A program made the position numbers and the translations under genes. The notes under the pieces were generated by a model, which was not told the origin of the DNA, did not search any database, and worked only from the letters and a program-made list of their open reading frames with translations. This document shows positions 1-64,000 of a stretch of 64,000 bases of DNA, piece by piece; position 1 is the first letter of the stretch, and each line of letters opens with the position of its first letter. The DNA is taken from the NCBI GenBank assembly GCA_001466705.2, contig LATX02000193.1, positions 248,001 through 312,000 of the forward strand. The letters run 5' to 3'. The DNA comes from Moniliophthora roreri. Its lineage: Eukaryota; Basidiomycota; Agaricomycetes; Agaricales; Marasmiaceae.

Positions 1-346
1 GGCATTGGTATCAATGAGGATGTCCTTCATATCCTGAACGATGATGGGTGAAATGACGTCGGGCGTGCATCCTCCAGCAGGTAAGTTCTCTGTTGGCGGT
101 ATCAGTAACGGTATTAGAAAGGAAGGGTTTAAAGAGGATACTGACTAAGTTTGTCAGCCAACGGTGATATCTTAGCCTGGACTCCGTGAACAAGAACAGG
201 AAGCGACTTCTCCTTCGCCTCCCGCATTGAGCGTCTAAGATGTTCAGCTGGGGGATGTCGGCGTGTATCGCCAAGCAGTAGCGAAGGTGGCCGTGGCCAG
301 AGCACCGATGAGGTACATAATATGAGATGGAACGGAAGGAAGGCAT
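1..346 (-). pseudogene. Decayed small secreted/membrane protein gene, left-truncated copy
   Basis: The reading begins MPSFRSIS at 346 and continues into a hydrophobic signal-like stretch (LIGALATATFATA), but only by changing frame. A second frame change is needed to reach SLPVLVHGVQAKISPLADKLS. An intron (about 90-145) leads to the motif NLPAGGCTPDVISP, which runs off the window edge. The same order of motifs occurs in the plus-strand copy at 6614-7395 (VLVHEVRDKI, NLPAGGCTPDTISP), so homology of the two is clear. The function is unknown; the intact family would be a small secreted or multi-pass membrane protein. The frame breaks suggest a pseudogene, though sequencing error cannot be excluded. 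It lies downstream of the MYND gene at 612-2310, mirroring the arrangement on the other side of CNOT11. Confidence 0.6.
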
Positions 347-429
347 CGCGTTGGCTGGTTGGAGAGAAGAAGACCAGAGCAGATAGTCTGGAAGTGAATT
401 CCACTACAGAAATAGCCTTTAGTACTGGC

Positions 430-436
430 TTTTATA
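430..436 (-). promoter_or_regulatory. TATA box of the truncated secreted gene
   Basis: TATAAAA on the minus strand, about 85 nt before the ATG at 346, followed by a pyrimidine-rich leader. The plus-strand paralogue has a TATA box in the equivalent place. Confidence 0.5.
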
Positions 437-611
437 CATCTCGTTGGTGAGTGCGATACTTGACGCGGTCCGAAACGACACACGATCAAAGGCGTGACTT
501 GACCCTGAAACACCACCCGAGACGTCGTGGCGTTGGAGGTTTTGAACTTGTAATATACATGTTCGAACTTGTATTACCGATACACTGCTGAGCCTGAGCT
601 GCGTTTGTGGG

Positions 612-2310
612 CTAATCACGACCACGGAAACCACCAGAGAACCACGCATTATCGGAAAAGTACCCGGTCACTCTATTTGGCTCGAGCTGCAAATGCGCGC
701 TTGCCCATGGGTTTCGTCGGGGACCGAGTCCAGGTATTAGTTTGGCACCAGCAAGCCGAAGGAGTGTGGCTTCACCAACAGCTTCATCGCGAGTGTATGA
801 CTAGAAGCAACGCGGTGAGTACCTCAGCAGCGAAGACCTGGGGGCAGACGTACAGTAAACACAGATGGGACCCCCTCATCTACTAAAAGCTCCATTGTAT
901 CTTGCCACTGCTCATGAGACTCAATAGAACCGTTGTTGAACGCAATCGCTAGGTCGGGTTTGGTATACTTGCGACCTGCCTTTTCGACGTATTCATGATA
1001 GCGGCTACATAGAGGTAAGTACGGAGGCGTAAGACCATCGAGAGGCGAACTCACTGCGCTTGTACCTCCACTGACATAACACGATGCTTCTCTGTACAAT
1101 CTGGGCACGATTCCATCGTCAGCGAAGTCCCAGGTCGGGGATTTTCTACTGTGTTCAGTTTGGGTCCACAGAGGAGAACATGTAGCGTCTTCAAAGCGGG
1201 CAGGCGATGGATGATTTCTTCGAACATTTGGGCGAAAAGGGTTTCGTTGCGTGCGGCACCAAGAACCTACAGGGTGATTAGAAATACACCTAAGAATAGA
1301 CATTGACTCACATGCACCGTCATCGACGTCTTCTTCGTCCAGCTATCATCTGCACCATTGAATATTTGCAGAACATAGAGAGTAGTCATTGGCATTGACA
1401 ACGCATCCGAAGCTGACCTCAGGCAGCCTTGCAGAGCAATGGTATTCGCTCCATCCATACCATACTCATCCAAGAAATCCTTCCCAAACTCCTTGAGCCA
1501 GTTTTTTGGAGGAAGTCTTAACGGTTTCCACTCTGGCTTGGACCTTTTGGGTAGCCAACCTAGCGAACGACCGTCTTCCGACATGGTTTGATGGAAGTCA
1601 ATGTCGACGCGGATTTCTTGATTGAGCTTGCATTGCGTCTTCCCTTCGTAAGCGGTACCTTCGAAGGGCTCTTTGGCATGTAGAGGGTAAACGGCATCCC
1701 AGTGCTCTTGGCAGCAGTAGAAAGTGAGACCGCAGTCGGGGCATTCTTTGAGCTCGCGTCGGGGAGAGGTTGTGGATTCCATGCGAATGACACGGTCTGT
1801 TCGAGCACAGGCCATACAGCTCCTCTGCCAACCGACGATGTTTTGCTCAATGTTGGTCAAAGGGCGCTTGAGAGCACGCTTCAAAAAATGCCTTTCGGTC
1901 CTCCCAAATCTCCTGCATAACCGGTTCACAAGTTCCATATCGGTGTGACAGCGATCGTCTACACTAGAAAGCAGAGTCCATCGTGTCCTCGCGTCTTTCT
2001 CAAGAGACGCGTAAGCTTTGCAGAGACCTCTGTGATTTTTCCAGTCTGCCTACGCGTGTAACATGAGACAAGAACTCGAGGAGAAAGACCTCCATACCTT
2101 CTGACATTCTTCCGAGCAAGAGTTAGAATACGCGAAACCCGGGACAGCAGAAATTTACGCACCTTCCCCGCAGTATCCTACGCTCTTGCACCTAGAACAT
2201 TTAGAGATCTTGACGTCTTCTTCGATATCATTCTTATAGCAATAATGGCATGCCTGCAAGAAATTGGCAGTCAGGGGTGGCAAAGTAGTCGAATTCCTCT
2301 TCATAGGCAT
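612..2310 (-). CDS. MYND zinc-finger protein with MSS51-like C-terminal region, copy 1
   Basis: Inferred exons, in transcript order: 2163-2310, 1312-2045, 1055-1266, 854-1004, 612-800. Phases agree throughout and give about 477 aa. The N-terminus carries a MYND finger: CHYCYKND, CSRCKSVGYCGE, then DWKNHRGLC formed across intron 1. A second Cys cluster follows (CMACARTDR ... CPDCGLTFYCC). The C-terminal part (VLGAARNET, KPDLAIAFNNG, SYTRDEAV, RNPWAS, GYFSDNAWFSGGFRGR) matches the MSS51-like C-terminal region common in Agaricomycete MYND proteins. MYND fingers usually bind proline-rich partners; the actual role here is unknown. The start is the ATG aligning with MKRxxxxLPPL of the paralogue at 4591; another in-frame ATG lies at 2310. 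The open frame continues upstream to a GTG but holds no further ATG. It is transcribed away from CNOT11. Confidence 0.85.
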
Positions 2311-2484
2311 TCGGAATGGTTCGAATTTTTTCGATGGTCCGTGCGCATCGTCATCAGAGCCCGGGAACACGTGTAGACCATCGGGGCCATCGCCGCGCTT
2401 TGTCGGCTGGGGTCCTACTCTCGACCATCATCATCATCTTGGTCCCCACACTTTCCTTCAGTCATTACGACTAGTATCTGCCTG
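2311..2484. promoter_or_regulatory. Short divergent promoter between MYND copy 1 and CNOT11
   Basis: Only 174 bp separate the two divergent start codons, so both genes must share promoter sequence. No TATA box is evident. A CAC/CAT-rich tract (CATCATCATCATC near 2425) is present. Confidence 0.4.
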
Positions 2485-4173
2485 ATGTCAACGGTTCTCA
2501 CCTCGAAATTGCCTGCAAGTAACCCAAACTTTGGTCCTTCTCATCTGTTGCACGCTGGCAATCGCAACGTGGTGATGTACCAGCACGAACCTATTGGACC
2601 TCCAGGGTTTGGAGCGGGTATGGGAATCGGCGGGCCTGGTCTGGCAGTGGACCCTGTCAGGGCAGCCGTATCACATCTGCTCTCTACGGCATACTCGTTA
2701 CCATGCTCGACCGCAGCCCATTCCTTTGCCAATCTTGTGCAGCCGACTTCACGTTTTCAGCTGGCCCTTGACGCACTGCTGCCAATATTGGAGCAGAGTA
2801 CGTCTTCTGATGTTCGTATGATTTTTGATTTTGTGTATCGATATTGGTGCTGACGAATTTGTTTATCCTGCACTATCTTGATCGATACAGCTGGCGCAGC
2901 GCATCTTGGTCTCTTTCATTTTGTACGCACTCTATGCACCCCATCCGATCACGATAAACCCTTTTAAATCCGTACTGTTTACAACATTCGTCAAGGAGCG
3001 TGATAAGGCGGTCAACGTAGCCAACGCAGGAGGTGTAGCTGCTAATGAACCATTCGTATGGGTGTTGTGGAAGATTCTGAAGGGAGATGGTAATGATGTG
3101 AGTACCATTCTCAGTATGCTGGATATAGTTTGCTCAGGAACACTTCCGAATAGATTGGACCTTATTCACCGACGACACTGGCGCGATCGCCTTTACCACC
3201 AAAACTTAGAGCAACTAACTTATTTCTTGATGACGAAATGTACCATAAAGAATATGACATGCAAGTTGTCTCTGTTTACCCTCTGCGCGGCATCTGATAT
3301 CCATTGACAGAGATGACGATTCATACACCACGAAAACGGACACAAGACCACCTTCCGCTGAACGATTCACTGGGCCGTATACCGAACGACTTGTTACGCC
3401 AGAGGAAGATGCAGAAAATGAAAGGATTGCCCTGGCGATGCAACTGCTGCTCGCAGCCCGAGACCGCGTTCTGACGCTATCTGAACAACGGGTATGATTC
3501 AGAATTCTATCACTCAAAATACGCTGCCAATACTTGGTTTCCAGGTTGTCCTGCCCATGATACAGCAGCTCGCAAGCTCACGCATGGTCACTCCTTTCGA
3601 CTTGGCTCCGATTATCTCGTATAACCCGACTCTCGCCCACCCGCTCTTTGTCGCCCTTATCACTCTTCCGGAGGTTGAAGATGAACTTGCCTCACGACCA
3701 CAACCGTTCTTTCCTTCGGCTTCACCGTACCTTGACGTCCTGTGCATGCTGCCACCAACATTAGCCACCTTTGACCTAATGGGACGTCTGCTCAGAGATC
3801 AAACTCCTCTCGGCAACGTGGTCGGTACAATCGCGGATCTGGTCAAGGAGGAGGTATTGGGCAGTTTTGTGCATGAGTGCATTCTGTGGCTTGAAAGCGC
3901 CGAAATGGAAGAGAAGGAAGGACTGATCAGCGATGACCGATTTGCGAAAGGCTTGCAAAACGTATGTGCTTGCATTGATATCACGTCAGTTAACTGATAC
4001 CTTTTTTGCAGTTCTGCCGCTTTTACCACTCATTGATCAAGCTCTCTATTGTAAATCCTGGCCTCGATGCAGACTCGGCTGAGATGACCCATTTCAGCCT
4101 CAAGAATTCGCGTTTTGAGGATGCGAACGCCCTGTACCGAGCTCTGGTCATGGGTGGAAGAGTAGCCTATTAG
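2485..4173 (+). CDS. CCR4-NOT transcription complex subunit 11 (CNOT11)
   Basis: Inferred exons: 2485-2832, 2891-3097, 3154-3264, about 3311-3491, 3545-3961, 4012-4173. The boundary near 3265-3312 is uncertain. The family signature is LYALYAPHPITINPFKSVL, then EPFVWVLWKILKGDG and IGPYSPTTLARSPLPPKLRA. The C-terminal half has the CNOT11 pattern ISYNPTLAHPLFVALIT ... FDLMGRLL ... FVHECI, ending FCRFYHSLIKLSIVNPGL ... ALYRALV. CNOT11 joins CNOT10 on the N-terminal arm of the CNOT1 scaffold of the cytoplasmic deadenylase complex, which shortens mRNA poly(A) tails. The gene is single-copy in the window and lies at the centre of an inverted duplication of its neighbours. It looks intact. Confidence 0.88.
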
Positions 4174-4590
4174 GGTGCTTCACAACAACACGTTCAACAT
4201 AACTTATTCTATGCGGTCAACCTCACATTTCAATATCAAACTGTACCAATAGCCCAATAGCGCTTTGAAGTGTTCATATATTCCAACCTACCTAATACTG
4301 CCATTTTAAAGTACCTCTTCTTACGATAGATACCACCTGGATTTTCACCTCGGCTTGGAATCCTTTTCTCATGCTGATATTCTTTACTGTATCATTTGAT
4401 GATTCATCCATGCTTTCATGCTCTCTATGCTTATGTTTTTGATAGCTATCGTTAATGATATGACTTTATGTTATACGCAGCCTGCAGGTCTTACCACTTA
4501 AGGTCAATCCGCGGCACCGCGGGTGTGCTTATGGCCATGTGGGTCATGTGCATGAACTCAGTCTGTGGAACCAATTCCCTTGGTTCAACG
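4174..4590. other. Intergenic spacer between CNOT11 and MYND copy 2
   Basis: This 417-bp stretch holds the CNOT11 3' end and the promoter of the next gene, in the same direction. It is AT-rich around 4190-4460. I see no further gene or repeat. Confidence 0.5.
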
Positions 4591-6360
4591 ATGAAGAGAG
4601 CGACCCATCTCCCTCCTCTGTCCGCCAGATTCTTGCGGGCGTGTCATTATTGCTATAGGAGTGATCTCGAACTCTTGATATGTTCTGGTTGCAAGAGCGT
4701 GGGGTACTGCGGCAAAGGTGTGTCACTGAATCACCTTTGTTTGTCTATCACTCTAATTCTCGCGTCTTTGGAGGTTGCCAAAGAGTATGAACCATTATGC
4801 AATTTACTCATAGTCTCACATCTCACTCGCAGGCGGACTCGGGAGAACACAAAGCTCTCTGTGAGGCCTATGTGGCTCTTGAGGCAGACGCAGAGACACG
4901 AAAGCTTTTACTCCAGTGCGTCGATGATCGTTCTGAATACGACATAGACTTCGTGAGCCGGTTGTGTCGAAAGATCAGAAGAGTCGAAGGAGACTTCTTG
5001 TCGCGTAGACTTCAGCGTCCGCTGACAGACGAGGAGCAAGACGTTGTGGACTGGCAAAGGAGTTGTGTGGCTTGCGGTCGAACAGATCGCATCATTCGCA
5101 TGGAACTCATCTCCGGAGGGCGCGAGCTCGAAGGATGTCCAGGTTGCGGGCTTACTTTCTTTTGTTGCGAGAAGCACTGGGGTGTGGCCTATCGTTTTCA
5201 TAAAAAACATTTTCATGGTGAAGACTATGAGGGCAGATCGCAGTGCAGACTGAATCAAGCAGTATTCATCGACATCAAGTTCCTTGAAACTGTTTGGGCC
5301 AAAGGGGAACATTCGACAAAACAATGGCTACCAAAGCGGTCCAAGTATATCTGGCTCCCGTTAAAGACTTCGAAAGCTCCTGGCTGGCCCAACCTTTACG
5401 TTGAGGAGTTCTTTATAGATTTCATCCACGATTACGGTTTACAACTCTCGGATCCAAGAGTCCTGGCTCCGTGTCTGAGGTCAGCGGCCGACGGCCTGTC
5501 GATACCGATGACCGTTCTGTATGCTCTGCAGGCATTCTACGGCTCAGAAGGTAGTTGGACGAGAAAGACGAAATTGAACATACATGTACGTGCAACTTCG
5601 AATAAGACGGAATTCGCTGCTGATACGTAGCAGGTTTTAGGTGCTGGACACAACATTACCAAATTTGTTCACATGTTCGAGGAAATCGTTCATCGCCTGC
5701 CTCAGCTGAAGACATTATGCGTTCTGCTGTGTGGAACCACACTTGAAACTGGCATACCGGTCGATGCGGTGCTATGCCCGTATGTTCACTATCCTTCGAT
5801 CAACGGTCTACATCTAAACCCGATATGCAGTACTTGCTCCTCGAAGGAATGTAATATGTCGGTCGAGATCCGGGCAGGGTGAGCACCTAGTCCATTTGGA
5901 GGGATTTCTGCTTGATTATTTACAGTCTCTACCATGATTATGCTGGCGAACAAGAGCACCGATACACGAAGCCTGACATGGTGATTGCCTTCAACAATGG
6001 TCAGGATGAGTGGCGAGAGGCATTAGAGTTTTTAATCGATGAAGAGATTGCTTCTGTTATCACTGTACGTTCTCTTCGTTTCAGTTGATTTTGCGCCCCA
6101 GCTTAGTGATATGACTCTAGTCTTACAGTCGTGATGAGGCCCTGGCTGCAACTATACAGCTACACCTCGCTGGCGCTAATCTTATTCCAGAACTTGCTGC
6201 TCATCTGGAATCTGGACTCGGTCCATGTCGAAACCCATGGGCAAGGACGTTACTCCAGCCGGAGCCCAATAACGTGGCCTGCTATATCTCTGATAACGCA
6301 TGGTTCGCTGGTGGGTTTCGTGGTCGTGTCCGAGTTGTTGGTCGACCAGACACGTTGTAG
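4591..6360 (+). CDS. MYND zinc-finger protein with MSS51-like C-terminal region, copy 2
   Basis: Inferred exons: 4591-4719, 4833-5585, 5634-5878, 5926-6064, 6121-6360; phases agree and give about 501 aa. The MYND finger is CHYCYRSD ... CSGCKSVGYCGKG ... GEHKALC, followed by CVACGRTDR and CPGCGLTFFCC. The C-terminal region shares with copy 1 VLGAGHNIT, YTKPDMVIAFNNG, SYSRDEAL, RNPWAR and SDNAWFAGGFRGR. Intron positions correspond to copy 1, so the two arose by DNA duplication. Divergence is substantial and mostly conservative, suggesting both stayed under selection. Copy 2 continues a few residues past GGFRGR (VRVVGRPDTL). No experimental function can be assigned; an MSS51-type role in mitochondrial translation should not be assumed. 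Confidence 0.87.
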
Positions 6361-6506
6361 CACAAAGCTTCTTCGCCATGATGGCTACTTCGTTTCGTGT
6401 CTCGGGACTGATTCGGGACTGTATGATGCTCCCTTGATTACACCTCAATCATTTGTGCTTTTCGCACTACTCCGCTTCAGGGCTTCTCTTTGGCGGCGTG
6501 AAAACG

Positions 6507-6513
6507 TATAAAA
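6507..6513 (+). promoter_or_regulatory. TATA box of secreted gene copy 2
   Basis: TATAAAA about 100 nt before the ATG at 6614, with a CT-rich leader between. It mirrors the TATA box at 430-436. Confidence 0.5.
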
Positions 6514-6613
6514 CCGGGAATTAGCGCTTGAAGCTCAAGGTCTCCATTCAGCTCACTCTCAATCTTCCCTCGGTTCTTCCATTCCCGTTTTCCTCCTTAT
6601 TTCAACCAATGCA

Positions 6614-7395
6614 ATGCCTTCTTTCCGTCTCATCTCGTCCTACCTCGTCGGTGCTCTCGCAGCAGCCACCCTCTGCTTCACCGACGTTATCCGCTGAAGT
6701 GCCTTGGGTCGACGCAATAGCAGCTCGCTGCGGTGACTGCGAGGCGCAGGAGGACCCTCTCGTTCTCGTTCACGAGGTTCGGGACAAGATAGTACCTTTG
6801 GGTGACAAGCCGAGTGGGTAGCATTTTACTAATCTTGCTCGTTGACCTGGCTAATTTAACGATTATTACGATTCCCACAGAGAACTTGCCCGCCGGTGGA
6901 TGCACCCCCGACACCATTTCTCCGATCGTCCAAGACATGATCATGAGGGACGTTTTCGTCAATGCTAATGCACAGCTCCAGTTGTACGTCGACCATCGAT
7001 GCGAACGTTGACCTGAACGTTCTCCTTGCCGATGCTCCCAACAGCGGTGTGAGTTTCTGTGGAGGCGCTCGCTAGTATCCTAATCGGACCCGTCAACGTG
7101 AGTAACATTCTAGTTTACGATTTCCTCCGCTAAAGCTAAACTTTCTCTCGTCAGCGCATGTCTTTCTGTCCTCAAACTAGCCATCAACATCGACCTTGAT
7201 GTTGTCGCGAAAATCCTGGGTGACTTATGCATCATTCTTGGCGTCTTCATCCATCTGTGTTTGACACTCGTCGTCTGGCTTTCTGTCCCACTCATGGTCC
7301 AGATCGGTGCTTTCGTTTCTTGGTGCGTTCAGTTGGGAGTGAAGGTGATCTTGGATATTGGATTGAGCGTGCGATCGTCGATTGTGGACGAATGA
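6614..7395 (+). pseudogene. Decayed small secreted/membrane protein gene, copy 2
   Basis: It begins MPSFRLISSYLVGALAAATLCF, a clear signal peptide, then hits a stop in that frame. The frame VDAIAARCGDCEAQEDPLVL follows directly. A normal intron (6814-6880) precedes NLPAGGCTPDTISPIVQDM. Two more frame changes are needed, at about 7050 (after DANVDLNVLLADAPNSG) and about 7120, before the C-terminus LSLVSACLSVLKLAI ... LCLTLVVWLSVPLMVQIGAF, which has several hydrophobic helices. The intact family is likely a small secreted or membrane protein of unknown function. Three frame breaks argue for a pseudogene. It stands downstream of MYND copy 2 exactly as copy 1 stands downstream of MYND copy 1. Confidence 0.65.
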
Positions 7396-7625
7396 CCTTT
7401 GCGTTGTATCGATTCCTATATACCATTAGCATTCAAGTATCTGTACTGCCTTACTTTATAGCCACGAATACCCTAATGATATAGGTTTTAGCTGATTTCA
7501 GTGCTATCCACTGTCGCTGTCGGTTCGACGTCGTTCTTTGCGAACTTAGCTTTCTTCGATATACATGTATTGCACACGATCTGCACCAAGGAGTCAATCC
7601 GGAACAACGGAGGAGAAAAAAAGCT

Positions 7626-7723
7626 GGGCCTGACTGGGAATTGAACCCAGGACCTCTCGCAAGATTATTGATATTGGTTAGGCGCAACCCAAAGCGAGAA
7701 TCATACTACTAGACCATCAGGCC
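7626..7723 (-). tRNA. tRNA-Pro (anticodon UGG) with a 26-nt intron
   Basis: The 7-bp acceptor stem GGCCTGA/TCAGGCC closes the molecule. The D arm (TGGTCTAGTAGTATGA) contains the A box. The anticodon arm is CTCGC-TTTGGGT-GCGAG with anticodon TGG (7689-7691). The T arm GGTCCTGGGTTCAATTCC gives the B box. The intron occupies 7662-7687, at the canonical place one base 3' of the anticodon. The body resembles eukaryotic tRNA-Pro(UGG) closely. CCA is not encoded, as expected. Confidence 0.9.
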
Positions 7724-7838
7724 AACAACTTCGCCATCGGTTTGTATTTACAGATACAGACCAGCTTGAGCACCGCGTAAGTGGGCCCTGTGACGCGTGA
7801 CCATCCGAATCGAAAATACCCTGCCCTAAATCACGAGA

Positions 7839-9965
7839 ATGGGTAGTAGTACGAAGGCCTACGGGCTTGTCAATAACGTGCAAGATCAACAAATTTCTTC
7901 ATGTCCTTCTTCCCGTTGGCGTCTAGCGTCCGCATATCTGGGAGATCTCACTAACATCGGCGAGGACCAGAAGAATCATAATGTGTACAAAGTCAATGTG
8001 CATTTATCGCGGGGAACGAGGAAGCAGAAGCCCAGTATCTTTGATAAAGTGAGTCCCCTAGAAGTCCTGTAGTTCCATCCCAATCTCATATAATTTCAAG
8101 TATGTTAGGATACCAACCGGAAAGACCCAGCTACTCGACCTCGTTTTTGAAAGTACACCGAACTTCAAGTCCGACGGTATTGAAAACGAAACCAAAGAAC
8201 CGCCTGTGCGACAGGCAGTCCATGTCATCCGTATAGCTTGTGAACGCAACAGGGGGTTTCTTCGAGTGTCTTATACTGGGCCTGGAGCACAGCAGGTTGG
8301 ATCTATACACAAATATATAACTCATAATCTGATTCCAAGGACACAGGCTTTCAAACGTGACTTTTTTGAAGTTTTCCCGTATCAAGTCGGTTTATGCTAC
8401 TGCTCAATAATTCAAAGCCTAGACTTTGACATCGTCGTCTCGCAGAAGTTTGGAAGTTGCCCAGCTCTATGGCTACAGTAACTCAGAGGTGCTGCCAGCT
8501 TTGATCTTTTACGACGGTACGCCGCTGGAATTCAAGATGGGAACAGCATGAACTTACGATTGACCATTGCATCCCTAGTGCCAGTCAATACGATTAGGTC
8601 TCATCACAAATATTCTGCGCTACTTGACCTTTACATGTCATCCCGTTGGGTATTCATAGATACTATTTTGGCGGCACCTTACTCATATGAAATTGACAGA
8701 GATGCATGATGGATTCGTCCGAACAAGGTCCCCAAATCATGCAAACTTTTGATGTGCGTTGAACGTCTTTTTTTCTAAGATTGCTCTAACGTCATGTTGT
8801 CCGGTAGTTTACTCGTGAACTATGGATTCAGCCTCGGAGTGGCGGGCTCTGCATTGGTCCTCTGGGCCCCGACGGATACCCACACATTATGTATCCCCGA
8901 GCAAACAGTGTTGTGAACGGGCCAACCTTACCAATGGAACTTTACGAAGACGTTAACTTACTCCAATACCATGGACGATATCTATCTGACCGGGAATTTT
9001 TGCTTGCTTTATCCATTCTCTCACTGGAGTTGAACCCCTTCCTTCCTGGAACCGAAGCAGATCTCTTAAGGCTACCTAGCTCGATATACTCAATCGCTCG
9101 GAATCAAACTATTGCGACATGCCCTAGATTTCACATGAGCTGGTATTTGGCTCCCCAAGATAGTCGCCAGTCCATGGAACAATGGTGTTGAATCGGAAAT
9201 GCTTGATAATAACGCTATACGGTGCGTGTATCTACTTTGAAAACTTAGAAGACCCACTCAGCGTCCTTTGCAGCCTAACTTTCACCTCGTTGAAAGACGT
9301 CGCGGCCCTCGACCTTTGTCTTGTATGCGTATGTACACAGCCAGATAGTGAGCAATTTATCGAATGGCCACTCTATTGGCTATCTCAAGCACATAGCATC
9401 TTCGCAAAACTACGTATTTCGGAGGAGAATTCCAAGCCTCATGGTCAGCTTTAGTTTGTTCAACGGTTACATCTGCTGACTAGGATTGTGGGATCTGTAG
9501 TTATGTTTCGCGGGTCCATACGTCTCTTTCTCCACCCTCCGCAGTTGCAAGGCCTCACATTTGGCGAAATCAAATCACCTTTCTATCTCTTTGTGCACCC
9601 TTTGTCCTTAGACTCGTCCCGAGCACCTGACTTGGAAGCATGGATTAAAGGAGACATGTATTATTGGTCTTTTGATCCTATTGGCCGTAATTCTTTACCA
9701 AAGGGCGGCCACCCTTTTCCCAAGCTTATCCCCACCTACGAAGTATGGTACAAGTACTGGGAACGTCGTATATATGACGCGATATACCAGTGGCGAGAGT
9801 ACAAAGGCTTTGATCCCTCAACGACCGATTTTGCTCGGTCGCTCGGGTTTCCAATTTTTCAAATTCCAGGCGATGACAGCCGTTTTCAAGAGGTTGAAGG
9901 TGAGTTGCACTGTATCGAATCCAGCTGAGGAATTCCATCTGACGAGCATGTACAATGGTTCCTGA
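7839..9965 (+). CDS. Agaricomycete-specific multi-exon protein of unknown function, possibly broken
   Basis: Supported blocks in order: VYKVNVHLSRGTRKQKPSIF (7990s), IPTGKTQLLDLVFESTPNF and VRQAVHVIRIAC (8110-8290), SLEVAQLYGYSNSEVLPALI (8430-8520), IRLGLITNILRYLTF (about 8590). They continue with the exon 8709-8753 joined to 8808 onward (QTFDFTRELWIQPRSGG, LCIGPLGPDGYPHI), IEWPLYWLSQAHSIF (9360-9410), MYYWSFDPIG and YKGFDPSTTDFARSLGFP (9650-9870). This order matches a hypothetical family I recognise from mushroom genomes (pattern ...WIDPKRG...YYWSLDP...RGFDPTTADFARSLG). No domain of known function is visible. Around 9185 the frame changes without a clear intron, so the gene may be a pseudogene or carry a sequence error. 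Exact exon ends are not secure. Confidence 0.55.
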
Positions 9966-11237
9966 TCTTAAACGAGACGGGGATTGGGAGTTGGAGATAG
10001 CATTACGGGGATTCTGACTACTTTTATATCTTCTACCTGTTAGACTATGTATGTATGTACCTTGGAAAAACGAAAGTGTTGAGATTTCTAGAGCCGAAAC
10101 AATTGCAACGATGGTCCGTCGGCTCCGAGTCCCTGACGCGTCATCCGTTTCCTCCTCCTGGTCCACTACAAACACTTTGACGACCAATACACAGTATATC
10201 TCTGTGTGGGTAGACGTGCATGGATTGAAGTTTTGAAGGAAAAGGGTAGAGGTTTCGGTGAGTATCTTTGTGAAGTTTTTATTCCCAAATTGACGAGAAT
10301 GCCATTGGATACAGGAAACGGCATCCTCTATAGAGGAAGGGTGCTAAAATCTTTGATCTCGCACAATATATGGAAGAATAAGTGGAATTTGACATTCTAA
10401 AACCCCATCGCACCCTCAAGACCTCGACAGTACCAAACGTTTACTTTTTCGCTTCAGAAAACACCGAAATGCAGAGGCTATCGTACATAGCACCAAATTC
10501 GCCCTGGATGAAAGTTCACTCAAAACTCATGGAAGTATTGGCGACGAGTTGTGAAGTCCGTCTAGGCTCCATTTAGCCTCGAGCGATCGCGGATGCAGGC
10601 TTGGCCACATTTCCAACACCTTCCTAAGGACAACATCTGACCGCCGGATTCTTGCTCCAGATAGCATGCTTCATCGCAATCCGTCAGGAGTTTGACAGGC
10701 GAGCCATTGACGAAATGAAGGCAGTGCGACAAGAGTGAAAGCTAGCATCGAAAAGCAACATTCTCGTCACGGGAAGGTGGCAAAGTGAGACCATTTTTGT
10801 CAATCATATGGCATCAAATACTCAGGTTTTTTGGGTTTCAGCCAAGATCTAGGAGATGGTCCTATCATGTATGCCACCCACTGTTTCGGACATTAGAATG
10901 GTACTGTGAAGAAGTCAGGAGGATCCAGAGAAATTCAGTGTAAACCACGAGGGCAGAAGCAAGGAGGGCGTGGTCGATGTCATTCAAAGTAAGATCGCAC
11001 TGTTGTTAGCTTAAAATCCGCTCAGTGCCGATTCTTCATAGGATTCGAGTCGCCGGTTTAGGAGATCGTGGCATTTTCTCCGGCCACTTCATTATTCTCT
11101 GCTCCAGGGGAGAGGATTGTGGCTATTGTCCACACACGATAACGTGATTGCGACGAGGAACAAAAGCGCGTTATGCGGCCTCAGTTCTTCTCTCTCGTCC
11201 CATTACACCTTCAAACTTTCTGGAATTTACACCGGCT
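9966..11237. other. Long spacer without a recognisable gene
   Basis: Only short open frames with no convincing protein features occur here. The 11100-11230 part is the likely promoter and leader of the zinc-finger gene. Confidence 0.4.
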
Positions 11238-12463
11238 ATGGATAACCACGAGTTTCGGTAAGTTTCCTATTTCTACATCTTATCTTGATTTGTCTTGACG
11301 GGGTCGCTACAACAAGAAGTGTCTCAGGTTCCGATTCGTACACAAGCGCCGAACATAATGCCCCCGAGCTATGGCTTTCAATACCAACTGCCGATGACCT
11401 AGATATCATGTGAGCATGCTCAGTCATTGTGCACTTCCATCGTTGACACGTTTATACCTTCAGATCTGGTGATCCAGACTTCCAAGAATTCGTTCGCATT
11501 TTGGAGGATGACGGAGTTGACCTCTTGAAACCGGGTACAGATGAGGGAGTACTAGTGGGCAGCGGGGATGGCGCCGCAACGTACCCAAACGACCTACAGG
11601 ATACCCAACACTCAAGTGCCACTCACGTGGCTACATTCTCCCAACTCAGTACTATTGCCCTTGGCTCCTTCGACAGTCCTCTGCACACAAACGGTGCTTA
11701 CCTTTATGATGCCTGGAACTTACCTGCGGTCTCAAGTTCAGATATCAATGTCCCAAATTCTGCTGTGCATCACTATCTCGCTGAATCTTATCCTATCCCA
11801 TCGTAAGTCGCCACTTTCTCAAAAACTCAAAGTGACCAATGCTTGTTCACTAGTTCTTTCGAAAGTCCGGTGTATCAATACGAATCAAACGATTTCCAGC
11901 AGCCAATGCCTGTGACTAGTGGTCTGAAAAAAACCTTACCGGACTTCGTTGAAGGTTCCAGTCGCCAACCTGAAGAGCTTGAAGAGCGTATCGATCCACC
12001 ATTTTCAAACCCGAGTTCTAGGATCACTCTAGACATATCACACAGGTGAGAACCTTCTGACACTTCATTATGGGAGCTGAAAACTGAATTCGCTGTCTAA
12101 AGCATTCCCAACAATACTGTGCAACCCAGCAAGACCTGTCGTTGTGGTGCCGTCCTAAGTGACATAAATGGAGGTGTGCGCCGGCACCTTCATGTGGCGC
12201 ACAGAACGAACCTCGAAAGCTTGACCTGTCCCTGGCCGGCATCAGAGTGTAGTCATTCGGGTAAATTTGCTGAGCCTAGCAATCTCGTGCGGCACATCAA
12301 GGAGCACCACTTCAAATTAGGTGCCACGTGCCAAAGGTGCGGGGACATATTTCACAACAAATATTCGATGACCAGGCATTTGTCGTCATGCCGTGGTGAG
12401 CATGGTATTGCATTCAGGTACGGACATAGGATGGGCAACGACAAAGGCAGGCGGCGAGAGTGA
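11238..12463 (+). CDS. C2H2-type zinc-finger protein
   Basis: Inferred exons: 11238-11257, 11317-11409, 11464-11802, 11854-12045, 12103-12463. All splice phases agree and give about 334 aa. The first 20-nt exon encodes MDNHEF and part of Arg. The N-terminal two thirds are Ser/Asp/Pro-rich and look disordered, as in activation regions. The last exon holds three zinc-finger-like units: CRCGAVLSDINGGVRRHLHV, then CPWPASECSHSG with HIKEHH, then CQRCGDIFHNKYSMTRHLSS ending in Cys, and a basic tail GNDKGRRRE. This arrangement is common in Agaricomycete C2H2 regulators. A nuclear DNA-binding role is likely but inferred. The gene converges on the HVA22-like gene. Confidence 0.8.
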
Positions 12464-12971
12464 GAGGTTTTTTAGTGTTTCTCGAATGGGCATCGATAGT
12501 GTCGACGTCCTCTCCAGTGTCCTCATACCTCTGATATCCTCATTTCTCTCCTGGTTATCCTTCATACCTTTTCGTCTTGGACCATTTGGACCACTGTTCC
12601 ATATGTAAATTGTAAAATGTAAAATGGATTGCACCGTCCTCTTGTCTTATATCGTGGGGCTAAGGGCCACTTTCTCCTCTATCTGCTCTTGTCATATCGC
12701 TCTAGCATTGTAGTTATCGACTCGTTTTGTACATTCATAGCCGTCTATCTTATTCGGTTCATGAGATATTCCTTACTCGACGTCAAAGAAGAGAGCTGAG
12801 AAAGACAAGGCCGTGCGCTGCGCTGATTCTCCAGTCAATGTCAACGTCTATAAGATAATGAAAATGCCAAATACTGATAATACATATGGTTCGTAATGTT
12901 TCTAACATCAAATCCTCGTAAATATGATAGGCTAGCGATGTTCCAACAAAAAAGTCAAGAAGTCAAGAATC
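12464..12971. terminator. Convergent 3' region of the zinc-finger and HVA22-like genes
   Basis: This 508-bp AT-rich spacer lies between two converging stop codons. It should hold both polyadenylation regions. No other gene is seen. Confidence 0.35.
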
Positions 12972-15275
12972 TCAACCAGTACCACGTAAGCGAGAAGAAG
13001 ACCGTGTAGCGACCTTGGTGATCGTGCTCGAAGCCGCTTTGGTTATAGTGGCATTCGAGGAAGGCTTTGACGGCACCGGCCTCGAAGGTTTATGTACAGG
13101 TGCCGCTCGTTTATTCTCTCCGGCCTGAGTCTCGGCATTACTACTGCTCCCTTCACTCGTAACAGGATCCTTCGTGGTAGTTGCCCTAAGTTTCTGCACA
13201 ATAGGCGCATCCGACGCAGCATCTCCAAGTCTTCTTCGTTTTCTCAACGGAGGTAAGGACGAGGCAGGTTTAGTTGCATCCTGGCCCTGACTCTGTGACC
13301 GAGTAGTAGCTATTTTCTTCGCTGGAAGCCCTTTTCGCGTTCGTGTTGGTACTCGTGCTCGTGTTTGTACCTCATCCACATCTTCATCCTCAGACGTCGA
13401 CAATACCTCCAACTCAAGCTTCTTTCCTTGAGTGACCCGCAAGGTCTGATTAAGAGAAGGTTCTGGTGAAATCGTTCTCCCATGCGATCGCGATCGTTTT
13501 TGTCCAACCCTTGGGCGTTCAGGATCAGAATCAGAGGATTGAATCATCGATCCAGAGACAGAAACCGAACCAGATAAGGATTCCACCGACACAGATCCAG
13601 ACGAATCAGTGCGAAATAAGGAGCCGTTGTCCGTTGTCGTCAATCCCGTATGCCTCGAGCTAGAACGAGACCTAGATGATGCAGGTGTCTTCTCGCCGGC
13701 TCTACTCCGGTTCCGTTCACTATCCGCAAGTGAAGGATACACGATCGAAGGAGATACAAATAACGACCTCGCACTAGCTCTCGCCCTAATCGTCGACCTT
13801 AGCGTCATACTCGTGTTGCTACCCGAAGGAGGCAGCGGTGCACGAGGCCCAGGGGTTTGAAGTGTGACATTAAAGCTTCCGTCCGAGTCGACGTCGTTGT
13901 CCTCTGATAAACTCTCTTCTTCACCTGCTCCTGCACCCGCATCTGCTCCAAGATCCACATCCATCAGTTCCATTATACGCTCATCTCCAACTGGCGCATC
14001 ACTATCCTCCTCGTCTTCTTCCTCTTCTTCATGGATTTGATCAGCACCCCTAGAATCGTCGCTCAAGCCCCGTATCCCGTAGTTGGGGTTTAAAGGTCTA
14101 CGCGGTGGCAAGAGCGACGGTTGAAAACCCTGCCTTTCTTCTGCAACATCCTCTAAAATAGCACCATCTCCAGCACGCCACGGATCGTTTCGTATACGCA
14201 TGGCGTTCGCGCGGCCTTTTCCTTGGCTTGAGGTGGAAGATAATGACGTGGTAGGCAGGCGGGCGGCATTGGTATAAGGCGTAGGCGGGTAAGCCGAGGG
14301 AAAAGATGGGTATTGACGGGCGTCCCAGTCCCATTCCCAGGCGTCTTCCTTGGACCGAGGTGTCGGTTGAGGAGATGAGTTGACGGACCGTAATGGATGG
14401 TGCTGCGAAGGTGCGGGTACAGCAAGGTTATCTTGATCTCCTTGAGTGGGAAATCGCAGTTGCTCGGTGACTGGGTAAGGATATTTTGCATGCCCATTCG
14501 CGTTTCCATTGCCATTCATGTTGGATGGCCCAGCTGATGGCTGACGATATGTCTCCCTTAAGGTCGCTGTAGAGGTGACCTCGTAGAACCCCGCAGTCGC
14601 CTCATTTTGAGTCGGTGCAGAAGCCGGTGCTGTGTATGACTCGACGGGTACTGGCAATGAGGCGCTGAAGTAGGTGAACGGGGAGAACATCTGCAGGGAG
14701 CTGGGAAGTTGTTCGTGTGCGGAACGGGAGATGTCTAAGGTTGAGCGTGTGATGAAACCGAGCAAGCTGAACACGATATCTCCAATCATACGGGAGACCT
14801 CGAGGATCATGTCGATAGTAGATGTATAGGGTCGAAGGAATGGACGTATAATGTGTAAAAAGATTGGCTCTGCTCCCTGTGTGTATTGGTGAGGATTTGG
14901 TTAAAAACGGGGAGAAGCGAGATACACACTTTTGCTTTGGTCAATATAACAAATAATAACACCAGTGCTTTGAATTCGGAGTAAAATGGGACGAATAGAG
15001 AAACTATTCGTTCAAAATGGCGTTCATAAATCGCTATACAGCACTTTGCAGAAATTAGACCTATCAATCTGTTAAAATGCAGCAAGAAAGCTCACCCATA
15101 CAATCCAAACCGCCAGACACCCCTTCATGTCCCTTTTCCTCTGCGTCAGACTGGCTTGCGACGGTAACCCTGCCCTGGATCGCGCACTCGGCCGAGGAGG
15201 CTTCAACGTCTTGAAGGTATTGTAGACATTGAAAAAGAGCATGGAAAGTCGAAGGACGGGGACAAATAAGGACAT
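12972..15275 (-). CDS. HVA22/TB2-DP1 (REEP) family ER membrane-shaping protein with long disordered tail
   Basis: Inferred exons: 15096-15275, 14930-15043, 12972-14876; all phase 0, giving about 732 aa. Residues about 45-115 form the TB2/DP1/HVA22 domain: WCCIAIYERHFERIVSLFVP, FYSEFKALVLLFVILTKAKG, AEPIFLHIIRPFLRPYTSTI. REEP/HVA22 proteins insert hairpins in the ER membrane and curve tubules. The long C-terminal part is Ser/Pro/acidic with runs such as HEEEEEDEEDSD and many SRSRS tracts; it is probably disordered. Such long tails are usual in mushroom HVA22 homologues. Parts of this gene, with intron remnants, recur as decayed copies at 20.4, 35.4, 44-46 and 53-57 kb. This copy is the only intact one here. 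Confidence 0.85.
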
Positions 15276-16509
15276 TTTGGGCTCTCCACGTCGTTAGAAT
15301 TCGTTCGTGTTCGTCGAAATTTGGTGGGTTTGAAACTGCGGCAATGGCGTGAGGTGCAGCAACGAGGCAGTTCCTCCTCGTGCACTCTAATCCTTGTTCC
15401 AGTAATCAGTAAGATCGTTGTGGTTGAATATCGAGATGGATGTCGGAGCCCTCTGCAGGGATCGTTATGGTCGAGCAGAAAGCCTCATTGAATCCCACGT
15501 GCCCTTGCTTCGGCTTGACGCCGAACCATCGGTGGCGGCGCTCAACTGTCGACTTGAATAATGGAAGTACGTTTAGCCAGCTTCCATGATGCGTACTTTT
15601 CTTTGCTAATTTGCTATGCAAAGGACCTCTTTAGCCTGGTTGAGTCTTGACACCAGCAGTTAGCCCGGAAATTAACGGACTTGAACCTCAGTTCATTCGG
15701 ACGTTCCGTCGTTACCCGTTGTGCCGCCGCTAGCGACCTATGGGGCTGGCACCTTCCTCCGCAGTCCGATGCAAAAGTTCGTGATTCTGGAGTACGTTCA
15801 ACGGTCACCTTTCAATCTCATACTGGAGCTGGTTCCAGGCTCATTTACCATGGGTAGTGGGACATATTTTGGCTATATTTTGGCTAGACGAGCGATGATA
15901 TTATCGATGCGGAATGGAGCCAGGAACATTACCATTATCACCTTGCCCTGGTATACTTCAACGCACATACTCAGTATACAGCTTGCTTTCTCAGAACGGA
16001 AAATGGTACGTGATAAGCCCTCTACTGCCTGCTTCTCCTGGCATGTATTCTGTTCGCATGCCACGGTAGTGATACTCATCCTTTGTAGTACTCCAAGCTG
16101 TAATTGCCTCGGGAGACTTATGGAATCGTGGGCGAGATGGCCGAGCTGTTCAAGGTGCCGAACCAGGGACCAAGACGATTTCGTTCATCCTGTCTGAATA
16201 AAATCTTCGTACAGGATTCCGGTGAGATTTCGAATTCTAGACTGGGCAATACATAGGGAAGTTTGAATCTCATTTTCGTCACTGCAGCTTCCTTTTAATC
16301 AATCCTTTGCCTGTCAACGCATTTAAGAAGGCAGTGGAACGAGGATGCAGGGCCCAGGCATTGGCAAGCAGATGACATTGAAGATCGTATTCAAAATAAT
16401 CGTCCATTATACGCTATTCCAGTCTCCAGTACGCTTCGAAATAGTCCGTATCAGTCATTAACAGTCTGGCTTTTCTACACACTACACCGCAGGTCTACAG
16501 TGAGATGCT
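15276..16509. other. Spacer with no supported gene
   Basis: It holds the HVA22-like promoter and several short open frames without recognisable features. A stretch near 16128-16195 begins like a class II tRNA but has no convincing T arm. Confidence 0.35.
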
Positions 16510-17070
16510 TTAGGCAATGTTGACCGAAATGTTGTAAGTGCTATACAAAGGCGCATTGCTTGCCTAGAATACAAATATTCATCATCAGGATTTGCAGTCT
16601 CATAATTATAATCAGAGATCCAAACTCACCCCAACAGTCGCAAGGCTAATCAAGCCCAAAATAGCGTGTCCCTTGGGGAAGTCGGCCGGAATGTTGATGG
16701 AGAAGTTTTGGTGAGGAGGAAGGCTAACAGCAACATCGCCGTGGTACACAGGGGAGAAGGCGCCCTTGTAGATGATAGTCCCGAGTGTATCGTTGGTGAG
16801 TTGGCATTTTCCGACTTCGCAGCTCTGAAGACCGAGCGCGATGCCGACTTCGTCGATATTCTGGGGTATGGGCTGGTAGAATGTATTTGTCAGTGTTGAG
16901 TTGGAAGGAAATGAAACGAAACTAGGTACCTCAACCTCGACCCGGATGTGCGCGTTCTGGCCGGCCTGAATGGTGTCCCACATCTGGGGAGAACCAATGC
17001 TTGCTTTGCCAGGTACGGCGAGAGCGGTGGTGGCCAAGGTGAGAGCGGCAATGAGAGGAGCGGCGAACAT
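16510..17070 (-). CDS. Small secreted protein
   Basis: Inferred exons: 16930-17070, 16630-16872, 16510-16563; all phase 0, giving 145 aa. The N-terminus MFAAPLIAALTLATTALAVP is a clear signal peptide with a likely cleavage after ALA. The mature part is a beta-rich domain with two Cys (LQSCEVGKCQL) and potential N-glycosylation sites (NDT, NFS, NIS). It ends YSTYNISVNIA. Exon 2 joins exon 1 through an intron with CTGAC branch point and CAG end. It resembles small secreted proteins of Agaricomycetes of unknown role; an extracellular or cell-wall location is inferred. I cannot name a family. Confidence 0.75.
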
Positions 17071-17105
17071 CGGGGGAGTTGTGTTATGATGGTGAATAGT
17101 GTGGC

Positions 17106-17112
17106 TTTTATA
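17106..17112 (-). promoter_or_regulatory. TATA box of the small secreted protein gene
   Basis: TATAAAA on the minus strand, about 36 nt before the ATG at 17070, implying a very short leader. Confidence 0.5.
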
Positions 17113-17119
17113 TCAAGAG

Positions 17120-20100
17120 GTCGGACTAATTTCACCGTGATTCTGAAGCAGGAACACCCTGTGGCAACTCTGTGGCATCCGGCACTTGGTAACGTTTCAC
17201 GTCGTTACATTCCTTTTTGCGAGGAGAATTGCGATAGCGATCTTGGCAAATTGTTACAGGTTGGACAACGTTTCAGTTTGACGATTGACTCAAGACTGGT
17301 ATCAGGGCCTGATTCTTCAGAAAATTTCGTGTAGAATAAAAGAACAGAGTAAGGAGTAGGAAAGAGCGGCGGCCAGGAATGAATTTCCACATGTGCATAC
17401 CTGTGCACGCCTAGTGGGCAGTGAAATTCAAATTCCTAGAAAATGACGTCGCTTATCTTTTGAACGCCGAAGCTTCTCATTCTCGTTGAGCCATGATTTC
17501 TGCAAAACAAGCGAAAAAGACAGGCGGGCCCGTCGAATACCGCTGAGAGTAACACCCAACGAAGCAGGAGACTTGGGGCGTATCTGCGTATGGAGCCGAG
17601 CGCCCAAAAATTTCCCGATCTGGGGCAATCCGCCTACTTATGAAATCGTTCTGCCGCAGATCCGCTTGAGCAACCCGAGGGATCAGTCGATGGGTAGCAC
17701 GCAAGTTTGACGCAAGTACCACAGCATCAACGCTGTCCAATTCATATTCATGCTCACCATGAGGCCGTCCGGGTAGCCAATAATGATCTCCACCACGAAA
17801 CCATTCTTCCAGGTCAGGGCGACTTGGGTACGAGGTAGTTGTCGATTTGTATGACGGATCAATACCGTCCGGTTTATGCTTCTAGGTAGCAAAGCTGAAC
17901 TTTCTGCCAGTGCTCGCTGGTGATTTGGAAGTGACGTCGGCCAATGCGCTAGAATCTTTTCGGCCCAGAACAGCCACACTTTTAAGTTTTACGACGGAAA
18001 CTGCAGTCCTTCCTGTCCTAATCGTTATCGAGCTTCAGTCAAATTGTATACGCGAAACTTATGGTGGCTGTAAGATAAGAATAGGTTGTGTAGTAGCAGA
18101 GATCATGGGAGGCCACCGGCCAATCATCATGCGGCCATCGCGAATCGCATCAGGATAATACACCGCCAATGTGTCCTGACCTCCTCACGAGGTCATAGGG
18201 CTGATGTTGTGCGATCTCCCCCGCTCGCCAATGCTTGACCTCAGAAGATGTCGAAAAATCGATTCGTTGACCTCCTACGAGACCCCGGGTTCGATCAGGA
18301 TTCCGCGCGGGTAGCAACGCCATCACGGCTTGCATTACGGCTCACCTTTTTACGGTTCCTGTTCCGTGCCGCCGATCCTTTCGCTTTTGAATCATTCCAA
18401 TTTCTAAGTGCGGCAAACACATATATCATTAATGAATCTAGACTACAGAGTACAACATGGTGGGCCTAAGCTACCATAAGTCCCCTCGAATTTAGAGACT
18501 CTGTATATATAACGACAATTACCTACAGCAATACTATGTCAGTAAGTTGCCCTTTGTGAGTGAACAGTTCAAGACTTACTTGCTTTGCAACACTTCTAGC
18601 TTGAAGTTGCGGCAGAGATCTGCTCATGTAAGTCAGTGACAATGAGATGAGATGGGATGTATTGACTTACCATGAACAGAATCCAGGAACTTAGAGGAAA
18701 AAACTGCTGAAGTTCAAAAGTCAGAGAGGGAGAACGTGGGGTTAGAAGCAAGAGTGTCTTAAAGTCAATCGTCTTTTATGCCACGTCAAAAAATCAAACA
18801 CTGGCAAATATCGGTAAGGGAGGGTACAAAACTGTTGAAGCGGAAGGCTTTACGTGCCGTTGGAGGCTATTGGCTGGGGCCGCCGCTTATATTCTGAGGC
18901 GCGCTCGGTTTTGCAGTCATGCCATGCGACTTCTCGTGCCCAGAGTTCCAGACCTCTGACGAGCTCAAATCGAGGTCCTCCGAGGTCCCAGCACGATGTC
19001 CCTCAACCTCTCGTTCTGAGGTCAAACCGACATCTGACCACTTTGGTGGTGTATTGTAGGCACACATTATCGATAGTTGCCGGTCCTTTTTAAGCTAAAA
19101 GGTTGATTTCAGGAAGGCTGATTAGGACTGAACTAACTCGACTCCAAGGGAAACGTGTCGAACGGAGTACAATTTCGGGCACCGCACAGCTTCAGGTATG
19201 TATGTATGTATGTAAAAGAACACGAGGCGCGGCTGTAGGAATAGGAAAGAAAATAAGTATCCGGCATGAAAACGCAAGCAAATGAGCGCGCTACGACAAG
19301 AGCTATTATCACGATTCCCATTCATCTCGTTACTGCTTCCTTCATCTCTTACGTTTCCCAAGCATTGGAGCGTCGGGAATTCCCATGTAGCCTGCCGAGG
19401 CAATCCTAAATGCGAAAAGTAAAATGCAAATCAATCAAAAAGAACTGCTCAAACGAACCAATGCCCGCACCCCAAATCCAGCCGTCAGGCCTGCCAAACA
19501 AAATCCAATCGTCCTAAACTCCAGCACACCGTTACAGACGAGTTGACGCTTCCAAAGCACTCATCTGCCTGTCTCAGAGTTCATAGCCGGGTGCAGTTGC
19601 TTCTAGAGATATTATGTACGCTCCTTGGGCCTTTGGATGCCATTTCCGCGTTATAGCGTCAGACGCGTACTAGCACAAGACTTCCGACCCTCATAATGCA
19701 GGAGTTTCGTCCACTTTGGGTGCCTTGGAGCCCGCATGTATAATATTCCAAACATACCATCCTGGCTACGTAGAAATGAGTATTCAGTGACGGCAAAATC
19801 CCCAGTGCACGCACCACGAGATAAAATCCTCTCCATTTCCATGCTACCTCTTCCAGTGATCCTGCCTTTCTTCGATTGAAGGAAGACGACAGTGCTATAA
19901 CGAACATTTTTGAGATATTCCTGTATGGCTGATAGATTAAGAATATATACTGCAGACTCGACCTTCGATATTCAATGCATCCCGTCTTGAAAATCTCCAA
20001 CTCAATAGTTCTGGGATTCAAGCTGGCTAAGAGGCGAGTGTGAAGGAAACCATTGATGCCAATCATTGATGGTTGGTCGAAGTCAAGGTTTCATAGACGC

Positions 20101-20280
20101 CCGTCACCTTTGCTCTTCACTCTCACCAGTTCTCACACCTGGACCACCTTTCGCACTCTTCAGACCCTTCTCGATATCGTCTCATTTCTGCTAAAACATT
20201 ACCACGGGCTTCAAAAAAGAGCAATGGGAGTCGGGTAGTTGTTCACATTTTTTTTTTTTCACGAATTAGAGAACAGGCAG
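17120..20280. other. Three-kb region without a supported gene
   Basis: Open frames here are short, overlap on both strands and show no family features. The longest (135 codons, minus strand, 19659-20066) lacks a signal peptide or domain. It may contain decayed genes that I cannot recognise. Confidence 0.35.
19197..19212. repeat. (TATG)n microsatellite
   Basis: Four tandem TATG units. Confidence 0.8.
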
Positions 20281-20409
20281 GCTATTCGTTTGGTTCGGTT
20301 CCGTAGGTGAGCGGCTTTGGATACCTCCTCCCAAAGATACAAGTCTAATTCTTGCGTGTTCTTGTATAGCAATTCATGACATAAATGCCAATTGAATAAT
20401 CTGTTCACT

Positions 20410-21360
20410 TTCTACGCCGAATTCAAGGCTCCGGTGAAATTGGTTTTTTTTTTTTGTACGGTCACCTTCCCCTTTTGACCATCCACTAAATGCTCATAAT
20501 CGTACACAGGGAGCTTACGCATTTGGCTTCTTCGATCTATACATCCACCTCGACGCGATCCTCGACGTCTTCCGAATCATCAGATACCATCCCGATACCA
20601 TGTCCGGTTTCCAAGGCTTCATCACACGCTCAGCTTCGGCCATTCAGCAAGCGGACAACTTCCCAGTTCTCTGCATCTACTCTCCCCAGTCCTCCTATCC
20701 AAGGACGACGTCTGGCAATACCTTTCCTTTCCTACTTCCTTTTATTCCATCTTCGCAGAAGAAAGAGAAAGGCACGGTTTTCAACCGTCGCTCTTGCCAC
20801 CATATAGGCCTTGAACCCTGGATGTCGATACACCACTCGGAGATGAGTGTATCATGGGTATGGATTCGGGAATCGGGATTGGTGTAGGTGACGTAGTGGC
20901 GGAAGGAGACGAAAATAGTATACCGGGGGACAACGATATCAACGCCGATGGAAGCTTCAATTATCCGCAGTACTTTGTGCAACCGTTGCTTCCTTCGGGA
21001 AGTACCACAGCAAGACGCTCAGATCGACAATTAGGGCCGAGGGCTAGTGCAAGGTCGCTGTTTGTTCCTCGATTAGCGTATCCTTTTGTGTGCGGAAGTG
21101 GCGAGGGGACATCTCGTTCTCGTTCTCGCTAAGGAAACATTATCCACGACAAGCGCTCAGTCCTTTATTTCATCTGTATCGGTAGCGTCTTATCTGATTT
21201 CGTTGATCGATAAGCCAGTCAGATGGGCAGAGGCGGGCGGTGGTCGCATTCGCATGGGAAAGCTACTATACCAGAACCGTCCTTGCGGGCAACTCAAGGA
21301 AAGACGTCTGTGGACGTCGAGTTGGAGGTGTCGTCAGTGTCGAGGGACGAGGGTATAGGC
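20410..21360 (+). pseudogene. Decayed copy A of the HVA22-like gene
   Basis: The piece around GAATTCAAGG (20431) aligns with exon 2 of the intact gene (FYSEFKAL). After an intron remnant ending TACACAG, the stretch GGAGCTTACGCATTTGG matches the start of exon 3. Further on, GGAGATGAGTGTATCATGG (20838) and the Ser/Arg-rich stretch with ARSLFVPRLAYP (about 21050-21090) match the tail (ARSLFVSPSIVYPS). Frames are broken by many indels. Retention of intron sequence shows DNA-level duplication rather than retrocopying. Confidence 0.7.
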
Positions 21361-22299
21361 AAGATACAACCACGGACATGAACTACTCGGGCGGTGCTGT
21401 ACCAGGGTGAACCCAAGCCAACCTCGTCGGCCATCACCTAAATGAAGGGATGAAGGAGACTTGGGGATGCGCATGGTTAGAGCTGCGAGGTTATGGTGAC
21501 GTCGAGATTGGGAAGCGTGTTCTGACAGCAGCATCGTTCAAAGGACTCTGCTACCGTTACGAATGCTGATACATGGGCTAATACCACCAAAGCGGATTCG
21601 AGTACGAGTACGAGTACTATACCCAAGATGGCTTGCATGGTCTTCATCTCTCTACGTGATACTGGCACTTGTAATGTGATCCAATAATATTGGAATCATT
21701 CGTTAGATTGTTGACAGCTGGTATTTCTATAATCATATAGATTTTGCTAGTGGACAGTTAGGGCGAGTACAAGGTTAAGACGTGAAGGAAGGTGATAATG
21801 CCTATGACAGGAAATGAGGCTCCGATACTATCAGAAACTTGAAGCGAGAGAACGATCGATGATGGACTACGCTGTTCAGATTGCTCCCTTCGTGCCCTAG
21901 CCATAGTCCTTTCTGCTTTGTTCTAGTCACTGCGACAATGCGTCTGGGGCATGTAACGTTTCATATGGCTTGCTTCGCGAAGTTGTCCAAAAAAAGTTGC
22001 CCAATCGATCGTGAAGTAGCCGGAAAAACACGCTGCTACCTTTATGCACGGCTACGGGTACCGCCATCGTCACCTCGCTTTATTTATTGCTCAGGACGGC
22101 ATGTCATCATGCACAGTAACATTGCTGCGGAAAGAGACCGACAGTTCACGAGGTTGGCAGACAGTCGACTACAGGCTCTCACCTTGCTGTTGTTCGAGTG
22201 TTTGAGGGTATGAGGCGACCGTGGGGCCTTCGGTTTCGTAGAGGGTGAAAGGAGGCGCGACGACAGGTGAACCGTGAATGTGTGGAGTTGAGGAAGGAT

Positions 22300-22985
22300 G
22301 TGCGAGTGCACGATATCTGAAGATTGGGGATAATAGGTGAAATGAAATCGATATGACGACTCGACATACCTTCTTCTCCCGTTGCTCCCATATCACAGGC
22401 GAATGAAAGAAAGTCAAGCACCCAAGCCCAACTTCGTCTCATCATGCATCGTTCTCCAAATCGTCACAGCTGCGGTATCGTGTAGTCCTTGACGGGACCA
22501 GGGAAAGCCTTTTGGTCGAATTGCCCATCTGCTCGAGCTGCGCACGCCAGATCTCCTCCAAATGACGTTCCAGCTCCACTGATCTTCGCTTGAACTTGAG
22601 GCGTTAAAGTTTCATTTGCGGGTTCTTTTGCTTTTGAGCATCATTGCGAGATGTAAGACCACAATATTCCGTGGATCGTGAAAGCAGATGATGGAAGGAG
22701 AGAATTGTCTTTGCAATTAGGGATCCGATTCAAGACAGGCGCCGTACCTGTTCAATGTCTTGGTTATGGAGATGTGTTACATTTCGGCGACCTTCAGCGA
22801 AGCGGTGATTTGGATCCGAAAGCGAGGAACTGTGCTCATCTTTTTGGTCCTTGAACGTGATAAAAGGATCTGGGGTTATCATAATAAAGGGCTTTGTATC
22901 GGATCTACGTTGAAGACAACATACCTCTGCCGATGCCTTCACTTTATTATTCTCTGAATATCTTTGCTTCGTCGCCATAGCCACA
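22300..22985 (-). pseudogene. Degenerate sequence paired with HVA22-like copies
   Basis: The minus-strand frame beginning MAMATKQRYSENN (22984) resembles MTTKQSERM at 58053. The segment TCTGCTCGAGCTG (about 22530) and CTCCCATATCAC (about 22385) recur near 54890 and 54712. A neighbour of the HVA22-like gene therefore seems to have been duplicated with it. No protein family is recognised. Confidence 0.4.
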
Positions 22986-23334
22986 GCCTAAATCCCCCTC
23001 AATGCCTTGAATCCATAAGCTGGATAATAGTCAAAGAAAAAAATAATATTGTCAGCGAGGAATGGAATGTATAATTATAAACAAGCTAACCAAACGGGTT
23101 ACGACATCGCGATCGTGAATGTGAACGATCACGAGGGACGAAACGCAGTTCCCCGGTATAATTCGAAGCACATCGACATGTTTCCCGCCACAAGGCAAAC
23201 ACAAGGCCGAACTGTGCCCTGCTCGTTCAACACTTGCCTTTGTCTTCTTGCCCAATCCTTCCCTCACTATTCTCTTCCTGTCCCCAACTTCTTCACTTGC
23301 CTTGCACTTGCCATCCTCATTTTACTTGAAAGAC

Positions 23335-26300
23335 ATGGGTCCCAATTACAAGAAGTGGTTCAAGAATTTCAAGGTGTCGTTCAAGAGACGTGGTAAGGTT
23401 GTCGCCATTCAGCCTCAGATACCTCCACCCAACGTGTATGTTTGTAATCACTTGTATTATTGAAAATTTACATTTTTCTACCAGATTGCCAGCCACTCCA
23501 ATGTCTACCCCTCTGACTGCTGCCCAGACTGAGACCACTGAGCTGTAACTTACCATATAATTTTATTATGACTAGGAGGCTGAGCATATCTCCAGATCTT
23601 CTGCCCTACCAATCAATTCCTCAAGTACACCAGTTAATGCCATTGAGGGCAAGGCCTCAGTTGTTGATTGCAGAGAGCCTCCACCTGATGTGTATGCTTT
23701 AGTCACTTGTATTGTTGCTGAAAGCTGATTTTTCTATCAGATTACCAGCTGCACCAACATCTACTCCTTTGATTGGTACTCTGTCTTCTACCCAGACAGA
23801 AACTACTGAACTGTGACTTGTTATTTGATTCTTTTGTGAGTAAGAGCTTGAGTATATTTCCAGATCTTCTGCTCTACCAATAGATTCCCCAAGTACCCCA
23901 GTTGGTGCTGTTGAGGGCAGAGTCTCTGCTGTGCTTTGCAATAGGCTCCAATCCTATGTGTATGTTCTTAGTCACTTGTATTATTGTTATCACAAACTTA
24001 TGTTGTTTTATTAGATCACAAGCTAGAAGGTCAACTTCTATGATTAGACACCAGTTCAATGGCCCAACAATGTTTGCAAATGCCTCAAGATTTATAATTG
24101 AAGGTGGCATCTTCAACAATATAGATGCAGGTGGCTTTAGTACAGGTGAGTTGAGCACATACTATATTAGCTTTAGAAAGTTCATATACTTACAATGAGA
24201 GTTAGTCACAATTATAGATGCAGCAGGCCGAAACATTCCCTTTCCTGCTGGAATACCAGCATGCCAAGAAGTATGTGACAATTCAATACTATATTTTGTA
24301 TTCATAAATTGCTCTAGTCCATTGAAAGTTATCTGAAGTGGCAATTCCACCACCAACAGGACAAAATCAGTGAAATGTTACTTGAATTTATAACTCAGGG
24401 TCAGTACAGCCTGTCTATTGATGAAGGAAGACAGGTTGTTATCCTTGGAAGGGGAGAAGAGAATTGGTCAAGAGTAGTATCTGGGACAACAATTGTAATG
24501 AGTGCTATTCTATGGCAGGAGAAGCAGAGTGACTACTCTGCAGGCTATAAATGTCCCATTTGCAAAACCTGGAACAGTAATATGGAGGAGGGACTAAATG
24601 TGGCTAAAGATTGGTAGGTTTTGGTAATTATAATTTTTCTATGCTAATATTGTTGCAGTTGCAACCCAAAATGTCCTGGGAGGTTTCAAGCAATTGAAGA
24701 GGGAGATTCTGGAGATCAGCAAAACAAGGATATGAATATGGATATCTTAAGAAATATTCATATAATGCAGGTAAGACAATTGTAGTATCTATGTATTTCA
24801 TATTGATTAGTTTGCTTCACTATCAGGGAGTGAGGGTACTCTTATTGTTCTGTAATAGAGTCCAACTAACTGTCCTCAACTTAATTCTTTATCTGGATTT
24901 AATTTAGAACTCTCAGCCAGTGGGTGTCTCTATAATATGTAATAACAAAGCACTAATGCCTTTTCTGTGTTTTGTTAGACAGTGTGTATTACTGTGATAT
25001 ATCCTTATAAAGTTCTACTAATTGTCTTGCCTTTAATCAGGACTCTCAGCCAGTATGTGTTTCTGCAGCATATTCTAATCAAGCCTTAATAATTGCCTTG
25101 TCTTTAATTAGAACTCTGAGCAAGTATGTGTTTATATAGTATGCTCTGGTAATGCTCTACTGACCAACTTGCACTTGATTAGGACCCTCAATCAGTGTGT
25201 ATCACTAGAGCATGCTCTAATAAAGCCCTACTAATTGTATTGTCATTAACTAGAGCTCTCAGCCAGTACGTGTGTATATAGTATGCTTTTATAAAGCTCT
25301 ACTAACTGTCTTGCCTTTGACTAGAACTCTGAGCAGGTATGTGATTCTATAATATACTCTGATTATATTTTACTGATTGCTCTGTACTTAATCAGGATGA
25401 TCAGCCAGTATGTGTTTATATGCTGTGTTTTGATAAAGGTTTGATAATTGCCTTGTCTTTGATTAGAACCTTGAGCAAGTATGTGTTCATATAATATATT
25501 CTGGTAAAGCTTCACTGACTGTCCCACACTTGATTAGAATCCTCAGGAAGTGTGTCTATGTGATATATTCTATTAATGTTTTACTGACTATTCTACACTT
25601 GATTAGCATCCTCAGCAAGTGTGTCTTTTAATAATATGCCATTATAAAGTACTAATAGCTTGTTTGCACTTTATATTCATTTTCAGCCAGTAAGTGTTCT
25701 TATAGTATGAGAGAATAGAGTACTTCTAATTTTCCTATGCCTCAATGTGACACTTAGTTTGTAGGTGTTCCTATAATATTCAATAATGAAGCACTACTGA
25801 TTGTTTTGCTAACCTTTAGCGAGTAAGTGTTCTTACAATTTGCAACTAAAAGTAGTACTAACCTTTCCATTCTTGATTCTAACTATTAGTGGGTATGTAT
25901 TTCTGCATATTGTGACTATAAAGCTTGCCAACTCTCCTGCACTTGATTCTGACTCTTAGGAAGTGAGTATTTCCACAAAACATAGCCTTAGAGCTCTACT
26001 AACTGGCATGTAATTGATTCTGGCTCAGAATGTGTGTTTTTAAGCTAAGTACAACAAAAAACTCCTACTAACCATCTTGCATATGATTCTAACTCTCAGG
26101 CTGTATGTATTTCCATATAATTTCCACTAATTGTCCTGACTTTAAATCTGTTTTTAGCTTGTGGGTGTTTCTATCAAGTGCAACAATAGAGCTTTGCTAA
26201 CTATACTACATTTTATTCTGAATATCAGCTTGTATGTGTTTCTACAGTATACTCTAATAAAGCTCTGCTAATTGTTTTGATCTTATAGGAAGTGTGTATT

Positions 26301-28972
26301 TCTAAATATGCTCTATCAATGCCTACTAATTATAGCTTTCATTTGGAATCTTAGCAAGTGCGTGTACTTATAGTGTGCTGTGATAACATTATGTTGGCTA
26401 ACCTGTACTTGATTCTGTCTTTTAGCTTGTGTGTAATTCCTACACAGTATGCATTGTTGTAAAACACTACTGACTCTTTTGTGCTTTATTTTTACTTTCA
26501 GAGAGTATGTGTTTTTATAAAACTGTAACAGGAAGGCACTGATGACTTACATTTAATTTGCATTTTTAGCTTGTATGTGTCTTTGAAATGTGGAATTATA
26601 AAATACTAACTGTCTTATACTACTTTCATTTCTAGTTTGTGAGTACTTCTATAATATTTACTGAAAAACTATTACTAACCCTCCTATGCTTGATTCTAAC
26701 TTTTAGCTTGTATGTACTTCTATAAAGTTCAATAATAAGACTGCTAACTTTTCTGCACTTTATGTTTACTTTCAGCAAGTATGTGTTTCTATTAAAGCAC
26801 AATAATAAAGGCTTACTAACTATTCTGCACTTGATTCCAACTTTTAGCAAGTGCATACTTTGACAAAGTTTGACAATGAATTCTTACTGACTGCTCTGCA
26901 TTTGATTCTGATTTTTAGGAAGTATGTGTTTCTATAAAACATAAAAATCAGCTCTTTACTAACTGTCTGATACTTGATTATAACATTTAGCAAGTATGTG
27001 TTCTCATAATAGATAATAATCAAGTGCCTCTGACTTATGCTGCACTTAATTCTGACTCTCAGCCAGTATGTGTTACTATAATATGAAATAATTAACCACT
27101 ACTAACTGCTTTATATTTTTAGCGAGTATGTCTTCTTTTATAATATTCTACTAATTGTCTTACAATTAATTCTAACTCTTAGGAGGTGTGTGTGCACAAA
27201 GTATAATAATGAAGCACTACTAATTGCTTGGTGCTTAAATCCAATTTTTAGGAAGTAAGTATTTCTACACTATGCAACAGTAACATACTACTGATTATTA
27301 TGAACTTTATTCTGACTCTTAGCTTGTGTGTATTGCTACAGTATATGATGAAAAAGCACTACTAATACTTTTATGCTTTACTCTAATTTCTAGCGAGTAT
27401 GTGTTTCAATCTATATAATAGTGAAGTACTGCTAACTTTTCTGCATCTAATTTCAACTCTTAGGAGGTGTGTTTCTACAAAGTATGACTATAAACCTCTA
27501 CTGACTGTGCTGCACCTTATTCTAACTCTTAGCTTGTATGTAGTTCTATAATATCCAGCTCTAAGTATGACTGACTTCCCTATGCTTTATTCTCACTTTT
27601 AGATTGTAAGTGTTTATACAGTATGCAATAATAAAAGTCTACTAACTATTTTCTACTTGATTTTAACTCTTAGGCTGTATGTGTTTCTACACAGTATAAT
27701 AATCAAGTGCCACTAATTAGGCTACATATAATTCTAACTTATAGCGGGTGTGTATTTCTATAATATTACTAATTCAGTACTACTGACTGTTCTACACTCA
27801 ATTCTGAATTCTAGCCAGTTTGTGTTTCTACCATATGGTACTATTAAACCTACTAACTTTTCTGTGCTTGATTCTGATTCTTAGGAAGTATGTATTCTTA
27901 TAAAATATGTTAATAAAGCACTACTAACCATTTTGCATTTTATTCTAATTTTCAGAGAGTGTGTATTCCTACAATCTACAAGTATAAAGTATTACTAACA
28001 ATATTATGCCTGATTTTAATTTACAGGAAGTATGTGTTTTTATAATGTGCAATTGCAAATTACTGCTAACTATTTCACATTTGGTTCTAATTATTAGCTT
28101 GTATGTGTTCTTACAACATATGATTGTAAAGCACTACTAACTTTTCTGTGCTTTACTTCAACTCTTAGCAAGTATGTGCTTCTACAATATGCAATAATAA
28201 TGCACTTCTGATTTTCCTATACTTGATGCTAACTTTCAGCGAGTATGTCTTTCTATAATATGCAATTTTGAAATTCTACTGATTCTCCTGCACCTGATTC
28301 TGACTTTTAGTTTGTATGTATTTCTAAAATTAATAATCAAGTGCTACTAATTTCTTTTACTGAAATTTATTTCTCAGAAGGTCTGTGCCTTTATACTATT
28401 TACTAATAAAGCATTACTAACTTTTCTGTCTATATTCTGTTTTACAGCGAGTGAGTAGTTCTACAATATACTTATGGTAACATATTACTAACTTTTCTAC
28501 TTGTGATTCAACCTCTTAGCGGGTGTGTAATTCCACAAAATATAATAATAATGCCTTACTAACTTTGTTGCACTTGCTTCTGACTCTTAGTGGGTATGTG
28601 CTTTCATACTATATATATAATGGTCTGCTAACTGCTCTGCACTTGATTCTGACTCTTAGGGTGTGAGTATTTTAACAAAATATAAAAGCAAAGCTCTACT
28701 TACTGTTTTTAAATTGATCTTTAACTCTTAGCTTGTGTGTATTCATATATTATACTCTGATAAAGTCATACTGACTGCCTGATATTTGATTCTAACTCTT
28801 AGTGAGTAAGTATTCTTACAATGTGCAGTTATGAGGCACTATTGATTTTTCTATATTTGATTTTGTCTCTCAGTCAGTATGTGTTTTTTACAAAGTGTTC
28901 TAGTGAAGTACTACTGACTACTATATATTTTGACTCTGGCTCTTGGTATAGAGCAAGGCAGAAGTTGGATAA
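23335..28972 (+). CDS. Fungal ubiquitin-like-domain protein with a 59-micro-exon 3' array
   Basis: Nine ordinary exons: 23335-23435, 23485-23544, 23596-23691, 23741-23812, 23864-23959, 24015-24145, 24218-24270, 24318-24613, 24659-24770. Their phases agree perfectly and give 339 codons. The protein starts MGPNYKKWFKNFKVSFKRRG, has a Pro/Ser/Thr linker encoded by a duplicated exon pair, then FANASRFIIEGGIFNNIDAG, a motif common in Agaricomycete proteins. Next comes a fungal ubiquitin-like fold (GRNIPFPAGIPACQESIESY, VVILGRGEENWSRVVSGTTI) and Cys pairs CPICKTWN and CCNPKCPGRFQAIEE. Exon 9 ends in phase 0. From 24771 the gene is a run of 60 introns and 59 micro-exons (see the array entry). After the array, the first AG past the branch point gives a short last exon ending in TAA at 28970-28972; a later AG (28961) would keep a 22-codon frame open to a GT at 29028. 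The function is unknown. Exons 1-9 are well supported; translation of the array is inferred. Confidence 0.72.
23434..23959 (+). repeat. Tandemly duplicated exon-intron pair
   Basis: Exons 2-3 (LPATPMSTPLTAAQTETTEL; SSALPINSSSTPVNAIEGK) and exons 4-5 (LPAAPTSTPL...STQTETTEL; SSALPIDSPSTPVGAVEGR) are homologous, as are the introns between them. All junctions are phase 2, so duplication was frame-neutral. Confidence 0.85.
24771..28961 (+). repeat. Array of 60 tandem introns separated by 59 micro-exons of 3 or 12 nt
   Basis: Each unit runs from a 5' splice site (mostly GTATGT or GTGTGT, also GTAAGT, GTGAGT) through a branch point CTAAC/CTGAC/CTAAT to TAG or CAG, then 3 nt (or 12 nt), then the next GT. 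Most neighbouring donor sites are 69-72 nt apart, typically 71. Introns are about 55-78 nt, the normal size for this genome. Units 2 and 4-12 have 12-nt exons such as GACTCTCAGCCA; units 1, 3 and 13-59 have single codons, for example CCA 25687, TTT 25757, CGA 25820, TGG 25890, CTT 26158, AAG 28378. The upstream exon ends in phase 0, so each 3-nt exon would be one codon. Unit 58 (28803) reads TGA. Flanking bases vary widely between units while splice signals persist. Confidence 0.85.
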
Positions 28973-29029
28973 GATTCTCACTATCTGTTGGAAGCCTTTC
29001 AGTATCAAAGAAGCTGCACTCTATAAGGT

Positions 29030-29879
29030 ATGTCTGATTATGAGTTCTGTTAGTTATAATTATTCTAATATATAACTCAACTAGCTGTTGTTTATGGTTT
29101 TACTGTTGGAAACTATGACTATTAAGTCTCTTTTATGATCTTTTACTAGCATGTTAGAAACTACTTCATCTTCTAACTACTACTATCCCAGTCACACACT
29201 ATGCTTCATATTATTAATTCTCCAACTATCCTTCATTTCATTTTGCCTGACTCCAAGCCATTATGCCTATTCTCTGTACTATATATATGTATCAGCTTGT
29301 TTCTCTCTTTTCACTTTAACTCAATTGTAACTTATTCTCTGTTCTACTGACCAGCACACTGTATGTACTTCTACAAGCAATGTGGCTACATGGTCTTCTC
29401 CCTTACATAGTACTGGTACTTGTTGAATAGAGATCCTGATTGATTCTTGCCTTTTCATTGATAACTAATGTTATTGTATTCACACAGACATTTGTATTAT
29501 TATATAGTTATTGACATTGAGCACTCTCTACCTATAATGGCCTTAAGCTCCAAACAGAGAGATGGTGAATATAGGAGGTAATATGACTGACAACAGCTAT
29601 GAAGGAAAAAAGAAATCAACAGGAGAAACATGAGATAAAAGGCTGTTTCCTGAACTATCTTTTGTCTACATTTTACCTTTTGTGTCTACTCTTCACCTTA
29701 CTTTGCTCTTCTGTTCTAACTTGCTTGCAGTGATCTAGTTGCCTCTTTACAAAATTGCCTGGTTGCAAAAAGGTGCTCAAACAGTTGCAAATGACTTCAA
29801 GTGGCCAGTTTAACAGACATACTAAATGATATCCTTGTGCATAGTTTATAGGCACTGTCTTATGCAACACAAGTTATGA
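29030..29879. other. AT-rich region after the intron array
   Basis: It has scattered intron-like motifs (for example CTGACCAG before GTATGTACTTCT near 29350) but no clear further exons of the array gene. Confidence 0.35.
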
Positions 29880-30470
29880 TTTATAGCCTAGGAGGACAGA
29901 TAATGATATTACTGCTATGGAATAGTACAGCCAGTTTGCAAGTTTTGCAGGAAAACAGCTACAGATCTTCATCTGATTATTGTCAGAAGGCATTAGAAGG
30001 TCTTTGGGCTCTTTAGTTAGGAAGCTTACTTGTTTGAATTTCTAACACTAGCCATAGAAGCAGAATATGTAATGAAGACATGCTGGTTTTATTTTGTATG
30101 GTAGGCTATATTTAAAAATGGTTGTTAGCAGGTAAAATGGAAATAATATGAAGATTTAGAAAACCTTCTCTTGTATCTTTCATATCACTGCTGAACCAGT
30201 TAAGAAAGAATTAAACACTTAGAACTAATCTCTATATTGGTGCAGTTGCACATCAAACAATATTTTTGCTGTTCTAATAGGTTTAGTAGGTACTGTGTAT
30301 TACAATACAGGTCTGGTAAAGATAAAAGCTAGATGCCTTGTGAAGCCTCAACAATAAGTTTTGAAAACATGTCTGTCATAAAAGCCTACAAGGTCAGCTG
30401 TTGGAATTTTAGCATCAGCTTATCAAGAGAAGAAAACAAGGCAGACATGCTACCCAAGTTCTGACATCTC
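29880..30470 (+). mobile_element. Decayed Ty1/copia polyprotein remnant (RNase H region)
   Basis: LAIEAEYV (30048-30071) matches the copia RNase H motif around AEY. ENKADMLPKF followed by a stop (30432-30467) matches the conserved ADxLTK end of the polyprotein. The spacing of 120 codons is right. The interval contains stops and frame changes. Boundaries and LTRs were not found. Confidence 0.45.
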
Positions 30471-32180
30471 CTCTAGTGATGCACTTCTTACTTCAAACAG
30501 TACTTGTAAATGTCATTTGTAGAAAGAACCTCAATCTTGACATCTTCTACACCTTCATTCTAATTTCAGAATGACATCAACTGGTATTTGTTATTGTCCA
30601 TCTATATAATGTTGCTTGCTTCAATGACAACTGTAATGTGTTCTACAAAGAGGCAGTTGACAGTAAGACATTGCTTGTATAAAGCTGATTTGTAAAAGGC
30701 TTTTGTTTGTGGGCAGTATAGTACTGGCCAGAGAACCTATTAGCACTTGTGTTGTAGGAACAGAAAGCAAGCCAGAAGACATGTAGATACACCTAATGTC
30801 AAAACTTATTATAATAATTCATTACAATTATCATCCTTTACCTAGAAGACTTCCAAGCTTTCTATGCACCAATATTGGCTAGTACATTGGCAGAATGACA
30901 TTACCTGGCATTTCAGCATGCTATTGGCATGCTACTAGCATTTTGGCCTAAAATGCCAAAAGTAAAAGGCTAGGCCTAGTTTTCCAAAATGCTGGTCTAT
31001 TTCTGAGCTGGAGCCAACTCTCAAAAAGGCCAAAAGGTTGGATGGACTAGGGCCAAAAGGCTAGGTCCACTGGAGCAGGTAGTTGCATCTAGGCATGGTG
31101 AGTGTAAATAGATTCTCTACAGGACAAATACTTCTATAAATTGCCTATTGTGGAGACAGTTAATCAACATAGTGAGAAAAATCATGTGATACTATTACTA
31201 GACAAGAATCACCTAGAAGGAAATCTTTTAAGTACACTTACTTACTGTATGGTCTGGAAACAGTGCTACCAGAGCAGTAGAGGGCTTGAAACTAGCAGCA
31301 GATGCATTATTCTGTTGACATTCTGGCCTTAATATTTTGAAATGCTGGAAATGCTGGAAATGCCATAAAAGGCCAAAGGGTGAGTTGTTAATCTACCAAT
31401 GTAATATACTGCTGAACCTGTCAATATAATTGACTGAATGAACATGGGAGTGTAGAACTGGAGTCACTTTTAAGATTGCCTTTATAGTAGAAGTTGGGTT
31501 CAAAGGAGAGCATACCAAAACAAAGGCCCTCCAGCTCTCAGAACCAGTCCTTATTAGCATTTCTAGCAATTCCACCTTTCTCTGTAAAGGAAAGCACAGA
31601 AATCTTTCAAATAGGCACTGCTAGATGAATGTACATTTAGATATTTGGAGAGCTAACAGATATGCTCCATGTTTCTACCTCTGAATATTCCTAAGCTTTA
31701 AAGGTATTAGAGGCTTTGTTGATGCATGATTGAGGACAAGTTGTAACTTCAAGTTAGATCCCCATTATGATGACCTTGCTTCTTTACTGGAATAGTTGGA
31801 TACTACTGCACAACCACACTCTAAGGGAGAACTGAATAATATTCTGAAATTTGGGTCCAGACAGTAACAGTAAACAAATTAACAGTAAAATGGATAGCAT
31901 GTGGCTTTCAAATTTTTAAATTTACATTCTCCTTTTTTTACCTGTTCACAACCTCTATTAGATTAACATCAAGAGAGAAATCTAGAGGTGGTATCTCCTT
32001 ACACTGCATCATGTGACACCATCTCTCTAGGGTCATCAACAACTTCATCTTTTGGTGTAGGCTCAAGTGTGTACTCAAGTGATGGGAAGGGAATCCCACT
32101 AATATCACCAATGTTATATCATCCAGTCTAGATTGTGAGAGACTTAGACAAGCACCCTACAGCAGTAAAACATAACATAC
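30471..32180. other. AT-rich non-coding region
   Basis: Contains short repeats of AAATGCTGG and AATGCC type (30900-31000, 31330-31380). No gene is supported. Confidence 0.35.
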
Positions 32181-33413
32181 CTCCTGTGACCATGCATTAT
32201 TTCCACCCATGCAGTAGAGTAGGCAAGCTATCCATCTGTGAACTTCTGGATCTTTGCCCAATTCAGAGTGTTGAATGACAGCCAGACCTGCTGGAATAGT
32301 CTTCCTCCTTTTCATGGATTTTCCTTTTTACAACCTCAATGGCTTGTTGGTATGTGAGTCCTTCATAGTCTTGAAGAATGTGTATAATGTTTGTGTCATC
32401 AGAGTTGGTTATTTTCTCCTTTGCATAAGAAAAGAGATCATTAACAAGGCCAATATGATCTGTCAGGGGTAGTAAGTCACTTGCTAACAGTGATATAAGA
32501 GGTTGCAATGACCTGATACTATGCCCTCAGCTTCACGCATTAAAAGATGGTTGACCTGCTCATCTGTTAGGTTGATATCCAATGTATAGCGGAAATATGC
32601 TAGAGGTAGGGCATGCCAGTCAGAAGAGAAACCAGCACAAGCTGAAGGGTTTCTTTACTATGAGCAAAGTACTATAGTGTAAAAGTCAGCTCTATGTACA
32701 ACAGGAAAGAAAGAGAGGAAGTTTACAGACCATACCAACATTTACTTGACAGACTACTAGATATTGATCTAGATTCTGAAATGATTCATAGATATTTGAG
32801 TCCCACCATTCATAGGTGCACTTTATCAACTGCTGGAAAGTTCTAGGGTAATATGTTGCTTTAATAGCTTTGAAGACAGCATCATGGCAACATTCAGCCT
32901 GGTCTTCAAGATGCAAAAGCTTTAGAAATAAGGGTAATTAGAGAGTAAACAAGGGAAAGTGAATCACAGCTTACTCCAGTACCAGTAGCTACTTGTTTGA
33001 AGCCTGGAATTTGCTCAAGCATTTTGCCACTGTCAATGTAATCATTGGCTAAAAAGAACATGCCCCCAATGCAGGTGCTCCAGATCATTCGATTAAAATC
33101 AGTGGCAGGTGCACCTATGCACAAGCATGTAGTTAGAAACATTGTATGTGAAGATGCATTGACATACACCAAGTGCTAAAACCTGCAAGGTTCATAAATG
33201 GCATGTGTGCATGCTTCTGTTCACTTGAAAACAGCCAGTGGTCCATTATCCATTCATCATGGAGGCAATACAACTCTGGGAAACATAAGAGATCAATATT
33301 CCAATGATTATACCTGACATACCTTTCCAACGTGAATGATTGCAAGCAGGTGGATATGGTTGTCCAGGTAATGGAGGGAATGGTGCAAGTTTGCCAATCT
33401 TAGTGACAGACAT
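32181..33413 (-). pseudogene. Sesquiterpene synthase gene, decayed
   Basis: Exons in transcript order: 33323-33413 (MSVTKIGKLAPFPPLPGQPY), 33183-33275 (HDEWIMDHWLFSSEQKHAHM), 32975-33114, about 32750-32919, about 32512-32650 and 32181-32508. Exon 3 carries FFLANDYIDSG where class I terpene synthases have the Asp-rich D(D/E)xxD motif; the first position is Asn here. The NSE/DTE metal motif is present as GLVNDLFSYAKE. The usual RRDTSG segment reads VVCQVNVG, losing its Arg pair. Near 32296 the frame shifts before IPAGLAVIQHSELGKDPEVH, and the normal C-terminal RY motif after GGNNAWSQE is missing. Such enzymes cyclise farnesyl diphosphate; this copy is probably inactive. No other cluster genes are nearby. 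Confidence 0.78.
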
Positions 33414-35089
33414 TCAGATGGGGTAGTGAGCTTACTAATATGCCAGCTTACAGCTCTGATCTCAGGTATATATTTGCTGGTGGGAGGGGAGGATTGAATT
33501 TAGATAAGTCCTAATTCATATCACATCTTCATTGTTCTTGATAATGCCACTTCATGCAATAAGGTTTAGCATTGCATTTGCACAAATAACGGCACTAGAA
33601 ACTTAAGGAATGGTGAGTACATCATAGTGAACCATGCTATACTACATTCAGATAGATGGATAGTCCTACTCCCGGTGCTGGCAGTCCATACTGCATTATT
33701 GGCATCTTTATCTACTCAAGGCAGCCCACAACACTTCTATACCCTTCAAAGTCTAGTGGATCACCACAAATGATGGGAGACAGCACTTTTTGGCACCATA
33801 GCAATGGGGCTCTGGAATATACGTATTGTGAGCGCCATTAGTCCAGTGTGGAGTGATTACTCATCTGAATTATTTTCCTGGGGTTTCTGCCCTTTTTTTG
33901 CTCCATATTCATTGTAGTGACATTGTGCTTTGCATTGCAATGATGGCAGGACAAGATTGAATATAAGCTGTTGGAAGGTGCTAGCAGTGTGGAGAATGGA
34001 GTGCGAAGCTAGCCCAGCGAGAAATTCACTGACGGTATCTGATGGTATCTGATGGCATGGGACGCAAGTGGGACACCTTCAAAACCATTCAGATACCATC
34101 AATAAGGCTGCACTTTCTGACAGTGACCAATGGTATCCGATGGATGTGGGTGTGGCAGGTTCTGCTGTTCTCTGGGTATGGTTTTCATTGGATAGCATCG
34201 TATAGAATCAGAGAGTCTGATTTATTATGACTATGTACCAGTACTTACACGAAGCCAGCTAACACCAAGTCTGGGCTTTACCCTGACTGTGTCCCATAAC
34301 TCTCTGCCCCTGACCGTGCCCCCCAGCACCAAACCAAACATCCTAGCCTTTATTCCAAGTCCATACTATTGAGTCTATTGTTTGTGTCCATTCCTGCATG
34401 AAATGAAGTTTGTCAAAGGTGAAAGAAGCTCAAGAGTACAGTGCGCCCTTCTGATGTCCTTGAAACAGCAGTGGCACCATTCCTGCAGATAGTGTGGATG
34501 ATAAGGTATATTATAACATCAGAAAAAAAGGAATTTTCATACTCACACAAACCTGATCCCTAGTCTCCTTGAGCAAATGGGGCATGCTGCAAGAGAATGA
34601 GTAAGCCAAAGAATGTGAAGTGGAGATAAGATAGACAGGATAATGGAGCAACACTCACCTGAAAGAGCACTCAGCTTAATGCCACTGGCACTGGGAATGG
34701 CAGTGGTAATGGCAGTGGTAATGGAGGTAGGGGCCAAGAGTCTGAAAGTTCCAAACTCCTGATGGTCCTATCATTGGTAGAGTTATACTACTGAGTTGCC
34801 AACCTTCCATCTCCAAAATACATATGCATCATTGAGCCACTTCCTGTCTGCTTTACCATTTATTACCAACTCCACAGTTCAACCTCACACAATGTCTGAA
34901 TACAGTCCACCTCCATCTCATATGTATTAATGTCCACAGGATCCACTGTCCAGTACTATAGCTGTAACTCCAAATCAGAATTGGATAGATATAAAAGACA
35001 TGCAGCACAATGCAGTCTCAATCGATGTCATTGAGATGCATCATCGGAATGCCATTCCTTTGTCTCTGAATAGTCTCAGGTAGCCAGAA
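33414..35089. other. Non-coding spacer
   Basis: No supported gene. The sequence around 34040-34200 contains repeats of GGTATCTGATGG type. A stretch at 35090 resembles one at 31715 (GTTGATGCATGA). Confidence 0.35.
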
Positions 35090-36470
35090 GCTTTGTTGAT
35101 GCATGAGGTCAGGTTGTAACTTGTTAGACACTCATCATGGTGACCTTGCCTCTTTACCACCAACACCTTCCAAACCTTTGCTCTTCACCCAAAAATACTG
35201 TACTGTGTTCCTCATCCCTCCTTGAGCCCACCTCAATGTCCTCTGATCAGGGTCCCTACCAAGCATTACACCTTGGATTTGGGTTTAGGAGAGCAATGCC
35301 AGAATTGGGTCTGCCCTTGTAACATTGATGAGAAGTTTTTTTTTCGATTCTGAGGGGTATCTTGCAGCCTCAGTTGGTCAGTTCATTGAATTATAGATAT
35401 TATGAGTGGGATCTGGTACCTTTTTCCTGAAGAAAAAGGTCTAATTTCTGCACATTATGAATAGTGAATTATGGATTGTCGTCTTGGACGGATTGTTGTT
35501 TCGCCATCCATCCCATTCTACTCTGAATTCAAAACTCTGGTTCATCTGAACCAAAGTCAAAGTAGGTCTTTCACTTCTTTTGATTATCTACCGCCTGCTC
35601 ATGGTCATATACAGGGAGTGGAGGCAACTCCTTTTTACACAAATGAACTCTTCTTCGACTCCATACATCCACTATCGACGCGATCCTTGATGCCTGCTGC
35701 ATAATTTAAGATATCAGGTTCAGTCTGCTTGGCTCCATTGCGCCCTTTGCCTCAGACATCTTCCACTCAACACACTGACTGCTTCCCAGTTCTCCCTGTT
35801 CATCTACTTCAGCACCTTATTTCCATCATCCGCAATACCACAAACAACACTAGTTTCTGAACCAACTCACAATGAGGTATCTAAGGGGTTTACAAGACTA
35901 CCATACAACTACCCTGAGGGAGACATTGCTAGTCCATCCAATGCAAACAGGACAGAAAGACAAATGGGCATGCGAGATATCCTCATCAAGTCACTGTGCA
36001 ACTGTGATTCCCCTATTATATAGGGACAGAACCGAACACTAAACATCGTACTGCCACATCTTTTCACCAACCACTCATCTCCTCAATAAACACCAAAAAA
36101 GACACTCAGAAATGAGACTTGACATGCCTATACACATCCTTTTCCCCAATACTCCAAACGAATGCCATCTGCCTGCCTGTCTGGAACAGGCCTTTCCAAC
36201 ACCATGTGATTGCAATGATTAGCATGCAGGAGACAGTGCTGTTTTAGAAGGACATCGCAAATGAAACAGCTAGGCAGGAGTTTCAGCTGTTGCTTTTACT
36301 ATCACATAGATCTTTGAATCCCAGGCTAGTTGAAGATGGAGGTTATGGATATGGATTCAGAGTTGGGTGCAGGTAGCACAGGATGGAGATCTTATTGCCA
36401 GAGAATGACTTACCTCTCATCACCAAAACTGACAAGAAGTTACAACAGTAATAGGTTGGTATGTAATATG
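35090..36470 (+). pseudogene. Decayed copy B of the HVA22-like gene and its upstream region
   Basis: IPFYSEFKTLVH (about 35510-35545) matches the intact exon 2. An intron remnant ends ATACAG before GGAGTGGAGGCAACTCC, which matches exon 3. The tail is recognisable to about 36400 (GAGGTTATGGATATGG versus GAACTGATGGATGTGG). The reading is broken throughout. A related upstream stretch occurs before copy D at 46.0 kb. The gypsy element begins just beyond this copy. Confidence 0.65.
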
Positions 36471-36528
36471 ATACAAACCTTATAAAATGGCATATAATTA
36501 TTATGCCCTTTATAACAAGGCTATGTGG

Positions 36529-36999
36529 TGTTGTAAGGCCCACAACATAAGGCAGTGTTAGGACTATGCAAAAAGACAAGGACGAGTATGGCCGAACGGC
36601 AAGGAGAGTACTGAACAAGGATCACTATATGAAGGAGGTGGGTTCACTGAGGCTATTGGCAACAGCACTACTGAACTATGGAGCTTAGCCGAGATGAAGG
36701 GTCTCCGCACAAGTGAGATCAAGAGCGAAGTAGAGGAGAGAAGAGAAGAGCATAGAACAACATTAATTTTCCACTTGGAGTATAACAGTAGAATACAGTG
36801 GTTTATATCTACTGGGAGAGAATACAATGTGGAGAACGTATGTAGCCCATGAGGACAATGATTAAGAAGTTGCTGCAAGAAAACATGTTGTAAGATGTAC
36901 AATGGCAGAGATTAATGGAACATGTAGGTTATGACAGAGGAGACACATAAGCATGTCTTGTACAGGTCAATGGCCAAGCCAAGTCATATGGGCGTAACA
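36529..36999 (-). repeat. 3' LTR of the gypsy element
   Basis: On the minus strand it starts TGTTACGCCC and ends TTACAACA. The part from about 36735 is shared with 42236-42502, with roughly 6% differences, nearly all transitions. Confidence 0.75.
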
Positions 37000-37011
37000 G
37001 TATCCCCCTCT
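37000..37011 (-). promoter_or_regulatory. Polypurine tract of the gypsy element
   Basis: AGAGGGGGATAC on the minus strand lies directly before the LTR start TG. This is the expected primer site for plus-strand DNA synthesis. Confidence 0.6.
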
Positions 37012-37185
37012 AGGTTCTGACCCTGGAGGGACATTATAGAAAAGGAAATAAGCGGAACAATAGAGAAGAATGGTGTGGAAGATGATGGAAGGAAATATCA
37101 CATGGCTGCAGAAAAGGGAAACATATAAAAGGGAAGCCCGAAAGGACCTTGACTCTATTGCAATCCCCTCCCACGAAGTCCAACC

Positions 37186-39266
37186 ATGCAATGTCAGCCA
37201 AAGCCTCTTCAAGCACTCAAATCAGTGCTAACAGCTACAAGACCACAGAGGAGTACCCTGCTTCTGACATTTCTGACCTTGGTGGCCGCACATACTCTCG
37301 GCCAACTCATACCTGGAAAGATCCCGAGGTTCTCAAGGCAATGGCACCAGAGATGCCTATTATCAAATTCCTGGCTAAAGTCCTTGAACCCGAATACCCC
37401 CTCTTCCTGTCCGCAAACCTAGCAAAAGTGCCACTCTCCACTCAGCTTGTATGAGGGTGGCTAACTCTGCACGGAGCCGAATTGAGGAGGAATGGCTGGC
37501 CACAGTGGAAGCCCAGGAGGAGCAGCTTGCCGAATGGAAGCAGTGGTGGGTTGCATATGAGGAGATCGAGAACAGGCAGATTTTGGCATGGCTGGAGGTG
37601 GTTGCAAGGCTGAGAAGGAAGAGAAGGAAGAGAGAGAGTGAGCCAAGCGTGCTGAACAAGACACTATGTACGAGGTGTTCTTTTTATGCTATTAATACAA
37701 AGGAAATACACTCAGAATACTGCTATATATTTGCTTCCAGACAACACTCAGAAAATTCTATTAGTTTCAAGTTGTCATCACATATTGAAAACAGCAAGCA
37801 TACTCTGGATTTTAATTTCCAGAAGAGTCTGTGTTTTTTTATTATTTTATGATAATGAAATTATAGAATTATCCTTTAATTTTCTAATTACAAATATACT
37901 AAATTTTCTGCCTTATAAAATAGTGAGAAAACATTTAGAAAATAAATATAAGATTTTGAATTTTATATTAAAGGAAACATGTTAAATACAAAAGGAAAAC
38001 TATATGAAAACTATCTAAAAACTGCTTTAAAATATAGTGTTTTCTCTGACTTTCCCACAATAGAAAATGTGGAATTTTTATCTTATCTTATCAGCATTTT
38101 CTGAGAATTTTCAACCAGAGAAAATTTAATGTTTTCTCAGTATAGAAATTATTCTAATATATTGTATTATCTATTAATTCTCAGAATTTGAAAATTCCAT
38201 ATCTTTTGCTGCTGAAAATTTAGTATTCTCCAGGCATATTCTTGTTGAGAGGACACAATTGAAATTTAGAATTTATATATGGTTTTATAAAAATTCTCTT
38301 TGCAAGAAGATTAAGTGTTTTCTCAATTAGAAAACCATGTTAAAAGAACACCTTGTATGTAGTGAGAGAGGGTAGAGAAGAAACAGGTGGAGAGGTTGAG
38401 GAGAGAGTGTGAAGAGCATGCTTGTGCGAGAAACACAACTCTGGTGGTGGGTGAAGATGATGGGACATACAAGACCCTTGTGCAAGACGGTTGGCTGAAG
38501 GAAAGAAGGGTAAGGGAGTCACCAAGTTTCAATTCGATGGTGTTGAAGTACCTTCCCCAGGTGCTTCTCAGAAGCATGCAAGAGCCTCGGCCAAGTCCCC
38601 TATTGAGAGTCATAAATGGATGAGGGTAGAGCTGGGTTCAAGTGAGAAGGGAGTTTGAGTGCCAGTAGAGGATGGTCAAGGTATGTTGTATGAGTTCCTT
38701 TTGGACAAGGCTGACTTTGCTCAGAGTGTGACAACTGCTAGCGGCAGAAGAAGAATCCAGTGGCATGTGAGAGGCAGATCAAGACGTAGAATGGGCAGAC
38801 TCAGCCAATTGGCACTTGCAAGGCATGCTGATCATCAAAGATCCAATGCAGCTTCGTGGCTCAAGTACCAGAGAATGTAGCTGGACCCTCCAAGCTGAAA
38901 GCTCATAGACATCTGAAGTCCTGTCTAGTGGTGGAGGACTCAGATAGAGACTTCAGTCCCAACGAGAGTGCTGCCAAGCTTGGCCGACTCATCTTGCTGG
39001 AGGTCAAGCAGATGAGGCATGAGATGAATGAGCGAGTGGACAAGCTCTTTGGCCAAGTGGAGCGTCTGGAGAAGGAGGCTGAAACTCTGCATCATATGTC
39101 AGCACAGGTACTGGATGTCTTGGACATAGCACACTCAGACAGAGAAGAGGAGGAGAAGGTGCAGCCAAAGCTGGACAAGGGAAAGGGAAAGGCTGTGGAG
39201 GAGTCGGAGGATGGTTCTGAGAGTGAGAGCAGGGTCAAGTCATTGGTGGCTGAGCCAGAGGACTAA
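37186..39266 (+). pseudogene. Antisense ORF of the gypsy element, broken
   Basis: On the strand opposite to pol, between the 3' LTR and the chromodomain, a gag-like frame starts MSAKASSSTQISANSY and runs through DLGGRTYSRPTHTWKDPEVL. After a frame change at about 37450 it continues with SRIEEEWLATVEAQEEQLAE, a coiled coil. MITE 1 then interrupts it. It resumes with FLLDKADFAQSV (about 38700) and a last block with [20 protein letters not shown] and [18 protein letters not shown], ending in an acidic tail and stop at 39264-39266. The composition (Ser-rich start, coiled coil, acidic end) suggests a structural or accessory protein. I infer that it belongs to the element, because it lies between pol and the LTR. 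Its function is unknown. Confidence 0.5.
37662..38364. mobile_element. Fold-back MITE 1 (CACTA-type ends)
   Basis: It starts CACTATGTACGAGGTGTTC and ends as the inverted complement of CACTACATACAAGGTGTTC. A 3-bp target duplication AGA flanks it (37659-37661, 38365-38367). The whole element is nearly a palindrome and encodes nothing. It is very AT-rich. Confidence 0.75.
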
Positions 39267-39430
39267 AGAACTTATCAGGTCAGCCAACTTTCTTGTTTCT
39301 TGGACCACAGACATGGATATGAATATAGAGAAAATAGAAGTATTGTAAACAAAAAGTATCTTGGTAAAAATAAAATAGAAATAATTAGTTATATGCATTG
39401 AATCAAGAAGTATGGTGCAAGAAAAAGAAC

Positions 39431-41458
39431 TCAAGGTTCAATTGGCCAAAGCGCTGAGTATTGTGCAAGTGTGGCCTTGTGTTTGTCAAGAGGGCCAGGT
39501 TTATGGCAGGTTGAGGGATTGGAGTAGAAGTCGTCAAGTGCTTTGCCCAGGTCTAAATCCTTGGCCAAAACCCATTGGATTTCTTTGTCCATACCTTCAT
39601 AGCCAGCCCACTTCACAAGGTACTGTAACTGACACTTACACTGCTGATCCAACTTTGAGTCTAAGATCTCGGATATCTCATAATGAGGTTCACCTTTGTT
39701 ATTGATCTTGACCAGAGGTGGTGGGGGTTCAGTGCGGTTAGGTATTTCGGAAGGGTGGAAGAGTTTGAGTTGGGATACATGGAAAATGGGGTGTATACCA
39801 GAGAGGTAGTCAGAAAGTCAGATGGTGAAGGCATTAGAGCTTGGTTGAGCAATGATTGTATATGGACCTAAATACTTCTCTGAAAGCTTCTTTGTCAGCC
39901 AAGTCCTCTTAATGTGCTTGGCTAGGATGTAGACTTGTTGGCCAACTTGGAAGTTGGATGCAGGTTTTCATCAGTTATCAGCCATGGTTTTGTAAGCTTC
40001 CTGGGCAGCCTTGATCTCGTCGCGTAAGAACTGGTGTACATTGTTGAGGTTGCTGACATAGTTGCAAGCTTTCTGAGATGCGAGATGGTATTCGAGGTGT
40101 ACTGTGATATTCGGGTGGTATCTCTTATTGGTGAAGAAAGGAGAGACACCTGTGGAAGCGTTAGGAGCATTGTTGTAAGCGAACTCTGCAAGGGGTAACA
40201 AGGTATCCCAGTTGACCTGCTGGTAAGTGCAGTACATCTGAAGATACTGTTCCAATGTCTGATTTGCTCATTCAGTCTGTCCATTGGCTTTGAGGTGGTA
40301 ACTGGAGGTGAAGTGCAATGACATGTTCAGGGTTTGTCTGAGGCTTTGGCTGAAAGACGAAATGAATTTGGATCCGTGGTTGGAGGTAACATGGTTCAGA
40401 ATGCCATGCTTAGAGAAAATGTAGATATAACAAAAAGTTGTGCGAGAGTTTTGGAGAGAAATGAAGATGGCTTGTTTGGATGCACAATCAATGATAACAA
40501 GGATAGATGTGTGACCATTGGAATCGGGGAGCTGTTCAATGAAGTTGAGAGAGATGGAATCCCAAGGTCAGGTTGGAATGGGTAAGGGCTTGAGCATTCC
40601 ATATGGCCAATGTCAACGAGACTTGTTCCTGCCACAGTCAGTGCATGACCTAACATAATCCTTAACAAAATCCCAGATCTGAGGCCAGGTGTATGAACGC
40701 CGAATGATTGCTAGCATATGGTTCTGGCCAAAGTGACTAGCAAGGATGTGGTCATGATGGTGCTTGCAGACTTGTAGGCAGAGGTCATTGGCCGAGGGCA
40801 CAAAGATCCTGTTGTCTAGTCAGAGGAGACCAGAGTCATCAATTGTCCATCGGCTGTGACCTTTCTGTGCATGTTGCATGCCCACAACAGCTTCAGAGTC
40901 GGAGGGAAGAGCAGTTCAGATGTCAGAATGGAGTTTTTCGATATCTATGAGAACACTTGCTCAGAGAATGGGTTCCTCTAGGTAGGTTGCCTGGAGTGAG
41001 GAGATGAGTTGTTCTTCAGTGAAGATCAGCTGAAGGGTCTGTGGATTGACTGACATGTAGCTGGTATCTCTCTCTTTAGAGTAGACATCCCAACGTCTAG
41101 TTAGGGCATCAGGCTTGGCACCCAACCTTCCCGGCCAAAAATGGATTACCATGTTGAAGGCGGATAAGTACTCTGACCATCAGACCTGTTGTTGGGTGAG
41201 AATCTTAGTAGTGGAGAAGTATTCCAAGTTCTTGTGGTCGGTGACTATGTCAATTGGGTTAGTAGCACCTTCGAGGTAGTGACACCATGACTTGAATGCT
41301 TCGAAGATGGCTAGCAATTCTTTGTCATGCATGTCGTAGTTGAGTTCGGCTCCAGTGAGAGTTTGAGAGAGAAAAGCAACTGGGTAGAGTTCGCTGTTGG
41401 AAAGGGTAATGGAAAGAATGGCGGCAATAGCATAGTTGGATGTGTTGGTTTCAATCAT
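39431..41458 (-). pseudogene. gypsy pol remnant: RNase H, integrase, chromodomain
   Basis: Read on the minus strand: RNase H (IETNTSNYAIAAILS, PVAFLSQTLTGAELNYD, HDKELLAIFEAF, IVTDHKNLEYF) at 41458-41180; then FWPGRLGAKPDALTRRWDVY; the integrase zinc-binding HHCC domain (HHHDHILASHFGQNHML ... CTDCGRNKS) at 40770-40613; the integrase core and C-terminal part (NAPNASTGVSPFFTNKRYHP) near 40130; and a chromodomain (YLVKWAGYEGMDKEIQWVLA) at 39600. Several frame changes and stops separate the blocks, so it is not functional. Domain order is that of chromoviral Ty3/gypsy elements. Confidence 0.85.
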
Positions 41459-41516
41459 GATTGGGCAGTTGGGTTCCCAGTGAGTCAGTACTGGTGCTCA
41501 GGTAAATGCTTCCTTA

Positions 41517-42234
41517 CACTACGTATGAGGTGTTCTTTTAACATGGTTTTCTGATTGAGAAAACACTTAATCTTCTTGCAAAGAGAATTTTTATAAAACC
41601 ATATATAAATTCTAAATTTCAATTGTGTCCTCTCAACAAGAATATGCCTGGAGAATACTAAACTTTCAGCAGCAAAAGATATGGAATTTTCAAATTCTGA
41701 GAATTAATAGATAATACAATATATTAGAATAATTTCTATACTGAGAAAACATTAAATTTTCTCTGGTTGAAAATTCTCAGAAAATGCTGATAAGATAAGA
41801 TAAAAATTCCACATTTTCTATTGTGGGAAAGTCAGAGAAAACACTAGGAAAATAGTAGGAAAATCATGTGAAAACACTATATTTTAAAGCAGTTTTTAGA
41901 TAGTTTTCATATAGTTTTCCTTTTGTATTCCTAGTGTTTTCTCTGACTTTCCCACAATAGAAAATGTGGAATTTTTATCTTATCTTATCAGCATTTTCTG
42001 AGAATTTTCAACCAGAGAAAATTTAATGTTTTCTCAGTATAGAAATTATTCTAATATATTGTATTATCTATTAATTCTCAGAATTTGAAAATTTAGTATT
42101 CTCCAGACATATTCTTGTTGAGAGGACACAATTGAAATTTAGAATTTATATATAGTTTTATAAAAATTCTCTTTGCAAGATTAAGTGTTTTCTCAATGAG
42201 AAAACCATGTTAAAAGAACACCTCATATGTAGTG
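41517..42234. mobile_element. Fold-back MITE 2 (CACTA-type ends)
   Basis: It starts CACTACGTATGAGGTGTTC, and its other end is the inverted complement of CACTACATATGAGGTGTTC. Arms of roughly 300-350 bp pair almost throughout. It is the same family as MITE 1. The flanks (TTA left, AGA right) do not match, suggesting a rearrangement or deletion after insertion. Confidence 0.75.
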
Positions 42235-42235
42235 A

Positions 42236-42502
42236 GAGGAGAGAAGAGAAGAGTGTAGAACAACATTAATTTTCCACTTGGAGTATAACGGTAGAACACA
42301 GTGGTTTATATCTACTGGGAGAGAATACAATGTGGAGAACATATGTAGCCTATGAAGACAATGATCAAGAAGTTGCTACAAGAAAACATGTTGTAAGATG
42401 TACAATGGCAGAGATTAATGGAACATGTAGGTTATGATGGAGGAGACACATAAGCATGTCTCGTATGGGTCAACGGCCGAGCCAAGTCATATGGGCATAA
42501 CA
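42236..42502 (-). repeat. 5' LTR remnant of the gypsy element
   Basis: Matches the right part of the 3' LTR (36735-36999). The remaining roughly 200 bp of the LTR are missing beyond MITE 2. Confidence 0.7.
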
Positions 42503-43970
42503 GGCAGCACATTACAGGGATTTCAATGAGATGTAGGTGTTATATCACATTACAGGCAATATACTGTGTTATACATGTTCTACAATGTATTGCTAATCCT
42601 AGATGCAGCCTTGCTTCAATTCAATCCAAATGAACAGGCAAAAGAATCATATATTGATTCCAAGTACATACATATATACAGGGTAAAGTATTACTAGCAA
42701 CAATGATATCTATACAACCCTGGAATCCCCTCATATTCACAGTGGACAGGGTATCTAAAGGCAAGAATGAGTAAATATGTTACTAGAGAAAAATCCATAA
42801 GAGCAAACTTACCGAACCATATGTCATGAAGAGCAACACTGGTGATCGAAGAACCTGACAGTATTATTAGTAAATAAGATAGAAGAGCAAATGATGGAGG
42901 CAGACCTTATATGGACATATGAGAGCACTGATGATAGAATGAGTTTGATTGTACATAACATAGCATTCAACTTATTGGACCTAGGCTTGAAGATGTAAGA
43001 ATCTATGTTATAAGATAAGCTATGAGAGACATACCTTCTTTCAGACAGCATCTGAGTACTCATGTTACTGATGGGTGTAGTTGAGGTGTTAGTGGTGTTG
43101 ACAGACATTGTTGATGGCATTGGCAGCAGTGAGAGCGGTGATGTGGCACACAATGTTGAGAACATTGATGGTGACGTGTCAGACAGCATCAGTGTTATTA
43201 GGGAATGTTGTCAAGAGCTTTGGTGTTGAACATAGTGTTGGCAGCACTGAGGGTGGTGATGTGGCACATAATATTGGTTGCAGTGATGTGTCAAACAGTA
43301 TTGAGGAATGTTGGAGTGTGTTGCTGGCATTGAGAATGGCGTTGGTGTTGTTGGTGATGCAGGCATCAGTGGTGGGGATGGTGATAGTGGGGATGACAAT
43401 GGTGGAGACAATGGTGGTGGTTAAGAAGAAAGAAGCAGAGTTTGAAAATTTGCCACATGTTGGAATTTAAGGTCTGCTTTGGAGGGGTCTTCATTCACAT
43501 GATCACTGCTTATTTTTCCTAGATGTTCTTCATAAAGGTGCTGTATTGGTGTTGCATCACTCATGCAACCCCTTCATATTCCAATGATATGCTATGTAAC
43601 ACGATATAACACCTGGAATTTGATATAATGCATGCAACTCAATATAATGCCCAAAACACATTATATCGTGATATAACGTCCACAATGCATTGTAATGCCC
43701 TGTAACCATTACAAGGCATTATAACAGGTATGTAATTGTGTTATATTACTATGAAATTATTACAGTACGTTCTAACTACATTACATTCATCTAGAACAAT
43801 TACAGACCATTGCATTTCATGGTAACACCCTGTAACCCATTGCAGCGGCCTGTCAGTTTTGGTGATGCTAATTGGTTTGGGCAGCATGCGACAATTAAGA
43901 CAAGAATTAGCACAATGTCACCTTTTGGTCCTTCAATGATATATCCTTTGCTAATGTCCTTCTCCTAACC
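42503..43970. other. Low-complexity spacer rich in ATTATAAC and TGTAATG words
   Basis: From 43560 to 43860 the words CATTAC, ATATAACAC and TGTAATGCC recur on both strands, with a palindrome around ATATCGTGATAT (43660). A GTGTTG-rich imperfect repeat lies at 43090-43440. No gene is seen. Confidence 0.4.
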
Positions 43971-43974
43971 CCCT

Positions 43975-46130
43975 GTCTCCTTAACCAACACTGCCTCTGC
44001 CCAAGGAACCTGGAAAACACATCCACAAGTACACTTGGCCTGCCTTTCCCTCAACATAAGTATTGGCCACCACCTTGTACCAATACCACCCATCATAGAC
44101 CTTTAGACCTTGGATAGTGATGTGCCATTTGGAGATGAGTGTGTTATGGATTTCAGTTTGGACTTTGGCACTGTAGAAGATGCAGAAGACAGAGGAGGCA
44201 AAAGGAGTCACACCTGCAAAAAGTACGTTACATTATAATATCCTTACAACAGGATTATAAAGGTTACAACATATGATAATAAATCCAGCTAGATTTTAAG
44301 TGTACTGTAGCCTAATTGCAATATATTGAAATATTTTAACTGCCTTACAACCCCATTACAACTACATTACAACTGTCTGGAAGGATTATTTGACATTATA
44401 GCCACATTACAACCACATTACAACCCACATAGAGTCATTACAACAAGTTAAAACCCCAGTACATGCACATTATAACACAATTTCAAATATAAGTAAAGTT
44501 CTTAGTGCAACAGCATATAAAAACCCATGCAACATGACAATGTAACAAGGCTTTATTATTAGATACACCTATTTATGTTTATAATGAAACTGATTTTTAA
44601 TCAATAAATGATAAGCCAGTGTGGGTAGAATAAAATGTTTTGGAGATAGGTCTTTTAGTAAAAGGGTATAATGCACTGTGTGTGTTTATAGTTATGTGGC
44701 ACAGTGGTACAGTGGTTCTGAGCACCCAGCAGCTACCAGGCTGCTGACTAATCTACCATAAGGTTGTGGGTGCAACTCAGAGGTTGCAATGAATGGATTT
44801 TTATTTCTTTTTGTCTCCAATCTGAATAGTCAAAATACATTATAACAGCTAAATACACTTCAATACATTTTAATAGTGATTCTGATAAAAGGATTTGGTA
44901 TCTATTTACTGTCCAGTAGGGTTGTTTAATGTAGTTGTAACATTGTCTTTAGGTTGTAATGGCATTGCAACTTATCATAATTATTATGGGACTTGTAATT
45001 ATTATGGTATGTTACAACTACATTATAACTAGGTTACTATATCTGACTTGGCATATAACAGGGTTGCTAATGGTTATGGAACTCATAATGCATTATGAGG
45101 GTTATAACTCTATTATAATGCTAGGTACTTTTTGCAGATGCAGGGAACATGGACATTGATTCTCATGCTTCAATGTCAGGGCCTCATGCACATTTGCCTG
45201 GTCCAGGTAGTAACGCAAGCACGATACTCAGGTTGATGTTGATGGCTAGAGTGGAGATCTTAGGTGATATATCCTTCACCACCTACTAATGACAATTGCC
45301 AAGACAAGGCATCAACAAGCAGACCAGTCTAGGTCTTGAGACATATGAGATTGACAATGAATGACAATGTCTTTTCATTTTGCACTGATTGGTCTGCATT
45401 ATCGGTCCCTATTCCGGAATTGATAATCCATCTCACTGGTACCAAATGCTCAAGGGCTGGAAAGAGGCAGTCGTATTCACTGAAGCTATCTCTCAATTGG
45501 ACCTTGCAAGGAAGGAAGCTCAGGAATACCAGGTTGGAGGTGGTACGTAAGTTGGAAGATGAGAGATACATGAGCGCGAAATGCAAAAAACACCTCCAAT
45601 GAAGATACCTTATAGTGCTTAGGCACATATGTCATTGTCGTAAATTGGTGGTTTTAGGAAAATGGTAAGGAATTGATTGATTGTTCATAGGTAAAAGTAG
45701 ATACAGTTTTTATAGTAGATTTTGTATTATATGTACGAAACACGTCAGAATACTAGAATTTGTATAGTAGCTGAAACTAGAGGATAAGACAAGTAAGAGG
45801 AATATGAAAAATATTGAAACAAGTCCAAGTATGCAAAATACCATTTCACAACAGTCATTACCATTGAAGATGCCATGCCAAACATGTGCCGATTGTGTAG
45901 AAGGCTGCTGCAAATACAAAGGGTGCTGGCATGGGCAGTGAAACTTCCTTTGAGACTAAGCAAGTGTTGACACTGGCGCTAAACTCTCGAACCCAGAGGC
46001 TTCTTTGAGTACTACCATTGATCTCCCCAGCCCTTCCTCTTCACACAAGAACACAGCATTCCTTGTCCCCTCTCTAATCCTCCCTAACATGTCCTCACCC
46101 CCACTGTGTCTTCTGCCAAGAAAAACTCTA
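43975..46130 (+). pseudogene. Decayed copy C of the HVA22-like gene (tail part)
   Basis: GGAGATGAGTGTGTTATGG (44131) matches GGAGATGAGCGTATAATGG of the intact gene. AAGGAAGCTCAGGAATACC and neighbouring sequence (45480-45560) match the intact tail around AAGGAAAGAAGCTTGAG. Its extension to about 46130 parallels copy E (54050-54190). About 1 kb of TA-rich sequence and a SINE-like piece lie inside. Confidence 0.5.
44695..44800 (+). repeat. Possible tRNA-derived SINE head
   Basis: TGGCACAGTGGTACAGTGG resembles a pol III A box. GTGGGTGCAACTC about 65 nt later resembles a degenerate B box. Only one copy is visible. Confidence 0.25.
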
Positions 46131-46144
46131 ATTCTTGCACATCG

Positions 46145-46460
46145 TACATATAGCGTTTTATAAACATTGTTTTGAATGAATTGTTTTTGCTCTTTGTCCC
46201 ATTTTACTCTGAATTCAAGGATCTGATGTCACTATCCTTCATTGTAATCAAAGTACATCCTCTGATCTTTTTGATTATGTACCTGGTGCTCACAATCACA
46301 TGTAGCTATAGCAGAGTCAATAATTTTTGCACACCATTTGTCCCCTACTTTGACCCTGCACGTTCAGTAACAACACGATCCTTGACACTTCCTGCATGCT
46401 CAGGCTCAGTTCAGCACACAAACTACTTCCCAGTTCTCTGCAAGTGTCTTCCCCATGAGG
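46145..46460 (+). pseudogene. Decayed copy D of the HVA22-like gene (N-terminal domain part)
   Basis: TTTATAAACATTG ... LLFVPFYSEFKDL matches exon 2 of the intact gene, followed by an intron remnant and exon 3 remnants (PYFDPARSVTTRSL). Many indels are present. An inserted element begins directly after it at 46463. Confidence 0.65.
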
Positions 46461-46474
46461 AGTGTATGTAGGTC

Positions 46475-46886
46475 CAAAACTTTGAAACTCACACTCTGTC
46501 CATTATGTCGTTTCATTGTTTACAGTTATCGTCTAAACCTGAGGCTCAAAACTTTGATTAGCTCCTCCATATAATTCAGCCACATGTTCAATATTTTTCC
46601 TACCTCTGGAGCATCAATATTTTGTTGACCACACATCTCATGCTCAGTCTATCAATATTATGTTGACCACAGTGAGCATAAAAACCATAATCTTGTCCTG
46701 CATGTCAGTGCATCCTGTCTCAAATCTTTGTACCTCCAAACAAACATCAAAATTTTGTCAAAAGGCCATGTGTCTGCATTAAGATTTCAATATTTTGATG
46801 ATTGTGTGGACTGACACAATTTTGTTGCGAGGTGGAGCAGCAGAGAGGCTTCAAAATTTTGATGGTTCTTTGGAGTCAAAGTTTTG
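46475..46886. repeat. Array of palindromic AT-core decamers (CAAAATTTTG type)
   Basis: At least twelve variants of CAA(A/T)(A/T)(T/C)TTTG occur in 412 bp, starting at 46475, 46547, 46589, 46615, 46653, 46686, 46721, 46748, 46788, 46815, 46852 and 46877. Gaps between starts are mostly 25-42 nt. An inverted, diverged copy lies at 52872-53369. Confidence 0.65.
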
Positions 46887-46980
46887 CTGCTCATGCAGAT
46901 CAGAATTGAGGGTTTGACAGCAAATCATCCAATGGATTCCTTTGATGAAACTCTGGTTTCAGGTTTAGTGAGCAGGTAGA

Positions 46981-47923
46981 ATTGAATGTCTTTGGAATCG
47001 AACATCAAAAATTGAGAGATTCTGTCAAAAAGACAGAAGCTGGCTGCATTGCTAGTACTGTACTACTTGGAAGCCTTCAGAGTCAAAAATAACAACTCAG
47101 ATAAGCTGTCAATATGTCAATAGTGAGAAAGAGTTTATTTTGACAGTAACCAAAGTAGGAGTTTGAGAAACCCTTGCCCTACCCTAACCTTAGTGCCTTC
47201 TTGAGACTTGCATTCCTGACGATGAACACAGTGCTTGCATGACACCCACAATGGCAATGACTAGCTAGGAAGCAAAATGCACCTCTGTACTTTGTTGACT
47301 AATGCCTTAACTATAGCAGCACCCATAATATAGGGCACAGATACAGAGAGCGAGGAGTTGAAGATGGCTATCAGTTTTAAGGTATGTTAAGACATCTTTC
47401 CTTTTTTCTCCTTATTAATCTTTATATTATTCCAGATTATCCACTTCAAGTTGGCACTCTCACGTCCACCTCATTCTGGAAGTCATTTATAGAAGCTCCC
47501 CTCACCCTGCCACCTCAAGTACATATGACTGTCATGAGTGTACAACATGTTTCAGCCACCACTGTCCGAATACCTTACCCTGCAGTCACTGTTCTCTTTT
47601 GAGCTTCCAGAAGTTCATGTATCACAACTAATACCCATCAACCAGTAGCACGACACCCAACCTTGCTCAGTTCTCATTATGCAGTTTCGTTACCCTATCA
47701 CTCGGTGAAGATGCTCAAAAACCTATGCCTCTACTATGAAAACACGAGGCCTGTGGTGCCAAAATACCTCCGAAAAAGGTATATATAAGTTCTTGATTCT
47801 CAGTTTTGTTTGCGAGTTGGTTCGGTGTGGTTCACTGTTACTGCAACGTTAAGAATAATTTCTCAATGTCTTGCTCGGTAGTTCAGAGACAATTTGCCTT
47901 CAAAACAACTTCTCAGATTGAGA
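46981..47923. other. Spacer without a supported gene
   Basis: Short open frames only. Nothing recognised. Confidence 0.3.
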
Positions 47924-49314
47924 TTGGTGTTTGTTCTGTATAATATTTATGGGTTTATAGTTTTATTAATCACTTCAAAGCAAATACTGGTATTGATGTT
48001 CAACCAGAAACTGCCCAAAGAATAAACTTCTTCTAAGCAAGAACAAAGGTACCTCTTGTACCTGAATATAGCTCTCTTAGCTATGTTCTGCAACAATTCT
48101 CAAGAGGACAAATCTTCTAGACACTGCTAGCCTGAAACCCTCTCTGATTCACATCAAAACACCAGACTATACTGATGCACGTCAGCTACCCTCTTGGTAA
48201 ACTGATACAATATTCTGCTTATTAGAAAACACGCCTCTTGCATTAAAAACTAAGCTCTTCCTAGCTTTTATTTATATCTCTGGTTTGGGTTACAATCTCA
48301 GGTCTCAACTAGCCTGTGCCTCTTGCACAACTAAATAAGCTAGGGCCCAAAGTGGTTGAAAAATACTGATTGCCAGTAGCTCTTCTACCTGAGCAACAAC
48401 ATCATACACTCNCTACAACATAAATAATCTAATATATCTGTCACACATACAAATAAAACTGAGTCGGGTGCTAAATATTATATAAACTGAGCTGTGTTTG
48501 GTAATTTCTCTGTCACAGTGTCCAATTGTAGTCAGGCTTTGTAGCCATAATCTCTTTTATTCTTTTTCTATGACGATTGCACAGTCTCCTGACACTAATC
48601 ATTTGCAATTTTCTTGATCAAACGGCTCTCTTTCTGACTCCATTTGAAAATATTATACTTTCATGCCACTCCGCATGGTTTCTTCCTTCTCCATCTATTG
48701 TCATCTGCTCTGTGGACATGTAATATGCTTCCATTTCTCCTCTAAAGTGTACGCATAAGCTCAGCCATGCTATCTTCTCGTCATACAGTTTTGTCTTCCG
48801 CTTTCCATGATACAGGTACCTTTTCAGTAACCGATCATCTATTTCATTCATCTAATTTGATTATCAGTGTCTTGAGTATCCCCCGCTGATAATTTGTTAT
48901 TCTCTGTTTCATATCCGTTTCTCGGTAATATTCTTGTCGATGTATCATCAAAGCTTTTATTCTTCCTTCAAGTTGGGCATGAATTGAAAATATTGTTAAA
49001 AGTTAAAATATTCCCTTTGGTATGCTTTTGATAGAGAGGTGTGATGTGGTGTGTTTCTCTACAGGTTTTGGGATGCTTCTCTGTGTTCAGATTCGCTGTT
49101 TATTTTCATACTAGCAGTGGTCGGGTACCCTTGTATAGCCTACCGTCAACCATTACTCTGCTAATATTTTGTATCCTTCTCTACTACTCACTTTGACTAG
49201 CTGCTCAGGGCTCACACTAGTCCTCAATTCCCTTGTTTATGTCATTTCTAACCATAAAAGTGCAAAATATTCTCTTTTTGCATGTGAAATAAAAGGTAAA
49301 AGTTATGCATATCA
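47924..49314 (+). repeat. LTR-like 1.4-kb repeat, left copy
   Basis: It starts TTGGTGTTTGTT and ends GTTATGCATATCA. The right copy at 49847-51300 has the same ends and order and differs by scattered substitutions. About 69 bp of the right copy are missing here at the N at 48412. No coding sequence is seen. TG...CA ends suit an LTR, but no primer site or target duplication was found. Confidence 0.5.
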
Positions 49315-49801
49315 CTGCATCTCTGCCCTGTGTGTGGATTGGAACACCATCTCGCCAGAAATTGCCCACAGTACATGTGTCGCAGATGCTTCACAACTTA
49401 GCCTGGGCATACATCTTTGCACTGCTCTAACCAACAAAGGTCTCACTGAATTGCACGTCGAGGGTCTGGTTCAAGTCCAGACTCTATGTCGGATGATCGC
49501 TGTTATGACGATGAACCTTAAGACAATCTCGGAGGAGAATGCTGAGAAGTCCATTCACGACAGCGGAGGTGATGTGGATTTTCTGTTTGTTGGGACAGAT
49601 CTGCAAAAGGTACGAAGGTTCAATGTCAGGTCTTCAGTGTATGCACGGATGGCCGCAGGTTGGCAACCGTTGGGAGAAGGGTCGAGTACGTCGGACATGG
49701 TAGGAGAACCGCCGAATACTCTGACACTTCAGAGTATTGATGAGATGCCGGACACCTCGTACAATTATGATACGGAACTGTATGGTGATGGAGAGTCTTG
49801 A
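49315..49801 (+). other. Unidentified open frame between the two LTR-like repeats
   Basis: The frame contains NTISPEIAHSTCVADASQLS, DSGGDVDFLFVGTDLQKVRR and a Ser/Thr/Asp-rich end TLTLQSIDEMPDTSYNYDTE before a stop at 49799. It could be the last exon of a gene or internal element sequence. No family is recognised. Confidence 0.3.
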
Positions 49802-49846
49802 GAATGGCAATCCAGAGTTTTGCTCTAAACTGGGGGTAATGTTNAT

Positions 49847-51300
49847 TTGGTGTTTGTTTTGTATAATATTTATTGGTTTTGTGGTTTTATTAATCACTTT
49901 GAAAGCAAATACTGGTATAGATTTCAACCAGAAACTGCCCAAAGAATAAACTTCTTCTAAGTGAGAACAAAGGTACCTCTTGTACCTGAATATAGCCCTC
50001 TTAGCTATGTTCTGCAACAATTCTCAAGAGGACAAATCTTCTAGACACTGCTAGCCTGAAACCCTCTCTGATTCACATCAAAACACCAGACTATACTGAT
50101 GCACGTCAGCTACCCTCTTGGTAAACTGATACAATATTCTGCTTATTAGAAAACACGCCTCTTGCATTAAAAACTAAGCTCTTCCTAGCTTTTATTTATA
50201 TCTCTGGTTTGGGTTACAATCTCAGGTCTCAACTAGCCTGTGCCTCTTGCACAACTAAATAAGCTAGGGCCCAAAGTGGTTGAAAAATACTGATTGCTGG
50301 TAGCTCTTCTACCTGAACAACAACGTCATACACTCTGGTAATCGGTGGGCAGTATCTCTCCTGCTTTCCACCTACAAAACACGTCCCCTTATATACCCTA
50401 CAACATAAATAATCTAATATATCTGTCACACATACAAATAAAACTGAGTCGGGTGCTAAATATTATATAAACTGAGCTGCGTTTGGTAATTTCTCTGTCA
50501 CAGTGTCCAATTGTAGTCAGGCTTCATAGCCATAATCTCTTTTATTCTTTTTCTATGACAATTGCGCAGTCTCCTGACACTAATCGTTTGCAATTTCCTC
50601 GATCAAACAGCTCTCCTTCCGACTCCATTTGAAAATATTATACTTCCATGCCACTCCACATGGTTCCTTCCTTCTCTGTCTATTGTCATCTGCTCTGTGG
50701 ACGTGTAATATGCTTCCATTTCTCCTCTAAAGCATATGCGTAAGCTTAGCTGTGCTATCTTCTCGTCATACAGCTTTGTCTTCCGCTTTCCGTGATACAG
50801 GCACCTTTTCGGTAACTGATCATCTATTTCATTCCTCTAATTTGATTATCAGTATCTCAAGTATCCCCCGCCGATAATTTGTCATTCTCTGTTTCATATC
50901 CATTTCTCGGTAATATTCTCGTTGATGTATCATCAAAGGCTTTTATTCTTCCTTCAAGTCGGGTGTGGTTTGAAAATATTGTTAAAAATTAAAATATTCC
51001 CTTTGGTATGCTTTCGATAGAGAGGTGTGATGTGGTGTGTTTCTCTACAGGTTTCGGGATGCTCCTCTGTGTTCAGATTCGCTGTTTATTTTCATACTAG
51101 CAGTGGTCGGGTACCCTTGTATAGCCTACCGTCAACCATTACTCTGCTAATATTTTGTATCCTTCTCTACTACTCACTTTGACTAGCTGCTCAGGGCTCA
51201 CACTAGTCCTCAATTCCCTTGTATATGTCATTTTCAACCATAAAAGTGCAAAATATTCTCTATTTGCATGTGAAATAAAAGGTAAAAGTTATGCATATCA
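49847..51300 (+). repeat. LTR-like 1.4-kb repeat, right copy
   Basis: Second copy of the repeat at 47924-49314, in the same direction, beginning just after the N at 49844. Confidence 0.5.
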
Positions 51301-52436
51301 TCGGTCTTGCACTTGTTTCCTTACGTGTCCGCCTGCTGTCATATCTATGGCCAATACATGATGTTTCCATCGTAATCACCTCCATGCTTGTACCATTCCA
51401 TGAAGAAGCCTGAGGTCGCATCCTGTCTGTTCAGTATTAAATAATTTGCAGCCCTGACAATATGAGTTTCTCGGGATGACTGCAATGATCCAATGTAATG
51501 ATGCCAGTCAAGTGAAGGCCATATCCAGCCACCTTCTGAGTCAGCCTGAGCAGAATTTCAGTCACCATCTGTGGAACACAGTTTGAGCTTCAAGTCTCTG
51601 GAATTCCTGAATGATTGGGAACTTTGGATCCAATATAACCTGTTGATAGTGAAAGCCGCCATAATAGTCAAGACACGAAAATGCAAAATATTTGTGTCAA
51701 CATTGATGTTTCAACTCGTCCAATTGCCACTCGTCAACTGTTTATCTGTGGCCTTGGATGATTATGACTCGCTTTCATGCTGCTCTAATCGAGCTATCTG
51801 GTGTCTATGAGTATATTCAATTTATATTCCAGGTTGAGCTGGGGTGTACAAGCATAAAGGCTGTCAAACGGTGAAAGTGATATATAGAAAGTGTGAAAGA
51901 TATGGGTTTTTACTGTCCTGCTTGCTTGACTTTTTCGTTATGATCAGAGATGACACAGGGAGTGAGAAAAACAATATTTTGAACATTACATGTGTGCTGG
52001 TACACTTTAATAAGCGGGAAGAAAGTGTATGGGATGGTTAAGATGAAGGAGATAATTCGACCCCATAATCCGAAACTTCCAGATGTACTTCCGCGGGCGC
52101 TAATTGGTTTAGCGCCGGAGCAAATTGTTCATTGAGCATACTCCTTAGGTGTTTAATTGCTCTTCCTCTCGACCACATAAGTATTCAAATGCGCGTTATC
52201 ACCCAACATGAGATTCATGATATAATCTTTGGTCTACATGGAGTTTCGCACTAGTCAAACTAGGAACATTCATATCAAGAGCCAGTAAATACTAGTAATA
52301 TATTAATCAGGTCCCAGTGTACATTCAGGTAGGTGTATATTGTCAGTTTTATACAAAAGGCATGAATGGGCACAATGCTTGCATAGGGAAGCTTTCAGTA
52401 ATGTTGAGCTCAAGCCTTGAGAGTTGATGAATGGCA
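51301..52436. other. Spacer without a supported gene
   Basis: AT-rich, with short open frames only. Nothing recognised. Confidence 0.3.
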
Positions 52437-52871
52437 ATGTGGAACCTACATAAGTTGGGGTGTGAACTTATGCTTATACAGTAAGCAAAAGCTGATCAGA
52501 TGCACCAATGGTTAGCTTGATCTCATCCCACCTTCTGGTTTCTTCCTCTCATTCCTGGTTCCCGTAGTGCACTGTCCAGCGGATCACGGGTCATTGACGC
52601 GTTGCACGATCAACAGAAATAAGGTTTCGGGAGTTCCTGCCAACTGTACAGTTGCAAAATTGAGTAATTGCCGAGAAAGCGCTGGCAACTCAACTCCCTT
52701 GTCATCGTTAGTACATGTCATTTAGCACTGTTTTAGATTTTGGTGCTCAACGGCAGTCATCTATGTTCGGATATCGATAGGCTATCACTAGTACACAATC
52801 AACTCTCTTGCCCTGGTTAAAACATGATTTTCGGCTCCCATGCTCCAAGTGATGGATGATTTGTACTCTGT

Positions 52872-53369
52872 CAAAACTATGAGGTTCAGCATGCGCAGCA
52901 AAACTTTGTTTACATTGGGATCTCCTTCTACACCGCTAGCAAAATCTCGATGCTCCAAAGCACTATCGAAATTTTGAAGCCTCTCTGCTGCCCTGTTCTA
53001 CAACAAAATTTTGTCGGTCCACACAATCATCAAAATATCAAAATCTCAATGTGGACGCATGGCCTTTTGACAAAACTTTAATGTTGATTCGGAGGTACAA
53101 AGATTCAAGACAGGATGTACTGACATGCAGGACGAAATCATACTTTTTATGCTCACTGTGGTCAACATAATATTGACGGACTGAGTGTGGGATGTGTGGG
53201 CCACCGGCGGGAAGATTAGCAAAATATTGATGCTCCAGAGGTAGGAAAAATATTGAACATGTGGCTGAATTATATGAGGGAGCTAATCAAAGTTTTGAGC
53301 CTCAGGTTCAGGCGGTAACCGTAAACAATAAAACGACGCAATGGACGGAGTGTGGGTTTCAAAGTTTTG
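52872..53369. repeat. Inverted counterpart of the palindromic decamer array
   Basis: Reverse complement relative of 46475-46886, with decamers such as CAAAACTTTG (52899), CAAAATTTTG (53004) and CAAAGTTTTG (53360). Sequence between decamers is also recognisably shared. It is repeated at 55405-55902 through the 2.5-kb duplication. Confidence 0.6.
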
Positions 53370-54370
53370 GACCTACATCCAGTGTTGTCCCCGTTCACCT
53401 AAATCAACGCCTCCTTACCGGTACTCGTTGAGCTATACACAACGCCGGATTCCGAACCAAACGAAGCGTCTGTGGGGTTCTGCGAGGTCGCAGTCTCACA
53501 GGAGACATATCGTTAGCCTAGACCATCCAACGATAACGATGATATGAACCGTCCATAACTGTGATTCCCTACTCAACCCTGGCAGACAGAACCGAGCCCG
53601 TACCACCACGTCCCTCTACCAACTCCTCATTTTACTAATCAACCTCTCCACTCACGCATGTCGACAGTACATGATTTCCATCCCTCGGTTGCACATCCGC
53701 CTACACTGTTAGTAATAACGCCACCCCTCTGACTACTACCTCTTTTCTGTATTAGGATCGGTGATTCAATCGTCGGCTTCAGATTCCGAGCACCCGAGGG
53801 TTGGACAGAAGTGGTCATGGTCGTATGGGAGAACAATTTTGCTAGAGCAGCCTCTCGATTAGACCTTACATGGAAAGAAGCTCAGCGATATCAAGTATTC
53901 ACGTTGGAAGGCAAGAGCGATACGCGAGCACGAGCGCAATCATGAACACGCAAACGAAGTGGAAGATGCCTCTAGTAAGGATATCGAGGGTATATGACCG
54001 GGTTCAGGATAAACAGTCTTGTTGGCACTATTACCCCTGTGCGAAGGAAACTTGAAGATGCTGCGTCGCATGTGCTGATTGCGTAGAGCGGCTGTAGTGA
54101 GGAGTGCAGGTGGTGGAGCTTCCTCGGAGGCTAAACAAGTACCATTCAAGTCCAAACTCTTGGAACCGGTGCTACTTCGAGTACTATCATCCCCGAGGCC
54201 GAAACGAACCTACTACAGCGTGATCTGTCTCTATATTGGTAGAGTCCCATCTGGATGGGCAGCTTCTGTATCAGAATCGATGATTCAATCCTCGGCTGGA
54301 CAGAAGCAGTCACAATCATTCGTATGGGAGAACAATTTTTGCTAGAACCGCTTCGCAATCAGACTGATGT
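53340..54370 (+). pseudogene. Decayed copy E of the HVA22-like gene (tail part)
   Basis: GGTGATTCAATCGTCGGC and GGGTTGGACAGAAGTGG (53759-53810) match the intact tail segment encoding MIQSSDSDPERPRVGQKRS. A second related segment follows at 54270-54350. Stops interrupt all frames. Confidence 0.6.
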
Positions 54371-54969
54371 TGCCGGTGGCTCTAGGAAAGCATCCCGCAA
54401 ATGTTGAGCCAGAGGTGTTTTCGATATCGGAGAACGAGGGCATGATCGAGATATAAAGATGGGCATGAACACAAATAATCTTAGCAGTGAAAGGAAGTGC
54501 TATAGTGCTATACTCGAGGTTTCAGAAATAAACCTCAACTCAACACCTCGTTACCTCCACTCAGAGAACGCAGGAGACCTGGGGATGCTGTCGAACGCGT
54601 AGAAGATCAGAGCGGCTGTTTCGAAGAGTGATGGTGCTTATCCCGAGATGTTACGAGTACTTAGATGAAATAAAACCGATGTGAAGGGCCTAGCGTACCT
54701 CTCTTCTGTTGCTCCCATATCACCGCCGAACCTTGACAACAGTCATGGACGAACCAAGCACCCAAGTCTGACCCCCAAATCATCGCACCAGCCCATGCTT
54801 CAATCATGATTACTTCTGTTCCGATAGGTCGGTGGATCATTGGACCACCCTAGACAGGCCTAGCGAAGGCTTGGGCCAAGTTCTCTGCTCGAGCTGAATG
54901 ATATCAGAACGAAAATCATTCACTGTACCACGGTCTGGGATCAAAGATGAATTGCAAGAGCTCCATCTN

Positions 54970-57501
54970 ATGTGGAACCTACATAAGTTGGGGTGTGAAC
55001 TTATGCTTATACAGTAAGCAAAAGCTGATCAGATGCACCAATGGTTAGCTTGATCTCATCCCACCTTCTGGTTTCTTCCTCTCATTCCTGGTTCCCGTAG
55101 TGCACTGTCCAGCGGATCACGGGTCATTGACGCGTTGCACGATCAACAGAAATAAGGTTTCGGGAGTTCCTGCCAACTGTACAGTTGCAAAATTGAGTAA
55201 TTGCCGAGAAAGCGCTGGCAACTCAACTCCCTTGTCATCGTTAGTACATGTCATTTAGCACTGTTTTAGATTTTGGTGCTCAACGGCAGTCATCTATGTT
55301 CGGATATCGATAGGCTATCACTAGTACACAATCAACTCTCTTGCCCTGGTTAAAACATGATTTTCGGCTCCCATGCTCCAAGTGATGGATGATTTGTACT
55401 CTGTCAAAACTATGAGGTTCAGCATGCGCAGCAAAACTTTGTTTACATTGGGATCTCCTTCTACACCGCTAGCAAAATCTCGATGCTCCAAAGCACTATC
55501 GAAATTTTGAAGCCTCTCTGCTGCCCTGTTCTACAACAAAATTTTGTCGGTCCACACAATCATCAAAATATCAAAATCTCAATGTGGACGCATGGCCTTT
55601 TGACAAAACTTTAATGTTGATTCGGAGGTACAAAGATTCAAGACAGGATGTACTGACATGCAGGACGAAATCATACTTTTTATGCTCACTGTGGTCAACA
55701 TAATATTGACGGACTGAGTGTGGGATGTGTGGGCCACCGGCGGGAAGATTAGCAAAATATTGATGCTCCAGAGGTAGGAAAAATATTGAACATGTGGCTG
55801 AATTATATGAGGGAGCTAATCAAAGTTTTGAGCCTCAGGTTCAGGCGGTAACCGTAAACAATAAAACGACGCAATGGACGGAGTGTGGGTTTCAAAGTTT
55901 TGGACCTACATCCAGTGTTGTCCCCGTTCACCTAAATCAACGCCTCCTTACCGGTACTCGTTGAGCTATACACAACGCCGGATTCCGAACCAAACGAAGC
56001 GTCTGTGGGGTTCTGCGAGGTCGCAGTCTCACAGGAGACATATCGTTAGCCTAGACCATCCAACGATAACGATGATATGAACCGTCCATAACTGTGATTC
56101 CCTACTCAACCCTGGCAGACAGAACCGAGCCCGTACCACCACGTCCCTCTACCAACTCCTCATTTTACTAATCAACCTCTCCACTCACGCATGTCGACAG
56201 TACATGATTTCCATCCCTCGGTTGCACATCCGCCTACACTGTTAGTAATAACGCCACCCCTCTGACTACTACCTCTTTTCTGTATTAGGATCGGTGATTC
56301 AATCGTCGGCTTCAGATTCCGAGCACCCGAGGGTTGGACAGAAGTGGTCATGGTCGTATGGGAGAACAATTTTGCTAGAGCAGCCTCTCGATTAGACCTT
56401 ACATGGAAAGAAGCTCAGCGATATCAAGTATTCACGTTGGAAGGCAAGAGCGATACGCGAGCACGAGCGCAATCATGAACACGCAAACGAAGTGGAAGAT
56501 GCCTCTAGTAAGGATATCGAGGGTATATGACCGGGTTCAGGATAAACAGTCTTGTTGGCACTATTACCCCTGTGCGAAGGAAACTTGAAGATGCTGCGTC
56601 GCATGTGCTGATTGCGTAGAGCGGCTGTAGTGAGGAGTGCAGGTGGTGGAGCTTCCTCGGAGGCTAAACAAGTACCATTCAAGTCCAAACTCTTGGAACC
56701 GGTGCTACTTCGAGTACTATCATCCCCGAGGCCGAAACGAACCTACTACAGCGTGATCTGTCTCTATATTGGTAGAGTCCCATCTGGATGGGCAGCTTCT
56801 GTATCAGAATCGATGATTCAATCCTCGGCTGGACAGAAGCAGTCACAATCATTCGTATGGGAGAACAATTTTTGCTAGAACCGCTTCGCAATCAGACTGA
56901 TGTTGCCGGTGGCTCTAGGAAAGCATCCCGCAAATGTTGAGCCAGAGGTGTTTTCGATATCGGAGAACGAGGGCATGATCGAGATATAAAGATGGGCATG
57001 AACACAAATAATCTTAGCAGTGAAAGGAAGTGCTATAGTGCTATACTCGAGGTTTCAGAAATAAACCTCAACTCAACACCTCGTTACCTCCACTCAGAGA
57101 ACGCAGGAGACCTGGGGATGCTGTCGAACGCGTAGAAGATCAGAGCGGCTGTTTCGAAGAGTGATGGTGCTTATCCCGAGATGTTACGAGTACTTAGATG
57201 AAATAAAACCGATGTGAAGGGCCTAGCGTACCTCTCTTCTGTTGCTCCCATATCACCGCCGAACCTTGACAACAGTCATGGACGAACCAAGCACCCAAGT
57301 CTGACCCCCAAATCATCGCACCAGCCCATGCTTCAATCATGATTACTTCTGTTCCGATAGGTCGGTGGATCATTGGACCACCCTAGACAGGCCTAGCGAA
57401 GGCTTGGGCCAAGTTCTCTGCTCGAGCTGAATGATATCAGAACGAAAATCATTCACTGTACCACGGTCTGGGATCAAAGATGAATTGCAAGAGCTCCATC
57501 T
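54970..57501. repeat. 2532-bp exact direct duplication, second copy
   Basis: Same sequence as 52437-54968, including HVA22-like copy E (here 55873-56903). It continues beyond the duplication into 57502 onward, so this copy is the one joined to the right-hand contig. Confidence 0.85.
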
Positions 57502-58525
57502 GCGATTCCGCCCTTTCTCTTCCTCGTAAATATGGCTCTATCGACCTTGGAAAGTGAACGCTGTCTCTGATGCACACCGGAGCCTCGAGCCTCGAGAAAG
57601 GTGAAGAGAATGCTGTCAGAGCATGTTCTTTCAACGTCTCCCTGCAGGGTTGTCTACTTTTGGATATCCTCCGTGATCGTCTAGAGATCACGATTCCGTA
57701 GAGCGCGAAAGGAGACGATGGATGGGGAGATGGAGTGCGGGGCGATCAGGGGAGGCAGTACCTATTCGACCTTGGTGGTTCCAGAACGAAGGGGCATGCG
57801 GTGAATATGGAAGTGTGTCCAAGAAGTGGCTGCGATTTCTGCGAAGAGGTGACTCAGAGAGATTGATTGGGATCCGGGATGAGTGGTACACGTAGACGTT
57901 TTTGTTTCGGTCGTTGGACGCGATAGAAAGATCTGCAGACATCACGGTGGTGAGATTCAAGCCGAATATGAAAACGTTGTGAAGGATAGCATGTAACATA
58001 CTTTTACCAATGCCTCGTTGTATTCGCATTCTCTCACTCTGCTTCGTTGTCATGACTCAAGTACTCCCCAGCATGTTGAATTCAGAGTGAATCTTTGTAC
58101 GAGCTGGATAGAAAGGCATCGTCTGTTTTGGGAAATGGAATGTAGGAACGGGACACTTACGCTTTTCCAATGGTCGCCCAACGCGCTTCGACGTCGGTTT
58201 AAACGTGAATGAGAGCCCCAAAAGCAATGTTTCTCCAGACCTTCAAAAGCGAGTGCACGAAGTAGGGCCCTAGGCCTCGAGAAGGCGCAAAGAACACCGC
58301 CAAAGCTACTTCCTTTGCTGTCTGAGAACTAGAGGCGTCATGATTCCCAATCGTGGAATTCCAACCCGGGATGCACAATTGGGCGGAAGGAGATGATAGT
58401 GTGAGGAGGAGTGCGTCACAGCCAGCATGGGCGGTACCAGTTCGAACTTGCTGTCCTGAAAATGAACAGGTATGTGGTGAATACGGAGGAGTGCCCATCA
58501 GCGAAATGGACACCTAAATATATTG
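57502..58525 (-). pseudogene. Degenerate gene sequence related to 22.3-23.0 kb
   Basis: A minus-strand frame starts MTTKQSERMRIQRGIGKS (58053) and resembles the start at 22984. Two similar stretches (SHFLDTLPYSPHAPSFWNHQ and ISLMGTPPYSPHTCSFSGQQ) at about 57800 and 58480 suggest an internal duplication. No family is recognised. Confidence 0.35.
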
Positions 58526-58532
58526 GAATAAA

Positions 58533-58795
58533 ATGAGTGAAATACGTTATAATGGCCAAAATACATTATAATCATTATGGCATATTTTAATGTAATATAA
58601 TTGTTGTTCCTTTATTTTAATGGATTAAAATGAACCAAAATGGTTATAATGTATTCTGGCTATTATAATGTATTTCGGCTATTATAATGTATTATGGCTA
58701 TTATAATGTATTCTGGCTATTATAATGTATTTTGGCCATTATAACGTATTTTGGCCATTATAATGTATTTTGGCCATTATAATGTATTTCGCCGT
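58533..58795. repeat. Palindromic TATAATG minisatellite / MITE-like repeat
   Basis: The left end GAAATACGTTATAATGGCC is the inverted complement of the right end. The right half is a tandem run of about eight units of ATTATAATGTATTYYGGCY, each 18-20 nt. It is non-coding. Confidence 0.7.
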
Positions 58796-59160
58796 CAAGG
58801 ATCCCAGTGACCCTGTCACCAGACCCGGCCACATCACATTCAGACATATATAGAAACCAGTTAACACATTGAATAATCTTGATCATACTACAAACATGAT
58901 TGTACATCCATCCTATACGTATCCCGCATTATTACCAGTCCGGTATCCCTCTACAAGTAGCAATACAGCAAACTCTAAACACGAATACGTAGCATAAGAG
59001 TCCAAACACAAGTACGCAGCATAAGGGTCCAAATACAAGTAGTATTATAGCAGAAGTCCAAAAACGAATAAGCCGAACGAAAAAGTCCATGACAATCCTA
59101 TAAGCCGGGGATTAATCAGCTTGAATATCAAACGAAGTAAAGTCAGAAAACTCGCTTTAG

Positions 59161-60857
59161 TTATTCTTCGTCGTCTGGAGAATTGTAGACTTCCCACTGT
59201 GGCGTTGGTAAGTCGTCTTCTCCACCCTCGTCGTCGTCTTCTCCACCCTCGTCGTCGTCTTCTCCACCCTCGTCGTCGTCTTCTCCACCCTCGTCGTCGT
59301 CTTCTCCACCCTCGTCGTCGTCTTCTCCACCCTCGTCGTCGTCTTCTCCACCCTCGTCGTCGTCTTCTCCACTCTCGTCGTCGTCGCCTCCACCCAACTC
59401 ATCGTCTCCACCCTCAAAGTTTGGATTATCAGAAAAAGAAGGCGAGAGCCTACTCGTAGCACGACGCCTCGGGGGAACGTTCGAACCATTGCTGGCTCTT
59501 GGTCTCTCCTTGGGATTGTTGGCAGCATCATTTGACGTGGCTGCTTCTGACTCTTTCTGCTTCCTCTTCTCTGCTGCTCGCTCAAGTCTCTTCTGTTTCA
59601 TCTTGCTTACACCGCTTTCTTCGCGTGGATCCTCACGAGTTTTCGCTGCTTGTCCAAGACCAGCCTCCGATCCGTATACCCTTCTAAAATGAAGTGTTAG
59701 CGACCAAGTCGTGTAACCACTATGAGAAGACTTGCTTGTTGAAATTGCCAATGACGACGGTCCGCCAATCCCCTTCATCTTTCAAATCATTGATATCCTC
59801 GTCTTCTTCAATCTTGAAGCCGTCGATAACGTTATAATAGAAACTTCTCAAGTCGAAGTTGCCGTCTACTTGAATCCACCCTACTTCCTTGCACAAGGCG
59901 AGGTAAACCTAGACACAAATGAATAAGGGCTCATGTAGTAGATCGCCACGTACTAGTACTTCGCAATATGCGATAACCTGGGGGTTTGTTTTCAGCTCAA
60001 GGATGCGAGCGACGCACCAGCCTCGTGGGGCGGGGGGTTCGACCATCACTGACTTTTTTCCTGTGAAAAGGCACCTTGCCGTCTAAGACTGGACTTTAGT
60101 GTCCACCATGATGAGAATGAGTTTCGACTTAACTCTATAAACAAGATGGCCTTCATGAATGCCTGTTTCATAGTCGTCATCGGCAGCCATCGCATCTTTG
60201 CGCATCTCCAAGTTGTATAAAAAATTTGGCAGCTCATCGCTGCGAAGTTCGATGGTACGGTCTCGCATATCAGTCACCACCCTTGGTCAAGTTTCAGCAT
60301 ATGTAACAATCAAATAGAGGTATTACTTGCTTTTCAGAGTCATTGGCGGTCGACAAAAAAGCCATTGAGAAGTATTCAACAGGCGCAAATAATTTGCAAA
60401 TGTCTACGCTTGAGAGTCCTCGTACACTCTTGTCACTTGGCGGAAGTGGATTCGATAACAAGTCCACATAAGGGTTCGGCATTAACCAAGATGGAATCTC
60501 GTACGCCAGCCGGTTGATATCGCTAGAACGCACTGCTGACACCTCGGAATCCATCTACTTTATCATCAGATTCGCTTTGCATCCATATAGGGAAATACAC
60601 AGCTCACCTCTCTAAGGATTACATCGTACTCATGATAAGACCTTAGACGCTCGGCAAATTTGAAGAACGTGTCGATGACTGGGCAATACGCAATTAAACT
60701 CTTGTAGTTTGCAAGCATTCGATCTTCTTCCGGTTTGCTTCTGAAGGGCAATTAGACAATCTGAACGAGTCAAAAAAATGAACGTACAATTGCGTTGTTC
60801 CAATGTCCAAACCGTCGACGTCCGGCAAATGTTTCCTAAACCTTTTGCTTTTGACCA
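59161..60857 (-). CDS. DUF6698-like protein, 5' end lost at an assembly gap
   Basis: Read on the minus strand, the exons give LSKPEEDRMLANYKSLIAYC, then SSDINRLAYEIPSWLMPNPY and KSVRGLSSVDICKLFAPVEY, then ELRSDELPNFLYNLEM and RVKSKLILIMVDTK. These are followed by PPAPRGWCVARILELKTNPQ VIAYC, GNFDFRSFYYNVIDGF and NKRVYGSEAG. This order (Arg-Gly-Phe/Leu segment, LP-x-FLY, then IAY and FYYNVID) is that of the large Agaricomycete DUF6698 family, whose role is unknown and which often occurs near transposons. The C-terminus is Lys/Arg-rich, then acidic with a GGEDDDE repeat. The last intron (59684-59735) appears to use a GC donor (GCAAGT). Neighbouring introns are ordinary. The gene lacks a defined start. 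Confidence 0.6.
59219..59395 (-). repeat. In-frame 21-bp coding minisatellite (GGEDDDE repeats)
   Basis: About eight near-identical 21-nt units, differing by very few bases, encode repeated GGEDDDE in the acidic tail of the DUF6698-like protein. The unit length keeps the frame when copy number changes. Confidence 0.85.
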
Positions 60858-60858
60858 N

Positions 60859-61289
60859 GGTGGTAAGGAAGAAAGAAAGAAGCGTAACGTGTGACACCGG
60901 GATGGCTTCTTGGGGCCCCACAAGTTGCGACAGCTGCAACACGTGCAATCAACAATCGATGGGCTACCGAATAACACGTCCAAGTCGCGAAACGTGTGAT
61001 AGCGTGTAAAGAGGTCTGGACCTGCCAAAAAAAAAATATTAAGCGCCTTGAGCGATAAGAGATCTGGATAAGGAAATTGGATCCCATCTAAATCCACCAA
61101 AAAGGTTCGACTCACCAGAAAGGAAATATTAGATGACTTGAGCGCTAAAGACTTCCGGTCCCAGAGGCCAGACACCCACAAGGGGTGGTTACCAGGCAAT
61201 GTGGGTATGTATTGTCCATGGGTATCAAGAAATACAATGTGTGCTATTGCTACATCTCAAGAAAGTCCCAAGAAATTGATAAAAGTACA
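60859..61289 (-). other. Unassigned minus-strand coding-like fragment
   Basis: Two related stretches, SLALKSSNISFLV (about 61140) and LLSLKALNIFFLAG (about 61040), look like leucine-rich repeat units. A Cys cluster CTCCSC lies between them and the N. It may be the start of the downstream gene or a separate fragment. Confidence 0.25.
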
Positions 61290-64000
61290 TTAACGGCGGC
61301 GATTGTTACTATTAGAGCGATCTTTATAGTACTGTCCTAATGCATCTCTAATCTCTGTACCGACATACAGAACACAAGCATCCGTAGGCAAGAACTTGCA
61401 TTTGACATTAAAGTCTATGGTACGTCCCTTAATGTCGGCCTCAAACCCATGCAGATATCTGACCCCGTCATAGTTTGCACTTGACGACCGGTAGACGACC
61501 CGGTTTGCGAATTCACCTCTAAAGATGAAAATGGGATCCACTGTGTTTGAGACAGGGTACACCGGTGACACCTCAACGTTATCCGGTAGCGGGTGCTGCT
61601 TCTTGTAATGCTCGATAACAGCAGTCTTATCCCTGTCGCAGATAACGAGACGAATGTTCTCGGGCTTGTTGTTGAAGCGTTTGCCCAAAATTTCACCTTT
61701 GATTTTGGCTTTGAACCATAAATCATGGGTGTTCTCTGCCTCGTATAGCCAGCGTTGACTCGGGTGGAGACTTCGAGTCTGCCATGTAGGTGTTGAAGGC
61801 ATCGGATGATGACGATTAGAATCATCAGCCGATACCGTCCACGCCGGATCCGGAGTTGAAGAGCGAGATCGAGCAGACGAAGGACGATGTGAGCGAAGTG
61901 GGGGTGTCGTACTGCGAACGGATGGAGGAAGTTTGGCCACCTTTACATGGAAGGTCATGGAGTGGATGTAATTGCGCTTAGGATGGAATGCGGGATTCAA
62001 CGGTCGTTCAACCAGGTGGAGAGGTAGTTCCCAGCTGTAGTAGCGAGTCAGTATCAGATAAAGAATGAGAAGGCAGAGACTTACTGCTCGTCAACGAGGT
62101 CTTCATAGTCATACATTTGGCGTTGACCCTGCCTGCCTATAACCTCAGACTCGACGGTGATCTGCAATCCACTCTTGGTCTTCTGGCGTATGTGGACATC
62201 GTACACCCGAGCAACATCCCCCTTGTTATGACGTCCTTTGGCGTATATAAGGACACGTCTATCCTTCCAAGGAATAGTGCCTGTTCGAGCCTTTTTGATC
62301 TTGGCTGAAGCTTCTACGTGGTCCATGACGAACACCTGCTGTGGGAGTCGCCGTAGGGCAAGCTTTTCGTTCCATTCAGATCGAAACTGCTGCCAATCTA
62401 GGCGAGTTGTGATCTCGCGAGGGCCCCGAACTGCCGCCTCCATCCACGGTGTTTGATGAAAAGTTTCGGGCTCGCGTCTGAATGCGTAACCTTGGCTTTT
62501 TTCATGTCGAGGAGTCAACCTGAAAGAATTTGCGTGACCAGAGAAGTCGTGATTGACGTTGTTGTCAGGATGCTTAATGAGGACATTGTCGGTTTCGAAA
62601 CAGTTGGGAACGATGACAAAGCCTTCAACGCCAGAGACGTGGCGTACAAAGTCACCCGGTAGCCATGACTTGATGAGCTTCCACCCGNAATGTTCTCGGG
62701 CTTGTTGTTGAAGCGTTTGCCCAAAATTTCACCTTTGATTTTGGCTTTGAACCATAAATCATGGGTGTTCTCTGCCTCGTATAGCCAGCGTTGACTCGGG
62801 TGGAGACTTCGAGTCTGCCATGTAGGTGTTGAAGGCATCGGATGATGACGATTAGAATCATCAGCCGATACCGTCCACGCCGGATCCGGAGTTGAAGAGC
62901 GAGATCGAGCAGACGAAGGACGATGTGAGCGAAGTGGGGGTGTCGTACTGCGAACGGATGGAGGAAGTTTGGCCACCTTTACATGGAAGGTCATGGAGTG
63001 GATGTAATTGCGCTTAGGATGGAATGCGGGATTCAACGGTCGTTCAACCAGGTGGAGAGGTAGTTCCCAGCTGTAGTAGCGAGTCAGTATCAGATAAAGA
63101 ATGAGAAGGCAGAGACTTACTGCTCGTCAACGAGGTCTTCATAGTCATACATTTGGCGTTGACCCTGCCTGCCTATAACCTCAGACTCGACGGTGATCTG
63201 CAATCCACTCTTGGTCTTCTGGCGTATGTGGACATCGTACACCCGAGCAACATCCCCCTTGTTATGACGTCCTTTGGCGTATATAAGGACACGTCTATCC
63301 TTCCAAGGAATAGTGCCTGTTCGAGCCTTTTTGATCTTGGCTGAAGCTTCTACGTGGTCCATGACGAACACCTGCTGTGGGAGTCGCCGTAGGGCAAGCT
63401 TTTCGTTCCATTCAGATCGAAACTGCTGCCAATCTAGGCGAGTTGTGATCTCGCGAGGGCCCTGAACTGCCGCCTCCATCCATGGTGTTTGATGAAAAGT
63501 TTTGGGCTTGCGTCTGAATGCGTAACCTTGGCTTTTTTCATGTCAAGGAGTCAACCTGAAAGAATTTGCATGACCAGAGAAGTTGTGATTGATGTTGTTG
63601 TCAGGATGCTTAATGAGGACATTGTCGGTTTTGAAACAGTTGGGAATGATGACAAAGCCTTCAACGCCAGAGACATGGCGTACAAAGTCACCCAGTAGCC
63701 ATGACTTGATGAGCTTCCACCTGAAACAATGTTCACCCACTCGAGTGGTAAGTGAGTCTAGAGAAGCCAGATCGCAATTATTGGGTCCAGGTTCATAACA
63801 CTGGATAACAGGACCACCAGGGAAGTGAGAGATCACTACACCTTGTTGGCCTGTGGGTGCCATGACCATTTCGCCGATGTCAAACCTCCAGTCCTCGATA
63901 GGAGGAAAGTTGCCGATGACCGCCGGATGGCTGCACTTGAGAAGTATGCGACCTTCNGCACTCTTCAATACCCTTTTGAATTCCTCTACTGATAACGGCT
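61290..64000 (-). CDS. KOW-like (Spt5-like?) protein, 3' part; region duplicated at an assembly join
   Basis: The protein runs off the right edge. Visible from the N-terminal side: DWRFDIGEMVMAPTGQQGVV and LLGDFVRHVSGVEGFVIIPN (63900-63640), which look like KOW-type beta modules. Then follow DWQQFRSEWNEKLALRRLPQ, KDRRVLIYAKGRHNKGDVAR and MYDYEDLVDEQ. After an intron, WELPLHLVERPLNPAFHPKR and a Ser/Arg-rich linker lead to the C-terminus RLVICDRDKTAVIEHYK ... ALGQYYKDRSNSNNRRR, with the stop at 61290-61292. KOW modules bind RNA or protein in Spt5-like factors; that role is inferred only. Positions 61653-62688 are repeated at 62690-63725 across the N at 62689, so the apparent order is not the true gene structure. 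In the right copy a CGA codon has become TGA (63543-63545). Confidence 0.5.
61653..62688. repeat. 1036-bp duplication, left copy
   Basis: Same as 62690-63725 with an offset of 1037. The first roughly 780 bp look identical; the rest differs only at CpG sites. Two haplotype contigs joined end to end is the simplest reading. Confidence 0.8.
62690..63725. repeat. 1036-bp duplication, right copy
   Basis: Partner of 61653-62688. It carries TG or CA where the left copy has CG at thirteen places, from about 63466 onward. Confidence 0.8.

Follow-up and report, generated by a model that had tools for sequence, protein, structure and literature searches.

The window analysed here, a stretch of 64,000 nucleotides from the basidiomycete Moniliophthora roreri, carries a gene whose 3' part is split into an array of very short exons (Table 1). 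The host-gene protein is 99% identical to WG66_007521 of M. roreri in a protein search and contains a ubiquitin-like domain, ULD_2 (PF22893; 27.6 bits, cut-off 24.5), followed by a CxxC/CxxxC motif that by eye resembles a zinc ribbon. The last exon of normal size ends in phase 0, as the first-pass annotation of this DNA had stated and as in the NCBI model P0001. That model includes the peptides of the 12-nt exons described below and stops where the run of exons of 3 nt only begins. Gene models at such array loci are wrong, and others seem, by eye, to translate the array introns.

Two protein searches returned M. roreri proteins alone, with no homologue beyond this species. In a Pfam scan of five family proteins, ULD_2 scored above the cut-off in two, and neither NACHT nor WD40 was listed for any of them; three tails, that of the window having been entered partly after the NCBI reading, gave matches below the cut-off only. 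A structure of the paralogue P0010 computed by AlphaFold2 with six sequences had a mean pLDDT of 38 and was unusable. Some paralogues (P0010, P0012-P0016) have an extra, helical-looking N-terminal stretch, and residues 125-205 of P0010 (contig 108) match MLKL_N below the cut-off (E 0.064). MLKL_N is a domain known from cell-death proteins. Upstream of the array, adjacent host-gene exons at 23500-23960 are near-repeats of one another by eye (ETTELSSALPI.S.STPV.A.EG.), an exon duplication.

Gene and array lie in a 30-kb block (23000-53000) of about 31-46% GC, flanked by DNA of 45-52% GC on the left and mostly 44-51% on the right. Within the block, broken open frames at 39431-41497 (-) resemble, by eye, a chromodomain and an RNase H as carried by a Ty3/gypsy-type retrotransposon. 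Near the left end of the window, two divergent, related-looking open frames, at 1267-1938 (-) and 4797-5630 (+), give weak matches to Mss51/MYND-type zinc fingers. An open frame at 59161-59778 (-) contains a 21-bp tandem repeat and codes for an acidic run of the GGEDDDE type, and a 19-bp repeat occupies 58644-58789.

Table 1. Features of the array gene, in window coordinates
Feature	Position	Strand	Basis
5' and middle exons; end with ULD_2 and the first half of the CxxC zinc-ribbon-like motif	23335..24613	+	WG66_007521, P0001
Last normal-size exon, ends ..ILRNIHIMQ, phase 0	24659..24770	+	paralogues in the M. roreri genome by tblastn
Array of 60 introns and 59 micro-exons	24771..28951	+	spliced parse; profile, pattern and spacing counts
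Early block with ten possible 12-nt units	24830..25618	+	parse; P0001 tail
45 consecutive single-codon micro-exons, units 13-57, spelling PFRWENALLEQLRLFLQQEQPREELRELIARPERELQRFKRRWGL	25687..28734	+	parse
TGA stop as micro-exon, unit 58, next to last	28803..28805	+	parse
Final micro-exon TCA, after the stop	28874..28876	+	parse
Post-array exon, probably 3' UTR in the window gene	28952..29027	+	frames by eye

Re-parsing the array returned the numbers of introns and micro-exons that had been counted before, with 49 of the 59 micro-exons readable as 3 nt only and ten possibly of 12 nt. The introns have a mean length of 66.6 nt (range 55-87 nt, n=60). The 12-nt candidates are units 2 and 4-12, which carry an extra pyrimidine-AG (TAG or CAG) 9 nt upstream of the usual acceptor, at a place where the later units have, by eye, TCT or something similar; in six of the ten, a CAG also stands 3 nt before the donor, and these exons can be read as 3 or as 12 nt, in frame both ways. 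Read as 12 nt, the ten encode NSQP, DSQP, NSEQ, DPQS, SSQP, NSEQ, DDQP, NLEQ, NPQE and HPQQ. The shift of acceptor in the early units turns one codon into four and shows that exon length can change by whole codons. Since the parser is biased to 3-nt exons, spacings were also counted without it: in the window array, YAG-N(k)-GTRNGT occurs 52 times with k=3 and 10 times with k=12, and at most once with any other k from 0 to 24. The prevalence of these two spacings bears out the earlier description of dense, in-frame micro-exons.

The pattern YAGNNNGTRNGT has 57 matches in the window, 52 of them inside the array, compared with a mean of 6.2 and a maximum of 12 in 100 dinucleotide shuffles. When 48 units were combined into a profile, the 64 kb yielded 58 matches at E up to 0.01, every one of them on the + strand between 24831 and 28942. 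Of the 58 units that can be read with a 3-nt exon, all have GT and AG and 57 have G at +5; the branch motif CTRAY occurs in 53, against a mean of 11.5 and a maximum of 20 when the interiors are shuffled. The remaining columns examined (+7 to +12 and -20 to -3) hold 0.3-1.4 bits. This array is the most diverged of all those parsed, its introns being about 63-67% identical among themselves, and the retention of the splice signals over such divergence, which had been pointed out from the sequence at the outset, favours use.

A blastn search of the M. roreri genome with 401 array bases gave 77 matches, on contigs 12, 21, 34, 78, 93, 105, 108, 111, 115 and 153, and a tblastn search with the ULD part gave 28, many of them adjoining the arrays. 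Fifteen array stretches were parsed, with 454 three-nucleotide exons in all; they represent 14 arrays, C111 and C111b being two halves of one array with an LTR retrotransposon between them. Twelve of the 15 begin at a donor that follows the conserved HIMQ/HIIQ codons at the end of the last normal exon of the family; a sequence pattern showed this for 11 and inspection by eye for C78. That exon was not found before C12, which starts at a contig end, nor before C115b, which lies 9 kb past the C115 gene. At C108:298 kb, 11 more single-codon exons, outside the 454, follow the same last normal exon, and there are additional short arrays at C78:809 kb, C105:458 kb, C111:165 kb and C153:146 kb. The number of micro-exons among the paralogues ranges from about 4 to 87. 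With one mismatch allowed, the junction pattern has 340 matches in 59.4 Mb, and the reversed pattern has none; the matches listed fall within known arrays, apart from a few at C117:265 kb and C111:171.6 kb. Two blastn searches with the intron family (294 and 276 matches) likewise led, among the matches listed, to known arrays and to a few matches at those same two places.

The parse had to permit GC donors, and a few units of L010 and L013 need one (a GC-AG intron) to give a 3-nt exon. Exons that do not parse as 3 nt occur in C34, C113, C108a, C111, C12 and C115a; these exons and an internal TAG in C115a indicate that some copies are decaying or misparsed. Where the donor is unusual the parser gave artefacts, which were rejected: one 12-nt exon in C153b, and exons of 44/45 nt in C108a and C111. 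The LTR retrotransposon splitting the C111 array (L018/L019) lies at about C111:158.5-162.8 kb, and a similar LTR sequence stands beside further array units at C111:165.3 kb. Lone N letters mark abrupt junctions at C111:164.96 kb (L019), C105:458.5 kb (L020/L021) and C34:142.7 kb (L025); these letters, two adjoining array units, suggest assembly joins.

When the micro-exons are joined, frame 0 has one stop in 450 codons (the 454 with the terminal stops of three arrays left out), against 14 of 427 and 35 of 427 in the other two frames (Fisher p 1e-8). The full set of 454 holds four stops where position-wise shuffles within each array predict 15.2, and four or fewer were reached in 0.02% of 5000 shuffles. 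Three of these stops occupy the final or penultimate position of their array (TGA in the window, TAA in C153b, TGA in C108a), the fourth being the TAG of C115a. The codons of C153b read TQAPQPLEAHQHPLAL..HVAQVHAQIHAQFTLFAAQFQQLFQHQ-stop, a protein-like string. By eye, a similar peptide continues in phase 0 after several arrays (VKHEAEHGQGSHSLS-stop in C93b, AKQNAEHGQCSQSLS-stop in C153a, DSSSED in C21 and C105), and the exon matching the post-array exon of the window reads in paralogues as a similar C-terminal peptide. The choice of codons in the parsed arrays is narrow: CTT accounts for 26 of 30 leucines and CAA for 53 of 59 glutamines, and alanine is written only GCA or GCT. The third base is C in only two of the 454, a rarity that is expected if each codon abuts a donor. 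Codon choice also looks array-specific; contig 115, for example, is rich in codons ending in G. Of 18 uncorrected tests for periodic residue order, 5 gave p<0.05, spread over four of the nine tails, which is suggestive only. Read from the DNA, the micro-exons are coding: joined, they are open in one frame only and their stops lie mostly at array ends. Together with the 14 further parsed stretches, the evidence from stop codons makes the case that the array is in use much stronger than it was on first inspection. The first-pass annotation had also raised the possibility that combinatorial alternative splicing draws many protein variants from this one locus. No observation requires the skipping of subsets, and three of four stops at array ends fit full, ordered inclusion; the diversity that is visible lies at the DNA level, from one gene copy or unit to another.

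In the younger arrays, comparison of the units indicates that the introns are near-identical within an array and between related loci, and that the codons between them are unrelated. Five letter-identical introns of C21, for instance, are followed by CAA, GAC, GTT, GTT and CAA. Pairs drawn from the 450 units, which are not independent of one another, were sorted by the number of mismatches in the 68 bases flanking the codon: the codon agreed in 43 of 55 pairs with no mismatch, 23 of 71 with one, 11 of 102 with two and 27 of 281 with three. At the same levels of mismatch, 21 control triplets, matched to the codon in this respect, agreed in 70-100% (median 98), 47-100% (median 91), 24-98% (median 83) and 27-96% (median 77) of pairs. 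Thus, the codon lies below every control triplet at one, two and three flanking mismatches; at none, the codon is better conserved than one of the control triplets. One intron triplet, located 37 nt ahead of the codon, also changes fast. Compared with unmatched controls, the matched ones give a smaller contrast (control agreement down to 24%) in the same direction. Similarly, colinear units that are reciprocal best matches share the codon in 18 of 19 cases when their introns are 100% identical, and in 2 of 11, 2 of 6 and 1 of 10 at identities of 97-99%, 94-97% and 90-94%, respectively. Between C21 and C111 there is one difference in 1658 bases before the array and ten in 1132 after it; the first five introns differ at 12 of 330 bases and their codons at 8 of 15 (p 1.4e-7).

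These numbers bear first on plain tandem duplication, according to which intron and codon were multiplied together in the manner of a minisatellite, the codons having then drifted apart through point mutations, with constraint relaxed or with selection acting in the ordinary way. The near-constant length of the unit fits this, as do the whole blocks, codons included, that have been duplicated in C12, C108b and C93b. Units with the same codon are also slightly more alike (pooled, by 3 to 6 points; 0 of 200 permutations), which, with the blocks duplicated whole, implies that whole cassettes are sometimes copied. At one flanking mismatch there is a mild excess of one-step codon differences, 31% against 22% in unrelated pairs. 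Yet the differing codons at that level differ at one, two and three bases in 15, 11 and 22 pairs, so that most changes are of two or three bases and mostly wholesale, and in the young arrays the codons are mostly unrelated despite introns that are 95-100% identical. Mere copying of intron plus codon would leave young units with common codons, and this is found only when the flanks are identical. Nor does intron similarity decay with distance; it is flat along all six arrays tested. Overall, neighbouring codons are identical more often than expected (59 cases against 42, p 0.0045), as might result from a 3-nt target-site duplication on intron insertion; block duplication gives this effect as well, and it is absent from C93a and C153b, the two most diverged long arrays. 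Distance-independent intron similarity, wholesale codon differences and the matched-triplet comparison all disfavour duplication as the only cause, and we consider it unlikely.

The introns also appear to have been exchanged between some loci. For C21 and C115, identity is 83% over the 620 nt upstream of the array and 88.6% for random pairs of their array introns; for C21 and C105 the upstream identity is 92%, that of the best intron matches 97.9%, and the 200 nt downstream are 100% identical. In C93b and C78, upstream region and introns are about equal (83 and 84%), and the order is reversed between C108a and C108b (84% upstream; introns 77%, best matches 83%). That the introns are more alike than the gene body between some of the loci suggests that part of the family has exchanged them. 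If such exchange were neutral, the codons would become uniform as fast as the introns; therefore, something keeps the codons different. Selection for diversity would be the simplest cause, and a process aimed at the codon itself a bolder one.

Identical introns between different codons, and similarity without any lag structure, would equally be expected had introns of one family been inserted, by an introner-like burst or reverse splicing in 3-nt steps, at each codon boundary of a pre-existing coding stretch, the codons then being the older part. Against this, the few-intron copies C153a and C78b have, by eye, short tails and not a long uninterrupted exon, and tblastn found no uninterrupted version of the C153b tail in the genome, an empty tblastn answer being a weak sign. 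Moreover, the confinement of the family to arrays, among the matches listed and apart from the few matches on contigs 117 and 111, disfavours a burst, as do those short tails. We know of no basis for intron insertion at exact 3-nt steps, and regard this origin, too, as improbable. That the array is a non-coding satellite within one long intron or a 3' UTR, its splice signals an accident of consensus, could be argued from the size of the exons, 3 nt being about the shortest length that spliceosomes are known to handle, but it is very improbable in view of the frame-specific lack of stops, the stops at array ends, the signals conserved in the most diverged array and the in-phase peptide after several arrays.

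The explanation that we consider fairly probable is that the 59 frame-neutral micro-exons at the 3' end of the ULD gene are spliced in order, as their signals predict, into a tail of at most 87 residues, and that their codons have been diversified as single-codon cassettes. Each short intron would be recognised as a unit (intron definition) and the introns removed one after another. Ordered splicing is to be expected from geometry alone, because a donor and an acceptor with only 3 nt between them can scarcely both be engaged at the same time; to this extent, the splicing ratchet that had been proposed for the locus may be retained. True recursive sites of zero length are not the rule in the arrays, where, over the 15 stretches, YAG is followed directly by GTRNGT 7 times and with 3 nt between them 402 times. 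Gene conversion and unequal exchange, acting within introns that are almost alike, would multiply, remove and rearrange codons with the frame always preserved and would also homogenise the array introns, selection for a changing tail keeping the codons different. In the younger arrays, the near-identity of introns around differing codons likely lets M. roreri keep changing the protein tail. In the weakest step of the scheme, the tail might form a recognition surface, as do the repeat domains of fungal non-self-recognition proteins; a role in recognition is suggested by this analogy. A further reading, which we advance tentatively and hold to be somewhat less probable than its opposite, is that of a hypervariable region written codon by codon, each codon being a recombination cassette: a generator, at the level of DNA, of recognition specificities with single-residue resolution.

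No array of this kind appears among the listed titles and abstract openings of the open-licence literature on single-codon exons, microexons (in basidiomycetes too), micro-exon genes, introners and concerted evolution of introns, and M. roreri is not named among the listed titles and abstract openings on microexons, short exons and introns. Nothing in these parts of that literature comes near an unbroken series of 45 to more than 80 one-codon exons. If the arrays are spliced, the spliceosome of a fungus is able to link 3-nt exons by the dozen, one after another, and ordered splicing by intron definition is open to direct test. If the codons are shuffled between introns, the latter would acquire a new evolutionary role, as homology arms for diversification at the level of the codon, and the arrays would offer a natural test system for the old question of whether introns speed protein innovation through recombination.

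Several known systems resemble these arrays in part. Schistosome micro-exon genes have runs of symmetric micro-exons; their exons are longer and far fewer per gene than in M. roreri, and we know of none in which copies of a single intron lie between the micro-exons. The M. roreri gene also has short, frame-neutral exons in series, only in its 3' part. In a minisatellite, all columns of the unit would be about equally homogenised, whereas here the codon is the least conserved triplet at one to three mismatches, though one intron triplet changes fast as well. Stwintrons and recursive splice sites likewise have adjacent introns that force an order of splicing. A stwintron, however, as described in PMC8469720, is an intron that interrupts a splice signal of another; in the M. 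roreri arrays a whole codon stands between complete introns, and zero-length exons are as rare as noted above. Introners and introner-like elements of fungi and algae form families of near-identical short spliceosomal introns and, as described in PMC9860276, insert into many genes genome-wide. The M. roreri family occurs, among the matches listed and apart from those few on contigs 117 and 111, in arrays only, with one intron per 3-nt exon, and a term search of the main text of that introner survey found no mention of Moniliophthora.

The closest parallels are drawn with the HNWD/HIC (high internal conservation) repeats of fungal non-self-recognition genes of the NLR type, such as het-d and het-e of Podospora anserina. 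In the passages of PMC1805685 that describe them, the WD40 units of this NACHT/WD family are near-identical within and between loci, exchange between loci and evolve in concert; repeat number is variable, and diversity is confined to a few codons, the units varying at four that are positively selected. Near-identical units within and between loci are found in the younger M. roreri arrays, the introns of the window array reaching only the lower identity given above. The combination of NACHT and WD40 was not encountered in the five family proteins scanned. The concentration of diversity in specific codons is common to both, as the comparison of C21 with C111 and the matched triplets indicate. 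The two differ in what is repeated: in HNWD the repeat is a WD40 unit, whereas in M. roreri it is almost all intron, its coding part being one variable codon.
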